A DNA stretch of 64,000 bases, taken from the NCBI GenBank assembly GCA_947496215.1, contig CANMCF010000007.1, positions 62,001 through 126,000 on the forward strand. Direction: 5' to 3'. Position numbers and translations under genes: made by a program. Below, one piece after another: positions 1-64,000 of this stretch (within the stretch, counting starts at the first letter, position 1; each line of letters opens with the position of its first letter). The DNA is from an uncultured Bizionia sp. Lineage in GTDB: Bacteria > Bacteroidota > Bacteroidia > Flavobacteriales > Flavobacteriaceae. The notes below the pieces were generated by a model. The model had not been told where the DNA came from, did no database searches, and saw nothing but the letters and a program-made list of their open reading frames with translations.

Positions 1-1421
1 CCTCCACTATTGTTTACTACGACAGGGAAAATCCTTGGATAGCCTGTACGTCTAAATTCACTCCAAGCTTCTTGACCATCAGGAAACATTGCTATCCATT
101 TTTGAGTGATAATTTGTTCTAATTGTTCTTCGTTTGTTCCTGCTGAGTTATATGCTATTTTTACATCACTGGCATAAGCAATATCGTTAACAGGAAATAA
201 GGCATCTACAAAATCAGCAGGAGTACTTGTATTGTCTGCTAGATATGTAGCTACTCCAGAAACTCCATGTTGGTTGAAGGATGCAGTTACACCTGCTTCA
301 TAGTTAGCTTGAGCCGTTCCAGCTCCAGCCCAACCTCTTAAAGCAGCTTCAGCTTTCAAGAAGTTTACTTCTGCAGCTGTCATCCAAGTCAAGGTTTCTC
401 CGTTTATCACTTCTCCAATAGAGGCGTGATCAACATATTGACTTTTTGCCATAATGTCTATTCCCATTCTTATCCCTTTGTAGTCTCCAGCCAATGCTGC
501 ATCGGCAGAAGGGTTGAAATACTTTTCCATTCTACCATCATTGTAGCCAGTCAAAATAGATTCCATTTCGGCTCCCATTCTAATATCTCCCCAAGAACCA
601 CTGATTACTGTGATAGGGTGAGGGAAGCCAGTATTGATAAACATATCTGAATTTTCCATCAAACCAGCATTACTAGCCAATGCCAATTCACCTTGCGTTT
701 TTGCTAGCGTTGGATTAACTTTTACTATACGTATTGCTAACCTTAATCTTAAACTGTTGGCAAATTGTCTCCATAATGAGATGTCTCCTCCCAAATTGGA
801 CATGTCAAAAGCTGTAAATTGAGTTTCACCTACAAAAGCTTCAAGTCCATCTATGGCAGCAGTCAAGTCATCGAAAAAAGCTTGGTATGCAACATCTTGA
901 GGATCATATTCCCCTGTAGTTGCAAAATCATTGAACTTAGTATAACGTAAAGGCCCATAAATATCCGAGACTCTATGCATTGCCGTGACTTTGATGATAT
1001 TCGATAAGTAAATAAATTTATCTCCACTAGGGTCCCCAGCAGATTCAATAGCATTTTGTATGTTCAATGCTTTTGGCATAACACTTGTGTAAGCATCACT
1101 CCATGGAAAACCATTCCATCCATCTACCAATGAATAGGTCATATTGTTAACATTACCAGCAAAGGGTGTTGGAGGTGTCATGTAACCTGAATATACATCC
1201 CCTATTAAGTTTTGTTGCAATTGATAATTCCATGCTGGAGTTACATTGAATACATTTAAAAACATTGGTTGAAATTCACTCCCTATGTGATTAAACATTT
1301 GTGTTAGACTTTGATTTGAAATTCCGTGAGGATTTGTATTTACTTTTTCAAAGTCATCCGTACAATTCATTAAACCTGTCGCCATAAAAGAAGCTAAGGC
1401 ATATTTTAATATCTTTTTCAT
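1..1421 (-). CDS. SusD/RagB-family outer-membrane lipoprotein (3' end outside window)
   Basis: This gene encodes a surface glycan-binding lipoprotein that partners the SusC-like porin encoded just upstream. Reading the minus strand from the ATG at 1421 gives 473 open codons before the window edge. The first 20 residues are a lipoprotein signal with lipobox GLMNC (Cys20). The mature start, TDDFEKVNTNPHG, is typical of the SusD-like family 2 (SusD/RagB lipoproteins). Later segments such as MTAAEVNFLKAEAALRGW match the TPR-like helices of the family. It begins 4 bp after the susC stop, so the two are co-transcribed. Location beside a chitinase and a NagX-like gene suggests chito-oligosaccharides as ligand, which is inference. 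The C-terminus is not seen. Confidence 0.9.
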   Translation of the reverse strand, partial: MKKILKYALASFMATGLMNCTDDFEKVNTNPHGISNQSLTQMFNHIGSEFQPMFLNVFNVTPAWNYQLQQNLIGDVYSGYMTPPTPFAGNVNNMTYSLVDGWNGFPWSDAYTSVMPKALNIQNAIESAGDPSGDKFIYLSNIIKVTAMHRVSDIYGPLRYTKFNDFATTGEYDPQDVAYQAFFDDLTAAIDGLEAFVGETQFTAFDMSNLGGDISLWRQFANSLRLRLAIRIVKVNPTLAKTQGELALASNAGLMENSDMFINTGFPHPITVISGSWGDIRMGAEMESILTGYNDGRMEKYFNPSADAALAGDYKGIRMGIDIMAKSQYVDHASIGEVINGETLTWMTAAEVNFLKAEAALRGWAGAGTAQANYEAGVTASFNQHGVSGVATYLADNTSTPADFVDALFPVNDIAYASDVKIAYNSAGTNEEQLEQIITQKWIAMFPDGQEAWSEFRRTGYPRIFPVVVNNSG

Positions 1422-1425
1422 TTTC

Positions 1426-4400
1426 TTAGAAATTTACATTAATATTTAATCCGATACTTCTTGTTGAAGGTTGTCCATAAATGTCAACACCTTGTAAACC
1501 TATACCAGTACTAGATGCAATATTGGGATCAAATGGAGCATCTTTATATATGAAGAAAAGGTTATTGGCTATTATAGAAAGGTCTATGGATTCGAAATGT
1601 TTGCTTTTGGTCGGTAATGTATAACCTAAAGACAACTCTCTTACACTAATATTAGTAGCATCGTATACATATTCTCCTAATAAACCAGCTCTACCACCAG
1701 TTTTGGTATAGTAGTCTTGAGCTGTCATCTGTAATGGATTCCCATTGGTGTCTACTACGTTTATCATTCCTCCATTGTTGTTTCTCGCATCTGCAGATGC
1801 TTGAGATACACCATAAAAGTCATTGACAGCTTCTGTTACACTAACGACATCTCCACCAAATTTACCATCAATTAAAATGTTTAACGATAATTTCTTATAG
1901 TTAAGAGTATTGCTCCATCCTAAAGTGAAATCTGGTTGTGCATGAGCAATGGTTTCAAAATCAGTAGCCTCAATTGTTAAAGCTCCACTACCGTCATCTG
2001 TTACTATAGGAAGTCCATTGGCATCTCTTTTTATGGAACGACCTTGAATACTTCCAAAATCTTCACCCTCTATGAGTGAATATCCATAACCATTAACTCC
2101 TGGCCCTGTTATAATGGCTTCACCATCTCCTAATGAAGGGTGAACAGATACAACCTTGTTTTTGTTTTGAGCAAAGTTTATTGCTGTATTCCACTTAAAG
2201 TTGTCATTTACTATTGGCTTACCATTAAGTACTAGTTCAATTCCGTCATTTGTGATTTCACCTGCATTAACTATGTTTGTTGGGATACCACTATTGGTTT
2301 GAGTGTTTTCTATGAAAAATATTTGATTTAATGTTTTAGAGCTATAGTATGTAAGATCTAAACCAAGTCTATTTCCGAAAAATCGCCATTCAGTACCTAT
2401 TTCAAAGGATTTCTGTTTTTCTGGTTCTAAAGTTTCACCTTGTCTTGGCTCAAACGAAGGAAGGTCAACTCCTCCTGTATTGTTATTAGTGCTTAATGGT
2501 ATTGTAGCGTAAGCAGGGATGTCTTTACCAACTTCAGCATAGGATGCTCTTACTTTTGCAAACGATATGGATTCTGGCATATCAAACATTTCAGATAAAA
2601 CACCTGTTAATCCTACAGAAGGGTAGAAGAACGAGTTTGAAGCCGTATTGAAAAGAGTAGAAGACCAGTCGGTTCTACCTGTAATGTCCAAATACAGCAT
2701 GTTTTTATATCCTAAATTAGCAGCCCCGAAAAGAGATTGTACCTCTCTATTGGAAACACTTTGTCTGATATCATTGGTTTGCTCAAAGTTTTGAATTGTA
2801 AAAATGTTAGGGAATCTTAATCCTCCCTGTCCAGAATCCAATAAGACTTGATCACCAGTTGAATACTTGGTAAGGCTTGTTCCTCCTGTTAAAGTTAGAT
2901 AGAAATCTTCAGATAACTCTTTGTTGTAATTTGCTATCAAATCTATGTATTGTTGTGTATTCTCTGTCTTTTCTAAAACATATCGACCTGTGTCTGGAGC
3001 AAATGTTAAATCTGTTCCTGCATATAGTCTTTTGTCAAATGTGAAAAATGACTTGTCAAAACTAGCTCTGGTTTGAACTGAAAACTCATCAGTGATTTGA
3101 TACTTTGCACTCACACTTGCCAAAACTCTTTGAGCTATATCCTTGCTAGGGTTACGGTGTATCAACCAATATGGGTTTTGTTGAATGTTTTCATCAAAGG
3201 ATGTCGCATATTGATCCATCATATTTGTTGCTGTATTGAAATATTCAAATTGATCTCTATAAGTATTCAAATCAATTCCCACTGGATTAAGGTATAAACC
3301 TGTCAAAGGATTTGAATACAAACCATTGGTAGGTCTATTCCATACTCTTTGGTCAGATAAGTTGATGTTTGCAGAAACTTGAATTTTATCTTCTAGAAAA
3401 CTAGCCGTCTCTCTCAAGTTTAAAACATTTCTATTCAATCTGTTCTCTGGCATTACACCTCCAGCAGAGGTATTTGCAAATGAAAAATATGTTTGAGCTT
3501 TCTTGTTACCAGCACTTAAGGATATGGATTGTGTAGATGTATATCCTGTTTCAAAAAAACTATCGACAGTATTCGATAGACCTCCAGTTTTCGCCCCCCA
3601 AGATTTTGGGTCAGTCACTCTACCGTTTTCTGTTACTGCTTGTCCGACAGATAGTGATTGGTATTCTGTTTGCAATTTTGGTAAAGATATCACATCGTCA
3701 ATAGTAAAAGTCGAATTGAAGTTTACCTTTAGTCTTCCTTCTTTCCCACTTTTCGTGGTGATCAATATAACACCATTAGCACCTTGACTACCATATAAGG
3801 CAGCAGCAGATGCTCCTTTTAATATGGTCATGCTTTCTACATCATCAGGGTTGATAAGAGAAGTGATGTCTCCTCCGTCTCTATTTCCTGTTTGGCTACC
3901 AAAGATATCTCCTCCTGGTTGGGTACCATTACCATTGTTTTGCATTGGTATTCCGTCAATAACATATAAAGGGTCATTGTTGGATGTCGATGAGTTTCCT
4001 CTTAGAACTACTTTTGTAGATCCACCGACACCGGAAGAGCTTCTTGTTATTGTTAAACCTGCAGATTTCCCTGACAGACTATTAACTGGGTTTGTTTGCT
4101 TTACTCTGGTCAAATCGTCTCCTTTGACATCTTGTGCTGAATAAGTAAGAGCTTTTCTTTCTTTCTTGATTCCCAAAGCCGTTACTATCACTTCATCCAG
4201 GCTTTCGGTATCTTCTTCCATCTGCACATCGATGGTTGAAAAAGTACCTATGGTAATTTCTTCTGTTTTTAGCCCTAGATAAGAAAAGACGATTACGTCT
4301 CCTATTGAGGCAGTCAATGAATAGTTTCCATCAAAATCTGTTTGGGTTCCATTGGAGGAAGTTCCTTTTACGAATGCGTTAACACCAGGTAAAGGCGATC

Positions 4401-4509
4401 CATCTGCCTTTGATGTTACTGTTCCCTTAATTTCCTTCTCTTGAGCAAAGAGATTTGCCGTTAAAAACAGAAAAGAAACTAAGAAAATCATTCTTAAATT
4501 GTGTTTCAT
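1426..4509 (-). CDS. SusC/RagA-family TonB-linked outer-membrane transporter
   Basis: The protein is a 1027-residue TonB-dependent porin that imports oligosaccharides across the outer membrane together with SusD. Residues 1-22 are a signal peptide ending LFAQ. Residues about 26-105 form the CarboxypepD_reg-like domain (IKGTVTSKADGSPLPGVNAF). SLDEVIVTALG leads into the plug domain, about 115-240, which contains YVIDGIPM and GASAAALYGSQGANGVILITTK. The remainder is a beta-barrel ending in the aromatic NINVNF. Length is normal for the family. It is divergent from the LytS/LytTR pair at 4777-6488, which probably responds to the same substrate. Chitin oligosaccharide as substrate is inferred from neighbours only. 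Confidence 0.95.
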   Translation of the reverse strand: MKHNLRMIFLVSFLFLTANLFAQEKEIKGTVTSKADGSPLPGVNAFVKGTSSNGTQTDFDGNYSLTASIGDVIVFSYLGLKTEEITIGTFSTIDVQMEEDTESLDEVIVTALGIKKERKALTYSAQDVKGDDLTRVKQTNPVNSLSGKSAGLTITRSSSGVGGSTKVVLRGNSSTSNNDPLYVIDGIPMQNNGNGTQPGGDIFGSQTGNRDGGDITSLINPDDVESMTILKGASAAALYGSQGANGVILITTKSGKEGRLKVNFNSTFTIDDVISLPKLQTEYQSLSVGQAVTENGRVTDPKSWGAKTGGLSNTVDSFFETGYTSTQSISLSAGNKKAQTYFSFANTSAGGVMPENRLNRNVLNLRETASFLEDKIQVSANINLSDQRVWNRPTNGLYSNPLTGLYLNPVGIDLNTYRDQFEYFNTATNMMDQYATSFDENIQQNPYWLIHRNPSKDIAQRVLASVSAKYQITDEFSVQTRASFDKSFFTFDKRLYAGTDLTFAPDTGRYVLEKTENTQQYIDLIANYNKELSEDFYLTLTGGTSLTKYSTGDQVLLDSGQGGLRFPNIFTIQNFEQTNDIRQSVSNREVQSLFGAANLGYKNMLYLDITGRTDWSSTLFNTASNSFFYPSVGLTGVLSEMFDMPESISFAKVRASYAEVGKDIPAYATIPLSTNNNTGGVDLPSFEPRQGETLEPEKQKSFEIGTEWRFFGNRLGLDLTYYSSKTLNQIFFIENTQTNSGIPTNIVNAGEITNDGIELVLNGKPIVNDNFKWNTAINFAQNKNKVVSVHPSLGDGEAIITGPGVNGYGYSLIEGEDFGSIQGRSIKRDANGLPIVTDDGSGALTIEATDFETIAHAQPDFTLGWSNTLNYKKLSLNILIDGKFGGDVVSVTEAVNDFYGVSQASADARNNNGGMINVVDTNGNPLQMTAQDYYTKTGGRAGLLGEYVYDATNISVRELSLGYTLPTKSKHFESIDLSIIANNLFFIYKDAPFDPNIASSTGIGLQGVDIYGQPSTRSIGLNINVNF

Positions 4510-4776
4510 AATTTGAGTGTTTAGTCTTTAATAATTTATTCCAAAGTATTTATTTATAAAATAGTCATAAAAAAAAATATATAAACAACGGTGTTTTGAA
4601 GATAGACAACAATTAATAATCGATAAGTGTTTTTTGTAAAATAAACAATTGATAAATTTATTGTTAATTAATTATTATATCACTAAAATTGCTATATCAA
4701 AAAATAAAAAAAACCTTGCATTATCATCTTTTTTAGTAAAAAAATAAAAAACACAATCCCCGTTAAGTACCACATT
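4510..4776. promoter_or_regulatory. divergent intergenic region between susC and the LytS-type kinase
   Basis: This very AT-rich 267-bp gap must hold promoters for both directions. No clean TAnnTTTG -7 box was found for either gene. The nearest on the minus side is TACTTTG, one base short, near 4536-4542. From 4708 to 4776 the kinase reading frame stays open and reads KNTIPVKYHI immediately before the TTG start, so part of this stretch may be coding. Confidence 0.4.
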
Positions 4777-5766
4777 TTGTTTTGGTTAGGGTATTTCTTT
4801 TTCAATGTTGTTAGATGGGGAAGTTATTTTAACGACTATTGGTATTCTTTGAAGTCCAATCTTGTGGAGTTTCCAATACATATGATAGTAATATATGTAA
4901 ATGTATTCTATCTCATTCCGAAATTCATCTTGAGAAAGAGATATTGGCAGTATCTCTTTTCATTGATATTGATATTGATATTGGTGTATTTGATAAGGAC
5001 AGGTTTGAACTATCTTCTGGTAACGAAGGAGATATGGCCAGAGGCAGAAGATTCAGGGAAATTTCTTGAGTTAAATCATATTATAGCTGTAATTTTGGGT
5101 GAATTGTATGTTATAGGATTTGTTTCGGCAATAAAATTGGTTATTGACTGGTCCATAGAAAAAAGAAGGAATGAAGACTTGGCCAAATTGCAAATGAGCA
5201 CGGAATTGAAATATTTGAGAACCCAGATACAACCGCATTTCTTTTTCAATACGCTAAATAACCTGTATGCATTGACCTTGAGCAAATCGGACAATGCACC
5301 TCGCTTGGTCATTAAACTTTCGGAAATGATGCAATATGTGTTATATGAGGTGAAGAGCTCAAAAACGAATTTGCTGGAAGAAATAAACCATATAAACAAT
5401 TACATAGACATCGAACGCTTGAGGTTTGGCAATAGTGTGGAGTCGGAAATGGACATAACAGGTAACATAGAAGATGTTGAAGTCCCTCCTTTATTATTTC
5501 TTTCTTTCATAGAAAATTGCTTCAAGCATGGTTTGAAGGAAAATGATCATATTAAAATCAATATGAGCTTTAAAATGGTTGGCAAGGATTTCTTGGAATT
5601 CGAACTTATAAATAATTTCAACCCCAATGCAAGTCAAAATGAAAAACAAGGTATTGGAATTGCCAATGCCAAGCGTAGACTAAACTTGTTGTTTTTTAAC
5701 AATTATAGTTTGGAAACAAAAATAATAGAGGATAGGTATAGTCTATTTTTAAAAATCCCAGTATGA
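4777..5766 (+). CDS. LytS/YehU-type sensor histidine kinase
   Basis: This is an inner-membrane sensor kinase that phosphorylates the LytTR regulator encoded next. The N-terminal ~140 residues hold about four hydrophobic segments, including FPIHMIVIYVNVFYLIP and YLFSLILILILVYLI. A short helix leads to the His_kinase domain with QPHFFFNTLNNLYAL, where His154 is the likely phospho-acceptor. The ATPase part shows FIENCFKHGLKE (N-box) and GIGIANAKRRL (G-box). The stop overlaps the regulator start by 4 bp (ATGA). The start is uncertain: 4777 is TTG, no ATG exists upstream in frame, and the frame is open back to 4708 with ATA at 4744 giving KNTIPVKYHILFW. The true start may be there. Confidence 0.88.
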   Translation: MFWLGYFFFNVVRWGSYFNDYWYSLKSNLVEFPIHMIVIYVNVFYLIPKFILRKRYWQYLFSLILILILVYLIRTGLNYLLVTKEIWPEAEDSGKFLELNHIIAVILGELYVIGFVSAIKLVIDWSIEKRRNEDLAKLQMSTELKYLRTQIQPHFFFNTLNNLYALTLSKSDNAPRLVIKLSEMMQYVLYEVKSSKTNLLEEINHINNYIDIERLRFGNSVESEMDITGNIEDVEVPPLLFLSFIENCFKHGLKENDHIKINMSFKMVGKDFLEFELINNFNPNASQNEKQGIGIANAKRRLNLLFFNNYSLETKIIEDRYSLFLKIPV

Positions 5767-6488
5767 TAAAAATTAAATGTTTAATTATTGATGATGAGCC
5801 CTTAGCGATTAAAGTGATCGAAAATCATTTGAAGAATTTTGATCATATCGACATAGTTGCCACGTTTAACGACCCTTTGAAAGCCTATGGTGTTCTTGAA
5901 AAGGAAAAGATAGATGTTATCTTTTTGGACATAAACATGCCGCAAATGACAGGTTTTACGTTTATAGAAAGCCTAAGTAACAAGCCATTGATTGTCATTA
6001 CGACGGCTTATAGGGAATACGCAGTTAAGAGTTTCGAAATAAATGTATTAGACTATTTGGTCAAACCCATCCCATTCAATAGATTTTTGAAAACAGTAAA
6101 TAAAATTTATCAACATGTCTACTTAAGTAACAATAGCGGAGATGGGAACTTGCACCAAGAACCTCATATCTTTTTGAAGGTAAACAAAAAGTTGGTGAAA
6201 ACAAATCTCAACGACATCCTATACATAGAAAGCCTCAAGGATTACATAAAGGTGATTACCTCCTTGGGAGATTATGTAGTACATAAGTCACTTACGGCCA
6301 TTACGGAAGAATTGCCACAATCGAGCTTTATAAGGGTACATAGATCCTATACAATCTCGATAAATAAGATAGTCGCACTGGAAGGAAATACCATTGAAAT
6401 TTCCAACAGGAAGATTCCGATCGGGCGAAACTATTTGAAGATTACCAAAGAACGCATATTTAACAACAACACTGACAAAGAAAAATAA
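5763..6488 (+). CDS. LytTR-family response regulator
   Basis: This 241-residue DNA-binding response regulator is paired with the preceding kinase. The receiver domain (residues 3-115) has acidic pocket DDEP (10-13), phospho-acceptor Asp56 in VIFLDINMP, and the conserved T and K in TTAYREYAVKSF and DYLVKPI. The LytTR DNA-binding domain follows (about 135-235), with LYIESLKDYIKVIT, FIRVHRSYTISINKI and IPIGRNYLK. The ATG overlaps the kinase stop. A symporter gene begins 6 bp after its stop, so sensor, regulator, symporter and acyltransferase are probably one operon. The likely target is the divergent susCD operon, which is inference. Confidence 0.95.
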   Translation: MIKIKCLIIDDEPLAIKVIENHLKNFDHIDIVATFNDPLKAYGVLEKEKIDVIFLDINMPQMTGFTFIESLSNKPLIVITTAYREYAVKSFEINVLDYLVKPIPFNRFLKTVNKIYQHVYLSNNSGDGNLHQEPHIFLKVNKKLVKTNLNDILYIESLKDYIKVITSLGDYVVHKSLTAITEELPQSSFIRVHRSYTISINKIVALEGNTIEISNRKIPIGRNYLKITKERIFNNNTDKEK

Positions 6489-6494
6489 CGTATT

Positions 6495-8309
6495 ATGATT
6501 GAATTATCTACAATAGATTATGTTTTAATAGTCTCATTTTTTGCCATTACTCTATTTATAGGTATTTGGGTTTCAAAAAAATCGGGAAAAGACTCATCTG
6601 AATTTTTTCTGTCCGGTAGAAACATGCCTTGGTGGCTTTTGGGACTTTCCATGGTTGCTACTACATTTTCCACGGATACTCCAAACCTTGTTACTGACAT
6701 AGTAAGAAACAATGGTGTTTCTGGAAATTGGGTATGGTGGGCTTTCTTGATCACTGGACTGTTGACGGTATTCGTATATGCAAAATTATGGAGGAAGTCA
6801 AATGTAAACACGGACATTGAATACTACGAATTGAGATATGGTGGTGCTCCAGCCAAGTTTTTAAGAAAGTTCAGAGCAGTTTACTTGGGGATTGTATTCA
6901 ATATTTTGGCTATGTCTGCAGTTACATTGGCAGCTATTAAGATAGGACAGATTATGTTAGGGTTGGAACCTTGGCAAACGGTTATTAGTGCTGGCCTCAT
7001 AACAGTGATATTTAGTGCTGTTGGAGGATTTAAAGGGGTAGTTTACACGGATTTCGTTTTGTTTTTTGTTGCTATGGGAGGAGCAATAGGTGCTGCTTAC
7101 TATTTGGTGAACATTCCGGAAGTAGGAGGGTTGGATGCTTTGATGGCCAATGAGAACGTGTCTGGAAAATTGTCTTTATTGCCAGATTTTAGTGACAAGA
7201 AAGCATTGATAACTTTACTTATAATTCCATTGGCTGTACAATGGTGGAGTGCATGGTACCCTGGAGCGGAGCCTGGAGGAGGCGGTTATATTGCACAGCG
7301 TATGTTGGCTGCAAAAGACGAAAACCATGCAATTGGAGCAACATTTTTCTTCAATATCATGCATTATGCATTGCGTCCTTGGCCATGGATTATAGTCGCT
7401 TTGGCTTCTTTGGTCGTATTTCCGGATCTAGCGAGTATTCAAGAAGCCTTTCCAAATGTCTCTGAAGATAAATTAGGGCATGATTTGGCATATTCCGCAA
7501 TGTTGACAAAACTGCCAAGTGGTTTATTGGGCTTAGTGTTGGCATCGTTAGTTGCTGCATATATGAGTACCATTTCGACACATTTAAATTGGGGGTCATC
7601 ATATATTGTCAACGATTTTTACAAACAACAAATAAATCCTGGTGCATCAGAGAAAAGATTGGTTGCCGTTGGACGATTGTCTACCGTAGTGTTAATGGTG
7701 TGCAGTGCATTGTTGGCCTTGGTATTGCAAAATGCATTGCAATTGTTCGATGTGATTTTGATGTTCGGAGCTGGTACGGGATTGTTGTTCATCTTGCGTT
7801 GGTTTTGGTGGAGGATTAATGCTTGGACAGAGATAGCAGCAATGTTTGCTTCTGGTATTATTTCGATTATCGTAAGTTTTACTCCAGTTGGAGAGATATT
7901 GTTCAATGATGTATCCGGTGTTTTTCCAGAATGGGCAAAGTTCCCGTCAATAGTTCTGGTAACCACAATCGTTTGGGTAATAGTTATGTATGCAACGCAA
8001 CCTGAGAGCAATGAAATTCTGCGTGGTTTCTATAAAAAAATTCAACCGGGAGGTCCAGGATGGGATAAGGTCATTGATGAAGCGAAAGAAGACAATGTAG
8101 ATATAGTGGACAGCAATGAAGGTTGGAGTGTCCCTTCTGGAATTGTTGCCATGTTGCTAGGTTGCGTACTTATATATAGTTGTTTGTTTGCCATGGGGTA
8201 TTGGATATATGGTGAATATGATTGGGCTATTTGTTTGACGGTTTCTGCAATTATAAGTGGCTATTTGTTGAAGCGTATTTGGAATAAGATAAAAGCAGAT
8301 ATTTTATAG
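6495..8309 (+). CDS. sodium:solute symporter (SSS family), probable sugar or amino-sugar importer
   Basis: The gene encodes a 604-residue inner-membrane Na+-coupled transporter of the SSS/SGLT superfamily. It begins with TM1 (IDYVLIVSFFAITLFIGIWV), followed by the family hallmark DSSEFFLSGRNMPWWLLGLS and TTFSTDTPNLVTDIV. The hydropathy pattern is consistent with 13-14 membrane spans, with a last pair near residues 550-595. The neighbouring NagX-like acyltransferase, 2 bp downstream, and the chitin context suggest uptake of GlcNAc or a chitin-derived sugar. That substrate is inferred. A cytosolic insert (GFYKKIQPGGPGWDKVIDE) near residue 515 is common in Bacteroidota members of the family. Confidence 0.93.
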   Translation: MIELSTIDYVLIVSFFAITLFIGIWVSKKSGKDSSEFFLSGRNMPWWLLGLSMVATTFSTDTPNLVTDIVRNNGVSGNWVWWAFLITGLLTVFVYAKLWRKSNVNTDIEYYELRYGGAPAKFLRKFRAVYLGIVFNILAMSAVTLAAIKIGQIMLGLEPWQTVISAGLITVIFSAVGGFKGVVYTDFVLFFVAMGGAIGAAYYLVNIPEVGGLDALMANENVSGKLSLLPDFSDKKALITLLIIPLAVQWWSAWYPGAEPGGGGYIAQRMLAAKDENHAIGATFFFNIMHYALRPWPWIIVALASLVVFPDLASIQEAFPNVSEDKLGHDLAYSAMLTKLPSGLLGLVLASLVAAYMSTISTHLNWGSSYIVNDFYKQQINPGASEKRLVAVGRLSTVVLMVCSALLALVLQNALQLFDVILMFGAGTGLLFILRWFWWRINAWTEIAAMFASGIISIIVSFTPVGEILFNDVSGVFPEWAKFPSIVLVTTIVWVIVMYATQPESNEILRGFYKKIQPGGPGWDKVIDEAKEDNVDIVDSNEGWSVPSGIVAMLLGCVLIYSCLFAMGYWIYGEYDWAICLTVSAIISGYLLKRIWNKIKADIL

Positions 8310-8311
8310 GA

Positions 8312-9403
8312 ATGGCCAGCAGGGTAGAATCTGTGGACATTTTAAGGGGGTTTACCATTGCAGCGATGATATTGGTGAATACGCCTGGAAATTGGGGTGC
8401 GGTGTATGCACCCTTTCTTCATGCAGAATGGCATGGGTTGACACCAACAGATTTAATTTTTCCTTTTTTTCTATTCATAGTGGGGATCTCCATCTATTTT
8501 GCATACAAGAATAAGCCTAAGACTAAATCTACCTATGGTAAAATTGCCATTAGAAGTTTGAAATTGATTGGTTTGGGTTTGTTTTTGAACCTGTTTTTGC
8601 CCTATTTCCCTTTTTTAAATGACTATGAGACACTCAGATTTCCTGGTGTCTTGCAAAGGATAGGTATTGTTTTTCTGTTGTCTTCTATATTATATCTCAA
8701 TTGTAATTGGAAAACATTGCTTGGTATCGGGTTGACGATATTGGTAGGTTATTGGCTACTTCTTGGTTTTGTACCCATTCCTTACCAGAGCGGAGAACTG
8801 CCTACTTTTGATAGAGCATCGAACAATTGGGTGAATTATATCGATTTGAAGCTTTTGGGAAAACACATGTGGCAACCTGATTATGATCCAGAAGGCATAT
8901 TGAGTACCGTTCCTGCGATTGTGACTTGTATATCGGGAATATTGATAGGGAAGCTCTTGGATGGACTTGAAAATGTCAAATTATTGTTTTTTACAGCCTT
9001 TGGACTTTTGTTGTTTGGATATGTTTTCAACATCTGGTTTCCCATAAACAAAGCCATTTGGAGTAGTAGTTTCGTTTTGGCGACAAGCGGGTGGGCTACT
9101 TTGATTCTTGCGATTATCTATTATCTAAAAGATGTCAAACAGTATGGGTTTGGAACCATCTTTAAATATGTGGGGATGAATGCCATCACTATTTATTTCT
9201 TATCCAGTTTTATTTCAAAGTCTATGTATTTGATTAAGATAAACAAACAAGAAAACATGCATTCCTATTTGTATCAGACGATTTTTGTATATGATTTCGT
9301 ACCAGAGAAATTATCTTCGTTGTTGTATGCGTTGGTTGTAGTGGGGTTGTATTCGGGCTTGGGATATCTACTCTTTAAAAAGAAGATATTTATCAAGGTT
9401 TGA
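8312..9403 (+). CDS. NagX-like DUF5009/heparan-alpha-glucosaminide N-acetyltransferase family membrane protein
   Basis: This 363-residue polytopic membrane protein belongs to the HGSNAT-like family (COG4299; NagX in GlcNAc operons of other bacteria). The N-terminus shows the family signature RVESVDILRGFTIAAMILVN, then HAEWHGLTPTDLIFPFFLF with the conserved His/Asp pattern, and PGVLQRIGIVF. About ten membrane segments are visible. Human HGSNAT moves acetyl groups across a membrane onto glucosamine. The role of the bacterial proteins in GlcNAc use is less certain. The start lies 2 bp after the symporter stop. The last 13 codons recur in diverged form at 13384-13422. Confidence 0.88.
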   Translation: MASRVESVDILRGFTIAAMILVNTPGNWGAVYAPFLHAEWHGLTPTDLIFPFFLFIVGISIYFAYKNKPKTKSTYGKIAIRSLKLIGLGLFLNLFLPYFPFLNDYETLRFPGVLQRIGIVFLLSSILYLNCNWKTLLGIGLTILVGYWLLLGFVPIPYQSGELPTFDRASNNWVNYIDLKLLGKHMWQPDYDPEGILSTVPAIVTCISGILIGKLLDGLENVKLLFFTAFGLLLFGYVFNIWFPINKAIWSSSFVLATSGWATLILAIIYYLKDVKQYGFGTIFKYVGMNAITIYFLSSFISKSMYLIKINKQENMHSYLYQTIFVYDFVPEKLSSLLYALVVVGLYSGLGYLLFKKKIFIKV

Positions 9404-9589
9404 GTAAAAAAACTTTTACGAAAATTGAAAATTCACATTTTAAAAATATTGAAAAGGATCTGATCAAAACGACCAAAGCATCACATTTTTTTAACCCTCT
9501 AGTTTTGTGAAAATTTATTATTGGAAGTGCTACATTGAACTGGACAGAGAGTTAAGATATTCTTGCTAGGACTTAAATTTGCAAAATAT
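9404..9589. other. non-coding stretch with a possible IS3 terminal end
   Basis: No credible reading frame was found here. Near 9521 the sequence TTGGAAGTG, then TTGAACTGGACAG, resembles TTGGGAGTG, then TTAAACTGGA, at 13014. Both look like ends of IS3-family elements, and the first lies directly upstream of an IS3 transposase remnant. No terminator for the preceding operon is obvious. Confidence 0.35.
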
Positions 9590-9896
9590 CAAAAAAGAAA
9601 AGAAGTTACACAGCTGCCTTTAAGCACAATGCTGCGAAGTTATCACAAGACACTTATCAACACAGCAGTTCTCAGGTCATGGGAAAGCGAAGCTTACCGA
9701 TGAACAGCGAGAAATTGCATGTTTAAAGAAAGAGTTACGTGATGCCAAGATGGACTGAAATATTAAAAGGGGATTGGCATCTTCTCCGAGAGCGACAGCA
9801 GAAATTTGAGTTCATGAAACAGAACAAATTAAAATACCCAGTCGAGATGATGTCAAAAATACATACACTTACTAAGAATAGTAATTATTATTTATG
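9590..9896 (+). pseudogene. IS3-family transposase remnant (orfA with start of orfB)
   Basis: This is a decayed transposase readable only by switching frames. One frame gives KRKRSYTAAFKHNAAKLS, the start of the HTH_Tnp_1 OrfA domain. A second frame gives GHGKAKLTDEQREIACLKK and KELRDAKMD, the leucine-zipper end of OrfA. A third gives EILKGDWHLLRERQQKF and then KFEFMKQNKLKYPVEMMSKI, which matches the OrfA C-terminus running into the OrfB N-terminus. At least two frameshifts and a premature stop are present, and the catalytic DDE part is missing. It is therefore a dead remnant. It lies between the NagX-like gene and the metalloprotease and marks a recombination scar. Confidence 0.8.
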
Positions 9897-10130
9897 ATAT
9901 AAAATCTAAAAAGTGATATTATACGTATATAGTTTTATACATAAAAAACTATGCATTAACTAAATAGCCAAAGCAAAAAGGATCTCAAAATTGTATTGAT
10001 TATCTTTTTTTATTCCAAACCATATGCAACATCTCCTTAAAAAATCTTGACTCAAGATAATAGATTAAGGTTTTATGACTTTATGTAAATACTAGTAATC
10101 AAAAAAAACCTCTCAAAAAAACCTCTTACA
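9897..10130 (+). promoter_or_regulatory. upstream region of the metalloprotease gene
   Basis: This AT-rich leader has a small hairpin at 9929-9952 (ATAGTTTT pairing with AAAACTAT). The motif AAACCTCTCAAAAA at 10106-10119 ends 11 bp before the ATG. The same 14 bases occur at 14627-14640, 10 bp before the chitinase ATG, so it may be a shared translation-leader element for secreted proteins. No TAnnTTTG box was confirmed. Confidence 0.35.
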
Positions 10131-12992
10131 ATGAAAAATTTAAGTTTATTCAAGCAATTGCTTTGTTACATCAATAGAGCAGAAAGGCTTCGCGTTTCAT
10201 TACTTTTAAAAATATTTATCATAGCAATATCTTTGCATAACCCCGTCTTTTCTCAAACGGATCAACCTTATTCATTAGGGAACGAAAAAGAGTTTAGTCA
10301 ACAGATAATGACTAATCGATTCAACTCAATAGTCCTTAAGCTATCTGATACCAAAAGCATAAAAGGTATTATCAATGTAATAAAAGGAGATACAGAAAAC
10401 TACTCTGTTATCGGGTCTATAGACAATAACGGTACCGCCACATTTAGTATTAGTAAAAATGCTGGCGTTATTGAAGGGCACATCGTTATTATAGATCAGA
10501 AAAAAGCGTATCGTTATTTTTCTGATGATACTAATCAAGTAATGATAAAGGAAGTTGATATTAATAAAGTATTGTGTATTGATTTTGAGGCTGTAACAAA
10601 TAAAATAGAAGAAAATACAGAAAAAGCTTCTTTAAAAGTACCTGACTTAGAAAGCCTTCCTGGCGCTATTGCAACTGTATATCTAGATTTTGATGGAGAA
10701 GTTGTTAGTGGAACAAGTTGGGCAGGTGGAGCTACTATTAATGCAGAAGCCTCAGGTTTTAGTAATAATAAAATAACTGAAATATGGAGAATTATGGCAG
10801 AAGATTTCAGACCTTTCAATATCAACATCACAACTAATAGAAGTCTTTTTGATGCCGCACCTCAAAACCGTAGAATGATGTGCATATTCACTCCCACTAC
10901 TACAGCAGCACCTAATTCTGGAGGAGTAGCATATCTCTATTCTTTTTCAGCAAACAATGATGATCCTTGCTGGGTATATAATTCTGGCACAAGATCTGCA
11001 GGAGAAACTGGATCTCACGAAGTAGGCCATACATTAGGATTATCACATGATGGAGCACCAGGTACAACTTATTATTCTGGTCATGGAGAATGGAGTCCTA
11101 TTATGGGATGGAGCGCAAGTAAACCAATAGGACATTGGAGTAAAGGAGAGTACGATAATGCTAACCAAACTCAAGACGACTTATCCATTATTTCTGGAAA
11201 CAGTAATGGATTTGGATATAAGGAAGATGATTACGGAGATACACTTGCCCAAGCGAATGAATTAGTAGTAAATTCTAATGGAGTAGTAAATGCAGAACAA
11301 AATATTGGTCTCATAGCTACTCGTCAGGATAAAGATGTATTTTCTTTTATCACATCTGGAGGTGAAGTAAATTTCAATTTCGAACCCGATCCTTATTATC
11401 CAAATTTAAACATTCAGGCTAGAATATTGAATGGTACAGGAGATGAAGTTGCTATTTCCAATCCCTTTCAGGATCTTAGCGCAAGCATTACGACAACATT
11501 AACAGAAGGTACTTATTTTATAGAAATTGATGGAGTTGGTGAAGGAAACTTGTCCAATGGATATTCTGATTATTCATCTATTGGATTTTATTCAATTGCT
11601 GGATCATATGCTTTAGGGAACAATAACCAACCACCTATAGCGAATTTTGAAGCGACTAAAGAATGTGATTTAGTAACATTTATAAGTACTTCCATAAACA
11701 CTGTGAATTCTTACTTATGGAATTTTGGAGACGGTAACACTTCTACAGAGCAAAACCCTAGTCACACTTATTCCGATAGTGGTAATTATACTGTTTCACT
11801 TACAGTAACTAACGATATTGGTAACAACACAAATACCAAAGAAAACTTTATTGATGTGGTCATTGCATCTACTCCTAATGCTGATGATCAAAATATATGT
11901 AGTGGAGAATCTACGACTATTAATCTTACAGGAAGCAACGGATATATTTGGTATGATCAGGCGACAAGCAATACGATTATTGCTACAGGAAGTTCTTTTG
12001 AAACTCCTGAACTCACACAAGATCAAACCTATTTCGTATCAGGAACCACTGAACCAATTACTACTGCTAATACCGGTATGAACAATATAGATACTAATAC
12101 AGGAGATATACATGCAGGTGGATACTATTTGATATTTGATACTGAAGAACCAATAATGCTTAAAAAAGCTAAAGTATATGCACAGGGTACAGCAAACAGA
12201 ACATTAGAACTTAAAAATTCAACAGGAGAAATCCTTATCTCAAAAGTAATTAATATTCCTGATGGAGAAAGTATTATTGATGTTGATCTTGCAATCCCGA
12301 CAGGAGATGATATGCAAATTGGTTTTGCAAATGGGGCAGATTTATTCCGTAACAATGAAGGTGTAACATATCCTTATGAAGTTTCGGGAATCGTGAGTAT
12401 AAAAAGTAGTACTGCAAATAACTCTCAAGAGTTCTATTACTACTTATACGATTGGCAAATTATGACATTAGGAGAATGTGAAACTGATGAACGAACAGAA
12501 GTAACTGTTACTATTATAAGTAATCCTGACACTCCTACCATATCACTAAATCAAAATACAAATGAAATCCAATCAGTACAAGAATATGCAAGTTACCAAT
12601 GGTATCTTAATGATGAAATAATTGTAGGCGCAACCAATCAAAGTCTTATAGTAACTGTTGCTGGCTCTTATAGCGTGGAAGTATTTAATGATGCTGGATG
12701 TAGTACTCTTTCCGAAAGTACTACTGTAGAAACCTTATCCGTAATGGATATTCCTTATCAATTAGAAGACACTATCTCTATTTATCCTAATCCTACTAAA
12801 GACGTTTTACAAATAAATTTAACCAATGCTACAAATATTTACAGCATTAAAGTTGTAAACACATTAGGACAAATACTTTCTGAATATGATAATGCTATAA
12901 CATCGATAGATACTAGGTCTCTTGAAGAAGGTTTGTATTTTCTGATTTTCAATAATCGAATGTCAAAGAAATTTATAAAGATTTCTGAATAA
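10131..12992 (+). CDS. secreted zinc metalloprotease (metzincin) with PKD domain and T9SS type A sorting domain
   Basis: This is a 953-residue exported protease. Residues 1-42 are an unusually long signal peptide ending NPVFSQ. A prodomain-like region precedes the catalytic domain. HEVGHTLGLSH gives zinc ligands His296, His300 and His306 with Glu297, followed by the Met-turn SPIMGWS. A PPC-like beta domain follows at about residues 365-495. A PKD domain comes next at about 505-585 (WNFGDGNTSTEQNPSHTYSD), then Ig-like segments. The last ~75 residues form a T9SS type A sorting domain (IYPNPTKDVLQINLTN to KKFIKISE). Leucine is mostly TTA/CTT, whereas the chitinase and regulator genes favour TTG. 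Transposase remnants flank the gene on both sides, so acquisition by transfer is likely. Confidence 0.93.
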   Translation: MKNLSLFKQLLCYINRAERLRVSLLLKIFIIAISLHNPVFSQTDQPYSLGNEKEFSQQIMTNRFNSIVLKLSDTKSIKGIINVIKGDTENYSVIGSIDNNGTATFSISKNAGVIEGHIVIIDQKKAYRYFSDDTNQVMIKEVDINKVLCIDFEAVTNKIEENTEKASLKVPDLESLPGAIATVYLDFDGEVVSGTSWAGGATINAEASGFSNNKITEIWRIMAEDFRPFNINITTNRSLFDAAPQNRRMMCIFTPTTTAAPNSGGVAYLYSFSANNDDPCWVYNSGTRSAGETGSHEVGHTLGLSHDGAPGTTYYSGHGEWSPIMGWSASKPIGHWSKGEYDNANQTQDDLSIISGNSNGFGYKEDDYGDTLAQANELVVNSNGVVNAEQNIGLIATRQDKDVFSFITSGGEVNFNFEPDPYYPNLNIQARILNGTGDEVAISNPFQDLSASITTTLTEGTYFIEIDGVGEGNLSNGYSDYSSIGFYSIAGSYALGNNNQPPIANFEATKECDLVTFISTSINTVNSYLWNFGDGNTSTEQNPSHTYSDSGNYTVSLTVTNDIGNNTNTKENFIDVVIASTPNADDQNICSGESTTINLTGSNGYIWYDQATSNTIIATGSSFETPELTQDQTYFVSGTTEPITTANTGMNNIDTNTGDIHAGGYYLIFDTEEPIMLKKAKVYAQGTANRTLELKNSTGEILISKVINIPDGESIIDVDLAIPTGDDMQIGFANGADLFRNNEGVTYPYEVSGIVSIKSSTANNSQEFYYYLYDWQIMTLGECETDERTEVTVTIISNPDTPTISLNQNTNEIQSVQEYASYQWYLNDEIIVGATNQSLIVTVAGSYSVEVFNDAGCSTLSESTTVETLSVMDIPYQLEDTISIYPNPTKDVLQINLTNATNIYSIKVVNTLGQILSEYDNAITSIDTRSLEEGLYFLIFNNRMSKKFIKISE

Positions 12993-13201
12993 TTACAACA
13001 ATACAATAGGTAGTTGGGAGTGTCTTAAACTGGAGCTTTTAGCAAATGATTAAAATTGAATACTGACAATTAGTGAATTATAGAATGATAAGCCTCTTGA
13101 TTGGGGCTTATTCTAGTTCTTTGAAATATTAAAAAAGCGTTAGAAGTTGAGAAACCTAGGTTTGCTAAAGCTTAGTGTACTAAATTGGCGTTTAAAAAAC
13201 G
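12993..13201 (+). other. intergenic stretch with a weak hairpin and a possible IS end
   Basis: No gene is supported. At 13014 TTGGGAGTG then TTAAACTGGA resembles the possible IS3 end near 9521. A hairpin at 13088-13111 (ATAAGCC pairing with GGCTTAT) could end transcription of the metalloprotease, but it lacks a proper T-run. Confidence 0.35.
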
Positions 13202-13312
13202 ATGAATTGTACAAAATGTAATCCTTTTAATTGTATTAAGAAAGGGTTACGGAATAATAAACAGCGGTTTTATTGTGGAAATTGTAAAAGTTATTTTCAA
13301 TCGAGTTTATAA
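13202..13312 (+). pseudogene. IS1-type transposase zinc-finger fragment (InsA-like N-terminus)
   Basis: A 36-codon frame begins MNCTKCNPFNCIKKG and continues RNNKQRFYCGNCKSYFQ before a stop. The CxxC, then CxxC, spacing with KQRFYC is the zinc-ribbon found at the N-terminus of IS1/InsA-like transposases. The rest of a transposase does not follow, so this is a truncated relic. It is the second mobile-element scar flanking the metalloprotease gene. Confidence 0.65.
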
Positions 13313-13383
13313 TTACAAGTGCAGAATCAGTATAAAGTATACCACTGATTCCGTATAAAACCAAACCATTAGTGAATCGAGTC

Positions 13384-13422
13384 TATTTGCTCTTTAAAAA
13401 GAAAGTGTTTATCAAGGTTTAA
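13384..13422 (+). pseudogene. duplicated 3' end of the NagX-like gene
   Basis: The frame YLLFKKKVFIKV followed by TAA matches codon for codon the end of the NagX-like protein at 9365-9403 (YLLFKKKIFIKV then TGA). It has one amino-acid change and several synonymous changes. The following bases (GTAAAAAA) also match. This is therefore a diverged homologous copy rather than a recent identical duplication. It suggests that a second nagX-like gene, or the original 3' end, lay here before DNA between the copies was inserted or deleted. Confidence 0.75.
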
Positions 13423-13434
13423 GTAAAAAAGAAG

Positions 13435-13442
13435 TACTTTTG
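13435..13442 (+). promoter_or_regulatory. candidate -7 box for the small lipoprotein gene
   Basis: TACTTTTG fits the Bacteroidota -7 consensus TAnnTTTG. It lies 53 bp before the ATG at 13496. No clear -33 TTG was found at the right distance, so this is tentative. Confidence 0.35.
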
Positions 13443-13495
13443 GCACCTTTGATAGGAGTCGATTCCATTTAACATATAACCACGATTAATTTTTA

Positions 13496-14032
13496 ATGAA
13501 TATGATGAATAAAATTTCAATGCTTATGCTTTTCTGTTTTTTGTTGAGCTGTAACAATGAGCCGAAAAAGATAGAAGATATCAAACAAGTTGAAGAGATA
13601 AAGCAAAAGGCAGAACAAGTTAAAGAAGTTGTCAATACTAAAGAAGTCAAGAGTAACAGTGTTGTCGGTTCGATAGACCTCCTTGAGGATATGAGTGCTT
13701 TGGAAAAGGATACAAGTCCAAACCCGATAGAAAGTTTCAAAACAAGTGCCAAGAGCAATGCGAAGAAAATCATCTTGATAAATAAAGAAAACATCGTTTC
13801 TTCTTTGGAGGAAGCCAAGGGATATAAACATGCAGTTATGACTGTAGGAATACATACCATAGTAAAGGTCACTGATCTTTCAAATTGTAAAACTTCTGCT
13901 TCTTGGGGTGCATGTATGCCTTACGCAGAAGGTTATGTTAAAAAAGGAAGTTTGCAACCAAAGGCAGATTATGTCAACAATATCATTGGGATTCCGGATT
14001 CCCAAGAACGAAGCTTATATCTATTCAACTAA
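13496..14032 (+). CDS. small lipoprotein of unknown function, possibly frameshifted at the 3' end
   Basis: The 178-residue product has a lipoprotein signal (MNMMNKISMLMLF, then FLLSC with the lipid-accepting Cys). A charged, Lys/Glu-rich linker (about residues 20-60) follows. The C-terminal part (about 105-170) contains VGIHTIVKVTDL and a pair of cysteines in NCKTSASWGACMPYAEGYV. I do not recognise the family. Just before the stop, dropping one base around 14012 would extend the frame into EEAYIYSTNSKSIKIPKG and on through KKIKSRNHAWSFDK. The present stop may therefore be a frameshift. A terminator follows at 14126. Confidence 0.65.
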   Translation: MNMMNKISMLMLFCFLLSCNNEPKKIEDIKQVEEIKQKAEQVKEVVNTKEVKSNSVVGSIDLLEDMSALEKDTSPNPIESFKTSAKSNAKKIILINKENIVSSLEEAKGYKHAVMTVGIHTIVKVTDLSNCKTSASWGACMPYAEGYVKKGSLQPKADYVNNIIGIPDSQERSLYLFN

Positions 14033-14125
14033 TTCTAAATCTATAAAAATTCCTAAAGGAGCAAAGAAGATAAAATCAAGAAATCATGCTTGGTCTTTTG
14101 ATAAGAGCATCAAGCAGAATCGAAT
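14033..14125 (+). other. possible lost C-terminal coding segment of the lipoprotein
   Basis: In the +1 frame relative to the lipoprotein, the sequence stays open and reads EAYIYSTNSKSIKIPKGAKK and then IKSRNHAWSFDKSIKQNR up to the terminator hairpin. The composition resembles protein rather than random sequence. No separate start codon is convincing, so it is recorded as a candidate decayed tail and not as a gene. Confidence 0.35.
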
Positions 14126-14155
14126 AAAAACCATCCAACCTAGGATGGTTTTTGT
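14126..14155 (+). terminator. rho-independent terminator
   Basis: AAAAACCATCC, a six-base loop (AACCTA), then GGATGGTTTTTG forms an 11-bp perfect stem followed by TTTTT. It ends transcription of the small lipoprotein gene. The A-run on the left arm means it may also work in the other direction. Confidence 0.85.
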
Positions 14156-14650
14156 TTTTCAGGCTGTTTGTTGGCAAACTAAACCTAAAGCATGATGAAG
14201 AGAAGGCACTTTTTTTTGGAGTCTAAAATCTAAGATTTTACTGATAGTAGCAGTGTTTTCGGGATATTCCATTTTGTGGATGCATATCCTGTAAGATGTT
14301 TTGCATCAGGTTTCTATGAAAAATTTTTGTTATACTAAAAAGATGACTATCATTGTAAAATGAAACCAGCTGAATTGTTGATGAAACTGGCTAAATTGTT
14401 GATGTGTAAATAGTATACCCCTTTAACCCTTTAATGTGTTTCCCTATGAGAAATCTAAGTTCCTTATTATCAAAAGAAGTAAACAAAAAACGCTACTTTT
14501 AAGTTTTTGTTATAAAAGTAAATTGTATTAAAAATTAAGTTGTCTGTCGATTAAATAGTGTTGATCATATATTTTTTTTAAAAAAATATGGCAATTGACT
14601 TAATATTATACGAATAAAAAAAATCCAAACCTCTCAAAAATCTCAAATTA
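14156..14650 (+). other. intergenic region upstream of the chitinase
   Basis: No gene is supported in these 495 bp. Two 21-base near-identical direct repeats lie at 14361-14381 and 14382-14402 (both end AATTGTTGA). Such paired repeats resemble the multiple end repeats of IS21-type elements, but this is weak. The last 100 bp are extremely AT-rich and carry the leader motif AAACCTCTCAAAAA at 14627-14640. No TAnnTTTG box was confirmed. Confidence 0.4.
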
Positions 14651-17600
14651 ATGAAAAGACTCCTACTTTATGGTTTTTTAACCTTGGTTTCCCTCTTGCA
14701 AACAACTAATGCACAAACATCGCCGCAGCATGACAAAAAGGTGATTGGCTACTATGCCCAATGGGCCATATATGCTAGAGACTACAATGTTTTAGATATT
14801 GAAGCAGATAAATTGACACACTTGTTGTACGCCTTTTTCGATACGAAATACGATGCAATGACTGACACTGCTTACATTCAAACTTTGGATGATCATGCTG
14901 ATTTTCAGCATAACGAGAGTGGAATGCATGCCTTTGATGCTCCTGTAAAAGGAAACATTGGTGACTTGAAATTGTTAAAACAAAATTACCCGCATCTAAA
15001 GGTTGTGATATCATTGGGTGGCTGGACAAGGTCGCAAGCCTTCCCCGATATAGCAAAATCTTCAAATGCACGAACTACCTTGGCTCAAAGCATGGTTCAA
15101 TTTATGACCGATTATCCGTGGATTGATGGATTTGATTTGGATTGGGAATTTCCAGTGGAAGGAGGAATAGATGGAACAGAATCGATAGGAGGAGTTCTAA
15201 TACCTGCACAACCACATTATCCAGACGATCATACCAACTTGGTTCTCCTATTGAAGGAAATGAGATCGGTCTTCGATGCTAACAGCATGCAGGATAAGAT
15301 AATATCAATGGCAGCAGGGAACAATGTTGGCAACTTGTTGCAAACACATGTTGGGCCAGGAACGGAATCCACACACGGCGTTACCGAAAATGTTTTTGAC
15401 TATTGCGATTTTGTTACTTTTTTCGGGTACGACTTTGGAGGAAATTGGTATGACAAGACATGTTACAATGCACCTTTATATGGAGGAGATCACGCAGAAG
15501 ATCCTTTAAACAGAGGTGCTGGAAATCCAAATCAAGTAATGGACGGTTTGGTTGGATTGTACTTGAATGGATTGCAAGTGCCCACAGATAAGTTGGTAAT
15601 GGGTATTCCTTTCTACGGTAAGTTGTTTGAAGGTGTGGGTAGTACAGGAGCAGTATCAGGATTGCCTGGGCTTTATGAGTCAGCTCCTAGAACAAACAAT
15701 GGAGCTTGTTCAAATCCACAACCACCCAAAGGAACTTGGGATGAGGCAAATTGTGAGAATTCTGGATCCATAGAATTTTGTGACCTATTTCAAGGAATAG
15801 GAACGAATACACACTTTTATCTAGATCCAACGAACCCGTTACAGGTGTCGGCGTCTGCTGCATCCAATGGGTGGGCTAGACATTGGGACGATACAGCCAA
15901 GGTCCCTTATTTGTATAACTCGACAACCAACAAATTCATATCGTACGATGACAATCAATCGATAGATTTAAAGGTTAAATATGCACTATCCAAGAATATG
16001 GGGGGTGTTATGATTTGGGAACTGTCACAAGATGCTAGAAACAATTCAAGTAATAGCCTACTTAATACGATAGACAATTCTTTGCAGTTTGCAGAGTATG
16101 ACTTAACCATAAATTTCAAAGATCAATCTAACAATCCATTGCAATCAGTAGTGGTAGAACTGAAAGATGAAAACAATACGGTACTTGAGACATTGAATTC
16201 AAATGCTGCTGGTCAAGTTGTCTTTTCAAACAAAGCAGGGAATGTACCTTACAACGTTACTTATTCGCTAACAAACTATGCCTTTCTTCCTAATAGCATA
16301 ACCTATGCCGCTTTGGAATTCAATTCGGATAAGATAGTTAATGTGACTGGGTCGGATCAAGTGGTATCCATATCCGGATCGGTTATGGAGAATACCACAT
16401 TGTTGACAGATGTAGATGTAGTACTAAAGGATACGGCTACTAACAATGAATTGGAAAGAGTAACCTCCAATGACGGTAATTATAACTTTGACTCCGTTAT
16501 TGGAGGAAGCGACTATACCATCACTGTCGAGAAGAACTTTTATTCATTTACGACATTGATGTATACGAATTTGACGACCAATCAAACAAATCAAAATTTA
16601 ATAGCTACCAGAAATACACATACGATTAGTGGTAACATTGTTGAAGGAGCGAGTCCTATGCAAGGAGTTACAGTAACCATATCTGGAAATGGCCAAAACT
16701 ATACAGACATTACCGATGCTTCAGGTGATTATTCGATAGATAACATCGTGGCTGGTCATGATTATACGATAACACCTACTTTTAATAGCATCAATTTTCA
16801 ACCAGGCAACATACAGGAAAATTCACTTAATGAGGACAAGGTGCATGATTTTGCCCAAAACTTAGGTTTGATATATGGTACGGTCAAGAATGGTAGTACG
16901 CCAGTAGACGGAGCCATAGTGACCCTGATAATGCCTTGGACGGATTCTTCGCATCCTTACATAGCATTGACTGCAACTACAAATGCGCAAGGAGAATATT
17001 TCTATACAGAGCCACAATTAAATGGTTATGCTACCATTCAATCATTGAAATTGAATGATTATGAAAACAACAGTGTAGTCTACTTGCCAACAGACATCTC
17101 CAACATACCTGTGCCTACGGTTGCAACGGAGTACAACTTCAATTCACAACCTGTATCACCTGAAATCACGATAAATCAACCAAATCAATCTACGATTACC
17201 ATTGCTCCAGGAGGTACAGTTGATTTAGAGGCTTTGGTAGGATTGACCTTTAATGATGGAGCAACAACGATTAGTTCTGTTGTATTTGATGTTGATGGAA
17301 ATACAATAACCAACAGCAATGTAAACGATACTTATTCTGGTACTTGGACACCAACCAATTCCGATTTTGGAACGAACCATACATTTACGGTAACGGCAGA
17401 AGACTCAAATGGAACCAGTGTTACTGAGGCCTATGACTTTGATTTGGTATGTTCAGGAGTGAACTGTCCCAACATAGCACCATCTATTGTCTTGGATACG
17501 CCAGCAAATACCACAATCAATCAAAACGGAGGATTTCAGAATATTCCAATACAGGTGACCGTTACGGATTCCGATGGCTCGGTGGCTTCGGTTACGATAA

Positions 17601-19630
17601 CCATCAATGGAGCAACCACCAATATGACCGCTGGGGCGAACAATACCTATACTTACAATTTCACGCCTTCTAGTTATCAGGGCTATCCAATGGTTGTTAC
17701 AGCAGTTGATAATGAAAGTGAGAGCACAACGTTAAATGAAACGTTGAATATCATCGATTCCGAGTTTACGCCTCTACCTAGTGGAAACATCGTTTTGGGG
17801 TATGCCCATTCATGGGAAAATGCCAGTGCACCATTCTTGTATTTCAATGAAATGCAAGACACGAAGTACAATGTCGTGATGTATTCTTTCATAGAAACAG
17901 TAGGACAAAATGGATATTCTCCTCAATTGACCATAAACTCCAACAGGTATTTGACCAATGGAGTATTCGATAGTCAGTTGTTGAAAGACGATATAAACGT
18001 ATTGAGAAGTCAAGGTATTCCGGTGATAGCTTCCATTGGAGGGCAAAACGGACATGTGGGGCTTAGTACAACCGCCCAGAAGGATGAATTCGTACAAGGA
18101 CTGAAGGATATTATCGACGAATACAATTTCGACGGTATCGATTTGGATTTTGAAGGAGGGTCAATGAATTTTGGAGCAGGAGCACTGACGGATTTTTCTT
18201 ATTCGTCACTTAGTCCTTATCCCAAATTGAAAAATGTGGTTGATGCCTTCAAAGAATTGAAGCAACATTATGGAAGCAATTTCATAATGACATGTGCGCC
18301 AGAGACATTTTATGTTCAAGTTGGGTATTCCACGTATAGTGGCGTTGCAGGAGCATTTTTACCTGTGCTTCATAATTTGAGAGATGAATTGGATCTTGTG
18401 ATGGTGCAATTGTACAATACTGGATCTATAAATGCCTTGGATGGAACTGCTTATTCACAGGCTACTCCAGATTTCCTGACATCCATGACGGATATGTTGA
18501 TCACTGGTTTCGATGTTTCAGCGACTGGTTTCAACTTTCCAGGTTTGCCAGCTTCAAAAATAATGGTGGGTATCCCTTCTTGTCCAGCAGCTGCACCGGC
18601 AGGAGGATACATACAGCCATCGGAATCCATCAAAGCATTGGATTACTTGAGGTTTGGAACAGACTTTTCAGGAAGAAACTATAGTCTTCAAGGAGGAAGT
18701 CATCCAGATTTGAGAGGAGTGATGACTTGGTCGATAAATTGGGATGTTGCAGCTGGTTGTGCTTCAGCCAATGAATTTGGTGATAGCTATTGGAATTATT
18801 TCAATTCTACCATGTCTGCACTTAGAGCAAGTTTGAAAGTATACCTTCAAGGGTCTTCAATCAACCCTAATGTGGGTGAGGAGGCTTTAATGAGAGATGA
18901 CTTGAGGGTTGCTGGCTTAATTCCAACGACAAGTCCTTATACATCATATCCAGCGACATGTAATGCTTCTGTATTCAATGCAACTGGTGCAGATGCGATT
19001 GTGGATTGGGTATCTGTGGAATTGAGAAGTACTACGGACAATACTGTGGTAGTAGAAGGGCAAAGTGCCTTGTTGCAACGTGATGGTGACATCGTTTCCA
19101 AGGATGGAGTTTCTCCTTTGAGTTTCAATCAATCTGCTGGAAACTATCATATGGTTGTAAAACATTACAATCACTTGGGAGTGATGACGACAAATGCGAT
19201 AGCATTGTCCAGCATAGCCAATACAATAGATTTTACAGATGCAAGCAACCAAATTACATATGGGACAGATGCCCAGACGACATTTGGAATATTCAGTGGC
19301 AAAGTAGGAATGTGGGCAGGAGATTCAAACGGAGACGGACGTTTGAATTACTCTGGAGCCTTGTCCGATGTGCCTCCTGTAAGAAGTCAGGTTTTCAACG
19401 ATCCAAACAATACGGTGTTTGGAGGACCTCCTGTAGCAAGTTATCCATCTGCTGGGTATAATGGAACCGATATAAACATGGATGGGGTAACCATCTATTC
19501 GGGAGCAGAAAGTGATGTTTTGTATATAAGAAATAGCATATTCAACAATCCTTCGAACTCGGTGTTTGGAGGACCACCTACATCAACCTATGTCTTTATA
19601 CAGCAATTGCCGGAAGGAGCAAACAACTAA
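14651..19630 (+). CDS. chiA: large secreted chitinase with two GH18 domains (ChiA-like)
   Basis: This is a 1659-residue secreted chitinase with two catalytic domains. Residues 1-21 are a signal peptide. The first GH18 domain (about 28-475) has the catalytic motif DGFDLDWE at 159-166 (Glu166 as acid/base). A linker of Ig-like/CarboxypepD_reg-like beta repeats follows (about 480-1035; for example FKDQSNNPLQSVVVELKD and SGNIVEGASPMQGVTVTISG). The second GH18 domain (about 1045-1400) carries DGIDLDFE at 1161-1168. The C-terminus has two dockerin-like calcium loops (GDSNGDGRLNYSG, TDINMDG), each followed by a VFGGPP repeat. It is not a standard T9SS type A domain. F. johnsoniae ChiA has the same two-GH18 plan and is a known T9SS substrate with an atypical C-terminal signal. 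A strong terminator follows. Confidence 0.93.
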   Translation: MKRLLLYGFLTLVSLLQTTNAQTSPQHDKKVIGYYAQWAIYARDYNVLDIEADKLTHLLYAFFDTKYDAMTDTAYIQTLDDHADFQHNESGMHAFDAPVKGNIGDLKLLKQNYPHLKVVISLGGWTRSQAFPDIAKSSNARTTLAQSMVQFMTDYPWIDGFDLDWEFPVEGGIDGTESIGGVLIPAQPHYPDDHTNLVLLLKEMRSVFDANSMQDKIISMAAGNNVGNLLQTHVGPGTESTHGVTENVFDYCDFVTFFGYDFGGNWYDKTCYNAPLYGGDHAEDPLNRGAGNPNQVMDGLVGLYLNGLQVPTDKLVMGIPFYGKLFEGVGSTGAVSGLPGLYESAPRTNNGACSNPQPPKGTWDEANCENSGSIEFCDLFQGIGTNTHFYLDPTNPLQVSASAASNGWARHWDDTAKVPYLYNSTTNKFISYDDNQSIDLKVKYALSKNMGGVMIWELSQDARNNSSNSLLNTIDNSLQFAEYDLTINFKDQSNNPLQSVVVELKDENNTVLETLNSNAAGQVVFSNKAGNVPYNVTYSLTNYAFLPNSITYAALEFNSDKIVNVTGSDQVVSISGSVMENTTLLTDVDVVLKDTATNNELERVTSNDGNYNFDSVIGGSDYTITVEKNFYSFTTLMYTNLTTNQTNQNLIATRNTHTISGNIVEGASPMQGVTVTISGNGQNYTDITDASGDYSIDNIVAGHDYTITPTFNSINFQPGNIQENSLNEDKVHDFAQNLGLIYGTVKNGSTPVDGAIVTLIMPWTDSSHPYIALTATTNAQGEYFYTEPQLNGYATIQSLKLNDYENNSVVYLPTDISNIPVPTVATEYNFNSQPVSPEITINQPNQSTITIAPGGTVDLEALVGLTFNDGATTISSVVFDVDGNTITNSNVNDTYSGTWTPTNSDFGTNHTFTVTAEDSNGTSVTEAYDFDLVCSGVNCPNIAPSIVLDTPANTTINQNGGFQNIPIQVTVTDSDGSVASVTITINGATTNMTAGANNTYTYNFTPSSYQGYPMVVTAVDNESESTTLNETLNIIDSEFTPLPSGNIVLGYAHSWENASAPFLYFNEMQDTKYNVVMYSFIETVGQNGYSPQLTINSNRYLTNGVFDSQLLKDDINVLRSQGIPVIASIGGQNGHVGLSTTAQKDEFVQGLKDIIDEYNFDGIDLDFEGGSMNFGAGALTDFSYSSLSPYPKLKNVVDAFKELKQHYGSNFIMTCAPETFYVQVGYSTYSGVAGAFLPVLHNLRDELDLVMVQLYNTGSINALDGTAYSQATPDFLTSMTDMLITGFDVSATGFNFPGLPASKIMVGIPSCPAAAPAGGYIQPSESIKALDYLRFGTDFSGRNYSLQGGSHPDLRGVMTWSINWDVAAGCASANEFGDSYWNYFNSTMSALRASLKVYLQGSSINPNVGEEALMRDDLRVAGLIPTTSPYTSYPATCNASVFNATGADAIVDWVSVELRSTTDNTVVVEGQSALLQRDGDIVSKDGVSPLSFNQSAGNYHMVVKHYNHLGVMTTNAIALSSIANTIDFTDASNQITYGTDAQTTFGIFSGKVGMWAGDSNGDGRLNYSGALSDVPPVRSQVFNDPNNTVFGGPPVASYPSAGYNGTDINMDGVTIYSGAESDVLYIRNSIFNNPSNSVFGGPPTSTYVFIQQLPEGANN

Positions 19631-19634
19631 ATAA

Positions 19635-19665
19635 AAAAAGCCATCTCGAAAAGAGATGGCTTTTT
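19635..19665. terminator. bidirectional rho-independent terminator
   Basis: AAAAAGCCATCTC, loop GAAAA, then GAGATGGCTTTTT makes a 13-bp perfect stem with A/T runs on both flanks. It serves the chitinase on the plus strand and the convergent FG-GAP gene (stop at 19691) on the minus strand. Confidence 0.92.
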
Positions 19666-19690
19666 CATTTTATTGGAAGCTAGACAATCG

Positions 19691-21448
19691 CTATTTGTTA
19701 ACCAATAGTTTTCCGGACAATACCAATTTCCCCTTTATGGTGTTCAATGAGTATAGGTAGGTTCCTGACGTCAATTTAGAAAGATCGAAGTTTAGGCTTT
19801 CTTCAGAATTTAAGATCAAATCAGAAAATCTGACGATTTCCCTGCCATTTGTGTCTAGTATCTTTAGTGTTAGGTTTTTATAGTTGTTTGTTACATTCGA
19901 ATTCATTAAGTTAATGATATCCTTCGTTGGGTTTGGGAAAAGTTTCAAGTTGGTATCGATATTGAAATCTGTAGTACCAAGTCCAATACCTTCAGTAATG
20001 GTATGCAAGTCGTTGATGGTTATGTTGGTGAAAGTTTCAGTTGTCCCAATAGGCCAAGTTATTTTCAATTCTTCTATGGTGGTTGCGTTACCAAGTCCAA
20101 AGTGAACAGTATAGCTATTTTGACTATTGTAACCGGAAGATGCAACGATTTTACGAGTTTGCCATACATCATTTCCATTTATGTTGGCTCTAACTCTAAC
20201 TTTGGCTCCAACGGCTGAGGTGTTGGAATTTGTGCCAACACAATTGAACTTCACCCAGTTGTTACCGGTTCCTGTATTGTGGAATAGTGAATTTTCTTGG
20301 TTTTCGTTCAAGGTATTTGCCAAAATCAGGTCCAACCAACCATCATTGTCATAATCACCAAATGCACATCCAAAAGTCCAACCAGCTTGCATCGCTAGAA
20401 CACTTGAAGTGTCTTGTGTGAAATTGCCTGAGCCGTCATTTACATATACGAAATTATTGTTTTGACTTGAGAGAAAGGCATTGCATACAAACAAATCCAA
20501 ATCACCATCATTGTCAAAGTCAGCAAAGGAGGACCCAAAGGAATGACCGCCTCCAGAGGCAATGATAGAAGTCGTTTGCTCAATGAACGATCCATTGTCA
20601 TTTATAAACAATTGATTGTTTTGGTTGTTCCAGTTTGCAACGAACAAATCATAATCACCATCATTGTCTATGTCTGCCCATGAACTACCTGCCGATGTCT
20701 TGAAACCTTGTACGATGGAAAGATTTGTGACCTTGGTGAAATTGTTGGCACCATCATTCCTAAACAATGAATTTTTGGCATTGTTTTCATTGGTCAAAAA
20801 CAAGTCACTATCTCCATCATTGTCGTAATCCACCCAATCAACAGATCTCGTTCTCAGGAATTCACTGGTAATGGACAAATTCGTTACAGGAGAAAATGTA
20901 CCATCTCCTTGATTTTCATAATATAGATTTTTTAGAGAGCCAGTGCTATTGGTAAAATATAAGTCTAAAAATTGGTCATTGTTTACATCAACCCAAGTCG
21001 CCATCTCAGAAAACGTTTGAACGCTTCCCATTGCAATGTCGGCTTCATAGTTAAACGAACCGTCACCGTTGTTCCTATAGAAATAATTCTTGCCATTTGC
21101 TCCTGAGGCCCATGTAACGACAAAGGCATCTAGATCTCCATCATTGTCAACATCGGCAAAACTCGTTCCGTCCGAGCTGCTGGAATCCATTACGATGTCA
21201 TCATTGCTAACAATGGTGAATGTGCCATCCATGTTATTGATGTATAACATGTTGTTCTGGCCACCAGAAGGTCCATTGGAAAAGAAAATGTCATCCCATC
21301 CATCATTGTTCACATCTATGAAATTGGCGCTTCTGGAACCAGAAGACGTATTGGTGACTCCAGAGATGGAAACAGCTTCAAATGATTGGGAGTTGGAAAT
21401 TGACAACAATCCTAGGGATAGAAGTCTAAAGAGTAGTAGTTTTTTCAT
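19691..21448 (-). CDS. secreted FG-GAP/ASPIC-repeat protein with T9SS type A sorting domain
   Basis: The protein is a 585-residue extracellular beta-propeller. The preferred start is the ATG at 21448, which gives the signal peptide MKKLLLFRLLSLGLLSISNS. An upstream in-frame start at 21499 would add 17 residues that hide it. Seven FG-GAP/VCBS repeats follow, each with a calcium loop such as DVNNDGWDD, DVDNDGDLD, DYDNDGDSD, DIDNDGDYD and DFDNDGDLD. An ASPIC/UnbV domain follows (GAKVRVRANINGNDVWQTRK, HFGLGNATTIEELKITWP). The end is a T9SS type A sorting domain (LFPNPTKDIINLMNSN to LSGKLLVNK). A possible -7 box (TAATTTTG on the minus strand, 21466-21473) supports the shorter start. The role is unknown; being beside the chitinase suggests adhesion to, or binding of, polysaccharide. 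Confidence 0.9.
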   Translation of the reverse strand: MKKLLLFRLLSLGLLSISNSQSFEAVSISGVTNTSSGSRSANFIDVNNDGWDDIFFSNGPSGGQNNMLYINNMDGTFTIVSNDDIVMDSSSSDGTSFADVDNDGDLDAFVVTWASGANGKNYFYRNNGDGSFNYEADIAMGSVQTFSEMATWVDVNNDQFLDLYFTNSTGSLKNLYYENQGDGTFSPVTNLSITSEFLRTRSVDWVDYDNDGDSDLFLTNENNAKNSLFRNDGANNFTKVTNLSIVQGFKTSAGSSWADIDNDGDYDLFVANWNNQNNQLFINDNGSFIEQTTSIIASGGGHSFGSSFADFDNDGDLDLFVCNAFLSSQNNNFVYVNDGSGNFTQDTSSVLAMQAGWTFGCAFGDYDNDGWLDLILANTLNENQENSLFHNTGTGNNWVKFNCVGTNSNTSAVGAKVRVRANINGNDVWQTRKIVASSGYNSQNSYTVHFGLGNATTIEELKITWPIGTTETFTNITINDLHTITEGIGLGTTDFNIDTNLKLFPNPTKDIINLMNSNVTNNYKNLTLKILDTNGREIVRFSDLILNSEESLNFDLSKLTSGTYLYSLNTIKGKLVLSGKLLVNK

Positions 21449-21465
21449 CTGTCTATGTTTTTTAA

Positions 21466-21473
21466 CAAAATTA
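21466..21473 (-). promoter_or_regulatory. candidate -7 box for the FG-GAP gene
   Basis: The minus strand reads TAATTTTG, matching TAnnTTTG, 17 bp upstream of the ATG at 21448. This would give a very short 5' leader. No matching -33 TTG was found. Confidence 0.35.
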
Positions 21474-21639
21474 GATCCAAAACAACATGGGAAATTCATA
21501 AATGTTTTAAAGCTTGGGATTATGTTTGTGAATGACAGCTATTTTGTTTTAAAAGGATTTAATAGTGGTTTAATGACAATCTCTAACTACTTTAGATTAA
21601 CTTAAATTTTAGTAATTTTAAAAAATAGTTTTGAAATGT

Positions 21640-22416
21640 ATGAAGATAAGTTGTTTGATAATCGATGACGAGCCCTTGGCAAGACAGCGGATATTTAATT
21701 TGATTGGTCAAAAGTCAGCATTGGAATGTATAGGAGAGGCAAGAACAGGGAAAATGGCCATAGAGATGATTGTTGACAAAAAGCCGGATTTGATTTTTTT
21801 GGACATACAAATGAAGGATATGAATGGTTTTGACGTGTTGAAGGCCCTAGAAGCAAAACGACCAGTAGTTGTATTCGTAACAGCATACGATCACTATGCC
21901 GTAAAAGCCTTCGATTTTTTGGCTTTCGATTATTTGTTGAAACCTTTCAAGAAGGAAAGATTCAATTCTTGCGTGGATAGGGTTGTGGAGTATGTGAATA
22001 AGGACAATACGAGTGATTTTAACGAGAAATTGAAGACGTTGTTGAATCACGTTAATGAAAGTAATATTGGTAAAAGATCGACATACTTCAAAAACAAGTT
22101 GATGGTAAAAACAGGTAAGGAGGTTTCTTTCTTGGAAACAAGTACCATAAAGTATATTTTGGCATCCGGGAGCTACATAGATATTCATACCATAGATAAG
22201 AAATACGTACAGAGAATGTCATTGACAAGTGTTTTGGCAGATATGGGGAATTCTGCATTTAGTCGCATTCACCGTTCCACCTTAATTCATTTGGGCTACA
22301 TAGACAAACTCATACATTCCGACTATGGGGAAATAGATGTAAAGATGAAAGATGGAAGATTGTTCAGGGTAAGCAATGGTTACAAAAGGGAATTTTTAAA
22401 AACAATAGGAGGGTAG
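21640..22416 (+). CDS. LytTR-family response regulator
   Basis: This 258-residue response regulator has a receiver domain (residues 3-118) with DDEP at 9-12, Asp55 in LIFLDIQM, and TAYDHYAVKAF and DYLLKPF. The LytTR DNA-binding domain lies near 155-255 (KYILASGSYIDIHT, FSRIHRSTLIHLGYID, RVSNGYKREFL). The start at 21640 is ATG; a TTG nine bases earlier would add three residues. TAGTTTTG at 21626-21633 matches a -7 box but would imply a nearly leaderless mRNA. The stop overlaps the GTG of the kinase gene. Gene order is regulator then kinase, the reverse of the 4777-6488 pair. Control of the chitinase locus is a guess from position. Confidence 0.93.
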   Translation: MKISCLIIDDEPLARQRIFNLIGQKSALECIGEARTGKMAIEMIVDKKPDLIFLDIQMKDMNGFDVLKALEAKRPVVVFVTAYDHYAVKAFDFLAFDYLLKPFKKERFNSCVDRVVEYVNKDNTSDFNEKLKTLLNHVNESNIGKRSTYFKNKLMVKTGKEVSFLETSTIKYILASGSYIDIHTIDKKYVQRMSLTSVLADMGNSAFSRIHRSTLIHLGYIDKLIHSDYGEIDVKMKDGRLFRVSNGYKREFLKTIGG

Positions 22417-23528
22417 TGAAGTTAAAGAAGATAATAGACATAAGCCTCTTAGGCTATTTAATATTGTTTTATACCTTGGCAGTGATCATAAGTGTGGCCA
22501 GAAAGGTGTATTGGAAACTCATAAGTAATTCCTATCCAAGCTATCAATCCATGAGTTGGAGTGATTTGTTGACTTACAACATTCTTCTGGATTGGATTAC
22601 CGTAATAAGTTTCATGATAATGATAAGTTACTTGACGCAGAAGATGTTTGAAAGGGACTTAGGGTGGAAAAAAATAATTATGGTACATCTGTTCTTCTCC
22701 TTTCTCATTGGTTATTTCATATTTTTCATATCTGGATTGGCTTCTGTCTTAATCGAAAACTTTCCTTGGGAAAGATTGCTTAAAAACTTGTCTTTGGATC
22801 ATTTTATGGCCGTGGTTCATTTGAACTTTCTAACCTATGCTTCCATGATTGGAATCATAACCATTTACTATTACATCAAGAAGGTAAAGAACATAGAGTT
22901 GCAAAAATCCCAATTGCAAACCCAATTGGCTACTACGAAATTAAATATGTTGCGTTCTCAATTGCACCCACATTTTATGTTCAATACCTTGAACAGCATT
23001 TCGTCGATGATGGAGATCGATACTGAAAAATCACAAAACCTAATAGCTGATTTTGGAGATTTGTTTAGAGAGCTCATAGCACACAATGATAGGAATATGA
23101 TCCCACTTGGCAAGGAATTGGAACTTTTGGATAAATATGTGGATATTATCTCTGTTCGTTTTTCAGATCATCTCGCAATCTTCAAGGAAATTGAAAAAGG
23201 GGTTGAAGATTGCCTCGTCCCCAGTATGATCATTCAACCAATAGTAGAAAACGCCGTTAAACATGGGTATTCATATGACAAGACGGAGCTAGAAATTGAA
23301 TTGACCATATCCAAGAAATCTGATCGTTTATGCATGACAATAAGAAACAACGGAGCTGCCTTGCAATCTGATTTTAAGGATTTACTTGATGAAGGCACAG
23401 GCTTGAAGACTACCAATGAGAGGCTGAAGACTCTTTTCAACGATGACTTTGTATTTGACTTAAAGAATGAAGAAGATCAATCAGGAGTTATAGCCGTCAT
23501 TGAAGTCCCTTACGAATTGAGTTCATAG
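22416..23528 (+). CDS. LytS/YehU-type sensor histidine kinase
   Basis: This is a 370-residue membrane sensor kinase for the preceding regulator. The GTG start at 22416 overlaps the regulator TAG by one base and is preceded by AGGAGGG, a rare good Shine-Dalgarno match here. Four membrane spans are visible in residues 10-155 (ISLLGYLILFYTLAVIISVA, IIMVHLFFSFLIGYFIFFIS). A coiled segment then leads to LHPHFMFNTLNSISSMM with phospho-acceptor His186. The ATPase domain shows PMIIQPIVENAVKHGYS-like residues (N-box) and EGTGLKTTNERLKTLF (G-box). The gene ends 20 bp before the convergent flavoreductase stop with no visible terminator. Confidence 0.92.
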   Translation: MKLKKIIDISLLGYLILFYTLAVIISVARKVYWKLISNSYPSYQSMSWSDLLTYNILLDWITVISFMIMISYLTQKMFERDLGWKKIIMVHLFFSFLIGYFIFFISGLASVLIENFPWERLLKNLSLDHFMAVVHLNFLTYASMIGIITIYYYIKKVKNIELQKSQLQTQLATTKLNMLRSQLHPHFMFNTLNSISSMMEIDTEKSQNLIADFGDLFRELIAHNDRNMIPLGKELELLDKYVDIISVRFSDHLAIFKEIEKGVEDCLVPSMIIQPIVENAVKHGYSYDKTELEIELTISKKSDRLCMTIRNNGAALQSDFKDLLDEGTGLKTTNERLKTLFNDDFVFDLKNEEDQSGVIAVIEVPYELSS

Positions 23529-23548
23529 ATCTTCCACGTTTCATATGA

Positions 23549-25750
23549 TCAATAGCAATCCATTTTTATTTGCTCCCTATTTTCAAATTCACTTAAAGGC
23601 AAGTTTAATTTAGAAGACGTCATTTCTCCTAAAATCTCCAATACTTTACTTTGCATTGCTACAGAACCACAAATCATTATCACACCTCCATTTTGCAATA
23701 ATTCACAAATGAAGGGAGATTGCTCTTGTAGTAAATCCTGAACATATATTTTTTGTTCTTGCTCTCGTGAATAAGCGGTGTGAACGCTTGTCAGTGATTT
23801 GTTGGCAAAAGCCTCATCTATCATTTTCGAATACAAACCAAAGGATTCCCGAGTGCGACCACCCCAAAACAAATGTGTCTTTATTTGTTTTTCGTTGTTG
23901 TTTATCATTCCAAGAAAAGGAGTCATACCCGTTCCATTGGCAATCATGACAACTTCTTTTGAATTGATAGGAAAATGAAAGTCATAGTTTCGTTTTATGC
24001 TGGCGGAAATCATATCGTTTTGTTTTAACTTGTCAAGATAATTGGAGCATTTTCCCAAATGATGTTTTTTTATGCTTAAAATGATGTCATCGTCTATTTT
24101 TCCAACTGAATACAAACGTTCCACTGGATCGCTTTTTGGGTAAATGGAAAGTAAATCACCAGAAGTGAACTTTGCTTTTTTATTGGGTTTCAATCGTATT
24201 AAAAAAGAATCATCGACATTAGTAGTCGTTTTACTAATTACCGTGAATGGTAGCTCTTTTTTTGCCTGCTTTTTATTTTTAAATCGAGGGATGTCAAGTT
24301 GCAACCCAACATTGCCATTCCATTGTTTCAACCAATCCTTGAAAGCTTCATGCGACTGGTTGTTTACTTTGCATATGGGAACATCAGGTTTGAAATTGGG
24401 ATGAAATTGTAACATTTCATCTACCATTATGGCATATTTGCAAAATTTTGGATACATCAGAGAACCAAATCCAACGACGGAATAATTAAGTTCGTTCTTT
24501 TGCGGTATGGCGTGTAATAGATTCTTGAAGTCCTTGGCATTTGTTGGGGATTCTCCTTCCCCGTAAGTTGCCGTGAAAATTATCAAGTGCTTTGCTTTGC
24601 GATAAGTGGAATACGTATTTAGCTCCGAAATGAATGCAACATTGCCTACATTTATGAGTGCATTGTAGAAAGCTGATGCGAAAGTGAGTGTGCTACCGGT
24701 CTCCGAACCTACAAGAATAATGTATTTTGCTTCATCTTTGCTATACCGATTATTTGGCAATGGACTTTTCTTTCTTCGCTTTAGAGTCATTGTAAATCCC
24801 GAATAGATGAAGAATAAGATGGAAAAACAAGAGATCATCAAAATCAAGGCCCATAGGATGGTTCCCTCTCCAGTATGCAACATCAAACTCCAACGTGAAA
24901 GCATGGAAGTGACAGATTCTTTTTGTTCACTGATGGTTTGTCCTGTGTATTGATTTACCAATAGTTCCCCATTTAAAAGTTCAACTAAGAAATAATCCTC
25001 CACATTTTCAGAGAATGGGAACTCAATCCGTTTTATGTCTTTCAACTGGAGATCTTTGAAAATAGGAAAGTCGGCGACAGCTATTCTTGGTGTTTTAGAA
25101 AGACTGCTCTCTTCGATGTTATGGGTTATTTTGTCCTCTGGCAATATGGAGAACTTCTCCAAGGACAAATAGACCCCAGATAAAGTAATGATAACGATGG
25201 GTACAAACATATATTTGCCGAAGATGATATGGTAGTATTGTTCGAAATTTTCTTTTACCACCTTGGAGAAATAGCGTTTTGTTCCTCCTTGTCTTTTTAT
25301 TATTAGAAGTATTCCGGTAATGGCCATAAACAACAATATCAATGAGACCAGACCAACAATAAGGCGACCAGTGGATTTTAAAAATAGTGAACGATGCAAG
25401 TTTGTGGCAAATTTGAAAATTGGAGCTTTTCCTATGATGTCTCCTATTTTCTCACCATTTGATGTGTCCACATAGAAGGTTTTGTTCTTGCCATCTTCTG
25501 AAACAACCGATGCAGATACAAAATCATTGGAATCGATGTCTATTGCAATTACTTCATCATACTTTGCATTTAAAACAGATACTAGCTTGGACAAAGAAAC
25601 TTGCTCGGCATTTTCCAAGGCATATGGTTTCAATTGATTTTCAATGGGCTCTAGGGCCAATATGATTCCCGTAGCAGATGCTAGAAATATGAATGTAAAA
25701 GAAGATATGGCCAAAGCCAAATGGCTACATCTCCAAATTGAAATGGTCAT
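23549..25750 (-). CDS. PepSY membrane-anchored flavodoxin/FAD-NADPH reductase, probable heme or siderophore-iron reductase
   Basis: This 733-residue fusion carries electrons from NADPH through FAD and FMN to a membrane module. The N-terminus is a PepSY-associated membrane domain (TM about 8-32, 110-135, 175-200, 290-315). A flavodoxin domain begins near 340 (LVGSETGSTLTFASAF, FTATYGEGESPTNAKDF). The FAD-binding part has the RLYSVG motif. The NADPH-binding part has IANGTGMTPFLGM, the LFWGGRTRESFGLY block and MICGSVAMQ. The domain order resembles sulfite-reductase-type flavoproteins fused to PepSY_TM. It is the last gene of a four-gene operon divergent from a heme-type TonB receptor and HmuY. 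Reduction of heme or ferric complexes in the periplasm is the likely role, inferred from context. Confidence 0.9.
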   Translation of the reverse strand: MTISIWRCSHLALAISSFTFIFLASATGIILALEPIENQLKPYALENAEQVSLSKLVSVLNAKYDEVIAIDIDSNDFVSASVVSEDGKNKTFYVDTSNGEKIGDIIGKAPIFKFATNLHRSLFLKSTGRLIVGLVSLILLFMAITGILLIIKRQGGTKRYFSKVVKENFEQYYHIIFGKYMFVPIVIITLSGVYLSLEKFSILPEDKITHNIEESSLSKTPRIAVADFPIFKDLQLKDIKRIEFPFSENVEDYFLVELLNGELLVNQYTGQTISEQKESVTSMLSRWSLMLHTGEGTILWALILMISCFSILFFIYSGFTMTLKRRKKSPLPNNRYSKDEAKYIILVGSETGSTLTFASAFYNALINVGNVAFISELNTYSTYRKAKHLIIFTATYGEGESPTNAKDFKNLLHAIPQKNELNYSVVGFGSLMYPKFCKYAIMVDEMLQFHPNFKPDVPICKVNNQSHEAFKDWLKQWNGNVGLQLDIPRFKNKKQAKKELPFTVISKTTTNVDDSFLIRLKPNKKAKFTSGDLLSIYPKSDPVERLYSVGKIDDDIILSIKKHHLGKCSNYLDKLKQNDMISASIKRNYDFHFPINSKEVVMIANGTGMTPFLGMINNNEKQIKTHLFWGGRTRESFGLYSKMIDEAFANKSLTSVHTAYSREQEQKIYVQDLLQEQSPFICELLQNGGVIMICGSVAMQSKVLEILGEMTSSKLNLPLSEFENREQIKMDCY

Positions 25751-25761
25751 AGTAGATTAAG

Positions 25762-26250
25762 TTATTGCGGAATCATACGTACATAGCGTATAAAGCCTTT
25801 TCCTTCGATTTTACTTCTGACGTTTTCGGAAGTGAGTTCAAACTCCACATCATCCTTATAGTATTCTTGATCTTCCACTGCTGACTCAAAACGTATTCTA
25901 TAACCAGCATCTATTTTGTCATCATCAATGGAAATTATGTTGATGGCACGTTCACCTCCACCAACTGTTGCTCCTGTGACGGCATCGACATTGGCTCGTT
26001 TTTTACCTTGGAATTTCCACCACTCTGTGATATCGAAATACCATTCATCATCATCACCTTGTACGTGCAAGGTTTTTTCATAGTCTCCTTTAGGGTCTAT
26101 CAGAGAAATGGCTATGTAGGCACCTTCTCCTGAATAATTGGTCATTTGTATCATGCATTTGTATGAGGTAGCTTTAATTCTGAAGCTGGAAAAGATAAAA
26201 AAGACGAGTATTAGGAGTGGGAGTATTTTAAAAATTTGCATTTTTTTCAT
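25762..26250 (-). CDS. DUF2271-family exported protein
   Basis: This is a 162-residue protein with an N-terminal hydrophobic signal (ILPLLILVFFIFSSF). The remainder is a beta-rich DUF2271 domain with the recognisable segments KTLHVQGDDDEWYFDITEWW, VDAVTGATVGGGERAI and GYRIRFESAVEDQEYY. DUF2271 proteins are often encoded beside PepSY reductases and TonB receptors, but the biochemical role is not established. It sits 11 bp upstream of the reductase and 4 bp downstream of the ankyrin gene. Confidence 0.88.
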   Translation of the reverse strand: MKKMQIFKILPLLILVFFIFSSFRIKATSYKCMIQMTNYSGEGAYIAISLIDPKGDYEKTLHVQGDDDEWYFDITEWWKFQGKKRANVDAVTGATVGGGERAINIISIDDDKIDAGYRIRFESAVEDQEYYKDDVEFELTSENVRSKIEGKGFIRYVRMIPQ

Positions 26251-26254
26251 GGTT

Positions 26255-27757
26255 CTATTTTAAAAATTCAATATTAACATTGGATGCCTGCAAGAGTTCA
26301 TTCTCTTTTGCGAGATCATACACAGACTCATCAAAATCTGTTTTTGAGTTTTTATCTGCTCCAATGCTTAAGAGGTACTTTAAGACAGATTCATCTTTGG
26401 CTTTCATCGCAGCTTTGTGCAAAGGAGAAATACCGTCACTGTTTTTTGCATTGACATCTACCCCCAAACCATATACACGTTTCAACAGGTCTATGTTGTT
26501 GCTCTCCAATGCCAAATGAAACAATGTGTTACCTTTGGCTTGAGTTGCTTTCAAATCCAATCCGTTTTTGTCAAGTATGTCCAACTTTTCATTGAATTCA
26601 TCAGTGGTCTTGCTTTTAAACGTTTTCAATAGATAATAGAGGAGGCTGTTGCCTTCTTTATCTTTTTGATTGACATTCGCACCATTTTCAACAAGAAAGT
26701 CAACGACATCAACTGTATTTCGATATATGGCATTAGTCAATGCCGTTTTTCCGTCTTTATTTGCCGTGTTAATGTTCTTTACGTATCTGGACAAGTGTTT
26801 TACAGTACTTAAATCATTGGCGTAGGTTACATTTGTAAAAGCAGTATCTCCATCTTCATTTGCTTGATTTACATTGACCCCTTTGGAAATGAAATAATCA
26901 AACAATGCCAGGTCTTTGCTTTTATATGCTAAGGCATGCAATGGTGTAACTCCCTTGGTTGTCGTAATGTTGGGAGGAATCCCAAGTGATTCCAAGTACT
27001 TGAAGGTTTCCAAAGTATTGCTGTGTCCACGTGTACCTTGGCTCGCAAAAATCATGGCATTGCTAGCATCTATAGTCTCAATGTTGAATGGAACACCTTT
27101 GGCCACCAAAGTTTTTAATAAGTCTATGTTCCCTTTTTTTGTTGCATAATTGAATAGGCCATTGCCATTATTATCAACACTATTGATATCAACACCTTTC
27201 GAAACAAAATAATCAATCAGCGAAAAGTCCTTCAAGAAAGGAGCAGCCAACAATAAAGCATTGGCACCATCATGATTGGTTTCTGTCTTGATATTGGCGC
27301 CGTTTGCAATACAGAAATCATATAAACTGGTATTTGATTGTCCAGTCACTGCTGCAAAATTCAATACCGAATAACCGTGATCATCAATTATATCCATTTT
27401 GGCACCATTACTTATCAAATGACTCATTATTTCCAAATTCCCTTTATATGCAGCCCAGAAAATGTAGGTTCTTCCATCGTGTGTCAACTTGTTGACATTA
27501 TTACCTTTTTTTGTAAGGAGGTGTTTTATGGTAGCGTTGTCTACTTTTTGAATTAATGCCAATGAAACTGCATCAAAGGCAAAAGAATTCAAAGCTGAGA
27601 TGTCATTGCCTTCAGCAATATTCTTGTCTATGTCCTCAATCGTCGGATTGCTTTTCCAATAGGCTCTATCCAGAAAAATATTTGCATCCTGTGCTATTGC
27701 CATTATCGGCATTCCCAAAAGAAACAAGCCAAATAGTAGTTGTTTTATTATGCGCAT
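26255..27757 (-). CDS. exported ankyrin-repeat protein
   Basis: The product is 500 residues long, with a signal peptide (MRIIKQLLFGLFLLGMPIMA, cut after AIAQ) followed by about ten to twelve ankyrin repeats. Examples are DGRTYIFWAAYKGNLEIMSH, GVTPLHALAYKSKDLALFDY and DGISPLHKAAMKAKDESVLK. The signal peptide places the repeats in the periplasm or outside the cell. They probably form a protein-binding scaffold for the other exported members of this operon. Function in heme use is inferred from the gene order only. Confidence 0.88.
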   Translation of the reverse strand: MRIIKQLLFGLFLLGMPIMAIAQDANIFLDRAYWKSNPTIEDIDKNIAEGNDISALNSFAFDAVSLALIQKVDNATIKHLLTKKGNNVNKLTHDGRTYIFWAAYKGNLEIMSHLISNGAKMDIIDDHGYSVLNFAAVTGQSNTSLYDFCIANGANIKTETNHDGANALLLAAPFLKDFSLIDYFVSKGVDINSVDNNGNGLFNYATKKGNIDLLKTLVAKGVPFNIETIDASNAMIFASQGTRGHSNTLETFKYLESLGIPPNITTTKGVTPLHALAYKSKDLALFDYFISKGVNVNQANEDGDTAFTNVTYANDLSTVKHLSRYVKNINTANKDGKTALTNAIYRNTVDVVDFLVENGANVNQKDKEGNSLLYYLLKTFKSKTTDEFNEKLDILDKNGLDLKATQAKGNTLFHLALESNNIDLLKRVYGLGVDVNAKNSDGISPLHKAAMKAKDESVLKYLLSIGADKNSKTDFDESVYDLAKENELLQASNVNIEFLK

Positions 27758-27761
27758 GGCT

Positions 27762-28667
27762 TTAATTTTTTACGAAAGACTCTATAACTTCAGTAATTTC
27801 TTCTTCCTCGATCATTTCATCAGAAAACAAATGCTTGTACAATGCTTTGTTATCCACCTTGACTTCTAAAGCAAGATTTTTGTTCTTAGCATAGATGTCA
27901 TTCCATTTTTTACGAACCAATGCCCATTTTTCTTGATTTTTATTCCACCAATCACTAGCAGCTTTGCATTTGCTATCATCTACTTTTATATAAGTGTTAT
28001 ACCCTTTTTCTTGAGCTAGAACAACATCCTCCTTTCCAGATTCTCTAATGACTTTATCATTGTTTTGGTCATGTACCCAACCAGTTTCGGTTATCTCATG
28101 TCTGTTACCTCTAACCGTTATGTTGTAATCACTTCTTTTGGTATACTCTCGTCTAGGTAATGGAGCATCTGTTGCATTTTCCCAGTAGCTTTTTCCATCT
28201 ACGTGAACCCAAGTTGCAGAACCTTCGTAGCGAGGACTATCGTCGACTTGATATACTTTTTGAGTCCATTGGCCTTTTACTTCAGTTTTTGGTTTGTTTT
28301 CATAGTTCCATGTGTTGTCTCCATTATACATGTAGAAGTTGGTGTTTTGATAAGTCCAATCTTGTCTCCAATGTTTTATTATATGTGGTTTTGTAGGGTT
28401 TCCTACTTGTAACAGATGCTGAATGGAGATTTTGTTTGTGTCATCCTCAACCAACTGTGCCCATTCCAAAGCTTTGTCCCTTTTGGTTTTGGATGGTTTA
28501 TATAGTGAATCCGAGCTATATTGGAAGGTTTCGGCAAAATTGAAGGTAACTTCAAAACAACCACACATTTCCTTTATGGCATTTTGGTCTTGTTTCTTTT
28601 TACTTTGAGCATTTGCTACACATATAATTGCTATAGAGCAGATTGCGAATGTGATGATTTTTTTCAT
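27762..28667 (-). CDS. DUF6607-family exported protein
   Basis: This 301-residue protein is the first gene of the four-gene minus-strand operon. It has a signal peptide (TFAICSIAIICVANA) and a mature sequence beginning KEMCGCFEVTFNFAETFQYS. It is rich in Trp and Tyr (HWRQDWTYQNTNFYMYNGDN, KGQWTQKVYQVDDSPRYEGS), features matching the DUF6607 family of Bacteroidota. The CGC pair near residue 35 and the many aromatics would suit ligand or metal binding, but no function is established. It is transcribed divergently from the TonB receptor across a 103-bp gap with a palindrome. Confidence 0.82.
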   Translation of the reverse strand: MKKIITFAICSIAIICVANAQSKKKQDQNAIKEMCGCFEVTFNFAETFQYSSDSLYKPSKTKRDKALEWAQLVEDDTNKISIQHLLQVGNPTKPHIIKHWRQDWTYQNTNFYMYNGDNTWNYENKPKTEVKGQWTQKVYQVDDSPRYEGSATWVHVDGKSYWENATDAPLPRREYTKRSDYNITVRGNRHEITETGWVHDQNNDKVIRESGKEDVVLAQEKGYNTYIKVDDSKCKAASDWWNKNQEKWALVRKKWNDIYAKNKNLALEVKVDNKALYKHLFSDEMIEEEEITEVIESFVKN

Positions 28668-28716
28668 TTTGTATGATTATTTCTATGGTTTAAAAAAAAA
28701 TGTTTTTTTAGCTATT

Positions 28717-28741
28717 CTTATTTAGATTGAATAAAAATAAG
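28717..28741. promoter_or_regulatory. palindrome in the heme-locus divergent promoter, candidate Fur-type operator
   Basis: CTTATTT and AAATAAG form a 7-bp inverted repeat with an 11-bp AT-rich spacer. The palindrome is placed between two divergent heme/iron gene sets and just upstream of a -7 box. This is where an iron regulator would act on both operons. The identity of the regulator is inferred. Confidence 0.45.
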
Positions 28742-28744
28742 ATA

Positions 28745-28752
28745 TATATTTG
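28745..28752 (+). promoter_or_regulatory. -7 box of the heme receptor promoter
   Basis: TATATTTG is an exact match to TAnnTTTG, 18 bp before the ATG at 28771. A TTG lies at 28727-28729, but its spacing is shorter than usual for a -33 element. Confidence 0.5.
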
Positions 28753-28770
28753 CAGCAAATTTAATTAAGA

Positions 28771-30855
28771 ATGATTCTAAATAAAAAATATTTAACGATT
28801 TATTTTTCAATTTTTTTAATAGCCTGTTCCTTTTCTCAGGAAGAGAGAGTCATAGAAGTCGACTCTTCAAGCATCGAAGAGCTAGAAGAGGTATTGGTTA
28901 CAGCGACAAGAACAGTGAGACAATTGTCATCTTTGCCTCTTCCTGTTCAAATCATTTCAAAAAAAGACATAAAACATTCCAATACGGTTAGGCTAAACGA
29001 AATTTTGTCCGAGCAAACAGGATTAATCAGTGTACCGGACTTTGGAGGAGGAGAGGGAATCCAACTTCAAGGTTTAGATGCACAATACACATTGATTCTT
29101 GTAGATGGAATGCCTTTGGTGGGGCGTTCTGCAGGGACATTGGATTTGAATCGTCTAACTGTTGGAAACATAAAACAAATCGAAGTCGTTAAAGGAGCAT
29201 CTTCTAGTCTATATGGTAGTGAAGCATTGGGAGGTGTTATAAACATCATCACAGAAACTCCGAAAGAAGGATTTAATGGCACCATAAGCAATAGGTTGGG
29301 AACTTTTAACACTAATGATTTAAGTACATCGATCCATTACAAAAAAGAAAAATTGGGGTTTGCTGCATTTGCAAATAGATATAGTAGTGATGGGTATGAT
29401 TTAATTGAAGGAGACAACTTAAATACCGTTGACCCTTTTGAAAATTATACATTTAATTCAAAGTTGACATATACTGTTTCTGAATTTACAAACATACTCG
29501 TATCGGGGAAATACTATAACCAAAACCAAGATTATATTGCCTCGGAAACCTTGAAGGGGGAAAGTGACATCTACGAATGGAATGCACATTTGAAAATAAG
29601 CCATGAAATTAATGAAAAATGGGGTAGTTACTTTGAGTTCTATGCAACGCGGTACAAGGCAAATGAATTTTTAAATAATGAGAATGGCGATCGATTTAGT
29701 GATGGTTTTTACAATCAATTGTTAATTCGCCCCGAACTAAGAGGGACATATGAGCTTAGTGAAAACAACAATTTCATAGGCGGAGTAGGACTCAATCATG
29801 AAACTTTGGGCCGGACAAGTTTTATCATTAAGCCTGAATTTAATGCTCCTTATGTATATGTCCAATACGATGGAAACCCAATAGAGCAAATAAATGTCAT
29901 ATTAGGTGCCCGCTTTGATAGTCATAACAAATACAAGTCCCAATTTAGCCCAAAAGCAGCTTTTCGATATGAGTTAAGCAACAAATTAGCTTTAAAGGGA
30001 TCTGCGGGTTACGGTTTTAAAGCTCCAGATTTTAGACAGCTGTATTTTGATTTCACGAATACTACCGTCGGTTATACCGTTTTAGGTTACAATGCTGTTT
30101 CTACAGCAATCCCATTGTTGCAATCTCAAGGTCAAATAACAAACGTTATAGTCCCTGTTTCCGAATTTGAAAACACTTTGAAACCTGAAAGCTCGATAAG
30201 TCTAAACGTCGGTTTGGATTATGAGGCATCCTCTAAGGTTAAGTTCAATTTAAATGCTTTCAGAAACAACATAGATGATTTAATAGATACCCGTGTCATT
30301 GCCAATAAAACCAATGGGCAAAATGTATTTAGCTATTATAATGTCAATGCTGTTTATACGCAAGGTATAGAGTTCAATACTACTTGGAAGCCCAATGCCC
30401 AACTTAAGATAACAGGTGGATATCAGTTGTTGTTTGCGAAAGACAAAGCTGCTGAAAAAGCTTTTGGAGATGGGGAGGTCTTTGCAAGGGAAAACCCAAA
30501 CTCTCCTTCTTTCCAGCTTAAAAAGGAAGATTATTTTGGATTGTACAATCGTTCTCGACATATGGGAAACCTAAAGGTATTCTACAATTTTCCCAAATGG
30601 AATTTGGATACCAACATTCGTGCAACATATCGTAGTGAATATGGATTGTTTGATACCAATGGGAATAATTATTTGGATACATATGATGATTTTGTCGATG
30701 GATATGCCGTTATGGATTTTGCCATAAACAAGACACTTTATAAAAACTATAGAGTTGGCCTTGGAGTAGACAATTTGTTCAATTTTACAGACACTCAAAA
30801 CATAAGCAATATTTCTGGTCGCATTATGTACGGAAAACTAAACATTCAATTTTAA
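28771..30855 (+). CDS. TonB-dependent heme/hemoprotein receptor (HmuR-like)
   Basis: The gene encodes a 694-residue outer-membrane receptor. A short signal (IYFSIFLIACSFSQ) precedes LEEVLVTATR, a TonB-box-like segment leading into the plug domain (PVQIISKKDIKHSNTVRLNE, ILVDGMPLVG, GASSSLYGSEALGGVINIIT). The barrel contains YGFKAPDFRQLYFDF and LKPESSISLNVGLDY, which correspond to the FRAP and NPDL-type conserved positions of heme receptors. It ends GRIMYGKLNIQF with a terminal Phe. The HmuY-type lipoprotein gene follows after 18 bp, and the pair resembles HmuR/HmuY of Porphyromonas gingivalis. A -7 box and a palindrome lie directly upstream. Confidence 0.9.
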   Translation: MILNKKYLTIYFSIFLIACSFSQEERVIEVDSSSIEELEEVLVTATRTVRQLSSLPLPVQIISKKDIKHSNTVRLNEILSEQTGLISVPDFGGGEGIQLQGLDAQYTLILVDGMPLVGRSAGTLDLNRLTVGNIKQIEVVKGASSSLYGSEALGGVINIITETPKEGFNGTISNRLGTFNTNDLSTSIHYKKEKLGFAAFANRYSSDGYDLIEGDNLNTVDPFENYTFNSKLTYTVSEFTNILVSGKYYNQNQDYIASETLKGESDIYEWNAHLKISHEINEKWGSYFEFYATRYKANEFLNNENGDRFSDGFYNQLLIRPELRGTYELSENNNFIGGVGLNHETLGRTSFIIKPEFNAPYVYVQYDGNPIEQINVILGARFDSHNKYKSQFSPKAAFRYELSNKLALKGSAGYGFKAPDFRQLYFDFTNTTVGYTVLGYNAVSTAIPLLQSQGQITNVIVPVSEFENTLKPESSISLNVGLDYEASSKVKFNLNAFRNNIDDLIDTRVIANKTNGQNVFSYYNVNAVYTQGIEFNTTWKPNAQLKITGGYQLLFAKDKAAEKAFGDGEVFARENPNSPSFQLKKEDYFGLYNRSRHMGNLKVFYNFPKWNLDTNIRATYRSEYGLFDTNGNNYLDTYDDFVDGYAVMDFAINKTLYKNYRVGLGVDNLFNFTDTQNISNISGRIMYGKLNIQF

Positions 30856-30873
30856 TATTTAATAACACATACA

Positions 30874-31515
30874 ATGAGAACAATTAAAAACATTCAAATT
30901 TTAACATTAATGACATTATTTATCGGATTTACGTCTTGTAGCAATGATGATGATAATGGTCCAGTGACTCAATTACCTTTGGAGACAGAAACTATTTCCA
31001 ATGTTCATGCTCCACAACAAGGAGGTCAAGGATTACCAGTATCTGGAGATTATGCGAAATTCGATTTTGCCACCGGGCAAACCACAACAAGTGATACCGA
31101 TTGGGATGTGGCATTCAGAGGAACATCTATTATAGTTAATGGAGGTGTTTCCATGGAGACTACGGATGAACCCAATAGAACAGGGGTTGCTGGTGCTTAT
31201 ATAGTGAATGGTACCTTTGCATCTGTAACACATGTGGATACTACATTATTCCTGCAAGATTCAAACACAGGAACTGCTATTCCTTCCGGAAGTGGCAATG
31301 GTTGGTATACCTACGCTGGGCCTCCAACACATTTAATAAACCCAACTGCAGGAAAAGTTTTGGTATTCAAAACTAGAGATGGTAAGTATGCCAAGGTTGA
31401 AATCTTGAGTTATTATAAAGACGCTCCAGAAAATCCTGATGCTTTAGTTGATGAGGGTAGGTATTTTACGTTTAACTATGTATACCAATTCAATACAGGT
31501 GTTACAGCTTTTTAA
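30874..31515 (+). CDS. HmuY-family heme-binding lipoprotein
   Basis: This 213-residue lipoprotein has the signal MTLFIGFTSC (lipobox FTSC), then an acidic SNDDDNGP linker. The HmuY domain includes YAKFDFATGQTTTSDTDWDV and AFRGTSIIVNGGVSM, the most conserved part of the family, and ends in FTFNYVYQFN. HmuY captures heme at the cell surface and passes it to the TonB receptor. Neither of the P. gingivalis HmuY heme-coordinating histidines could be assigned by eye. The gene is co-transcribed with the receptor and is followed by a terminator. Confidence 0.9.
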   Translation: MRTIKNIQILTLMTLFIGFTSCSNDDDNGPVTQLPLETETISNVHAPQQGGQGLPVSGDYAKFDFATGQTTTSDTDWDVAFRGTSIIVNGGVSMETTDEPNRTGVAGAYIVNGTFASVTHVDTTLFLQDSNTGTAIPSGSGNGWYTYAGPPTHLINPTAGKVLVFKTRDGKYAKVEILSYYKDAPENPDALVDEGRYFTFNYVYQFNTGVTAF

Positions 31516-31571
31516 TGTAAAAGACAGATAAGCTTAACAAAAAATAGCAATATTTATTTGGTTAGTTGTAG

Positions 31572-31604
31572 AAACCCTTGTTTTGTATGAACGAGGGTTT
31601 TTTT
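31572..31604. terminator. rho-independent terminator between hmuY-like gene and convergent kinase gene
   Basis: AAACCCTTGTT, loop TTGTATG, then AACGAGGGTTT forms an 11-bp stem with one G-T pair, followed by TTTT. It ends the heme receptor operon. It is only 3 bp from the kinase stop on the other strand, so it may serve both. Confidence 0.85.
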
Positions 31605-31606
31605 AT

Positions 31607-32950
31607 TTAAAATACCAAGCTAATCACCGTTCCTTCATTTTCCTTGCTATTAACCAATATCTTGCCTTTATGCAATAACATGATTTGCTTGCAAAGGCTT
31701 AGTCCAATACCACTCCCAGTGGCTTTACTTGTAAAGAAAGGTATGAAGATGCTTTCCATGATGTCTTGTGGAATACCTGATCCATTGTCGTAAACTTTAA
31801 TAACAATGGTTCTGTTTGGTGTTTGTTCTGCTATAACTCGTATTTGTGGGTTTTCTTTGCTTTTGCATGCATCAACAGCATTGAGAATTAGGTTAATCAA
31901 TACTTGTTCAACCAAATAGCTATCTATGTCCAATTCTAATTTCGGAGTTAGGAGTTTAAAGTCGATAGCAATGTTTTTAACATCCAAAGAGGGTTGCATT
32001 AATAGTTTTATGGTGTCAAAAAGCTCAGAAACCTTCTTTTTCTGTAGGTTCAAGTGCGTTACTTTACTCAAGCTACGATAGGTCTTTGCAAATTTTAATA
32101 GACCTTCACTTCTATTCTTTATGGTTTTAATGCCAGAATTTAGATCTTCAAGATCCAACGTATTGTCTTTTGGGTGGTCCAAAGCCAGTTGCAAATGTGT
32201 TTGCAAAGTATCTGCCAAAGAGGAAATCGGGGCAATCGAATTCATGATCTCGTGTGTCATCACACTCAATAGTTTTTTCCAAGCTTCCGATTCATTCTTA
32301 TTTAAAGTATCGTCAATGTTTTGAAGAACGATTAATTTGAAAGCATCATCATCCACCTGAAACACGGTATCGGAAATCAATACTTTTATTTTCTCATTTT
32401 GAAGGGCTATGGAAATGGAATTGGGTTCTTTGTGGTAGGTTTCAAATACGGCATCGTACAAATCGGGCTTCCTACTTTCAACAAAACGAATGTTTTTGAA
32501 GGAAGGCATATCCAATGTCTCCTTGAAGGAATCGTTTGACCACAAGACATCTCCTGTTTCCAGATTGTAGGCAATAATGCCAATATCCACCATTTCCAGT
32601 ATTTTTTGAAGATAGACGTATTGTGCTTCATTTTTTGAATTTATCTCCTTTATGGTACGATTTACTTCATTAAACCCCTTGTATAGAAACCTAATGTCCT
32701 TTGGTCCTCGATCTTCTGGGAACCATCTTGAAAAATCACGATACTTCACTGCCTCGAAAAAATCGTCCATGACTACAAATCGACGTTTGATGAAGTTATA
32801 TGTAATATATCCAAAGTATAGAATGATACAGCTTACAAGTGCAATCACCGAAGCTTTGTCTATATATATATAATACGCCAATGCCAATAGTAGGATCACC
32901 AGTAATAGTATCCTTAAGAAGAGTCTGAAAATATAGCTCTTATAGTTCAT
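31607..32950 (-). CDS. PAS-type sensor histidine kinase paired with the NtrC-type regulator
   Basis: This is a 447-residue inner-membrane kinase. The start chosen is ATG at 32950 (MNYKSYIFRLFLRI), overlapping the end of the regulator gene by 11 bp. A longer frame from 33061 would lie inside the regulator gene and is unlikely. Two membrane spans (about 8-30 and 34-55) are followed by a HAMP-like linker and a PAS domain (KILEMVDIGIIAYNLETGDV). The phosphotransfer helix has MTHEIMNSIAPI with His233. The ATPase domain shows LINLILNAVDACK (N-box), VYDNGSGIP (G1) and GSGIGLSLCKQI (G2). There is almost no periplasmic sensor loop, so it probably senses membrane or cytosolic signals. It likely phosphorylates the adjacent NtrC-type protein. 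Confidence 0.92.
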   Translation of the reverse strand: MNYKSYIFRLFLRILLLVILLLALAYYIYIDKASVIALVSCIILYFGYITYNFIKRRFVVMDDFFEAVKYRDFSRWFPEDRGPKDIRFLYKGFNEVNRTIKEINSKNEAQYVYLQKILEMVDIGIIAYNLETGDVLWSNDSFKETLDMPSFKNIRFVESRKPDLYDAVFETYHKEPNSISIALQNEKIKVLISDTVFQVDDDAFKLIVLQNIDDTLNKNESEAWKKLLSVMTHEIMNSIAPISSLADTLQTHLQLALDHPKDNTLDLEDLNSGIKTIKNRSEGLLKFAKTYRSLSKVTHLNLQKKKVSELFDTIKLLMQPSLDVKNIAIDFKLLTPKLELDIDSYLVEQVLINLILNAVDACKSKENPQIRVIAEQTPNRTIVIKVYDNGSGIPQDIMESIFIPFFTSKATGSGIGLSLCKQIMLLHKGKILVNSKENEGTVISLVF

Positions 32951-34283
32951 ACTTATCCAATCGTCTATATAATGCAGCTCTGGTGATCCCCAACTCCTTG
33001 GCAGATTTGGAAACATTGCCTTTGTTCTTCTCCAATACTGTAAGGATGGCGTTTTTTTCAATGTCGTCCAGATTCATGGTCTTGGCAACAGTCGAAGTGG
33101 TAGATCTTTCAATAGATGAAAACACAAGGTCTTCAGCCTTTAAGACAGTGCCATCCGTCATGATGACGGCACGTTCCAATACATATTGAAGTTCTCTTAC
33201 GTTTCCAGGGAAATCATGTTTTTTAAGTTTGGAGACAAATCCAGAATCCAGAGTATAGGGGCTTTTATTGTATTTGTCTGCATAGATGTTGATGAAATGT
33301 TTGGAAAGTAGTGTGACATCAGTTCCTCTGTCTCGAAGTGGAGGAACCATAATGTCCAAGGTATTGATCCTGTAAATTAAATCTTTCCTGAATTTTGACT
33401 CATCGGCCAGTACTTTTGGATCAATGTTGGTTGCGCAAATCAATCTGATGTCAATGGGAATGGATTCATTGGAACCCAGAGGTGTTACCAACCTATTTTG
33501 TAGAACGGTTAACAATCGTACTTGTTGTCCTAAACCAATATTACCAATTTCATCTAAAAAGAGTGTTCCTCCATTTGCAGATTCAAAACGTCCTTTTCTA
33601 TCTTCTTTTGCATCGGTAAAAGCGCCTTTTTTATAACCGAACAATTCACTTTCGAAGAGGGTGGAGGTTAGCGCTCCAACATCCACTTTGACAAAAGGTT
33701 TGTCTTTTCTATTGGAGTTGTCGTGAAGTGCTTTTGCTATTAAATCTTTACCTGTACCGTTTTCACCAAGAATCAAGACATTGGCATCTGTAGGAGCCAC
33801 TTTCTTTATTTTTAAAAATACATCTTTTATGGCATCACTTTCACCCAAAATGCTATTGTTGGATTGTGAGATTGTACCTTTTTTGTTTTTGGACTTTTTG
33901 TTTTGCAAAAGAGTCGTGACGGTATTGATGATTTTTTCGTTCTTCCATGGTTTGACCAGGAAGTCCGAAGCACCTTCTTTCAATGCACGGATGGCCAAAT
34001 CTATGTCGGCATAGGCAGTAATCAAAACAACAGCAGTTTCAGGCTTTTGTCGTTTAATTTCATTGAGCCAAAAAATACCTTCGTTTCCGGTGTTGACAAG
34101 TCCATTGAAATTCATATCAAGAATGATGATATCGAACGCTTTGCTTTCAATCTGTGACCCGATGTTGCTAGGGTTTTTCTCTATGACGACTTCTTTTACC
34201 AAAGGTTTAAGCAATAGACGCAATGCGGTCAAGACATCTAAATCATCATCAATTACCAATATAGTTGCTTCTTTTAATACCAT
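32940..34283 (-). CDS. NtrC-type sigma-54-dependent response regulator
   Basis: This 447-residue transcription activator has a receiver domain with IDDD (11-14) and phospho-acceptor Asp56 in IIILDMNF. The AAA+ domain has Walker A LGENGTGKDLIAKA, the sigma-54 contact loop ESELFGYKKGAFTDA (GAFTDA where the consensus is GAFTGA), Walker B GGTLFLDEIG and the PGNVRELQYVLERAVI segment. A Fis-type HTH at the C-terminus reads NKGNVSKSAKELGITRAALY. It is encoded first, with its kinase overlapping. It is divergent from an S41 peptidase whose promoter region holds the first of three matching 40-bp dyads. I infer that it binds those dyads and drives the efflux operons downstream. Confidence 0.95.
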   Translation of the reverse strand: MVLKEATILVIDDDLDVLTALRLLLKPLVKEVVIEKNPSNIGSQIESKAFDIIILDMNFNGLVNTGNEGIFWLNEIKRQKPETAVVLITAYADIDLAIRALKEGASDFLVKPWKNEKIINTVTTLLQNKKSKNKKGTISQSNNSILGESDAIKDVFLKIKKVAPTDANVLILGENGTGKDLIAKALHDNSNRKDKPFVKVDVGALTSTLFESELFGYKKGAFTDAKEDRKGRFESANGGTLFLDEIGNIGLGQQVRLLTVLQNRLVTPLGSNESIPIDIRLICATNIDPKVLADESKFRKDLIYRINTLDIMVPPLRDRGTDVTLLSKHFINIYADKYNKSPYTLDSGFVSKLKKHDFPGNVRELQYVLERAVIMTDGTVLKAEDLVFSSIERSTTSTVAKTMNLDDIEKNAILTVLEKNKGNVSKSAKELGITRAALYRRLDKYEL

Positions 34284-34351
34284 TGATACAATATTACAAT
34301 ATTATCTTCGGCTTATAAAAATTAGAAAAAAGAAAATTTCAAAGAATTAAC

Positions 34352-34391
34352 AATGTCCGTTTTCGAACAGAAAGTGTGTCGAAAACGGACA
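34352..34391 (+). promoter_or_regulatory. 40-bp dyad operator, copy 1 (upstream of S41 peptidase)
   Basis: A perfect inverted repeat, TGTCCGTTTTCGA at 34354-34366 and TCGAAAACGGACA at 34379-34391, has a 12-bp spacer containing AAGTGTG. The same 40-bp arrangement occurs at 36165-36204 and 50615-50654, each before a gene of this cluster. GG of a TTTGGCAT element lies 54 bp downstream (34445). The position fits an enhancer site for a sigma-54 activator. The T-rich tail (CTTTTATTTTT) makes a terminator a possible alternative reading. Confidence 0.8.
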
Positions 34392-34440
34392 CTTTTATTT
34401 TTAATGTGTTGTCTAAACTTCTTGTTGTTAGTCTGTTGTG

Positions 34441-34455
34441 TTTTGGCATGGTGTT
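34441..34455 (+). promoter_or_regulatory. sigma-54-like promoter element of the S41 peptidase gene
   Basis: TTTTGGCATGGTGTT contains the -24 type TGGCAT. The -12 position reads TTGA, one base closer than in the classic consensus (GG-N10-GC). The same shortened spacing recurs at 36257 and 50707. That argues for a real, lineage-specific element rather than chance. Confidence 0.6.
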
Positions 34456-34494
34456 GAATGTGATTTTAAAACAATAAAAACAATAAAACATATT

Positions 34495-35946
34495 ATGAAA
34501 CTACTTACTGCTATTACACTATTAATCTCAATGTCTGTCTTTTCACAAAATTGTTCTTGTGAAGACAACTTCAATTGGTTGAAACAAACTTTTGAAGAGA
34601 ATGACGCCGGTTTTTCATATGCAATGGAAACCAAAGGGAAAATAGCTTATAGAATGCATAATGATGAATATATAGAAAAAGTGAAAACTATTTCTAATCC
34701 AGATGCATGTATAAAAACATTGTATAATTGGTTAACCTTTTTTCGTTCAGGGCATATTGGCTTGAATAGGATAAGCTTAATTGAAAATAATAATGTAGCC
34801 CCTGAATTAACTAATGAAGAGATTTTAAAAAAGTATGAGAAATCTGAAAGATTAGACATAGATGTAGAAGTATTTATAAGCTATTTAAAAACCAAAAGAA
34901 AAGTAGATTATGAAGGTGTTTGGAGGTATGGGAATTATACCATTGGTATAAAAAAAATAAAAAACGACTACATAGGATTTATTATTGAAGGTGATGGTGT
35001 CTATTGGACAAAAGGGCAAGTTAAATTAAAAATTGATAAAGATGGTATTACAGAATACCATATGAAAAATCATTCTAAAAATGAGTTTCCTGATACTAAA
35101 TTGATAGGAAATAATCACTTGGAAATAGGTGAGGATTTTATTAGGTTCAAGAGAGTTGCTTCCATTCCAGATAGCGACAGCAGTATCAGTAATTATTTTA
35201 AAATGTTAGAGGCAAGAAATCCATATTTTGAAATTTTAAATGATAATACGGCCTATTTAAGAATTCCATCATTTAATCGCTCCCATAAAAATGCAATTGA
35301 TAGTATTATGACAGCTAATAAAGAAACGATCACAAGTACTCCGAATTTTATTATAGATATCAGAAACAACGGAGGAGGAAGCGATTCTAGTTACAATGCG
35401 TTATTACCTATTTTGTATACTAATGTCATAAGACAAGTTGGAGTAGGCTTTTATTCTACGAAATTAAATAATCAAATATTGTATGATTTTTTAATTAGCC
35501 CAGAAGCTAATCCTACAGAAGCTTCAAAAAAGTGGGCAAAAGAAGCGTATGACAAATTATCTAACCAACTTGGGGAGTATGTAAATATTCATGAAAATGA
35601 AATTATGACTGCTAAATATGATGTAGTCTATGAGTATCCCAAAAACATTGGAGTTATTATAAATAACTATAATGCTAGTACTGCCGAGCAATTTTTATTG
35701 GCAGCTAAACAAAGTAAGAAAGTAAAGTTATACGGTACTACCACAAAAGGAGCCTTAGATATATCTAATTTAATAGCGGTAAAGTCTCCCTGTGGGGATT
35801 TGGAATTAGAATATTGCATGTCTAGAAGTTTTAGAATTCCGGATATGGCAATAGATGAAATTGGAGTTCAACCTGATTACTTTATAGATGAAACCATTCC
35901 AAAATATAAATGGCTGGAATTTGTCTCCAAATCATTAAATCAATAA
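34495..35946 (+). CDS. exported S41-family peptidase (C-terminal processing type)
   Basis: The product is 483 residues with a signal peptide (LLTAITLLISMSVFSQ). The start at 34495 (MKLLTAI) is preferred to one 19 codons earlier that would fall in the promoter element. The N-terminal helical part (EDNFNWLKQTFEENDAGFSY) is typical of Bacteroidota S41 proteins. The catalytic region shows IDIRNNGGGSDSSYN, then YNASTAEQFLLAAKQ with the nucleophile-type Ser, and LYGTTTKGALD with a Lys candidate. It probably trims or degrades envelope proteins. Codon use is richer in TTA and AT than in the regulator next to it. The upstream dyad suggests co-regulation with the efflux genes. Confidence 0.88.
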   Translation: MKLLTAITLLISMSVFSQNCSCEDNFNWLKQTFEENDAGFSYAMETKGKIAYRMHNDEYIEKVKTISNPDACIKTLYNWLTFFRSGHIGLNRISLIENNNVAPELTNEEILKKYEKSERLDIDVEVFISYLKTKRKVDYEGVWRYGNYTIGIKKIKNDYIGFIIEGDGVYWTKGQVKLKIDKDGITEYHMKNHSKNEFPDTKLIGNNHLEIGEDFIRFKRVASIPDSDSSISNYFKMLEARNPYFEILNDNTAYLRIPSFNRSHKNAIDSIMTANKETITSTPNFIIDIRNNGGGSDSSYNALLPILYTNVIRQVGVGFYSTKLNNQILYDFLISPEANPTEASKKWAKEAYDKLSNQLGEYVNIHENEIMTAKYDVVYEYPKNIGVIINNYNASTAEQFLLAAKQSKKVKLYGTTTKGALDISNLIAVKSPCGDLELEYCMSRSFRIPDMAIDEIGVQPDYFIDETIPKYKWLEFVSKSLNQ

Positions 35947-36164
35947 AAAAGCATATATGCTGTTATTCTCAAAAAGAAGTTGGTCTTTTCATCATCTTGT
36001 TTTCTCACTGCCATCATCAAGCCTTTTTGAGGATAACCTTCACAAAATAAAAACTAAAATCTACAGATTAAATAAAAATAGATAAAGTCAAATGTTCGCT
36101 ACGTCGGATAGTTGTTATAAGCCATTTAAACCTTATAAATACAGTAAATGCATAAAGTGATCGA
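35947..36164. other. intergenic stretch with a long-armed inverted repeat
   Basis: Two 14-bp arms, TTATTCTCAAAAAG at 35963-35976 and CTTTTTGAGGATAA at 36023-36036, pair with one mismatch and enclose 46 bp. The minus strand across it is briefly open (MMAVRKQDDEKTNFF), but no gene is convincing. It may be a structured 3' end of the peptidase transcript or a relic. The rest of the stretch shows nothing recognisable. Confidence 0.4.
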
Positions 36165-36204
36165 AGTGACCGTTTCCGTACATGTAGTGTATCAAAATCG
36201 AACA
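36165..36204 (+). promoter_or_regulatory. 40-bp dyad operator, copy 2 (upstream of the efflux operon)
   Basis: This is the most diverged of the three copies. AGTGACCGTTTCCG on the left and ATCAAAATCGAACA on the right share the central AGTGTATC with copy 3. It is 40 bp long like the others, and the GG of TTTGGCAT is 55 bp downstream (36259). Confidence 0.7.
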
Positions 36205-36255
36205 CTTTTATTTTTTAAAAACTATCTAGTCAATTGATTATTAGTGAATTGTGTT

Positions 36256-36271
36256 TTTGGCATCATATTGA
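36256..36271 (+). promoter_or_regulatory. sigma-54-like promoter element of the efflux operon
   Basis: TTTGGCATCATATTGA has the -24 type TGGCAT and TTGA at the -12 side. The downstream adaptor ATG is at 36319, leaving a leader of about 45 bp. It matches the elements before the S41 gene and before permease 6. Confidence 0.6.
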
Positions 36272-36318
36272 CTGTATATTATGTATAATTAAAAAAATCG
36301 ACCTTAAAAAGAATAAAT

Positions 36319-37569
36319 ATGGACGTTCCAATTCAAAAAAAGAAATTTTCAAAACCAAAAATAACAATGTTGATAGGTGGGGTGGCAATAATATCACTTA
36401 TAATTTTTGTGATATCAAAAACAGGAGGCGGCTCTAAGCTGAATGTGCAAAAAGAACGTATCGCCATTAATACGGTAACGAAAGACATATTTCAAGAGAA
36501 CATTCCTGTAAATGGAATTGTATTGCCAATTACCACTATTTATTTAGATGCCTTGGAAGGAGGAAGGGTTGAAGAAAAGTTTGTTGAAGATGGGGCAATT
36601 ATGAAAAAAGGAGAGCCAATTTTAAGATTGTCCAATACCGATTTGGAATTGAGTCTTGTCAATCAAGAAACGTCTGTATACAATTTATTGACGCAAATGC
36701 AGATTTCTCAAAATGCTGCACGCCAAAATACCATCAACAAGTTGAATCAATTCACTGATGTGGAAAATAACCTTATCGAGGCAAAGCGAGTATACGAACT
36801 GAATAAGCTATTATATGAAAAGGATGCAATTGGCCGTCAAGATTACGAGTCTTCCATGAACAATTTCAATTATCAAAAGCAACGTATGCAATTGGCAAAT
36901 GAGGTATTGAGACAGGATTCCACATCGACAAAGCAAGAAGTAAGCCAAGCAAGAAGTTCTTATGCCAGAACGCAAAGTGCCTTGGAGCTAATGCGTAGAA
37001 AAGTAGGTGATTTAGTCGTTCGTGCTCCCATAGACGGACAATTAACAGCATTGGATGCAGAGATTGGACAGTCTAAAAACAAAGGAGAGCGTTTAGGACA
37101 AATTGATGTGTTAAGTGGTTATAAAGTAAGGGTGGATATCGATGAGCATTATATCTCTAGAATTTACAATGGACAAAAAGGCCTTGTAACTGTTAATGAC
37201 AAGGCCTATGTCTTGATCATTAAAAAGGTGTTTACACAAGTAAACAATGGTCGTTTTCAAGTGGATATGCAATTTGATGGGGATGTGCCAGAAGGTATTC
37301 GTCGCGGTCAAAACCTACAGATTAAAGTAGCATTGAGTGCAGAAAAAGAAGCTTTTTTAATATCGAAGGGGGGCTTTTTTCAAAAAACAGGAGGAAACTG
37401 GATTTTTAAGGTCAGTGAAGATGGAAATACGGCTTACAAGGTGAATATCCGTCTTGGGAGTCAGAATACTGAATACTATGAAGTTGTCGAAGGGTTGAAC
37501 ATTGGAGATAAGGTAATTACTTCAAGTTACGATACTTATGGTGATACAGAAGAATTAATATTAAAATAA
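36319..37569 (+). CDS. HlyD/MacA-like periplasmic adaptor of an ABC efflux pump
   Basis: This 416-residue membrane-fusion protein would link the inner-membrane permeases to a TolC-type channel. A single N-terminal membrane anchor (MLIGGVAIISLIIFVIS) is followed by the lipoyl half-motif (LDALEGGRVEEKFVEDGAIM). A long alpha-helical hairpin comes next (about 110-220, rich in Gln/Asn, for example QEVSQARSSYARTQSALELM). The second lipoyl half is VRAPIDGQLTALDAEIGQ. Beta-barrel and membrane-proximal domains follow, ending GDKVITSSYDTYGD. It is first in an operon with an ATPase 28 bp downstream and lies under the second dyad operator. Confidence 0.92.
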   Translation: MDVPIQKKKFSKPKITMLIGGVAIISLIIFVISKTGGGSKLNVQKERIAINTVTKDIFQENIPVNGIVLPITTIYLDALEGGRVEEKFVEDGAIMKKGEPILRLSNTDLELSLVNQETSVYNLLTQMQISQNAARQNTINKLNQFTDVENNLIEAKRVYELNKLLYEKDAIGRQDYESSMNNFNYQKQRMQLANEVLRQDSTSTKQEVSQARSSYARTQSALELMRRKVGDLVVRAPIDGQLTALDAEIGQSKNKGERLGQIDVLSGYKVRVDIDEHYISRIYNGQKGLVTVNDKAYVLIIKKVFTQVNNGRFQVDMQFDGDVPEGIRRGQNLQIKVALSAEKEAFLISKGGFFQKTGGNWIFKVSEDGNTAYKVNIRLGSQNTEYYEVVEGLNIGDKVITSSYDTYGDTEELILK

Positions 37570-37597
37570 AAGCAATCAATTAAAAAAATACAATCAG

Positions 37598-38275
37598 ATG
37601 ATACAGATAACAGATTTGGAAAAGTTTTATAAAACTGAAGAAGTACAAACAATAGCCTTGAATAAATTGTCTTTTAATGTGAAAGATGGAGAGTTTGTAG
37701 CCATAATGGGACCTTCAGGTTGTGGGAAATCCACATTGTTGAACATTTTGGGGCTATTGGACGATCCAGATGGAGGAAGCTTCAAATTCAATGGAGAAGA
37801 AGTTGCTGGGTACAATGAGCGCAAACGTTCGGACTTGCGCAAGCACAACGTTGGTTTTGTATTTCAAAGCTTCAATTTAATTGATGAGTTAACGGTTTTT
37901 GAAAATGTGGAATTGCCATTGATCTATACTGGGGTCAAGCCAGCTGAGAGAAAGCAAAGAGTGGAACAAGTGTTGGAGAAAATGCAAATAATGCATAGAC
38001 GCAACCACTTTCCGCAACAATTATCAGGTGGACAACAACAACGTGTCGCAGTTGCTAGGGCAGTAGTAAACAATCCAAAATTAATTTTAGCCGATGAGCC
38101 TACTGGAAATTTGGATAGTACAAATGGTAACGAAGTCATGGATTTGCTTATAGAGCTCAATGAAGCAGGTACTACAATAATAATGGTGACACACAGTGAA
38201 CATGATGCAAAATATAGCCATCGCATCATACGAATGTTGGATGGACAAAAGGTAACAGAGAACATCTTGATGTAA
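37598..38275 (+). CDS. ABC transporter ATPase of the MacB/LolD type
   Basis: This 225-residue nucleotide-binding subunit energises the permeases encoded next. It has Walker A GPSGCGKST, Q-loop VFQSFNLIDELTV, signature LSGGQQQRVAVARA, Walker B LILADEPTGNLD and the switch His in VTHSEHD. All key residues are intact. It lies between the adaptor and a run of six permease genes, so one ATPase may serve several permeases. The stop is followed by a leader with nine TCAA repeats before permease 1. Confidence 0.95.
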   Translation: MIQITDLEKFYKTEEVQTIALNKLSFNVKDGEFVAIMGPSGCGKSTLLNILGLLDDPDGGSFKFNGEEVAGYNERKRSDLRKHNVGFVFQSFNLIDELTVFENVELPLIYTGVKPAERKQRVEQVLEKMQIMHRRNHFPQQLSGGQQQRVAVARAVVNNPKLILADEPTGNLDSTNGNEVMDLLIELNEAGTTIIMVTHSEHDAKYSHRIIRMLDGQKVTENILM

Positions 38276-38289
38276 TTATTAGAGATATT

Positions 38290-38331
<42 letters not shown>

Positions 38332-38349
38332 ACAGAAACATCGAGAATC

Positions 38350-40734
38350 ATGCTTAAAAACCACATTAAAATATCTATCCGAAATTTGTGGAAGAATAAA
38401 CTCCTCTCTACACTTAATCTCTTAGGTTTAAGTATAGGAATTGGTAGTGTTTTGACCTTGGTCTTTTCAATATATGCTTATTATACTGCAGATTCAAATG
38501 TTGAAGATCAGGACAATATCTACTATCTGAAAACGACAACTACTGGTGGGGATACTTACAGTCAAACTCCATACCCATTACTTGAAGAAATTATTAAATC
38601 ATCACCAGAAGTTATTGCGGGAACTCACCTGCAAAGCTGGAATCAACCCTGGTTGGAGTATGGCGAATCTGAGTTTCAGGAACGTACAAGTTATGTGGAA
38701 CCTGAATTTTTTCAAGTGTTCTCCCTGCCTATGAAGTATGGTAATCCAGATACTGCTTTAAAAAACAAGCACTCTATAGTACTGACTGATAATGTTAGTC
38801 AAAAAATATTTGGAGAAGAAAATCCCGTAGGGAAAACCTTAAAGGTAAATGATAGTTTGAACTTGAATATAACAGGTGTTCTAAAACCTATAAGCCCGTA
38901 TTCCACATTTCGTTTAGGAGTTATAATGCCTACGGATTTGTTGGAAGACAATCCGGATTTTGCAGCTCGAGCAAATTGGAACAACAGTTCTACTCTTAAT
39001 TACTTGAGATTGATGCCTGCTGCAAACATTGAACAACTCGAAGGCCGCTTAGACGAATTGATTAAGAAAAATTATGCAGACCCTGGACTTATTGCATCTG
39101 TAAGGCTACTACCTTTTGCAGGTATGAGAATGGATTTCCTCCCGGTGGTGGATATTATTATAAGTGGATGTATCGGGGCATCAGTTTTCGTATTGTTCAT
39201 TGTACTTATTAATCTACTTAATTTAAATGCTTCTACAATGTATCGTCGTACCAAGACGATAACAGTACGTAAAATATTAGGAGGTAGTAAGAAGCATGTA
39301 ATTGTACAGTTTTGTATTGAGAATGGTATTTTGGTATTTGCGTCCATCTCCATTTCAGTAATGTTGTTTTTAGGTTTTCTGTTACCGAAAATGAACGATA
39401 TATTTGGTGCTGACTTTGGGAAGATTTCCTTTAATGTGGCGAATGATTATCCAGTGATCATATTTGCTGTTGGATTAGGGTTATTGGTTACTCTGGTAGT
39501 TGGGATACTTCCTACATTGAGGTTTCTCTCGGTGCCGATATCAACAGGAATCAAGGGAAAAATAGATGCTTTTAAAAGTAATTTCCTAGTTCGTAATTCA
39601 TTCATCGTCTTACAGTTTACCATAGCCGTTTTTTTCATCTGCGTGGCCATCATATTGAATAACCAAGTGGGCTTTATGAAAAATGCCCCATTAGGCTTCA
39701 ACAAGGAAAATGTCATTGTAGGAACTATCGATCTGGAATTTAAAAATGAAGCATTGGCTTCATCAAAACTCAATACCCTATTAGACAAATTAGATTCAAA
39801 TCCGTACGTTAAAAGTTACGCGATAAGTGAAGCAATCCCTTCCGATTACAAATTTAATTACACACAATTTTATGATCCTGAGACAGATACGGAGTTGCGT
39901 GCTAGATATACAAGTACAGGGGAGAATTATTTGAAAACTCTAGAAATTCCATTAGTAAGAGGAAGAGGGTTTGATAAAAATTTAGATCAAGTAGATAGTT
40001 ACTCTGTAATAATAAACAGAGCAGCGTTGAATGTTTTGGGATGGGAGTCCATTGAAGGAAGACGATTAAAAGGGAAAAATAGTACCGGTTCAGGTTATCC
40101 AATTGTTGGGGTAATGGAAGATTTCCATTATCAAGACATGCAAAATGCAGTAGAACCTTTAATTCACTTTTATAGTGGTAAAGAAGAGATAACATCTCAG
40201 CGCTTCCTTTCTGTGAAGATTGTAAAGGGACAAGAGAAAAGTATTCAAGAATTTCTTGCCAGTGAATTTGGAAACATAGCTTCCCGTAGGGAGTATGAGC
40301 AAAGTTTTTTGAGTAATAAAGTTAGTGCCCAATACCAGCTTATTGAAGGTATGTTGAAAACGGTAAATGTAGTAGCCTTGTTGACCATTTTTATTTCATG
40401 TCTAGGTATGTTTGGTCTTATCTCCTTTATGGCGAAGAGGCGTATAAAGGAAATAGGTATTAGAAAAGTCTTGGGAGCAGGTGTCATGAAAATAATAGTA
40501 CTGCTGTCTAAAGATTACATTCTACTCGTGGGCATAGCTACTATTATAGCATTTCCGTTAGCTTGGTATGTTATGAACATATGGTTGATGGATTTTGCCT
40601 ATAGCATCACCTTACAATGGTGGATGTTCGCTCTTAGTGGATTAATCGGGTTGCTTATAACGACTTTTACAGTAGGTATTCAAGCAGTAAAGTCAGCAAC
40701 TGTTAATCCAACGAAAAGTTTGAAGACAGAATAG
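38350..40734 (+). CDS. FtsX/MacB-type ABC permease 1
   Basis: This is the first of six consecutive permeases (794 residues). Each is a double-length chain: N-terminal membrane helix, MacB periplasmic domain, FtsX block, then the same again. Here they are IRNLWKNKLLSTLNLLGLSI at the start, the first coupling segment TITVRKILGGSKKHVIVQFC (about 300-320), and the second ending RIKEIGIRKVLGAGVMKIIV (about 700). The C-terminus is NPTKSLKTE, shared in form by all six. There is no ATPase domain. The acidic DSNVEDQDN loop replaces the DELSYD usually found after the first helix. Substrate is unknown; relatives export antimicrobial peptides, lipoproteins or envelope lipids. Confidence 0.93.
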   Translation: MLKNHIKISIRNLWKNKLLSTLNLLGLSIGIGSVLTLVFSIYAYYTADSNVEDQDNIYYLKTTTTGGDTYSQTPYPLLEEIIKSSPEVIAGTHLQSWNQPWLEYGESEFQERTSYVEPEFFQVFSLPMKYGNPDTALKNKHSIVLTDNVSQKIFGEENPVGKTLKVNDSLNLNITGVLKPISPYSTFRLGVIMPTDLLEDNPDFAARANWNNSSTLNYLRLMPAANIEQLEGRLDELIKKNYADPGLIASVRLLPFAGMRMDFLPVVDIIISGCIGASVFVLFIVLINLLNLNASTMYRRTKTITVRKILGGSKKHVIVQFCIENGILVFASISISVMLFLGFLLPKMNDIFGADFGKISFNVANDYPVIIFAVGLGLLVTLVVGILPTLRFLSVPISTGIKGKIDAFKSNFLVRNSFIVLQFTIAVFFICVAIILNNQVGFMKNAPLGFNKENVIVGTIDLEFKNEALASSKLNTLLDKLDSNPYVKSYAISEAIPSDYKFNYTQFYDPETDTELRARYTSTGENYLKTLEIPLVRGRGFDKNLDQVDSYSVIINRAALNVLGWESIEGRRLKGKNSTGSGYPIVGVMEDFHYQDMQNAVEPLIHFYSGKEEITSQRFLSVKIVKGQEKSIQEFLASEFGNIASRREYEQSFLSNKVSAQYQLIEGMLKTVNVVALLTIFISCLGMFGLISFMAKRRIKEIGIRKVLGAGVMKIIVLLSKDYILLVGIATIIAFPLAWYVMNIWLMDFAYSITLQWWMFALSGLIGLLITTFTVGIQAVKSATVNPTKSLKTE

Positions 40735-40735
40735 G

Positions 40736-40774
<39 letters not shown>

Positions 40775-40797
40775 ATGAACAGTAAAACCGAGAAGTT

Positions 40798-43197
40798 ATG
40801 TTTAGAAATTATATAAAAATTGCGTTTAGGAATCTTCTTAAGAACAAGGTGTATTCTTTTATTAATATTTTCGGTTTAGCCATAGGTATGGCTGCAACAA
40901 TCCTAATAGGACTTTGGATATTTGATGAGCTTAGCTATAACGATTACTTTAATGGGAAAGCTACGATAGCTCAAGTTTTTCAACATGAATCCAATAATGG
41001 AGAGACAGATACAGGACCTGCAATTCCCAGACCATTAGAGTTCGCATTACGCCTAGATCATAATGACAATTTTAAGCATATTGTAATGTCATCTTGGGAA
41101 CAACCGAGATATCTTAAGTTTGGTGAAACCAATATTTACAGAACTGGTAATGCAATGCAAGAAGGCGCAACAGAAATGTTGAATCTGCAAATGGTAGAAG
41201 GTGTTAGAGATGGTTTGAAAGAGCAAAATGCCATAATGCTTTCCGAGTCATCTGCAAAGTCATTGTTTGGTTTGGAAGCAGCTGTTGGAAAAATCGTAAA
41301 AGTGAATAATGTAGACGATTTAATTGTCTCGGGAGTCTACAGGGATATCCCAGAGAATAATTCGTTTAGTGACATGGAGTATTTAATTCCTTGGAAGTAT
41401 TACGTGACAACACAACCATGGTTGGAACGAGCCAAGAAATCTTGGGGAAATAATTCGTTCCAAATGTTTGTGCAAATTAATGAAAACACAACAATGGAAG
41501 CGATTTCATCTAAAATCGTTGATGTAAAAAAAACAGCTCATCCAGACGTAGTTGAGTTCAATCCACAACTTTTCTTGTTTCCAATGAAAGATTGGTATTT
41601 GAGAAGTGATTTTGAAAACGGTATTCAAACAGGCGGACGCATAGAAAATGTATGGTTATTTGGCATCATTGGTTTATTTGTATTGTTATTGGCTTGTATC
41701 AATTTTGTGAATTTAAGTACGGCACGCTCAGAAAAAAGAGCAACCGAAGTAGGTATTAGAAAATCTATTGGCTCACAACGAGGTCAACTTGTATTTCAAT
41801 TTCTAAGTGAGTCCTTTTTAATTGTATTGTTATCATTTATAGTTGCAGTCGGTATTGTGCTACTATTTCTAAACGGCTTTAATAATCTAGCAAGCAAGTC
41901 AATTGTTTTTCCTTGGGCTAATATTCAATTTTGGATTATTTCACTAGCATTCGTTGTGATAACATCATTCTTGGCTGGTAGTTACCCTGCACTTTATTTG
42001 TCATCATTTAACCCAGTGGCAGTTTTAAAAGGAACTTTTAAAGCTGGACGTTACACATCATTGCCGCGTAAAGTATTGGTAGTAAGTCAGTTTACGGTGT
42101 CTATTGCATTGATTATTGGAACATTGGTGGTTATGAATCAAATACAATACAGCAAAGACAGACCAGTTGGATACAATCGAGAAGGTTTGTTGCAAATACC
42201 TGTAATGAGCTCAGAATTTGTTGGTAAGCATGAAATTATGCGTACCCAGTTTGTAGCCTCTGGTGGAGCAATTAGTATGACTACGATGAGTGGTCCGACC
42301 ACAGAAGTATGGTCTAATCGTAGTGGTTATACTTGGGATGGCAAACCTGATGGTTTTCAAGAAGATTTGGCTTATACTTCAGTAAATTATGACTTTGTTG
42401 AAACCTTGGGGTTGAAAATAATAGAAGGTAGAGGGTTTTCTAGAGAGTTCGCAACCGATTCGACCGCAGTAATTCTAAACGAAACTGCAGTAAAATATAT
42501 GGGGATTAAAGATCCCATTGGGAAATACATAAGAGATTCTGATGTTGAAGACCCTGAGAAACCACTAAAAATTGTAGGAGTCATAGAAGATATGATTGTA
42601 CAGTCACCATATAGTCCTGTAAAACAAGCCATGTATGTTTTTGAACAGTATGGAAACATAGCCTTTTATAATCTTAGACTAAATCCAGAAAAAAGCACTA
42701 GTGAAAACTTAGCGCTTATAGAAGGGGTTTTTAAGAGGAATTTTCCGAATACACCATTTGATTATCAATTTGTAGATGAGGAGTTTGATGCAAAATTTAG
42801 ATCTGAAGAGCGTATTGCCAGTTTAGCAAAAGTATTTACCGTATTAGCCATTTTTATTAGTTGTTTAGGCTTGTTTGGATTAGCATCTTTTGTTGCGGAA
42901 CAGCGTACGAAAGAGATAGGTATTAGAAAAATATTAGGAGCATCAGTTAGTAATTTATGGGTGTTGCTATCTAAAGATTTCATCACATTAGTCGTTATAT
43001 CTCTTATAATAGCATCCCCAGTGGCCTATTACATTATGACACAATGGTTGCAGAAATTTGAATATCGAGCTAATATATCTCTAAACACCTTTTTGGTTGC
43101 AGGGGTTGGAGCATTGGCTATTACATTTATTACTGTTAGTATTCAAGCATTGCGGACGGTAATAGTAAATCCAGCAAATTCATTGCGAACGGAGTAA
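40798..43197 (+). CDS. FtsX/MacB-type ABC permease 2
   Basis: This 799-residue duplicated permease has the N-terminal segment FRNLLKNKVYSFINIFGLAI followed by FDELSYNDYF at the start of the first MacB domain. The first FtsX block has NFVNLSTARSEKRATEVGIR with KSIGS. The second has SCLGLFGLASFVAEQRTKEI with GIRKILGAS. It ends NPANSLRTE. It is closest in style to permease 6 (both have STARSEKRA and GRIENVWLF/GRIAYVRLF before the FtsX block). Permease 3 follows after 25 bp. Confidence 0.93.
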   Translation: MFRNYIKIAFRNLLKNKVYSFINIFGLAIGMAATILIGLWIFDELSYNDYFNGKATIAQVFQHESNNGETDTGPAIPRPLEFALRLDHNDNFKHIVMSSWEQPRYLKFGETNIYRTGNAMQEGATEMLNLQMVEGVRDGLKEQNAIMLSESSAKSLFGLEAAVGKIVKVNNVDDLIVSGVYRDIPENNSFSDMEYLIPWKYYVTTQPWLERAKKSWGNNSFQMFVQINENTTMEAISSKIVDVKKTAHPDVVEFNPQLFLFPMKDWYLRSDFENGIQTGGRIENVWLFGIIGLFVLLLACINFVNLSTARSEKRATEVGIRKSIGSQRGQLVFQFLSESFLIVLLSFIVAVGIVLLFLNGFNNLASKSIVFPWANIQFWIISLAFVVITSFLAGSYPALYLSSFNPVAVLKGTFKAGRYTSLPRKVLVVSQFTVSIALIIGTLVVMNQIQYSKDRPVGYNREGLLQIPVMSSEFVGKHEIMRTQFVASGGAISMTTMSGPTTEVWSNRSGYTWDGKPDGFQEDLAYTSVNYDFVETLGLKIIEGRGFSREFATDSTAVILNETAVKYMGIKDPIGKYIRDSDVEDPEKPLKIVGVIEDMIVQSPYSPVKQAMYVFEQYGNIAFYNLRLNPEKSTSENLALIEGVFKRNFPNTPFDYQFVDEEFDAKFRSEERIASLAKVFTVLAIFISCLGLFGLASFVAEQRTKEIGIRKILGASVSNLWVLLSKDFITLVVISLIIASPVAYYIMTQWLQKFEYRANISLNTFLVAGVGALAITFITVSIQALRTVIVNPANSLRTE

Positions 43198-43222
43198 AAA
43201 AATCAATCAAAAACGAACAGTC

Positions 43223-45667
43223 ATGATTAGAAACTATTTTAAAATCGCTTGGAGGAACCTAATGAAGCACAAGGTGTTTTCTATGATAAATATCATTGGA
43301 CTCACTATTGGTTTGAGTGCTTCGTTCGTAATTGGAATCATGATTTATCACGATGCCACTTTCGATACTTTTCATAAAGATGGTGAACGCATATACCGGG
43401 TAGTGACAGACTTTAAAACCAATGAAGGAGGTTTTTACAATTCGGGTGTAACACTAGCTTTAGAGGATGCCATAGCTGATAACTCCAACTTTGAATTGGT
43501 AAGTGGTTTTTACAATGAAAGGCCTATGAAGGTGGAAAATAGGGATTTGAATATGGAATTCAAGTTGCCAACCTTTGTGATATTTGCAGATGATAGCTAT
43601 TTCGAGTTGTTTGACTATAAGTTCTTGGCGGGAGACAGGAAAAAGGGATTGTCCAATCCCAATAATGTTATTTTAACGGATAAGCGTGCTGCAGATTATT
43701 TTCCGAAGATGACACCTTCGGAAATCATTGGTAAGACATTGGTGTACAATGACTCAATTAACGTAACCGTTACTGGTATTGTCGAGGATTTTAAGGAAAG
43801 GACGGATTTCGTATTTCAAGAGTTTCTTTCATCTCCAACCATTCTACAAACACGACTTAAGGGTAATTTTACAGAAAAGAACTGGAACAATACCAATTCG
43901 AACTCTCAACTTTTTGTGAAGCTGAGTGAAGTAGCGGACAAGTCATCTATACAAAAACGTTTTGATGATTTGGCAAGTGAACACCGAGATGAAGATTCAA
44001 AGAAGTTTGGAGATGAAAGGCTGTTTAAGTTACAGCCCCTAAAAGACATTCATTTTAATGAAGATTATGGTGTCTATGATTGGAACAAAGGACAAGCGAG
44101 TAAAGCCCTTTTGACTAATTTGGCATTGGTAGCCTTGTTTCTCTTGTTGTTGGGGTGCATTAATTTCATCAATTTAAATACTGCTCAAGCTACACAACGT
44201 GCAAAAGAAATAGGGATTCGTAAGACTTTGGGGAGTTCTAGAAAACAACTGATTGGTCAATTCATGGGAGAGACATTCTTGCTGGTTCTTTTTTCGGCAT
44301 TGATATCACTATTGTTATCCAAGTGGTTAATCTCCGTTTTTTCAGATTTTGTGCCAGAAGACTTGAGTTACGAGCTGTTCAAAGAGCCAATAATTGTCAT
44401 TGGGATAATATTTCTTCTTTTGGTGGTGACCTTCATGTCTGGTTTATACCCTGCATTTGTCTTGTCTCGCCTCAATGCAGTATCTGTATTGAAAAACAAT
44501 TTGATGACTGGTGGTGGAAAGATCAAGATGCGTAAATTCCTTACGATTTTTCAGTTCTCCATTGCCCAAGTGTTCATAATAGGAACTTTGTTGGTTGGCA
44601 AACAAATTAATTTTCTATTGAGCAAGGACATGGGTTTCGATACGGAGTCGATAGTATCTGTCTTTAGTCCGGTAAGCGACAGTAATGTTTCCAAAAAGAA
44701 GGTTTATGCCGAATTGTTACGAACCATACCAGAAATTAAAAAGATAAGCCTAGGAGCTGCTCCACCTGCATCGTTGTCATCCAGCTCTTCAAATGTAACC
44801 TATGTTGACAAAGGCGAAGAGACTCATACCGAGTTGCAATTCATATATGGAGATGCCAATTATGTAGACGTCTACGGATTGAATTTATTGGCTGGTCGTA
44901 TTCAAAGGAATGATACGGTCAAAGAATTGGTGATCAATGAAACATATAGGAAGATCCTTGATCTGAAAACACCTCAAGAAGCCATAGGGAAAACCATATT
45001 GTATGGAGATGAAAGTGTTTTGATAGTTGGAGTGATGTCAGATTTCAACCAGCGTTCATTAAGATCAAACATAAAACCAATGGCATTGAGAGGAGATTGG
45101 TATCAATCGAAATACACACAATTCAACAGGACTCACATTGCATTGCAAAATGAAAATACAAGTAATTTGAAAGCGACCATGGTTAAAATCGAAGATGCGT
45201 TCAAATCTGTTTACCCAGGAGAGGAATTCAGGTCTAATTTCTTTGACGAATCAATTCAACGCTTCTATGATCGAGAATTGAAGGTTTCCAAGCTGTTGAA
45301 TTGGGCAACAGGCCTATCCATATTGATAAGTTGTTTGGGGCTGTTGGGATTGGTTATCTATACCACGGAACGTAGGGTGAAAGAAATAGGAGTACGCAAG
45401 GTTTTGGGAGCGACATTACTTCAAATAAACACATTGTTGTGTAAAGAGTTTATTGCATTGGTTGCAATAGCCTTTGTAGTGGCTTCACCAATAGCTTGGT
45501 ATGGAATCAATGGCTGGCTGCAGGATTTTGCATACAAGACGAATGTTAGCATATGGGTGTTTTTGTTGAGTGGAGGAGCAATGGTCTTTTTCGCCTTGTT
45601 GGTAATGAGCATAAAAACACTTCAAGCAGCAAACGCCAACCCAACGAAAAGCTTGAAAACAGAATAA
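43223..45667 (+). CDS. FtsX/MacB-type ABC permease 3
   Basis: This 814-residue permease starts AWRNLMKHKVFSMINIIGLT and has DATFDTFHKDGERIYRVV in the first periplasmic domain. The first FtsX block has TAQATQRAKEIGIRKTLGSS. The second has the unusual ILISCLGLLGLVIYTTERRV in place of FGLxSFxAEQR, then KEIGVRKVLGATLLQINTLL. It ends NPTKSLKTE. Leucine codons are mainly TTG, unlike permeases 1 and 2, which use more TTA/CTT. The leader keeps a short AATCAATCAAAAACGAACAG relic of the repeat-type spacer. Confidence 0.93.
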   Translation: MIRNYFKIAWRNLMKHKVFSMINIIGLTIGLSASFVIGIMIYHDATFDTFHKDGERIYRVVTDFKTNEGGFYNSGVTLALEDAIADNSNFELVSGFYNERPMKVENRDLNMEFKLPTFVIFADDSYFELFDYKFLAGDRKKGLSNPNNVILTDKRAADYFPKMTPSEIIGKTLVYNDSINVTVTGIVEDFKERTDFVFQEFLSSPTILQTRLKGNFTEKNWNNTNSNSQLFVKLSEVADKSSIQKRFDDLASEHRDEDSKKFGDERLFKLQPLKDIHFNEDYGVYDWNKGQASKALLTNLALVALFLLLLGCINFINLNTAQATQRAKEIGIRKTLGSSRKQLIGQFMGETFLLVLFSALISLLLSKWLISVFSDFVPEDLSYELFKEPIIVIGIIFLLLVVTFMSGLYPAFVLSRLNAVSVLKNNLMTGGGKIKMRKFLTIFQFSIAQVFIIGTLLVGKQINFLLSKDMGFDTESIVSVFSPVSDSNVSKKKVYAELLRTIPEIKKISLGAAPPASLSSSSSNVTYVDKGEETHTELQFIYGDANYVDVYGLNLLAGRIQRNDTVKELVINETYRKILDLKTPQEAIGKTILYGDESVLIVGVMSDFNQRSLRSNIKPMALRGDWYQSKYTQFNRTHIALQNENTSNLKATMVKIEDAFKSVYPGEEFRSNFFDESIQRFYDRELKVSKLLNWATGLSILISCLGLLGLVIYTTERRVKEIGVRKVLGATLLQINTLLCKEFIALVAIAFVVASPIAWYGINGWLQDFAYKTNVSIWVFLLSGGAMVFFALLVMSIKTLQAANANPTKSLKTE

Positions 45668-45708
45668 TACAATCAATCAGAAGACGAACAATCAAAAAAC
45701 GAGGAGTC

Positions 45709-48135
45709 ATGATTAGGAACTATATTAAAATAGCGTGGAGAAGCCTTCAGAAAAACAAATTGCAAACAGGAATCAATTTATTGGGATTAACAGTAGGCAC
45801 CATTTGTTGTTTGAGCATTTTAGCCTATGTATTTGCTCAATTGGGCTACGATACCCATCATAAGGATGCAGAAGCATTATACAGGGTTCGTACCATAATA
45901 GACGATCCAAGTACACCTCAATTCAATGCAGCGTCCAGTGGACCACCAATAGTCATGGCAATGAAAGAAGATTTTCCAGAGGTTACTGAAGCGGCAAGAT
46001 TGGTGTATATGGGAGAAGGTACCGAAGATCTAATTCGCGCCACAGGGAGAAGCGAAGGCTTCTATGAACCACGTGGTTACTTGGCGGATCCGACAATATT
46101 CAATATTTTCAAGTATGATTTCATTGAAGGGAAGTCCAATGTCGCTTTGGTTGAACCCAATACGGTTGTATTGTCTTCGACTTTGGCCAAAAAGTTGTTT
46201 GGAAGTACACCTGCATTAGACAAAACCATAATTTCTGGTAGTGGAGAAGAACAATTGACATTGACTGTTACTGGTGTTTTTGATGATGAGAACAAAGAGA
46301 AGTCACATTTGAACCCGAATTATTTTGTAACGATGAATACACCAGGTTTGGCAGAATTTGTGAGAACCAATCAAAATTTTGCAACGCAAAACTTCATTTA
46401 TGGCTATGTAAAGTTAAATGCGTCTGAAAGCGTTGCTACAGTTGAAGGAAAACTACCAGGATTTTTAAAAGCAAGAGGGGCAAAGGATTTTGCAGCTGTG
46501 GGATTCAAGAAGAGACTTCTTTTACAAAACGTAAGCGACATACATTTGCATTCCAAGGGAATTTCACGTCAAATTGGCCCAGTTTCGGATATCTCCTATT
46601 TGTATTTGTTAATAGTATTGGCTCTTTTCATTCAGTTGGTGGCATGCATCAATTTCATTAATCTAAGTACGGCAAGGGCCAATAAACGAGCTAAGGAAAT
46701 TGGAGTGCGAAAAACCATTGGTGCGGATAAAAAATCATTGATAGGACAATTCTTGGGAGAGTCTGTTCTATTATCCCTATTGGCTACTTTCATAAGCATA
46801 CCATTAGCTGCATTGCTATTGCCTTTGGTTAATGAATTAACTCAAGGTAATGTTGGTTATGACTCTTTGCTCGATTGGAAAGTGTTGTCAATTCTATTGA
46901 TTCTAGGCATTGTCACCGGGCTGATCGCAGGTATTTATCCAGCGTTGGTTTTATCATCGATTAAACCCATACGTGTTTTAAAAGGAACTGTGGCATTCAA
47001 TGCAGGAGGAAGCATCTTCCGTAAAGGGCTGGTTGTTTTTCAATTTGTTGTTTCCATTGGATTAATAGCAATGGTTTCGATTATTACAGAACAAGTTCGT
47101 TTTGCCCAAAATAAGGATATGGGTTACAATAAGGACAATCTAATAGCTGTACGTTTGGGAACGGAAGAAGCTTATACCCAATATAAAACCTTGAAAACTA
47201 AGATGAGTCAGGTATCAGGAATAAAATCTGTTTCAGGTTGTAATTTATACCCATCACAATTTGTTCGAGGTGATTTGGGAGCTCATTTGCCTGGTGGCGA
47301 TTCTAAAAACCAAATTCTAGTTAAACATAATGGCATTAATACGAACTATTTGAAGACAGTAGGAACCAAACTTCTAGCTGGGAGAGAATTGAGAAGTACA
47401 GATGAAAATCAAATTATTGTAAACAAAACAACGATAGATGCCTTAAATATCAAATTGGAAGATGCCATAGGTTCAAATATGCTTTCGGCTTATGAAGATG
47501 AAATTGATACCTATGAAATTGTAGGTGTTACAGAAGATTTCCATTTTGCCTCGTTAAAAGAAGAAGTACAGCCTCTAATGATGTATATGGACAATAGCTT
47601 GGAATGGTTGATGGTAAAGACCGAAACCAAGGATTTTGAAAACATCCTTGGTCAGATGGAAACGATTTGGAAACAAACTAATAAAACAACACCATTTACA
47701 TACACATTTGTAGATAAGGAAACAGAAAAATTGATTGCAGAAGAAAAACGTTTGTCCAATATTTCGGTTGTATTCACAGTGTTGGCAATATTGATTAGCT
47801 GCTTAGGTTTGTTCGGGTTAATCTCTTTTATGGCCGAACAGAAAAAGAAAGAAATTGGCATAAGGAAAATATTAGGAGCAAGCGTGAGTACTGTTATGAA
47901 GATGTTGACTAAGGATTTTGTCATTTTAATAGTGATAGCATTAGTGATAGCAACGCCATTGGCATATTACCTAATGGAAAATTGGCTACAGGATTTTACC
48001 TATAGAATTTCAATAAGTTGGTGGGTCTTTCTATTGGCAGGAACAATAACAATATTAATCACATTGTTGACGGTAGGTGTCCAAGCCATAAAGGCAGCAA
48101 CTGCCAATCCAGTGAACTCCTTAAGAACAGAATAA
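45709..48135 (+). CDS. FtsX/MacB-type ABC permease 4
   Basis: This 808-residue permease starts at ATG 45709 (MIRNYIKIAWRSLQKNK), preceded by GAGGAG. A longer frame beginning at 45553 runs through the end of permease 3 and is rejected. The first FtsX block has TARANKRAKEIGVRKTIGAD. The second has SCLGLFGLISFMAEQKKKEI with GIRKILGAS. It ends NPVNSLRTE. The first helix is atypical (GLTVGTICCLSILAYVFAQL), and QLGYDTHHKDAEALYRV replaces the usual DELSYD motif. It sits 41 bp after permease 3. Confidence 0.92.
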   Translation: MIRNYIKIAWRSLQKNKLQTGINLLGLTVGTICCLSILAYVFAQLGYDTHHKDAEALYRVRTIIDDPSTPQFNAASSGPPIVMAMKEDFPEVTEAARLVYMGEGTEDLIRATGRSEGFYEPRGYLADPTIFNIFKYDFIEGKSNVALVEPNTVVLSSTLAKKLFGSTPALDKTIISGSGEEQLTLTVTGVFDDENKEKSHLNPNYFVTMNTPGLAEFVRTNQNFATQNFIYGYVKLNASESVATVEGKLPGFLKARGAKDFAAVGFKKRLLLQNVSDIHLHSKGISRQIGPVSDISYLYLLIVLALFIQLVACINFINLSTARANKRAKEIGVRKTIGADKKSLIGQFLGESVLLSLLATFISIPLAALLLPLVNELTQGNVGYDSLLDWKVLSILLILGIVTGLIAGIYPALVLSSIKPIRVLKGTVAFNAGGSIFRKGLVVFQFVVSIGLIAMVSIITEQVRFAQNKDMGYNKDNLIAVRLGTEEAYTQYKTLKTKMSQVSGIKSVSGCNLYPSQFVRGDLGAHLPGGDSKNQILVKHNGINTNYLKTVGTKLLAGRELRSTDENQIIVNKTTIDALNIKLEDAIGSNMLSAYEDEIDTYEIVGVTEDFHFASLKEEVQPLMMYMDNSLEWLMVKTETKDFENILGQMETIWKQTNKTTPFTYTFVDKETEKLIAEEKRLSNISVVFTVLAILISCLGLFGLISFMAEQKKKEIGIRKILGASVSTVMKMLTKDFVILIVIALVIATPLAYYLMENWLQDFTYRISISWWVFLLAGTITILITLLTVGVQAIKAATANPVNSLRTE

Positions 48136-48159
48136 ACAATTCATCAAAAAACGACAGTC

Positions 48160-50592
48160 ATGTTAAAGAATTATTTTAAAATAGCTTGGAGAAATCTTAA
48201 AAAGAACAAAGGTTTTACTGCCATTAACATTATTGGCTTATCACTAGGAATTGGTTGTTTTGTCATGATTTCCATGTTTGTGATAGATGAATTGAGCTAC
48301 GATCACTACCATGAGAAGGCAAATCGTATCTATCGAATAAATTCTGATATCGTTTTTGGAGGAACCGAGATGAGTATGGCGGTTAGTTCAGACCCCATGG
48401 GGGAAGCTTTAAAAAGAGATTACCCAGAAGTTGAGGAATATGTGAGATTCTATGCATCACAAGGTGCCAAGTTAATTAAAAGAGGGAATGAATACATTAA
48501 TGAAACTGCGGTAACCCATGCAGACTCCACCTTGTTTAAGATCTTTACGTTGCCTGCTATGGTTGGTGATACGAAAACAGCACTTAACGCCCCCAATACG
48601 GTAGTTATTACGGAAGCTGTTGCTAATCGCTATTTTGGTAGTCCTGAATTGGCAATTGGACAATTGTTGGAAACTGACGACGATGACGGTACATTGTACA
48701 AAGTAACTGCAGTCATTGAAAACATGCCTCGAAATTCTCAATTCAATTTCGACTTCTTTTTCTCTATGGCTAATGTAGATTATGATTTCGGAAATTATTT
48801 AAGTCACAATTTCCATACGTATGTACTATTGAAAGAAGAAACGGATTATAAAGCTTTCAATAAGAACTTCATTGAAATCATTAATAAGTACATCCTTCCA
48901 CAAGCAGCTCAATTCATACAAATTGATAATATGGATGAATTCGAAAAAAGTGGAAATAAATTAGAATATTCTTTAATTCCACTTACAGATATACATCTAT
49001 ATTCCTCTAGAGATGTCGAATTAAGTGCGAATGGCAATATCCAATACGTCTATATTTTTTCTGCTGCTGCTCTGTTTATTTTATTGCTTGCTTGTATTAA
49101 CTTCATGAACCTTACTACGGCAAGATCTTCAGGTAGAGCAAAAGAAGTGGGCATTCGTAAAGTTTTGGGCTCTGAAAAGAAAGCATTGATAGGACAGTTC
49201 TTAACAGAATCTACCTTAATTGCTATTTTAGCGCTTTTCATGGGGCTATTGTTTGTATGGCTTTCTTTGGATTGGTTCAATGGTATTTCAGGAAAAGAAA
49301 TGCTCATGACTTCTTTGTTGGGTCCGAAATTTTTAATGTTCATCTTTGTGTTACCATTTGTGGTTGGTGGATTAGCTGGTATTTATCCAGCATTCTTCTT
49401 GTCTTCATTTCAACCCATTAAAGTACTAAAGGGGAAATTGTCATCAGGGAACAAGAAAAATACGTTAAGAAATTTTTTGGTGGTGTTCCAATTTGCAACA
49501 TCCATCATACTAATTGTTGGTACAGTAGTCATCTACAAGCAAATAAATCATATCCAAAACTCCAATTTGGGATTTAATAAAGATCAAGTGTTAGTGGTCA
49601 ACAATTCTGGATTGTCACGAAAAACTAGAGAATCTGTGAAAAATGAAATTGAACAATTGATTGACGTGAAATCAGCTTCGTTTGCAGGTTTTTTACCAGT
49701 AGGTGGCTCGTCACGTTCAGATACGACATTTTCAACGGAAACAGTCATGACAGAATCCAATGGATTCAATATGCAGTATTGGAGCGTAGATTACGATTAT
49801 TTGGAAACCATAGGCATGGAAATGAAAATTGGTCGAAATTTCTCTCGTGATTTTGGTTCCGATTCGACAAGTGTAATACTAAATGAAACAGCTGTTAAGT
49901 TAACAGGGTTTGAAAATCCCATAGGCAAAAAATTGTATACGACAGATCAGAATAATAATCTTCAAGTGAGTACGATTATAGGTGTGGTTAAAAATTTCAA
50001 CTTTGCTTCTCTTCGTGAAAATGTAGGAGCATTGAGTTTCAAATTAGGAAATAACAGTTGGGAAACAGCTTATAGACTTGGTACAACTGAAATTGGTGGT
50101 TTACTGTCTACTATTGAAAACAAATACAAGTCTGTGGCTCCAGAAATGCCATTTAAATATGAGTTTTTGGACGAAGCATTTGATGATATGTATCGACAAG
50201 AAAGAAGAGTTGGTGCTGTAGCTCTTGTCTTTTCATTGTTAGCCATAATTATAGCATGTCTTGGGTTATTTGGTTTGGCAACTTACATTGCCGAACAACG
50301 TACCAAAGAAATTGGCATACGTAAAGTCTTGGGCGCATCGGTTATTAATATAGTCAGAATGCTATCTACGGACTTTGTGAAATTGGTTATGCTAGCCTTT
50401 ATAATAGCAACACCGATTGCTTGGTGGTTTATGAGTCAATGGTTGCAAGATTTTGCCTTTAGAATAAATTTGAGCTGGTTAATATTTTTTGCTACAGGTT
50501 TCATGGCTTTGCTTATAGCTTTAATTACACTTAGTTTTCAGGCTGTTAGATCTGCAATGGCAAATCCAATAAAATCATTAAAAACAGAATAG
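48160..50592 (+). CDS. FtsX/MacB-type ABC permease 5
   Basis: This 810-residue permease has the classic family start AWRNLKKNKGFTAINIIGLS and DELSYDHYHEKANRIYRI. The first FtsX block has TARSSGRAKEVGIRKVLGSE. The second has LGLFGLATYIAEQRTKEIGI with RKVLGAS. It ends NPIKSLKTE. It is the last gene before a 220-bp gap that carries the third dyad operator, so it is probably the last gene of the operon starting at 36319. Confidence 0.93.
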   Translation: MLKNYFKIAWRNLKKNKGFTAINIIGLSLGIGCFVMISMFVIDELSYDHYHEKANRIYRINSDIVFGGTEMSMAVSSDPMGEALKRDYPEVEEYVRFYASQGAKLIKRGNEYINETAVTHADSTLFKIFTLPAMVGDTKTALNAPNTVVITEAVANRYFGSPELAIGQLLETDDDDGTLYKVTAVIENMPRNSQFNFDFFFSMANVDYDFGNYLSHNFHTYVLLKEETDYKAFNKNFIEIINKYILPQAAQFIQIDNMDEFEKSGNKLEYSLIPLTDIHLYSSRDVELSANGNIQYVYIFSAAALFILLLACINFMNLTTARSSGRAKEVGIRKVLGSEKKALIGQFLTESTLIAILALFMGLLFVWLSLDWFNGISGKEMLMTSLLGPKFLMFIFVLPFVVGGLAGIYPAFFLSSFQPIKVLKGKLSSGNKKNTLRNFLVVFQFATSIILIVGTVVIYKQINHIQNSNLGFNKDQVLVVNNSGLSRKTRESVKNEIEQLIDVKSASFAGFLPVGGSSRSDTTFSTETVMTESNGFNMQYWSVDYDYLETIGMEMKIGRNFSRDFGSDSTSVILNETAVKLTGFENPIGKKLYTTDQNNNLQVSTIIGVVKNFNFASLRENVGALSFKLGNNSWETAYRLGTTEIGGLLSTIENKYKSVAPEMPFKYEFLDEAFDDMYRQERRVGAVALVFSLLAIIIACLGLFGLATYIAEQRTKEIGIRKVLGASVINIVRMLSTDFVKLVMLAFIIATPIAWWFMSQWLQDFAFRINLSWLIFFATGFMALLIALITLSFQAVRSAMANPIKSLKTE

Positions 50593-50614
50593 AATAATTA
50601 TTTAAAGTCTTGGT

Positions 50615-50654
50615 AGTGTCCGATTATGAACAAGAAGTGTATCGGAATCGGACA
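50615..50654 (+). promoter_or_regulatory. 40-bp dyad operator, copy 3 (upstream of permease 6)
   Basis: AGTGTCCGATTATGAACA on the left and ATCGGAATCGGACA on the right align base for base, without gaps, to copies 1 and 2. TGTCCGATT and AATCGGACA are perfect inverted arms. GG of TTTGGCAT is 55 bp downstream (50709). It gives permease 6 and the following genes their own promoter. Confidence 0.78.
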
Positions 50655-50705
50655 TATTTAGTTTTCGGTTATTATGTAAGTAGTTGATTATTAGATCATT
50701 GATTG

Positions 50706-50721
50706 TTTGGCATCATCTTCA
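50706..50721 (+). promoter_or_regulatory. sigma-54-like promoter element of the permease 6 unit
   Basis: TTTGGCATCATCTTCA shares TTTGGCATCAT exactly with the element before the adaptor gene. It is preceded by GATTATTAG in both. The -12 side reads TTCA. The ATG of permease 6 is 92 bp downstream. Confidence 0.58.
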
Positions 50722-50812
50722 CTATATAGATAGTATGAACATTGATAGAAAACAGTATTGCTTTTAGTTCATTGCGTTCAGAATAGATTATTCATCGATT
50801 AAGAAAACAGTT

Positions 50813-53167
50813 ATGATTAAGAATTATATGAAAATAGCCTTTCGAAGCTTGTTGAAAAACAAAGGCTATAGCTTTTTAAACATTTTTGGCTTGGCCATAG
50901 GCATCACTTGTGCAAGTTTGATATTTCTTTGGGTAGAAGATGAAATGAGTTTCAATGACGTCTTCGAAAAGCAAGATCAGGTATATTATGTGCCAACCAA
51001 TCAGAAATATGACGGGGAGTGGCGAACCTTTTATTCTACTCCAGGTCCTTTGGCAAAAGTTTTGAAAGATGAAATTCCTGGTATTGTTAGAACAGCAAAG
51101 ACAGTTGGTGAGAACTTGATGTTTGCAGTAGGGGACAATGCGATAAGCAGAGCAGGGAAATATGCAGACGCAGAGATCTTTGAAATATTTGGTCTTTCGT
51201 TTTTGGAAGGCAATGCCAAAGATGCATTTAAAAACCCTGAAGCCATAGTCATTACCAAAGAGATTGCAGAACAACTCTACGGAAAGGACACCAAGGTGCT
51301 GGGGAAAATAATCAAGGTAAACAACAATACCAATTATCTAATCTCTGGAGTAATCGAAAACATTCCAGAGAATGTAAGCTTTCCTTTTAAATGGTTGGCT
51401 CCATTTGAACGTTTTGGCGCCAATAGAGAATGGACAAGAGAATATGGAAGTAATTTTGCAGACACTTTTGTGGAACTGTCTCCAGAAGCCAATTTTGAAT
51501 CTGTGGATGCAAAGGTGCGTAAAACATTGCAAGAAAAAACAGGAGATGAAGATGTTTTCTCCTTTTTGCATACAATGAAAGATTGGCACTTGAGATCTAA
51601 GTTCGATGGAGGCAAAGTAGTTGGAGGCCGCATTGCTTACGTACGTTTGTTCACTGTAATAGCAATTATCATTTTGCTTATAGCTTGTATTAATTTTATG
51701 AATTTGTCTACAGCAAGAAGTGAAAAGAGAGCAAACGAAGTTGGTGTCCGCAAAGCTATGGGATCTGGCCGATCAAGATTAATGATACAGTTCATAGCAG
51801 AAGCTTTATTGATGGCTAGTATTGCAGCTATAGTAAGCGTTATGTTATTATTTGTGTTGTTGCCACAATTCAACCTATTGATCGATAGACATTTGGAACT
51901 GGGGCTGGCAAATCCATTACATCTTTCAGTTCTATTGGCAATTACATTGGTTTGTGGTCTTTTTGCTGGAATCTACCCAGCATTTTACCTGTCTTCCTTT
52001 AAACCGGTTGAGGTGCTTAAAGGAATAAAAGCGACAACTGGTAGTGCTACATTTATTCGTAAAGGATTGGTGGTTGGTCAATTTACGGTGTCCATAGTGT
52101 TTATTATAAGTACAATACTGGTGTATCAACAAATTCAACATGTGAAAAATAGAGATTTGGGTTACAACAAAGAGCAGTTGATTAGAATGGATGTCAATGG
52201 AAGCATGATAGAAAATTTCTCAATCATAAAGCAAGATTTGATTAATGCAGGAATGATTGAAAACATAACATACAATAATTCTCAATTGCTTTCTGGAGGT
52301 AACAATGGTTCAGGATTAGAATGGAAAGGGGGAACAAATACAGAAGATGTATTGATTTCATTCAGATACGTAAGCCCAGAGTTTATTAAAACAATAGATA
52401 TGGAATTATTGGAAGGGCGAGATTTTAATGCAAATGAAGCTTTGGATAGTGCACATACGATTATAACGGAATCTTTTGCAAAGTTAATGGGGACAGGTAG
52501 TGCAATAGGGAAAACAATCAGGAGAAATGAATACACTTATGAGGTAATAGGTGTGATAAAAGATTTTTTATATGGAGATATGTATGGTACTAGTGACCCT
52601 GTAATGTTTTTTAATTCCAGTAACCAAGCTCGTTTTTTATATGTTAAAACGAAAGCAGGTATAGCAACGAATACCATACTTTCCAAAATAGAAAGTGTGA
52701 TGAAAAAAAACAACCCAGCATTTCCTTTTGAGTATACTTTTGTTGATGAGTCATTTAACAACAAGTTCAAAAGTGAACAATTGGTTGGTAAGCTCTCTCA
52801 AATATTTGCGCTACTCGCCATATTGATCTCTTGTTTGGGACTTTTTGGATTGGCAGCCTACACCGCCGAGCAAAGAAGTAAGGAGATAGGTGTAAGGAAG
52901 GTGTTGGGGGCAAGCGTTTCGGGAATAGTTAAATTGTTATCAAAGGATTTCTTGAAATTGGTGTTAATTTCCATCACGATGGCCGTACCGATTGCATGGA
53001 TGTTGATGAGTAGTTGGTTGGAGGACTTTGCTTATCGCATAGAAATCAATTGGTGGATTTTTATAATGGCAGGAATGATAGCCATAGCCATAGCGATAAT
53101 AACAGTTAGCTTTCAGGCTATTAAAGCGGCCATTGCCAACCCTGTGAATAGTTTGAAAACAGAATAA
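50813..53167 (+). CDS. FtsX/MacB-type ABC permease 6
   Basis: This 784-residue permease starts FRSLLKNKGYSFLNIFGLAI with VEDEMSFNDVFEKQDQVYYV. The first FtsX block is TARSEKRANEVGVRKAMGSG. The second is LGLFGLAAYTAEQRSKEIGV with RKVLGAS. It ends NPVNSLKTE. It is separated from permease 5 by its own operator and promoter, and it heads a unit with a GIN-domain protein, a second ATPase and a TolC-like channel. It may therefore pair with the second ATPase. Confidence 0.93.
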   Translation: MIKNYMKIAFRSLLKNKGYSFLNIFGLAIGITCASLIFLWVEDEMSFNDVFEKQDQVYYVPTNQKYDGEWRTFYSTPGPLAKVLKDEIPGIVRTAKTVGENLMFAVGDNAISRAGKYADAEIFEIFGLSFLEGNAKDAFKNPEAIVITKEIAEQLYGKDTKVLGKIIKVNNNTNYLISGVIENIPENVSFPFKWLAPFERFGANREWTREYGSNFADTFVELSPEANFESVDAKVRKTLQEKTGDEDVFSFLHTMKDWHLRSKFDGGKVVGGRIAYVRLFTVIAIIILLIACINFMNLSTARSEKRANEVGVRKAMGSGRSRLMIQFIAEALLMASIAAIVSVMLLFVLLPQFNLLIDRHLELGLANPLHLSVLLAITLVCGLFAGIYPAFYLSSFKPVEVLKGIKATTGSATFIRKGLVVGQFTVSIVFIISTILVYQQIQHVKNRDLGYNKEQLIRMDVNGSMIENFSIIKQDLINAGMIENITYNNSQLLSGGNNGSGLEWKGGTNTEDVLISFRYVSPEFIKTIDMELLEGRDFNANEALDSAHTIITESFAKLMGTGSAIGKTIRRNEYTYEVIGVIKDFLYGDMYGTSDPVMFFNSSNQARFLYVKTKAGIATNTILSKIESVMKKNNPAFPFEYTFVDESFNNKFKSEQLVGKLSQIFALLAILISCLGLFGLAAYTAEQRSKEIGVRKVLGASVSGIVKLLSKDFLKLVLISITMAVPIAWMLMSSWLEDFAYRIEINWWIFIMAGMIAIAIAIITVSFQAIKAAIANPVNSLKTE

Positions 53168-53197
53168 TTAAAAGAATCAAAAGTAAATTTAGAACGA

Positions 53198-53941
53198 ATG
53201 AAAAATTTAAAATATCATATAGGAACTCTTTTCCTTTGCATTGCAGTAATGGGAATGGCACAAACGGAAAAAACGGTACCCTCTTTCAATAAAGTGGTGA
53301 TAAGTCCACATATTGAAGCGATACTGGTTGAGGCAGGAGAAGAATCTGTAATTATCGAAAAGAATAAAATCTCCAATGACAAGGTGAATATGGAGGTTAA
53401 AGGAAAAACATTGCGAATATACCTTGACGATGCAAAGGAAGTAACCAAAAATAAAACGGTAATCAAAAATGGAGTGAAACAGAAAGTTCCGATCTATAAG
53501 GGAACCATTTTAACTGTAACAATCAATTACAAGGCATTGGAAGAGCTATCCGTTCGAGGAGAACAGACAACGCTTTGCATGAGCCCAATAGAACAAGAGA
53601 AATTTATACTTAAGGTTCATGGGGAATCTCAAGTCATTTTTAATGAGGTGACATTGGACCATATGCAGACTACCATATATGGAGAAAGTCTTTTTAAGAT
53701 AGAAGGAGGAAAAATAAAAGATCAAAAAATCACAGCTTATGGGGAAGGCGTCATTGACTTGTTGGCTGTTGAAAATAGGGCTACAAAATTAAGAGCCTAT
53801 GGAGAAGCAGAGTTTAAAGTAAATGCATCGAACACGATAAAAATCACGGCTTATGGAGATGCACAACTAGAGTACAAGGGAACAGCATCCATAAAAAAGG
53901 GAATAGCAATTGGAGATGTCGAGATTTCGCAGGTAGATTAA
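53198..53941 (+). CDS. GIN-domain (DUF2807) exported protein
   Basis: This 247-residue protein has a signal peptide (YHIGTLFLCIAVMGMAQ) and a putative auto-transporter adhesin head GIN domain (DUF2807). The fold is seen as regular beta-solenoid rungs: LSVRGEQTTLCM, LKVHGESQVIFN, TTIYGESLFKIE, ITAYGEGVIDLL, LRAYGEAEFKVN and ITAYGDAQLEYK. Each rung carries a [YRH]GE/D turn. DUF2807 proteins are common in Bacteroidota and often accompany ABC and envelope-stress genes. Their role is unknown. It lies 30 bp after permease 6 and 38 bp before the second ATPase. Confidence 0.88.
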   Translation: MKNLKYHIGTLFLCIAVMGMAQTEKTVPSFNKVVISPHIEAILVEAGEESVIIEKNKISNDKVNMEVKGKTLRIYLDDAKEVTKNKTVIKNGVKQKVPIYKGTILTVTINYKALEELSVRGEQTTLCMSPIEQEKFILKVHGESQVIFNEVTLDHMQTTIYGESLFKIEGGKIKDQKITAYGEGVIDLLAVENRATKLRAYGEAEFKVNASNTIKITAYGDAQLEYKGTASIKKGIAIGDVEISQVD

Positions 53942-53979
53942 CAATAAACAAGAATCAATCATCATATAAAAATAATAAT

Positions 53980-54648
53980 ATGCTTTTAGAACTGAACAAC
54001 GTTTCAAGGACAATAAAGTCAGGGAATAAGAAAATAACACTGTTGGACGCAATAGACCTCTATGTGGAAGAAGGTGAATTCATATCGCTAATGGGGCCAT
54101 CGGGATCTGGCAAATCTACATTATTGAATTGCATAGGTATGCTGGATGATTTTACAGACGGTCATTATACCTTCTTGGAAGAACCGGTCCATGATATGAA
54201 ATCCAAGCAACGATCTCATCTATACAAGGAATATATCGGTTTTGTTTTTCAGGCCTACCATTTGATAGATGAATTGACCGTCTATGAAAACATAGAAACT
54301 CCATTGCTATACAAAAATGTAAAGTCTTCCGAACGAAAAGCATTGGTTGCAGACATATTGGATCGTTTCAACATTGTTGGGAAGAAGGATCTATTTCCAT
54401 CGCAGTTGAGTGGTGGGCAGCAGCAATTGGTAGGTATAGCAAGAGCTTTGATTACGAAGCCTAAACTGATTTTGGCAGATGAGCCTACAGGGAATTTAAA
54501 CTCCAAGCAAGGATTGGAAATCATGGAACTGTTTTCAGAATTGAACAAGGAGGGGGTTACCATTGTCCAAGCGACACATTCGGAAAGCAATGCAGCCTTT
54601 GGTTCTAGAATTATTAACCTTTTGGACGGGAAAATCGTATCAATGTAA
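53980..54648 (+). CDS. ABC transporter ATPase 2 with altered signature
   Basis: This 222-residue MacB/LolD-type ATPase has Walker A GPSGSGKST, Q-loop VFQAYHLIDELTV, Walker B LILADEPTGN and switch His in ATHSESN. Two positions differ from the first ATPase. The signature reads LSGGQQQLVGIARAL (Leu where Arg is usual after QQQ), and the D-loop reads GNLN (Asn where Asp is near-invariant). The protein may be slower or rely on partner activation. It belongs to the unit of permease 6, and the TolC-like gene follows 14 bp later. Confidence 0.93.
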   Translation: MLLELNNVSRTIKSGNKKITLLDAIDLYVEEGEFISLMGPSGSGKSTLLNCIGMLDDFTDGHYTFLEEPVHDMKSKQRSHLYKEYIGFVFQAYHLIDELTVYENIETPLLYKNVKSSERKALVADILDRFNIVGKKDLFPSQLSGGQQQLVGIARALITKPKLILADEPTGNLNSKQGLEIMELFSELNKEGVTIVQATHSESNAAFGSRIINLLDGKIVSM

Positions 54649-54662
54649 ATACAAGCGAGAAA

Positions 54663-56084
54663 ATGTTACAGAAAACAATCTTATATGTTTGTCTATTGCT
54701 TGTACAGTGTATTTGCTTTTCGCAGACAGAATTGAAAAAGGAGTATAGCCTGATCGATTGTATAGACATTGCACTTAAAAACAATTTGGATTTGAAATCC
54801 ACGATTTTAAGTACCAATGTGGATGCCATTAACTATAAGCAATCCAAAGCAAACATTTTACCAAGTATAAACGGAAATTTCAACATAGGTGTAAATAATG
54901 GTAGAAGCATAGACCCTTTTACCAACGATTTCATAAATCAAGAGTTGACGTTTTCAAACGCAAGGTTGAATTTGGATGCAACGATATTCAATGGGTTCAG
55001 ATTAATCAACACAGTGCGTCAGCAACGTTTGAACAAGCAAGCCTCAGAGATGGAAATAGAAGAAGCCAAACAAACATTGGTGTTGAATGTAACATTGGCC
55101 TACCTACAAGTTTTAAATGGAAAAGCAGTGTTGGAATTGGCGAACAAGCGATTGGAAGCCACTATGACCCAATTTAAAAGGTTGAAAACACTATATGACG
55201 AAGAAGTTGGCAATCCCGCAGACTTTGCAGACATAAAAGGACAAAAGACAATGGATGAAACATCTATTTTGACTTCTGAAAGTGCTTTGAACAACGCGAA
55301 GTTGAACCTTGTCAGATTATTGAACCTAACCGATGACATAAATGTGAGTACTACCGATGTGCTGTTGGATTTTGAAAGTTATGGATTCTCGTCAGAAGAA
55401 GTATTTGATGATGCCATGGAAAACTTGGCTACGTTCAAGGCAAAAACATTGAGGATGGAAGCTGCTAAAAAGGGAGTTAATGTGGCAAAGGCACAGTTTA
55501 CTCCAGAAGTTTCGTTCTTTGGACAGTTAAACACAAACTATTCCAGTGCAGCTCAGATATTTTCAGCAACTGGTACCAGTGTCGAAAACACAGGCGATTT
55601 TGTGACAATCAACAATCAAGAAATACCAGTGCAGACCAATCAAACACAGTTTGAGGGAAAAAAAATAGGATACGGAGACCAGTTTGACAACAACTTGAAT
55701 ACAGTGGTAGGCATTGCTGTAAATATTCCGTTGTTCAATGGGTTTAGAGCCAAAAACAATGTTGCATTGGAAAAGATCAAAGTTGAAGAATCCTTGATCA
55801 CATTGGAAAGGACTGAGCAAGAGATTAAAAATGCCATAGTACAAGTGCATTTTGACATGCAAGCAGCTTTTAAAAGGCACAATAGCCTAAGGAGACAAGT
55901 TGAAGCCTTTGAAGAATCATACAGAATCAACGAAATACGGTTCAACAATGGAGCATCAAACTTTCTAGCCTTCATAACGAGCAAGAACAACTTGGACAAT
56001 GCCAAGACAAACTTGATCAATTCAAAATATGAATATTTTTTACGTGTAAAGGTCCTGGAGTTTTATAGAGGGGAGGTGCTCTAA
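54663..56084 (+). CDS. TolC-like outer-membrane efflux protein
   Basis: The gene encodes a 473-residue outer-membrane channel. The signal peptide (MLQKTILYVCLLLVQCICFS) precedes YSLIDCIDIALKNNLDLKST, the typical OEP start. Two repeats of long helical hairpins follow, for example EEAKQTLVLNVTLAYLQVLN and EQEIKNAIVQVHFDMQAAFK, with the periplasmic tip and barrel strands between. It would complete the adaptor-permease-ATPase system encoded upstream as the exit duct. It is the last gene of the cluster. No clear terminator was seen in the 147 bp to the next gene. Confidence 0.93.
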   Translation: MLQKTILYVCLLLVQCICFSQTELKKEYSLIDCIDIALKNNLDLKSTILSTNVDAINYKQSKANILPSINGNFNIGVNNGRSIDPFTNDFINQELTFSNARLNLDATIFNGFRLINTVRQQRLNKQASEMEIEEAKQTLVLNVTLAYLQVLNGKAVLELANKRLEATMTQFKRLKTLYDEEVGNPADFADIKGQKTMDETSILTSESALNNAKLNLVRLLNLTDDINVSTTDVLLDFESYGFSSEEVFDDAMENLATFKAKTLRMEAAKKGVNVAKAQFTPEVSFFGQLNTNYSSAAQIFSATGTSVENTGDFVTINNQEIPVQTNQTQFEGKKIGYGDQFDNNLNTVVGIAVNIPLFNGFRAKNNVALEKIKVEESLITLERTEQEIKNAIVQVHFDMQAAFKRHNSLRRQVEAFEESYRINEIRFNNGASNFLAFITSKNNLDNAKTNLINSKYEYFLRVKVLEFYRGEVL

Positions 56085-56231
56085 CCCTTTTGTAGCCATA
56101 AAAACCAAAGAGTAGGTTTTAAATATTTTCAAAAAGAGGTTTTAACTGTATGAGAATAGAGGTTTTCACTCTTTGTTACTATTTGCTTTTATGTCAATTT
56201 TGTGTCAAGTAAAACAACAAAAACACACATC

Positions 56232-56579
56232 ATGGCAACAAAAACATTTGAAGTAAAAAATTACAGAACGGCATTGGGGGATAGAATGACTGGAACTGCA
56301 GGCGGTCAAGCAATAAATTTCAGAGGATATATCATTTGTAGTGGAGATGATGGATATCATTTGGCTATCTATTTTTTAAATCCTTCCAGTCCAGTTCCAT
56401 CTCCAACTTACTTGGAAAATTACAAGAGAGGAGTCATTTATCTGCCTTTTTCTCAAATGCAGATTTATTTGGATCTCTTGAGAAATGAAAAACCTATATA
56501 TGGATATATGAATTCGAATAGACCAGAGTGGAACAATATTAAAACCACAAATGAACCTATAGGAGAAGAAGAAAGTTAA
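56232..56579 (+). CDS. small conserved-looking protein of unknown function
   Basis: This is a 115-residue soluble protein with no signal peptide, read from ATG 56232 (MATKTFEVKNYRTALG). A GTG ten codons earlier is possible but less likely. It contains TGTAGGQAINFRGYIICSGD and the C-terminal segment EKPIYGYMNSNRPEWNNIKT, with Gly- and Tyr-rich stretches. I do not recognise the family. It stands alone between the efflux and pseudopilin operons. Confidence 0.7.
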   Translation: MATKTFEVKNYRTALGDRMTGTAGGQAINFRGYIICSGDDGYHLAIYFLNPSSPVPSPTYLENYKRGVIYLPFSQMQIYLDLLRNEKPIYGYMNSNRPEWNNIKTTNEPIGEEES

Positions 56580-56721
56580 AAGTAGGTTTATTCTAGGTAT
56601 GGTTTTTTCTATGGGAGTATGTAACTGAAATGAAGGCAAATCGAGTGTTGAGTAATTTAGTTGTATGGCACTTTAGGTGTTAAGTCGTTCTATTGAAACC
56701 TCAATTTTTACATATTTAGAC

Positions 56722-56729
56722 TATATTTG
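56722..56729 (+). promoter_or_regulatory. -7 box for the YwqK/MORN-like gene
   Basis: TATATTTG exactly matches TAnnTTTG and lies 18 bp before the ATG at 56748, the same spacing as the heme receptor promoter. A TTG at 56693-56695 is a little far for a -33 element. Confidence 0.45.
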
Positions 56730-56747
56730 CCACAAATACAAGATTTC

Positions 56748-57395
56748 ATGTTAAAGTCACTATCCCTTATCTCCTTCAGTTTTTTATTGCTGCTTTTTTC
56801 CAATGTAGCACCTTCCGACAACGAAGTCCAAAAAAAAGTGCTTAGAAGCGGTCAGTACGACATAGAATGCTATGTGTCTTTAAAGGAAGGGCCCTCTTTT
56901 AAAGAAGACAAGCTATATCATTGGTTTAAGTCAGGAGAAATACATACGTCCAGATATGGGGCAGGAGGACCTGTTTTGCATAAAACCTATTCCAAATTCC
57001 ATAAATCCAATCAGCTGGTGGAACAAGGAGACTTCTTTTATGGACTTAAAGACGGTGTTTGGAAGACTTGGTCTAGAGATGGACAATTAAAGAAAACCTT
57101 GGAATGGCACAAAGGAGAGAAAAGTGGAGATTTCGTTTCATACGATTCCAGTGGAAATATCATTGAAAAAGGACGTTTCAGAAAGAACCAAAAGATAGGA
57201 ACTTGGGTCAACTTAAAAACCAAGGATACCATAGTCTATAAAAAAGGAGAAGTATTTGTCAAAGAAGAAAAACCAAAGAAAGAAGGTTTCTTCAAAAGGC
57301 TTTTTAAAAAGAAAGAAGGTAAAGACAAAAAGAAGAAAAAGGAGAAAAACAAAAATATAAAGACCAAAACACAGGCAAAGTCAAAGAAGAATTAA
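56748..57395 (+). CDS. exported YwqK/MORN-like repeat protein with lysine-rich tail
   Basis: This 215-residue protein starts at ATG 56748 with a hydrophobic signal (SLISFSFLLLLFSNVA). The middle has MORN/YwqK-type repeats: HWFKSGEIHTSRYGAGGP, GDFFYGLKDGVWKTWSRDGQ, WHKGEKSGDFVSYDSSGN and IIEKGRFRKNQKIGTWVN. The last ~50 residues are almost all Lys/Glu with FFKRLFKKKEGKDKKKKK. That could bind acidic polymers or membranes. It lies 61 bp before the GspK-like gene and may head the secretion operon. Family function is not established. Confidence 0.8.
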   Translation: MLKSLSLISFSFLLLLFSNVAPSDNEVQKKVLRSGQYDIECYVSLKEGPSFKEDKLYHWFKSGEIHTSRYGAGGPVLHKTYSKFHKSNQLVEQGDFFYGLKDGVWKTWSRDGQLKKTLEWHKGEKSGDFVSYDSSGNIIEKGRFRKNQKIGTWVNLKTKDTIVYKKGEVFVKEEKPKKEGFFKRLFKKKEGKDKKKKKEKNKNIKTKTQAKSKKN

Positions 57396-57456
57396 CAAGA
57401 TAAGCGAAACCCTATAAAAAAATAGGCAACAATAAGCGGAAACCTTCGTTTCAAAG

Positions 57457-58695
57457 ATGAAAATCAAAGCCCATTATAAAGCATCTTCTTTAAGCAACGC
57501 CATTTTCCTGTGCTTGATCATATCTATTATATGTGGTAGCTTAGTTATGATATCCCATTACCAAAATGTATTGAATGACAAGTTGGAAATGAGTAATCAT
57601 TTGATAAGTAGAAATAATTCGGCATTCAATTATTACATAAACAATCTCGAAACACTTGTTTTCAATGAAGTTGCTTCTGTGGATGTCTTCGATGATGGGA
57701 TTGATTCTTATGCAGAAAAAAAGAATTGGGGTTTTTATGACATTTTGGTAATCAAAACTGTTTTCAAAAACGATACAATTTCAAAAATAACCTTGATTGG
57801 TGAAAAAGAGAACTCGAGTGATGATTTGGTGTTATATGCAACAGATTATGACAAGCCATTGAAGCTTTCTGGAAAAACAAGGATCTACGGAACACAGAAA
57901 GTGCCAAATGGTAAGACGGAACAAGCATACATAAACAACCAAATAGGTAATGATGTCGTAATAAAGGGGGCACAACGGCAATCTGAGGACAAGCTGCCAA
58001 AAATAGACAAGGTCATCAAAATAAACATAGGAAGCTATGATGTCATTTCCTTGGGGGAAGTGGAAGATGGGGTTATCATCAACAGTTTCGAAAAGGAAAC
58101 TAAAGTAATCGATTTAAATGGTGTAGGGAATCTGAGCAATGTAACTTGCAAGGGCAATCTTATATTGGCATCGAAAAACCCCATAGAAATAGAAGCTACA
58201 GCAAGATTGAACGATGTATTGCTAATGGCCCCAAAAGTGACCATAGATTCAGGCTTCAAGGGGAACGTTCAAATCATAGCAGAGGAGGAAGTCGTAATAA
58301 ACGAAAAAGCTTCGCTCATGTACCCATCAAGCATCTACATCAAAAACGACATCGATTCGGTTTTTGTAAACATAAAAAAGGATGCCAAGTTGGCTGGTGG
58401 TGTTGTTATAGATGGAAATACATACAAAGGTGCTTTGAAGCGCAAATTGATCATAGGCAAAGATGCAACGGTAATTGGAAACATATATTGTTATGGGAGA
58501 ACACAAGTAGAAGGGGAAATAATAGGAAGCATCCATACCGATCGATTTTTTCTGAAAACAAAATCATCAAGCTATGAAAATGTCATTTTGAATGCCATAA
58601 TAAATAGGGATAGTTTGCCAAAGGCCTTTGTAGGCTTGCCATTGTTTGGGAATAAAGGGAACAAAAGAGAATATGTCAGCATTAAAACGTTTTAA
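57457..58695 (+). CDS. large pseudopilin-like protein (GspK-like) with beta-solenoid-like domain
   Basis: The 412-residue product begins with a class III signal-like segment, HYKASSLSNAIFLCLIISII. It has the same layout as the three pseudopilins downstream (KA or KG before the cut, then S-x-L), but Asn stands at mature position 5 where Glu is usual. GspK, the large tip pseudopilin, typically lacks Glu5. The C-terminal two thirds has short beta rungs (VTCKGNLILASKNPIEIEAT, VTIDSGFKGNVQIIAEEEVV, LIIGKDATVIGNIYCYGRTQ) resembling a bactofilin/solenoid. It overlaps the next gene by 23 bp. I read it as the operon's GspK equivalent, which is inference. Confidence 0.75.
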   Translation: MKIKAHYKASSLSNAIFLCLIISIICGSLVMISHYQNVLNDKLEMSNHLISRNNSAFNYYINNLETLVFNEVASVDVFDDGIDSYAEKKNWGFYDILVIKTVFKNDTISKITLIGEKENSSDDLVLYATDYDKPLKLSGKTRIYGTQKVPNGKTEQAYINNQIGNDVVIKGAQRQSEDKLPKIDKVIKINIGSYDVISLGEVEDGVIINSFEKETKVIDLNGVGNLSNVTCKGNLILASKNPIEIEATARLNDVLLMAPKVTIDSGFKGNVQIIAEEEVVINEKASLMYPSSIYIKNDIDSVFVNIKKDAKLAGGVVIDGNTYKGALKRKLIIGKDATVIGNIYCYGRTQVEGEIIGSIHTDRFFLKTKSSSYENVILNAIINRDSLPKAFVGLPLFGNKGNKREYVSIKTF

Positions 58696-59026
58696 ATACA
58701 TCAAGGGCTCTTCCATATTGGAGTCGGTAATTGCAATAGCAATTATATCCATTTGTATTTTGGTGGCGTTTACAATATATGTCAATGTAATAAAACGGAA
58801 TGATCCCATAACATATTATGATGCAAAGCAGAAAGTGGAGTTGCTAACGCAAGAAACGATAGAACAAAAAGACTATGAAAACGATAGCTATGTTTATGAG
58901 AATTATACGATCGCAAAAGAAGTGGAAATAAGAGAGGAGGAAAAGACGGTATTGTTGAAATGGACCATAAAAACTGTGAATAAGGACTATAGTGTGAAAA
59001 AAATAATTCCCTATGGCTATGAATAG
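58673..59026 (+). CDS. GspI-like minor pseudopilin
   Basis: This 117-residue prepilin-like protein starts at ATG 58673, within the end of the previous gene. The cleavage site is IKG then SSILESVIAIAIISICILVA, with Glu at mature position 5 and the hydrophobic helix. The small C-terminal domain ends VNKDYSVKKIIPYGYE. Size and position fit GspI. It is translated by overlap with both neighbours. Its function would be in the tip of a type II secretion pseudopilus. Confidence 0.82.
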   Translation: MSALKRFKYIKGSSILESVIAIAIISICILVAFTIYVNVIKRNDPITYYDAKQKVELLTQETIEQKDYENDSYVYENYTIAKEVEIREEEKTVLLKWTIKTVNKDYSVKKIIPYGYE

Positions 59027-59501
59027 ACAGTTAAAGGGGTTTACGATACTAGAAGCCTTGTTAAGCCTTTTGATACTGAGCATAATAATAAGCTTGACCT
59101 ATTTGATGTTCAACCTATTCAATAGGCAAATGCTGCTTTTCGAAAAGGAAAATACGCAAATGTTACAATATAATCTATTTAACAAGACCATAAAATATGA
59201 TATGAATGCTGCAAACGGTTTTGAAATGGAAGGCAATAAGTTGCTCTTGAAAAAGTATGATGATGATGATGATGTTGGCTATAGTTTCGAGAAAATGCAC
59301 ATATTGAGAGCACATTATGAAACCGTGGATACATTTAGACTCTTGGTAACGGATTACAAGTTATTTGAAGGAGAGGAGCAAGAAGAGACAAGAAGGTTGG
59401 AAGTATCGTTGAAACTATTGGAGGAAACAATAGTGGCTCATTATTTTTTAAGTCAAAACAATGCAGAAAGAATAAATAAAAAATATTTCCATGAAGATTG
59501 A
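59013..59501 (+). CDS. GspJ-like minor pseudopilin
   Basis: This 162-residue prepilin-like protein has the cut LKG then FTILEALLSLLILSIIISLT with Glu5. ATG at 59013 gives MAMNRQ; ATG at 59019 is equally possible. The first overlaps the previous gene by 14 bp. The C-terminal part contains an acidic run (DDDDDVGYSFEKM) coded by repeated GAT. Position between the GspI-like and GspF genes supports GspJ. Confidence 0.8.
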   Translation: MAMNRQLKGFTILEALLSLLILSIIISLTYLMFNLFNRQMLLFEKENTQMLQYNLFNKTIKYDMNAANGFEMEGNKLLLKKYDDDDDVGYSFEKMHILRAHYETVDTFRLLVTDYKLFEGEEQEETRRLEVSLKLLEETIVAHYFLSQNNAERINKKYFHED

Positions 59502-60615
59502 TGTTGATTCATATACTAAGGAAGTCAAGAAAAAAGAGGCAAGGCAATTTAATTTAAAATTGAATAGTTCTCTTTTGAAGCGCTTTCCTGACAAGCAGAA
59601 AGAAGACTTCTATAGGGAGTTTTCCACGCTTATCAAATCTGGAGTGGATTTCAATCAAGCATTGAAAATTTTGACGGAACAACAAAAATCCAAATATATT
59701 CGTTCGGTGTATGAAGAGATCAACGATGCCGTCGTCAAAGGAAAACCATTGCATGAAACCATACAGGGATATCCCTTCTTTTCACCTTACGAATACCATA
59801 GCATAAAAATTGGGGAGGAAACCAGAAGGTTGCCAGAAATATTTGATCAACTACAAAGGTTCTATGCTCGAAAAATTAAAATGAAACGACAAATAGTCTC
59901 AGTATTGGCCTACCCGGTCTTTGTGTTGCTAATTACATTTGCCGTGCTATATTTCATGCTTAACTATGTTGTTCCCATGTTTGCTTCAGTATTCCAACAA
60001 TTTGGAAAGGAGTTGCCGGACATAACAAAGTTTGTCGTGAAATTATCAGATAATTTTAGCAGCATTGCGTTGGTAATTGGTGTTGTGATGTTGTCATTGT
60101 TTGTTATGCAACGCATTCTTAAAAACAACGAGAAATATAAGTCCATAATGGCTTCGTTACTTCTGAAGATACCATTTTTTGGCAAGCTCATTCAAAAAAT
60201 ATACCTCGCAAGGTTCTGTCAATCATTGAGTTTGTTGTTGTCTGCAAAGACACCATTGATCACTGCTTTGGATTTGACAGAAAAGATGATAAGCTTCTAT
60301 CCAATAAGGCAAGCAATTTCCAAAAGCAAAAAGGATATATTAAAAGGAGAAACATTGACAAACAGTTTGAAAAAGCATAAGTTTTTCACGCCCAAAATAA
60401 TATCTTTGACCTCTATAGGAGAACAAATTAACGAATTGGATAAAATGTACGATGGATTGGCCAACCAATATAATGAAGACATAGATCATTCTACCAAGAT
60501 GATTGGTACTATTTTGGAACCTTTGATGATTTTAATCATAGGAGGAATCGTTGGTTTCATAATGGTGGCAATGTATTCGCCTTTGTTCGACTTAAGTAAA
60601 ATCATTGAAAATTAA
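59491..60615 (+). CDS. GspF/PilC-type inner-membrane platform protein
   Basis: This is a 374-residue type II secretion platform protein. It has two T2SSF domains: FYREFSTLIKSGVDFNQALK (about 42-165) and FCQSLSLLLSAKTPLITALD (about 245-365). Three membrane spans are seen: LAYPVFVLLITFAVLYFML near 155, SIALVIGVVMLSLFVM near 190, and LMILIIGGIVGFIMVAMYSP near the C-terminus. It overlaps the GspJ-like gene by 11 bp. It anchors the ATPase encoded at 61590. Confidence 0.93.
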   Translation: MKIDVDSYTKEVKKKEARQFNLKLNSSLLKRFPDKQKEDFYREFSTLIKSGVDFNQALKILTEQQKSKYIRSVYEEINDAVVKGKPLHETIQGYPFFSPYEYHSIKIGEETRRLPEIFDQLQRFYARKIKMKRQIVSVLAYPVFVLLITFAVLYFMLNYVVPMFASVFQQFGKELPDITKFVVKLSDNFSSIALVIGVVMLSLFVMQRILKNNEKYKSIMASLLLKIPFFGKLIQKIYLARFCQSLSLLLSAKTPLITALDLTEKMISFYPIRQAISKSKKDILKGETLTNSLKKHKFFTPKIISLTSIGEQINELDKMYDGLANQYNEDIDHSTKMIGTILEPLMILIIGGIVGFIMVAMYSPLFDLSKIIEN

Positions 60616-60692
60616 TAAAGAAATCTATTTGGATGCCATATATTTGTCGACTGACTTTCAAATAATTAACTCTGTAAAAAAACAAAGTAAAA

Positions 60693-61109
60693 ATGATAAG
60701 GACAAAAAAGAAAAAACACCATTTAAAAGCCTACTCTTTATCCGAAATACTAATAGTACTTTGCATCATCGGGATTTTAATTTATTTGGTATTGCCAAGT
60801 CAAGCACCAGTTGTGGCAATGGCGAAATCAACGGAGGCACAAAATATGCTTACCATGGTGCATAGCTTGGAGAAAAATCATTTTTACAGACATTCTAAAT
60901 ACTCTTCGGATCTCAAGGAAATAAACTTCGAGCAAGTTGCCACCATTGCAGAAGGAGGGCAGGCAGTATACAAAATAGAAATTATTGAAGCTTCTTTAAA
61001 TGGCTTCAAGGCGACAGCAACTTCCCTTCAGGATTTTGACGGTGATGGTATTTACAATACGTGGCAGATAGATCAGAACAGAAAACTAGAAGAAATAATC
61101 AAGGATTAA
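60693..61109 (+). CDS. GspG-like major pseudopilin
   Basis: This 138-residue prepilin-like protein has a basic leader (MIRTKKKKHHLKA) cut before YSLSEILIVLCIIGILIYLV, with Glu at mature position 5. The C-terminal domain is preceded by NMLTMVHSLEKNHFYRHSKY and ends with a possible calcium loop, DFDGDGIYNTWQIDQ, as in GspG proteins that bind Ca2+. The 77 bp before it hold no gene. It is followed after one base by the peptidase gene. Confidence 0.85.
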   Translation: MIRTKKKKHHLKAYSLSEILIVLCIIGILIYLVLPSQAPVVAMAKSTEAQNMLTMVHSLEKNHFYRHSKYSSDLKEINFEQVATIAEGGQAVYKIEIIEASLNGFKATATSLQDFDGDGIYNTWQIDQNRKLEEIIKD

Positions 61110-61110
61110 A

Positions 61111-61593
61111 TTGGAGCTTCATATAACCATTTCTATTTTGGCAGTCGTATTGCTTTTCGTTTTTTTTCAAGATTTGAAGAACAGAAGCATTCATATCATA
61201 TTACCCATCCTTATTTTTGTTTTGGGATTACTGATAAATTACATGTCTTTGGATTTGAGTTTCGAAGTTGTCTTGTACAATGCAATTTTCATTGTAATTA
61301 ACATTGTTGGCATAGTCGTCTATTTCTCCATTAAAAATAAAGCAATGACAAATCCCATCGATAAATCAATAGGAATGGGGGATATATCCTTTTTCATAGC
61401 CATTGTACCATTGTTCAACTTTCGATCCTTCATATTGTTTTTCATATCTGGGTTGGTGTTTTCTTTGATGGCACATGGCATATATTCATTGTTCGAAAAA
61501 AATGCTACGATACCATTGGCCGGATATCTATCACTTTTTTTGATACTCGTTCTAGGAGCCAAACACATATTAAAAATTGACTTGGCATTTTGA
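61111..61593 (+). CDS. short prepilin peptidase (A24 family, GspO/PilD-like)
   Basis: This 160-residue polytopic membrane protein is most likely the leader peptidase for the pseudopilins. The TTG start lies one base after the GspG-like stop. The first catalytic Asp is in FFQDLKNRSIHIILPIL and the second in SIGMGDISFFIAI (GxGD). About six membrane segments are visible. The N-terminal methylase region with its cysteine motif found in full-length PilD is missing. It therefore resembles the short TadV/CpaA form, which does not methylate. Confidence 0.83.
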   Translation: MELHITISILAVVLLFVFFQDLKNRSIHIILPILIFVLGLLINYMSLDLSFEVVLYNAIFIVINIVGIVVYFSIKNKAMTNPIDKSIGMGDISFFIAIVPLFNFRSFILFFISGLVFSLMAHGIYSLFEKNATIPLAGYLSLFLILVLGAKHILKIDLAF

Positions 61594-63002
61594 AGAATCT
61601 AGACAACATACAACAATTGAGTTTGAGCGTTGCCTTGCAACAGTCCATAAGCTCGGAGATAGCCAATCATTTCTTGATCATACCAAAGGAGTTCGAAGAT
61701 GATGAAATGTCTTTTTACATTGATGAGACGAATAGTAGTCAATTAAGTAGCATAAAGGATGAACTGAAATTGATTTTTGATAAAGCCATAGTTTTGGATC
61801 CTTTGGAGTCTTCTTTAATCAGAAAAGCATTGTCGACCTATTATAGGACCAATGACAACAAACCCAAAATGGTGTCCTATGGGAATGATTTTCTAGAAGA
61901 ACTCATTTTTGAGGCAAAACATATAAATGCAAGTGACATTCATATAGAGATATATGAGGAAGATGTGAGAGTACGCTTGAGAATAGATGGACATCTGATA
62001 GAGAAAAATCACATCAAAAAGGATTACTATTTGGAGTTGATCAATCAGATCAAGATAAAATCCAATCTGGACATTACAGAAAAAAGACTGCCACAAGATG
62101 GAAGGATAGAGTACGAGGATTTCGACATAAGGGTTTCCATTTTGCCAACCCATCACGGCGAAAAAGTGGTCATGAGGATTCTTGGTAGAGATGCATCCCA
62201 TTTGGACATAACCCAATTGGGTTTTGAAAAGGAAGAGTTGTCGTTGTATTTGGAGGCTGTTAAAAAAACGAATGGCATCGTATTGATAAGTGGTCCAACG
62301 GGATCGGGTAAGACAACGACACTATATGGTACGCTAAAATATCTCAATGACATAAAGAGGAACATCGTAACGGTGGAAGATCCCATAGAATATACATTGA
62401 AAGGGATCAATCAAGTACAATTGAAAGAAGACATCGGTTTGACGTTTTCATCTGCATTGCGCTCTTTCTTGAGACAAGATCCAGACATTATAATGTTGGG
62501 AGAAATCAGGGATGGAGAAACAGCACAAATGGCAATTAGGGCATCTTTGACCGGTCATTTGGTTTTATCCACTATACATACGAATTCTGCAACAGGAACC
62601 ATCTCCAGACTAGTAGATATGGGAGTACCTTCTTTCTTAATAGCAGAAACAATAAACATATCGGTGGCACAACGCTTGGTAAGAACCTTATGCAGTACCT
62701 GTAAGCAGGAAGCTGTTTTCAATGAGGAGGATTTACCACATTCGTTTAAAATGCCAAATCAGATTGAAACACATTTTGTAGCAGAAGGTTGCGATGTATG
62801 TTACCATACAGGATATAGAGGTAGACGTGCCATCTATGAGATATTGCCAATAAACAAAGATGTGGCAGATGCCATAAAGAAGAATACTTTGGAACAAACA
62901 AATTTTATTAACAACAATAGACTTTCAGACAAGGCTTTCGATTTGCTATCGAAGGGTTTGACTTCTTTGGACGAAATCTATCCAATGCTTATAAATTCAT
63001 AA
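61590..63002 (+). CDS. GspE/PilB-type secretion ATPase
   Basis: This 470-residue cytoplasmic hexameric ATPase starts with TTG at 61590 and overlaps the peptidase stop by 4 bp. The N1-like domain is reduced to about 100 residues. The core has IHIEIYEEDVRVRLRIDGHL, Walker A ISGPTGSGKTTTLYG, Asp box TVEDPIEY, Walker B DPDIIMLGEIRDGE, and the His box LSTIHTNSATG. The C-terminal zinc module keeps its four cysteines (LCSTCK, GCDVCYHTGYRGR). It powers pseudopilus assembly with the GspF protein. Confidence 0.95.
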   Translation: MKNLDNIQQLSLSVALQQSISSEIANHFLIIPKEFEDDEMSFYIDETNSSQLSSIKDELKLIFDKAIVLDPLESSLIRKALSTYYRTNDNKPKMVSYGNDFLEELIFEAKHINASDIHIEIYEEDVRVRLRIDGHLIEKNHIKKDYYLELINQIKIKSNLDITEKRLPQDGRIEYEDFDIRVSILPTHHGEKVVMRILGRDASHLDITQLGFEKEELSLYLEAVKKTNGIVLISGPTGSGKTTTLYGTLKYLNDIKRNIVTVEDPIEYTLKGINQVQLKEDIGLTFSSALRSFLRQDPDIIMLGEIRDGETAQMAIRASLTGHLVLSTIHTNSATGTISRLVDMGVPSFLIAETINISVAQRLVRTLCSTCKQEAVFNEEDLPHSFKMPNQIETHFVAEGCDVCYHTGYRGRRAIYEILPINKDVADAIKKNTLEQTNFINNNRLSDKAFDLLSKGLTSLDEIYPMLINS

Positions 63003-63008
63003 AAAAAA

Positions 63009-64000
63009 ATGCCCTACAAGTACATATTGACAACCGTTTTTATTTGTTTTCTCAGTTTAGGACATTCACAGTCCAATACAGTGGATTTTCAAAATGAATT
63101 GGAAGAACTTTCCAAAACAAAAGAAGGGCTCAATGATGCCATTAGAATCGATTTAACAGGATTGACTCTCTATGATTTCATTGGTACTTTGGCTGGCGAA
63201 CACAAACTAAACGTGAGTGTGGATTCGCAATTAAATCAGATGGTAACTGGAAATTTTTTCGATATTCCAATAAAGGAAGTCTTCTTGTTTTTGGTCAAAA
63301 AGCATGACTTGGAAGCAAGTATCTCCAATACCATTATTGTTTTCAACAAGAAAAAAGAAGAAGTTGTTGTTGAAAAACCGAAACCACTGAAGGCAATAGA
63401 TGTCAGCTTTAACAAACAAAATCAATTTTTATCGGTTAAATTGAAAAACGATTCCTTGCCAAGGGTTGCGCAAGCCATAACGGATGCTTCCATGCGAAAT
63501 GTGGTTTTGGCTCCAAACGTAAAGGCAGAAAAAGTGTCTGCTTACATTTTAAACAGACCTTTTGACCAAGTCATGGAAATGATTGCAAAGTCCAATGACT
63601 TGGTATTGACCAAAGATGAAAACGAAAATTACTTTTTGGAAAAGGACACTACAACAAAAGAAGATCCAAAAAAAGCGTCAAGTTCCAGAAGAGGAGTTCG
63701 AAAGGGTAAGAAGGGGAACAGTTATGCCAAAGGTGAATCCGGGAGTTTTGTAATAGAAATAAGCGAACAAGGATTTTTGAATGTGAAGGCTTTTGAAGCT
63801 GATGCCGCAGATATGTTGACGGAAGCAGCAGAAAAACTACATATAAACTTCTTTATGTACAACACACCAGAAGGAGTCAATACGACTTTGGTAGCCAATG
63901 GAATAACATTCGACAACTTACTGAATCATTTGTTTAAAGGCGAGAAATACACGTACAAGAAAACAGAGGATTTATATTTAATAGGGGAGCATAAGACAGA
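63009..64000 (+). CDS. GspD-like secretin (3' end outside window)
   Basis: The first 330 codons of an outer-membrane secretin lie in the window. The signal peptide (YILTTVFICFLSLGHSQS) is followed by an N0/STN-type domain (IRIDLTGLTLYDFIGTLAGE, GNFFDIPIKEVFLFLVKK). Repeated N1-type domains come next, for example SVKLKNDSLPRVAQAITDAS. A basic Ser/Lys linker (SSSRRGVRKGKKG) lies near residue 220. The multimerising barrel is beyond the edge. It starts 6 bp after the ATPase gene and would be the exit pore of the system. Confidence 0.88.
   Translation, partial: MPYKYILTTVFICFLSLGHSQSNTVDFQNELEELSKTKEGLNDAIRIDLTGLTLYDFIGTLAGEHKLNVSVDSQLNQMVTGNFFDIPIKEVFLFLVKKHDLEASISNTIIVFNKKKEEVVVEKPKPLKAIDVSFNKQNQFLSVKLKNDSLPRVAQAITDASMRNVVLAPNVKAEKVSAYILNRPFDQVMEMIAKSNDLVLTKDENENYFLEKDTTTKEDPKKASSSRRGVRKGKKGNSYAKGESGSFVIEISEQGFLNVKAFEADAADMLTEAAEKLHINFFMYNTPEGVNTTLVANGITFDNLLNHLFKGEKYTYKKTEDLYLIGEHKT

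What the first reader, a model, noticed from the sequence alone, without database searches (positions are those of the whole stretch)
57457..58695. GspK-like tip pseudopilin carrying a bactofilin-like beta domain
KASSLSNAIFL aligns with the prepilin cuts of the three downstream pseudopilins but lacks Glu5, as GspK does. The C-terminal rungs resemble a solenoid rather than the known GspK fold. This may be an undescribed tip pseudopilin type of Bacteroidota type II-like systems.
Basis: partly seen in the sequence, partly recalled or inferred. Interest (0 to 1): 0.55.

Follow-up and report, generated by a model that had tools for sequence, protein, structure and literature searches.

The report
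Beta-helix tip pseudopilin of Flavobacteriaceae
This gene encodes a pilin-like protein carrying a large beta-helix, which probably caps the short internal filament of a poorly known protein-export machine of Flavobacteriaceae and their relatives.

Summary
The finding holds. ORF 57457-58695 (412 aa, "X") heads an overlapping gene run X-I-J-F-G-peptidase-E-D of the so-called type II secretion system of Bacteroidota. Its leader KA|SSLSN is in register with the prepilin cuts of I, J and G, and none of 76 aligned sequences has Glu at +5. Residues 1-128 (model pLDDT 80) match minor pseudopilins best in a structural second look; residues 192-381 model as a parallel beta-helix with bactofilin-like rungs. 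X has F just downstream in 94 of 98 loci and co-occurs with F (75 genomes both, 1 X only, 2 F only, 319 neither). No GspK over cut-off was found in the genome, so X is the likely K-position, tip subunit; tip position is inferred. The architecture has a precedent, Thermus ComZ, a GspK-like tip pilin with a beta-solenoid; X is a new family of that kind. A wider lead: in equal flanks RHS-core proteins lie upstream of X in 38 of 94 loci against 4 of 94 downstream of F, and 75 of 76 X genomes encode them against 69 of 321 others. RHS proteins are candidate cargo.

The parts
57457..58695 (+). X: K-position pseudopilin with beta-helix, 412 aa
57457..57483 (+). X leader MKIKAHYKA, predicted cut after Ala9
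   Evidence: K8 in 59 and A9 in 64 of 78 aligned rows, own included; distant relatives read e.g. EEG|SAL
57484..57642 (+). X N-terminal pilin helix, residues 10-62, no Glu5
   Evidence: helix 2-62 in both models
57670..57807 (+). X antiparallel sheet of the pilin domain, residues 72-117
58030..58599 (+). X beta-helix, residues 192-381
   Evidence: VIA-align Z up to 14.0, 153 residues, rmsd 2.5; ten-residue mean pLDDT 66-93 over 211-320, lower outside
58372..58569 (+). bactofilin-like rungs, residues 306-371
   Evidence: Pfam PF04519 E 4.5e-6, under cut-off
58669..58689 (+). last strand, residues 405-411; may return to the pilin sheet as in ComZ (inference)
   Evidence: strand 405-411 in a low-confidence stretch; conserved C-terminal residues
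58646..59026 (+). I: minor pseudopilin (GspI/ComGE-like, weak matches); first ATG at 58673, overlapping X by 23 nt
59013..59501 (+). J: minor pseudopilin (GspJ/ComGF-like)
   Evidence: N_methyl E 1.1e-4, ComGF E 6.7e-11 under its cut-off
59491..60615 (+). F: inner-membrane platform protein
   Evidence: T2SSF E 6.4e-47
60693..61109 (+). G: major pseudopilin
   Evidence: PilA and GspG models, weak; N_methyl weak
61111..61593 (+). prepilin peptidase, short form with GMGD motif
   Evidence: Peptidase_A24 E 7.3e-5, under cut-off; GxGD in 31 of 31 sequences, own included
61590..63002 (+). E: assembly ATPase
   Evidence: T2SSE E 3.5e-123; the only match over cut-off in the genome
63009..64000 (+). 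D: secretin, runs past the window end (641 aa in L040)
   Evidence: Secretin E 2.5e-34

Best explanation
X is the K-position minor pseudopilin of the Bacteroidota type IV-filament secretion machine. It enters the inner membrane as a prepilin, and the operon's own peptidase (61111) cuts it after Ala9 (inferred from the motif). Because it lacks Glu5 and carries a bulky domain, it is best placed as the first subunit of the filament: with I and J it forms the priming tip complex on which G polymerises, driven by E and F. In place of GspK's helical domain it carries a parallel beta-helix after the strands of the pilin sheet, held at the end of the pseudopilus facing the secretin D, where it would contact cargo or the channel. 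Shown here: gene linkage, leader register, absence of Glu5, a pilin-like model of residues 1-128 and a beta-helix model of 192-381, near-strict co-occurrence with F. Inferred: processing, tip position, contact with cargo.
For: Register of the leader with I, J, G and no Glu5 in 76 sequences. Among ten distant relatives scanned, PilX_N matches four at E<=0.3 (best 2.9e-5) and NCBIfam T2SS_GspK one, on residues 12-125, E 8.9e-4; several have a classical leader such as EEG|SAL. Model of 1-128: rows 1-5 of the structural second look are pilins (EpsI Z 7.7, TT_C0855 6.7, XcpV 6.5, XcpGHIJK filament 6.5 over 102 residues, EpsI 6.4); the best other protein is 5.4. F within 4 kb downstream of X in 94 of 98 loci. 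Co-occurrence over 397 genomes: 75 both, 1 X only, 2 F only, 319 neither. The own genome has three N_methyl matches, J over cut-off and I and G under it, all in this operon, no GspK over cut-off and one T2SSE over cut-off. A large minor pilin with a hydrophobic +5 was proposed as the signature of the first subunit (PMC5207764, passages).
Against: Full-length model confidence is low (mean pLDDT 58; 115-188 and 362-403 under 50). Foldseek gave no match at E<=0.001 for either model and ranks unrelated proteins first; Z 6-8 is middling by the tool's own note. PilX_N and T2SS_GspK matches are in distant relatives and under their cut-offs; X itself matches neither. X is the first gene of the pilin set, whereas such subunits are said to be encoded at the 3' end in T2SS (PMC5207764). 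Ala rather than Gly precedes the cut. Position +5 in the window protein is Asn, not hydrophobic. A second, weak T2SSE match (23.5 bits, under cut-off) exists elsewhere in the genome. G150 has three F matches and one listed X.
Confidence: 0.82

Rival explanations
1. X is an ordinary membrane-anchored beta-helix protein (bactofilin-like or adhesin, with a signal anchor) that merely sits in the operon.
For: The strongest curated match is Bactofilin; X itself matches no prepilin model in Pfam or NCBIfam.
Against: The conserved leader is in register with I/J/G and the profile reaches I and G; distant relatives have classical leaders; residues 1-128 model as a pilin; no other K candidate was found in the genome.
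Confidence: 0.08
2. X is a true minor pilin but not at the tip: within or at the base of the filament, or an exported adhesin-type pilin.
For: No localisation data exist; the Shewanella pilin with a bactofilin motif was called an adhesin (PMC4376143).
Against: Absence of Glu5 and a bulky domain argue against shaft incorporation, as argued for GspK (PMC5207764) and, on steric grounds, for ComZ (PMC6561018).
Confidence: 0.1
3. X is a ComZ-type DNA receptor and the machine is a competence pilus, not an exporter.
For: Similar architecture to ComZ, which binds DNA (PMC6561018); D and J match DNA-uptake or ComG models, among others.
Against: The C. hutchinsonii system is involved in cellulose use and was read as protein secretion (PMC5553014, read in part); no retraction ATPase over cut-off; linked genes are large secreted-looking proteins. 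Competence genes were not searched for.
Confidence: 0.12

Closest known systems
ComZ of Thermus thermophilus (PMC6561018)
   Same: GspK-like pilin domain with a large beta-solenoid, argued to be a tip subunit; the solenoid is inserted between the penultimate and last strands, which the strand order of the X model would allow.
   Different: ComZ works in DNA uptake and its solenoid has about 380 residues; X is 412 aa in all and belongs to a secretion-type operon. The ComZ sequence itself was not compared; a profile search of PDB sequences listed only an ATP synthase subunit and bactofilin A, both weak.
GspK/XcpX/PilX tip minor pseudopilins
   Same: Large, no Glu5, partners I and J, pilin domain; some distant X relatives match PilX_N or T2SS_GspK weakly.
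   Different: Beta-helix instead of a helical insertion (model), first rather than last gene of the pilin set, Ala at -1.
PilBac5 (SO_0850), pilin-cluster adhesin with a bactofilin motif in Shewanella (PMC4376143)
   Same: Bactofilin motif in a protein of a minor pilin cluster.
   Different: Known to me only from that paper's section 5; sequence not compared.
T2SS of Cytophaga hutchinsonii and F. johnsoniae (PMC5553014)
   Same: Same kind of machine by gene content; Fjoh_0611-0613 listed as minor pseudopilins and F, G, peptidase, E, D as Fjoh_0614-0618, in the order seen here.
   Different: The parts read do not assign K or mention a beta-helix; chu_3202 is in the cluster without an assignment. 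That Fjoh_0611 or chu_3202 is X is my inference from gene order; neither sequence was fetched.
Bacteroidetes 'T2SS' as a T4aP-derived secretion system (PMC6668835)
   Same: That paper finds the machine clusters with T4aP and may be a novel secretion system.
   Different: The passages I read do not treat the tip subunit or cargo.

Membership tests
type IV pilin/pseudopilin superfamily | short basic leader, G/A at -1, hydrophobic helix after the cut | tested here: met
   G at -1 in distant relatives
type IV pilin/pseudopilin superfamily | N-terminal helix packed on an antiparallel sheet | tested here: met
   model pLDDT 80; rows 1-5 of the second look are pilins, Z 6.4-7.7, under 8; prediction only, Foldseek alone not significant
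type IV pilin/pseudopilin superfamily | processing by prepilin peptidase | not testable with these tools
   needs mass spectrometry; a peptidase with GMGD lies in the operon
GspK family | no Glu5, in a set with Glu5 partners I and J | tested here: met
GspK family | match to the curated GspK model | tested here: not met
   no NCBIfam match for X at E<=1; one of ten distant relatives 18.9 bits against cut-off 130
GspK family | helical insertion domain | tested here: inconclusive
   192-381 model as beta-helix and no long helix is predicted after residue 62, but 115-188 is unmodelled (pLDDT under 50)
GspK family | tip position with I and J | not testable with these tools
   no complex prediction or imaging
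bactofilin | Pfam PF04519 over cut-off | tested here: not met
   27.3 bits against 27.9; 39 of 53 sequences at E<=0.01
ComZ | beta-solenoid inserted in a pilin domain | tested here: inconclusive
   both domains modelled; the insertion point rests on a low-confidence last strand

The most novel reading that the evidence does not exclude
The X-I-J-F-G-E-D machine of Bacteroidota is a dedicated exporter of giant RHS/YD-repeat proteins, and the beta-helix of X is the piston head that engages them. I found no paper assigning this cargo or this tip design to a type II or T4aP-derived secretion system.
Probability: 0.33. Interest if true: 0.86.

Novelty: new variant of a known kind. Interest (0 to 1): 0.62.

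Why it matters
It supplies a likely tip subunit for a machine that has been called a type II secretion system but may be an independent, pilus-derived one (PMC6668835), and suggests that a beta-helix tip has been used in a secretion-type filament. Together with the RHS link it gives an orphan machine a testable cargo, with possible meaning for competition between bacteria.

Tried and rejected
PF03934 (T2SSK) in the present Pfam is a 63-position piece: it rang in 174 of 395 genomes, in the listed rows mostly in frames of about 700 or 150-200 aa, which I take for helix-hairpin-helix proteins (recalled), so it says nothing about GspK. PDB sequence searches with X and with its profile gave nothing useful. 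Foldseek with both models gave no match at E<=0.001; ComZ and GspK are not named in the rows shown for the full-length model, which tests nothing. HHalign against GspK or ComZ was not run, for want of those sequences. Paper searches for a PilX/GspK beta-helix in Bacteroidetes (no paper), for RHS with secretion in Bacteroidetes (listings only) and for the machine after 2019 (listing) gave no description of X or of RHS cargo; the library lacks most subscription papers. Rejected: that X is a stray fusion of one genome (78 of 397 family genomes match; two weak bactofilin-like ones, G178 and G314, were dropped from the co-occurrence table).

Weak points of the RHS link. The profile used for loci was iterated by me; 15 of 15 checked hits carry Rhs_assc_core, 14 over cut-off. 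The first count (42 of 94 upstream, 4 of 94 downstream) compared unequal flanks; with equal flanks beside X and F it is 38 and 4 of 94. In layout A the stretch downstream of F is filled by the operon itself, so only layout B and the phylum set are a fair comparison: 33 loci upstream only, 3 downstream only. Loci are not independent (some genomes give two loci, relatives share ancestry). Genome size was not controlled. The congeneric test uses 20 pairs in one direction only (second-drawn genome with X, first without), G006 appears twice, and genus labels of first members were deduced from the handle numbering. Handle lists were copied by hand. The printout was cut, so part of one interval was not seen.

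Full report
What is there. The ORF at 57457-58695 (412 aa) is the first of a tight run: X overlaps the first ATG of I by 23 nt, I overlaps J by 14, J overlaps F by 11, followed by G, peptidase, E and D. D runs past the window; in the own genome it is 641 aa with a Secretin domain, followed by a 394-aa protein with a PilN match, a 175-aa, a 324-aa and a 161-aa protein. Pfam and NCBIfam identify F, E and D firmly and the peptidase, I, J and G more weakly. X matches only Bactofilin with any strength, residues 306-371, E 4.5e-6, just below cut-off, and no NCBIfam model.

Leader and Glu5. In 78 aligned sequences of the family (own included) K8 is kept in 59 and A9 in 64, and none of the 76 with a residue at +5 has Glu. 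Between X and F there is at least one Glu5 prepilin in all 94 loci examined and at least two in 84; the ten others include truncated start calls and one Asp5. The profile of X reaches six I or G prepilins and one bactofilin as its only hits under 300 aa among 4,736 ORFs of 100 loci, which mirrors its two halves. Profile alignment with I puts the cut in register (E 1.8e-5); J gives 0.0035, and two control membrane proteins of the operon 0.29 and 0.033. Distant relatives elsewhere in the phylum carry classical leaders such as EEG|SALxxVL; of ten scanned, PilX_N matches four at E<=0.3 and T2SS_GspK one, all below cut-off.

Structure. With ten sequences (window and nine loci of 53-83% identity) the full-length model is of low confidence (pLDDT 58) but shows a long helix, antiparallel strands to residue 117, a poorly predicted stretch, strands of a parallel beta-helix from about 195 to 364 and a last strand at 405-411. 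The beta-helix aligns with known beta-helices up to Z 14.0 (153 residues, rmsd 2.5). Residues 1-128 alone reach pLDDT 80, and the first five rows of the structural second look are pseudopilins or pilins, Z 6.4-7.7; the best other protein is 5.4. Foldseek itself found nothing at E<=0.001 and ranked unrelated proteins first.

Neighbourhood and distribution. X is found in 78 of 397 genomes of the family and, with a profile, in 34 of 395 of the phylum, a few of those by short bactofilin-like matches only. Of 100 loci read (80 family, 20 phylum), 98 hold an X of over 300 aa and 94 have F within 4 kb downstream; one of the four exceptions has F at the end of another contig. Two layouts exist: A as in the window, and B with 324-type and 161-type genes followed by X-I-J-F, the G-P-E-D half lying adjacent, divergent or further off; E is present in 15 of 15 layout B genomes checked. 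X (E<=1e-20) and T2SSF co-occur almost perfectly: 75 genomes with both, G293 with X only (76% complete), G130 and G212 with F only, 319 with neither. The own genome has three N_methyl matches, only J over cut-off, all in this operon, no GspK over cut-off, and one T2SSE over cut-off plus a weak one of 23.5 bits elsewhere.

Reading. A large pilin without Glu5, with Glu5 partners I and J, in a genome where I found no other K candidate, fits the published signature of the first subunit of a filament (PMC5207764, passages read). The place of GspK's helical domain seems taken by a beta-helix. The closest described architecture is ComZ (PMC6561018, passages and the comparison section read). The machine is of the kind described in C. 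hutchinsonii (PMC5553014, passages and section 19 read), which a later survey places with T4aP and suggests may be a novel secretion system (PMC6668835, passages read). A Shewanella precedent for a bactofilin motif in a pilin cluster is in PMC4376143 (passages and section 5). X would be the tip subunit. I do not file X in the GspK family: the curated model was tested and not met, and the helical domain was not seen; it would work like GspK.

A lead on cargo. I read 20 stretches of 14-20 kb upstream of X in layout B genomes, 13 of them chosen with E known on the far side and seven without. RHS-profile hits lie in 19 of 20. Of six proteins scanned, one is a DUF6443/RHS-repeat protein with Rhs_assc_core, one a PKD protein with a type IX sorting domain, one has an AXH/Hint-like region, and three have no match. 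Over 94 loci with equal flanks, RHS hits lie upstream of X in 38 and downstream of F in 4; per group, upstream only and downstream only: A 4 and 0, B 24 and 2, phylum 9 and 1; B and phylum together 33 against 3, sign test 2.3e-7. Over whole stretches, upstream hits are co-directional with X 46 times and opposite 5 times; all four layout A hits are opposite. Genome-wide, 75 of 76 X genomes hold Rhs_assc_core against 69 of 321 without X. In 20 congeneric comparisons the X genome has more copies in 19 and there is one tie. In 8 of 55 layout B loci, one to nine proteins of 271-482 aa (24 in all, each counted as GIGT-type by profile or a loose motif) are inserted between the 324-type and 161-type genes. 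That RHS proteins are polymorphic toxins is recalled, not tested. The link may mean cargo, shared mobility or shared lifestyle; only an export experiment can tell.

Noticed in passing
L195-L214, upstream of X; e.g. L199:13064-16906, L200:6783-11744: RHS/YD-repeat proteins with Rhs_assc_core cluster upstream of X; strong genome-level association with X.
   Followed up: partly
L195:11462-19363, L209:16395-19534, L204:539-5011: Runs of one to nine GIGT-type proteins (tail-fibre-like, coiled-coil-like end by eye) inserted between the 324-type and 161-type genes in 8 of 55 layout B loci; two scanned have no Pfam or NCBIfam match.
   Followed up: partly
L198:17485-18219 and equivalents: A lipoprotein-like protein of about 240 aa upstream of X in 48 of 57 layout B loci and 0 of 19 layout A loci; no Pfam or NCBIfam match in the one scanned.
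   Followed up: no
window 56727-57395: MORN_2-like protein directly upstream of X (under cut-off); its profile hits 15 of 80 loci, layout A ones.
   Followed up: no
X residue 345: A cysteine after Tyr344 in the beta-helix, kept in 71 of 78 aligned sequences; role unknown.
   Followed up: no
L198:13522-17358: A PKD protein with a type IX secretion sorting domain lies upstream of X, so two export routes meet in one locus.
   Followed up: no
G363, G138, G148, G353, G377: Five genomes have two X matches and three or four F domain matches instead of the usual two: probably two machines in one cell. G150 has three F matches but one X.
   Followed up: no
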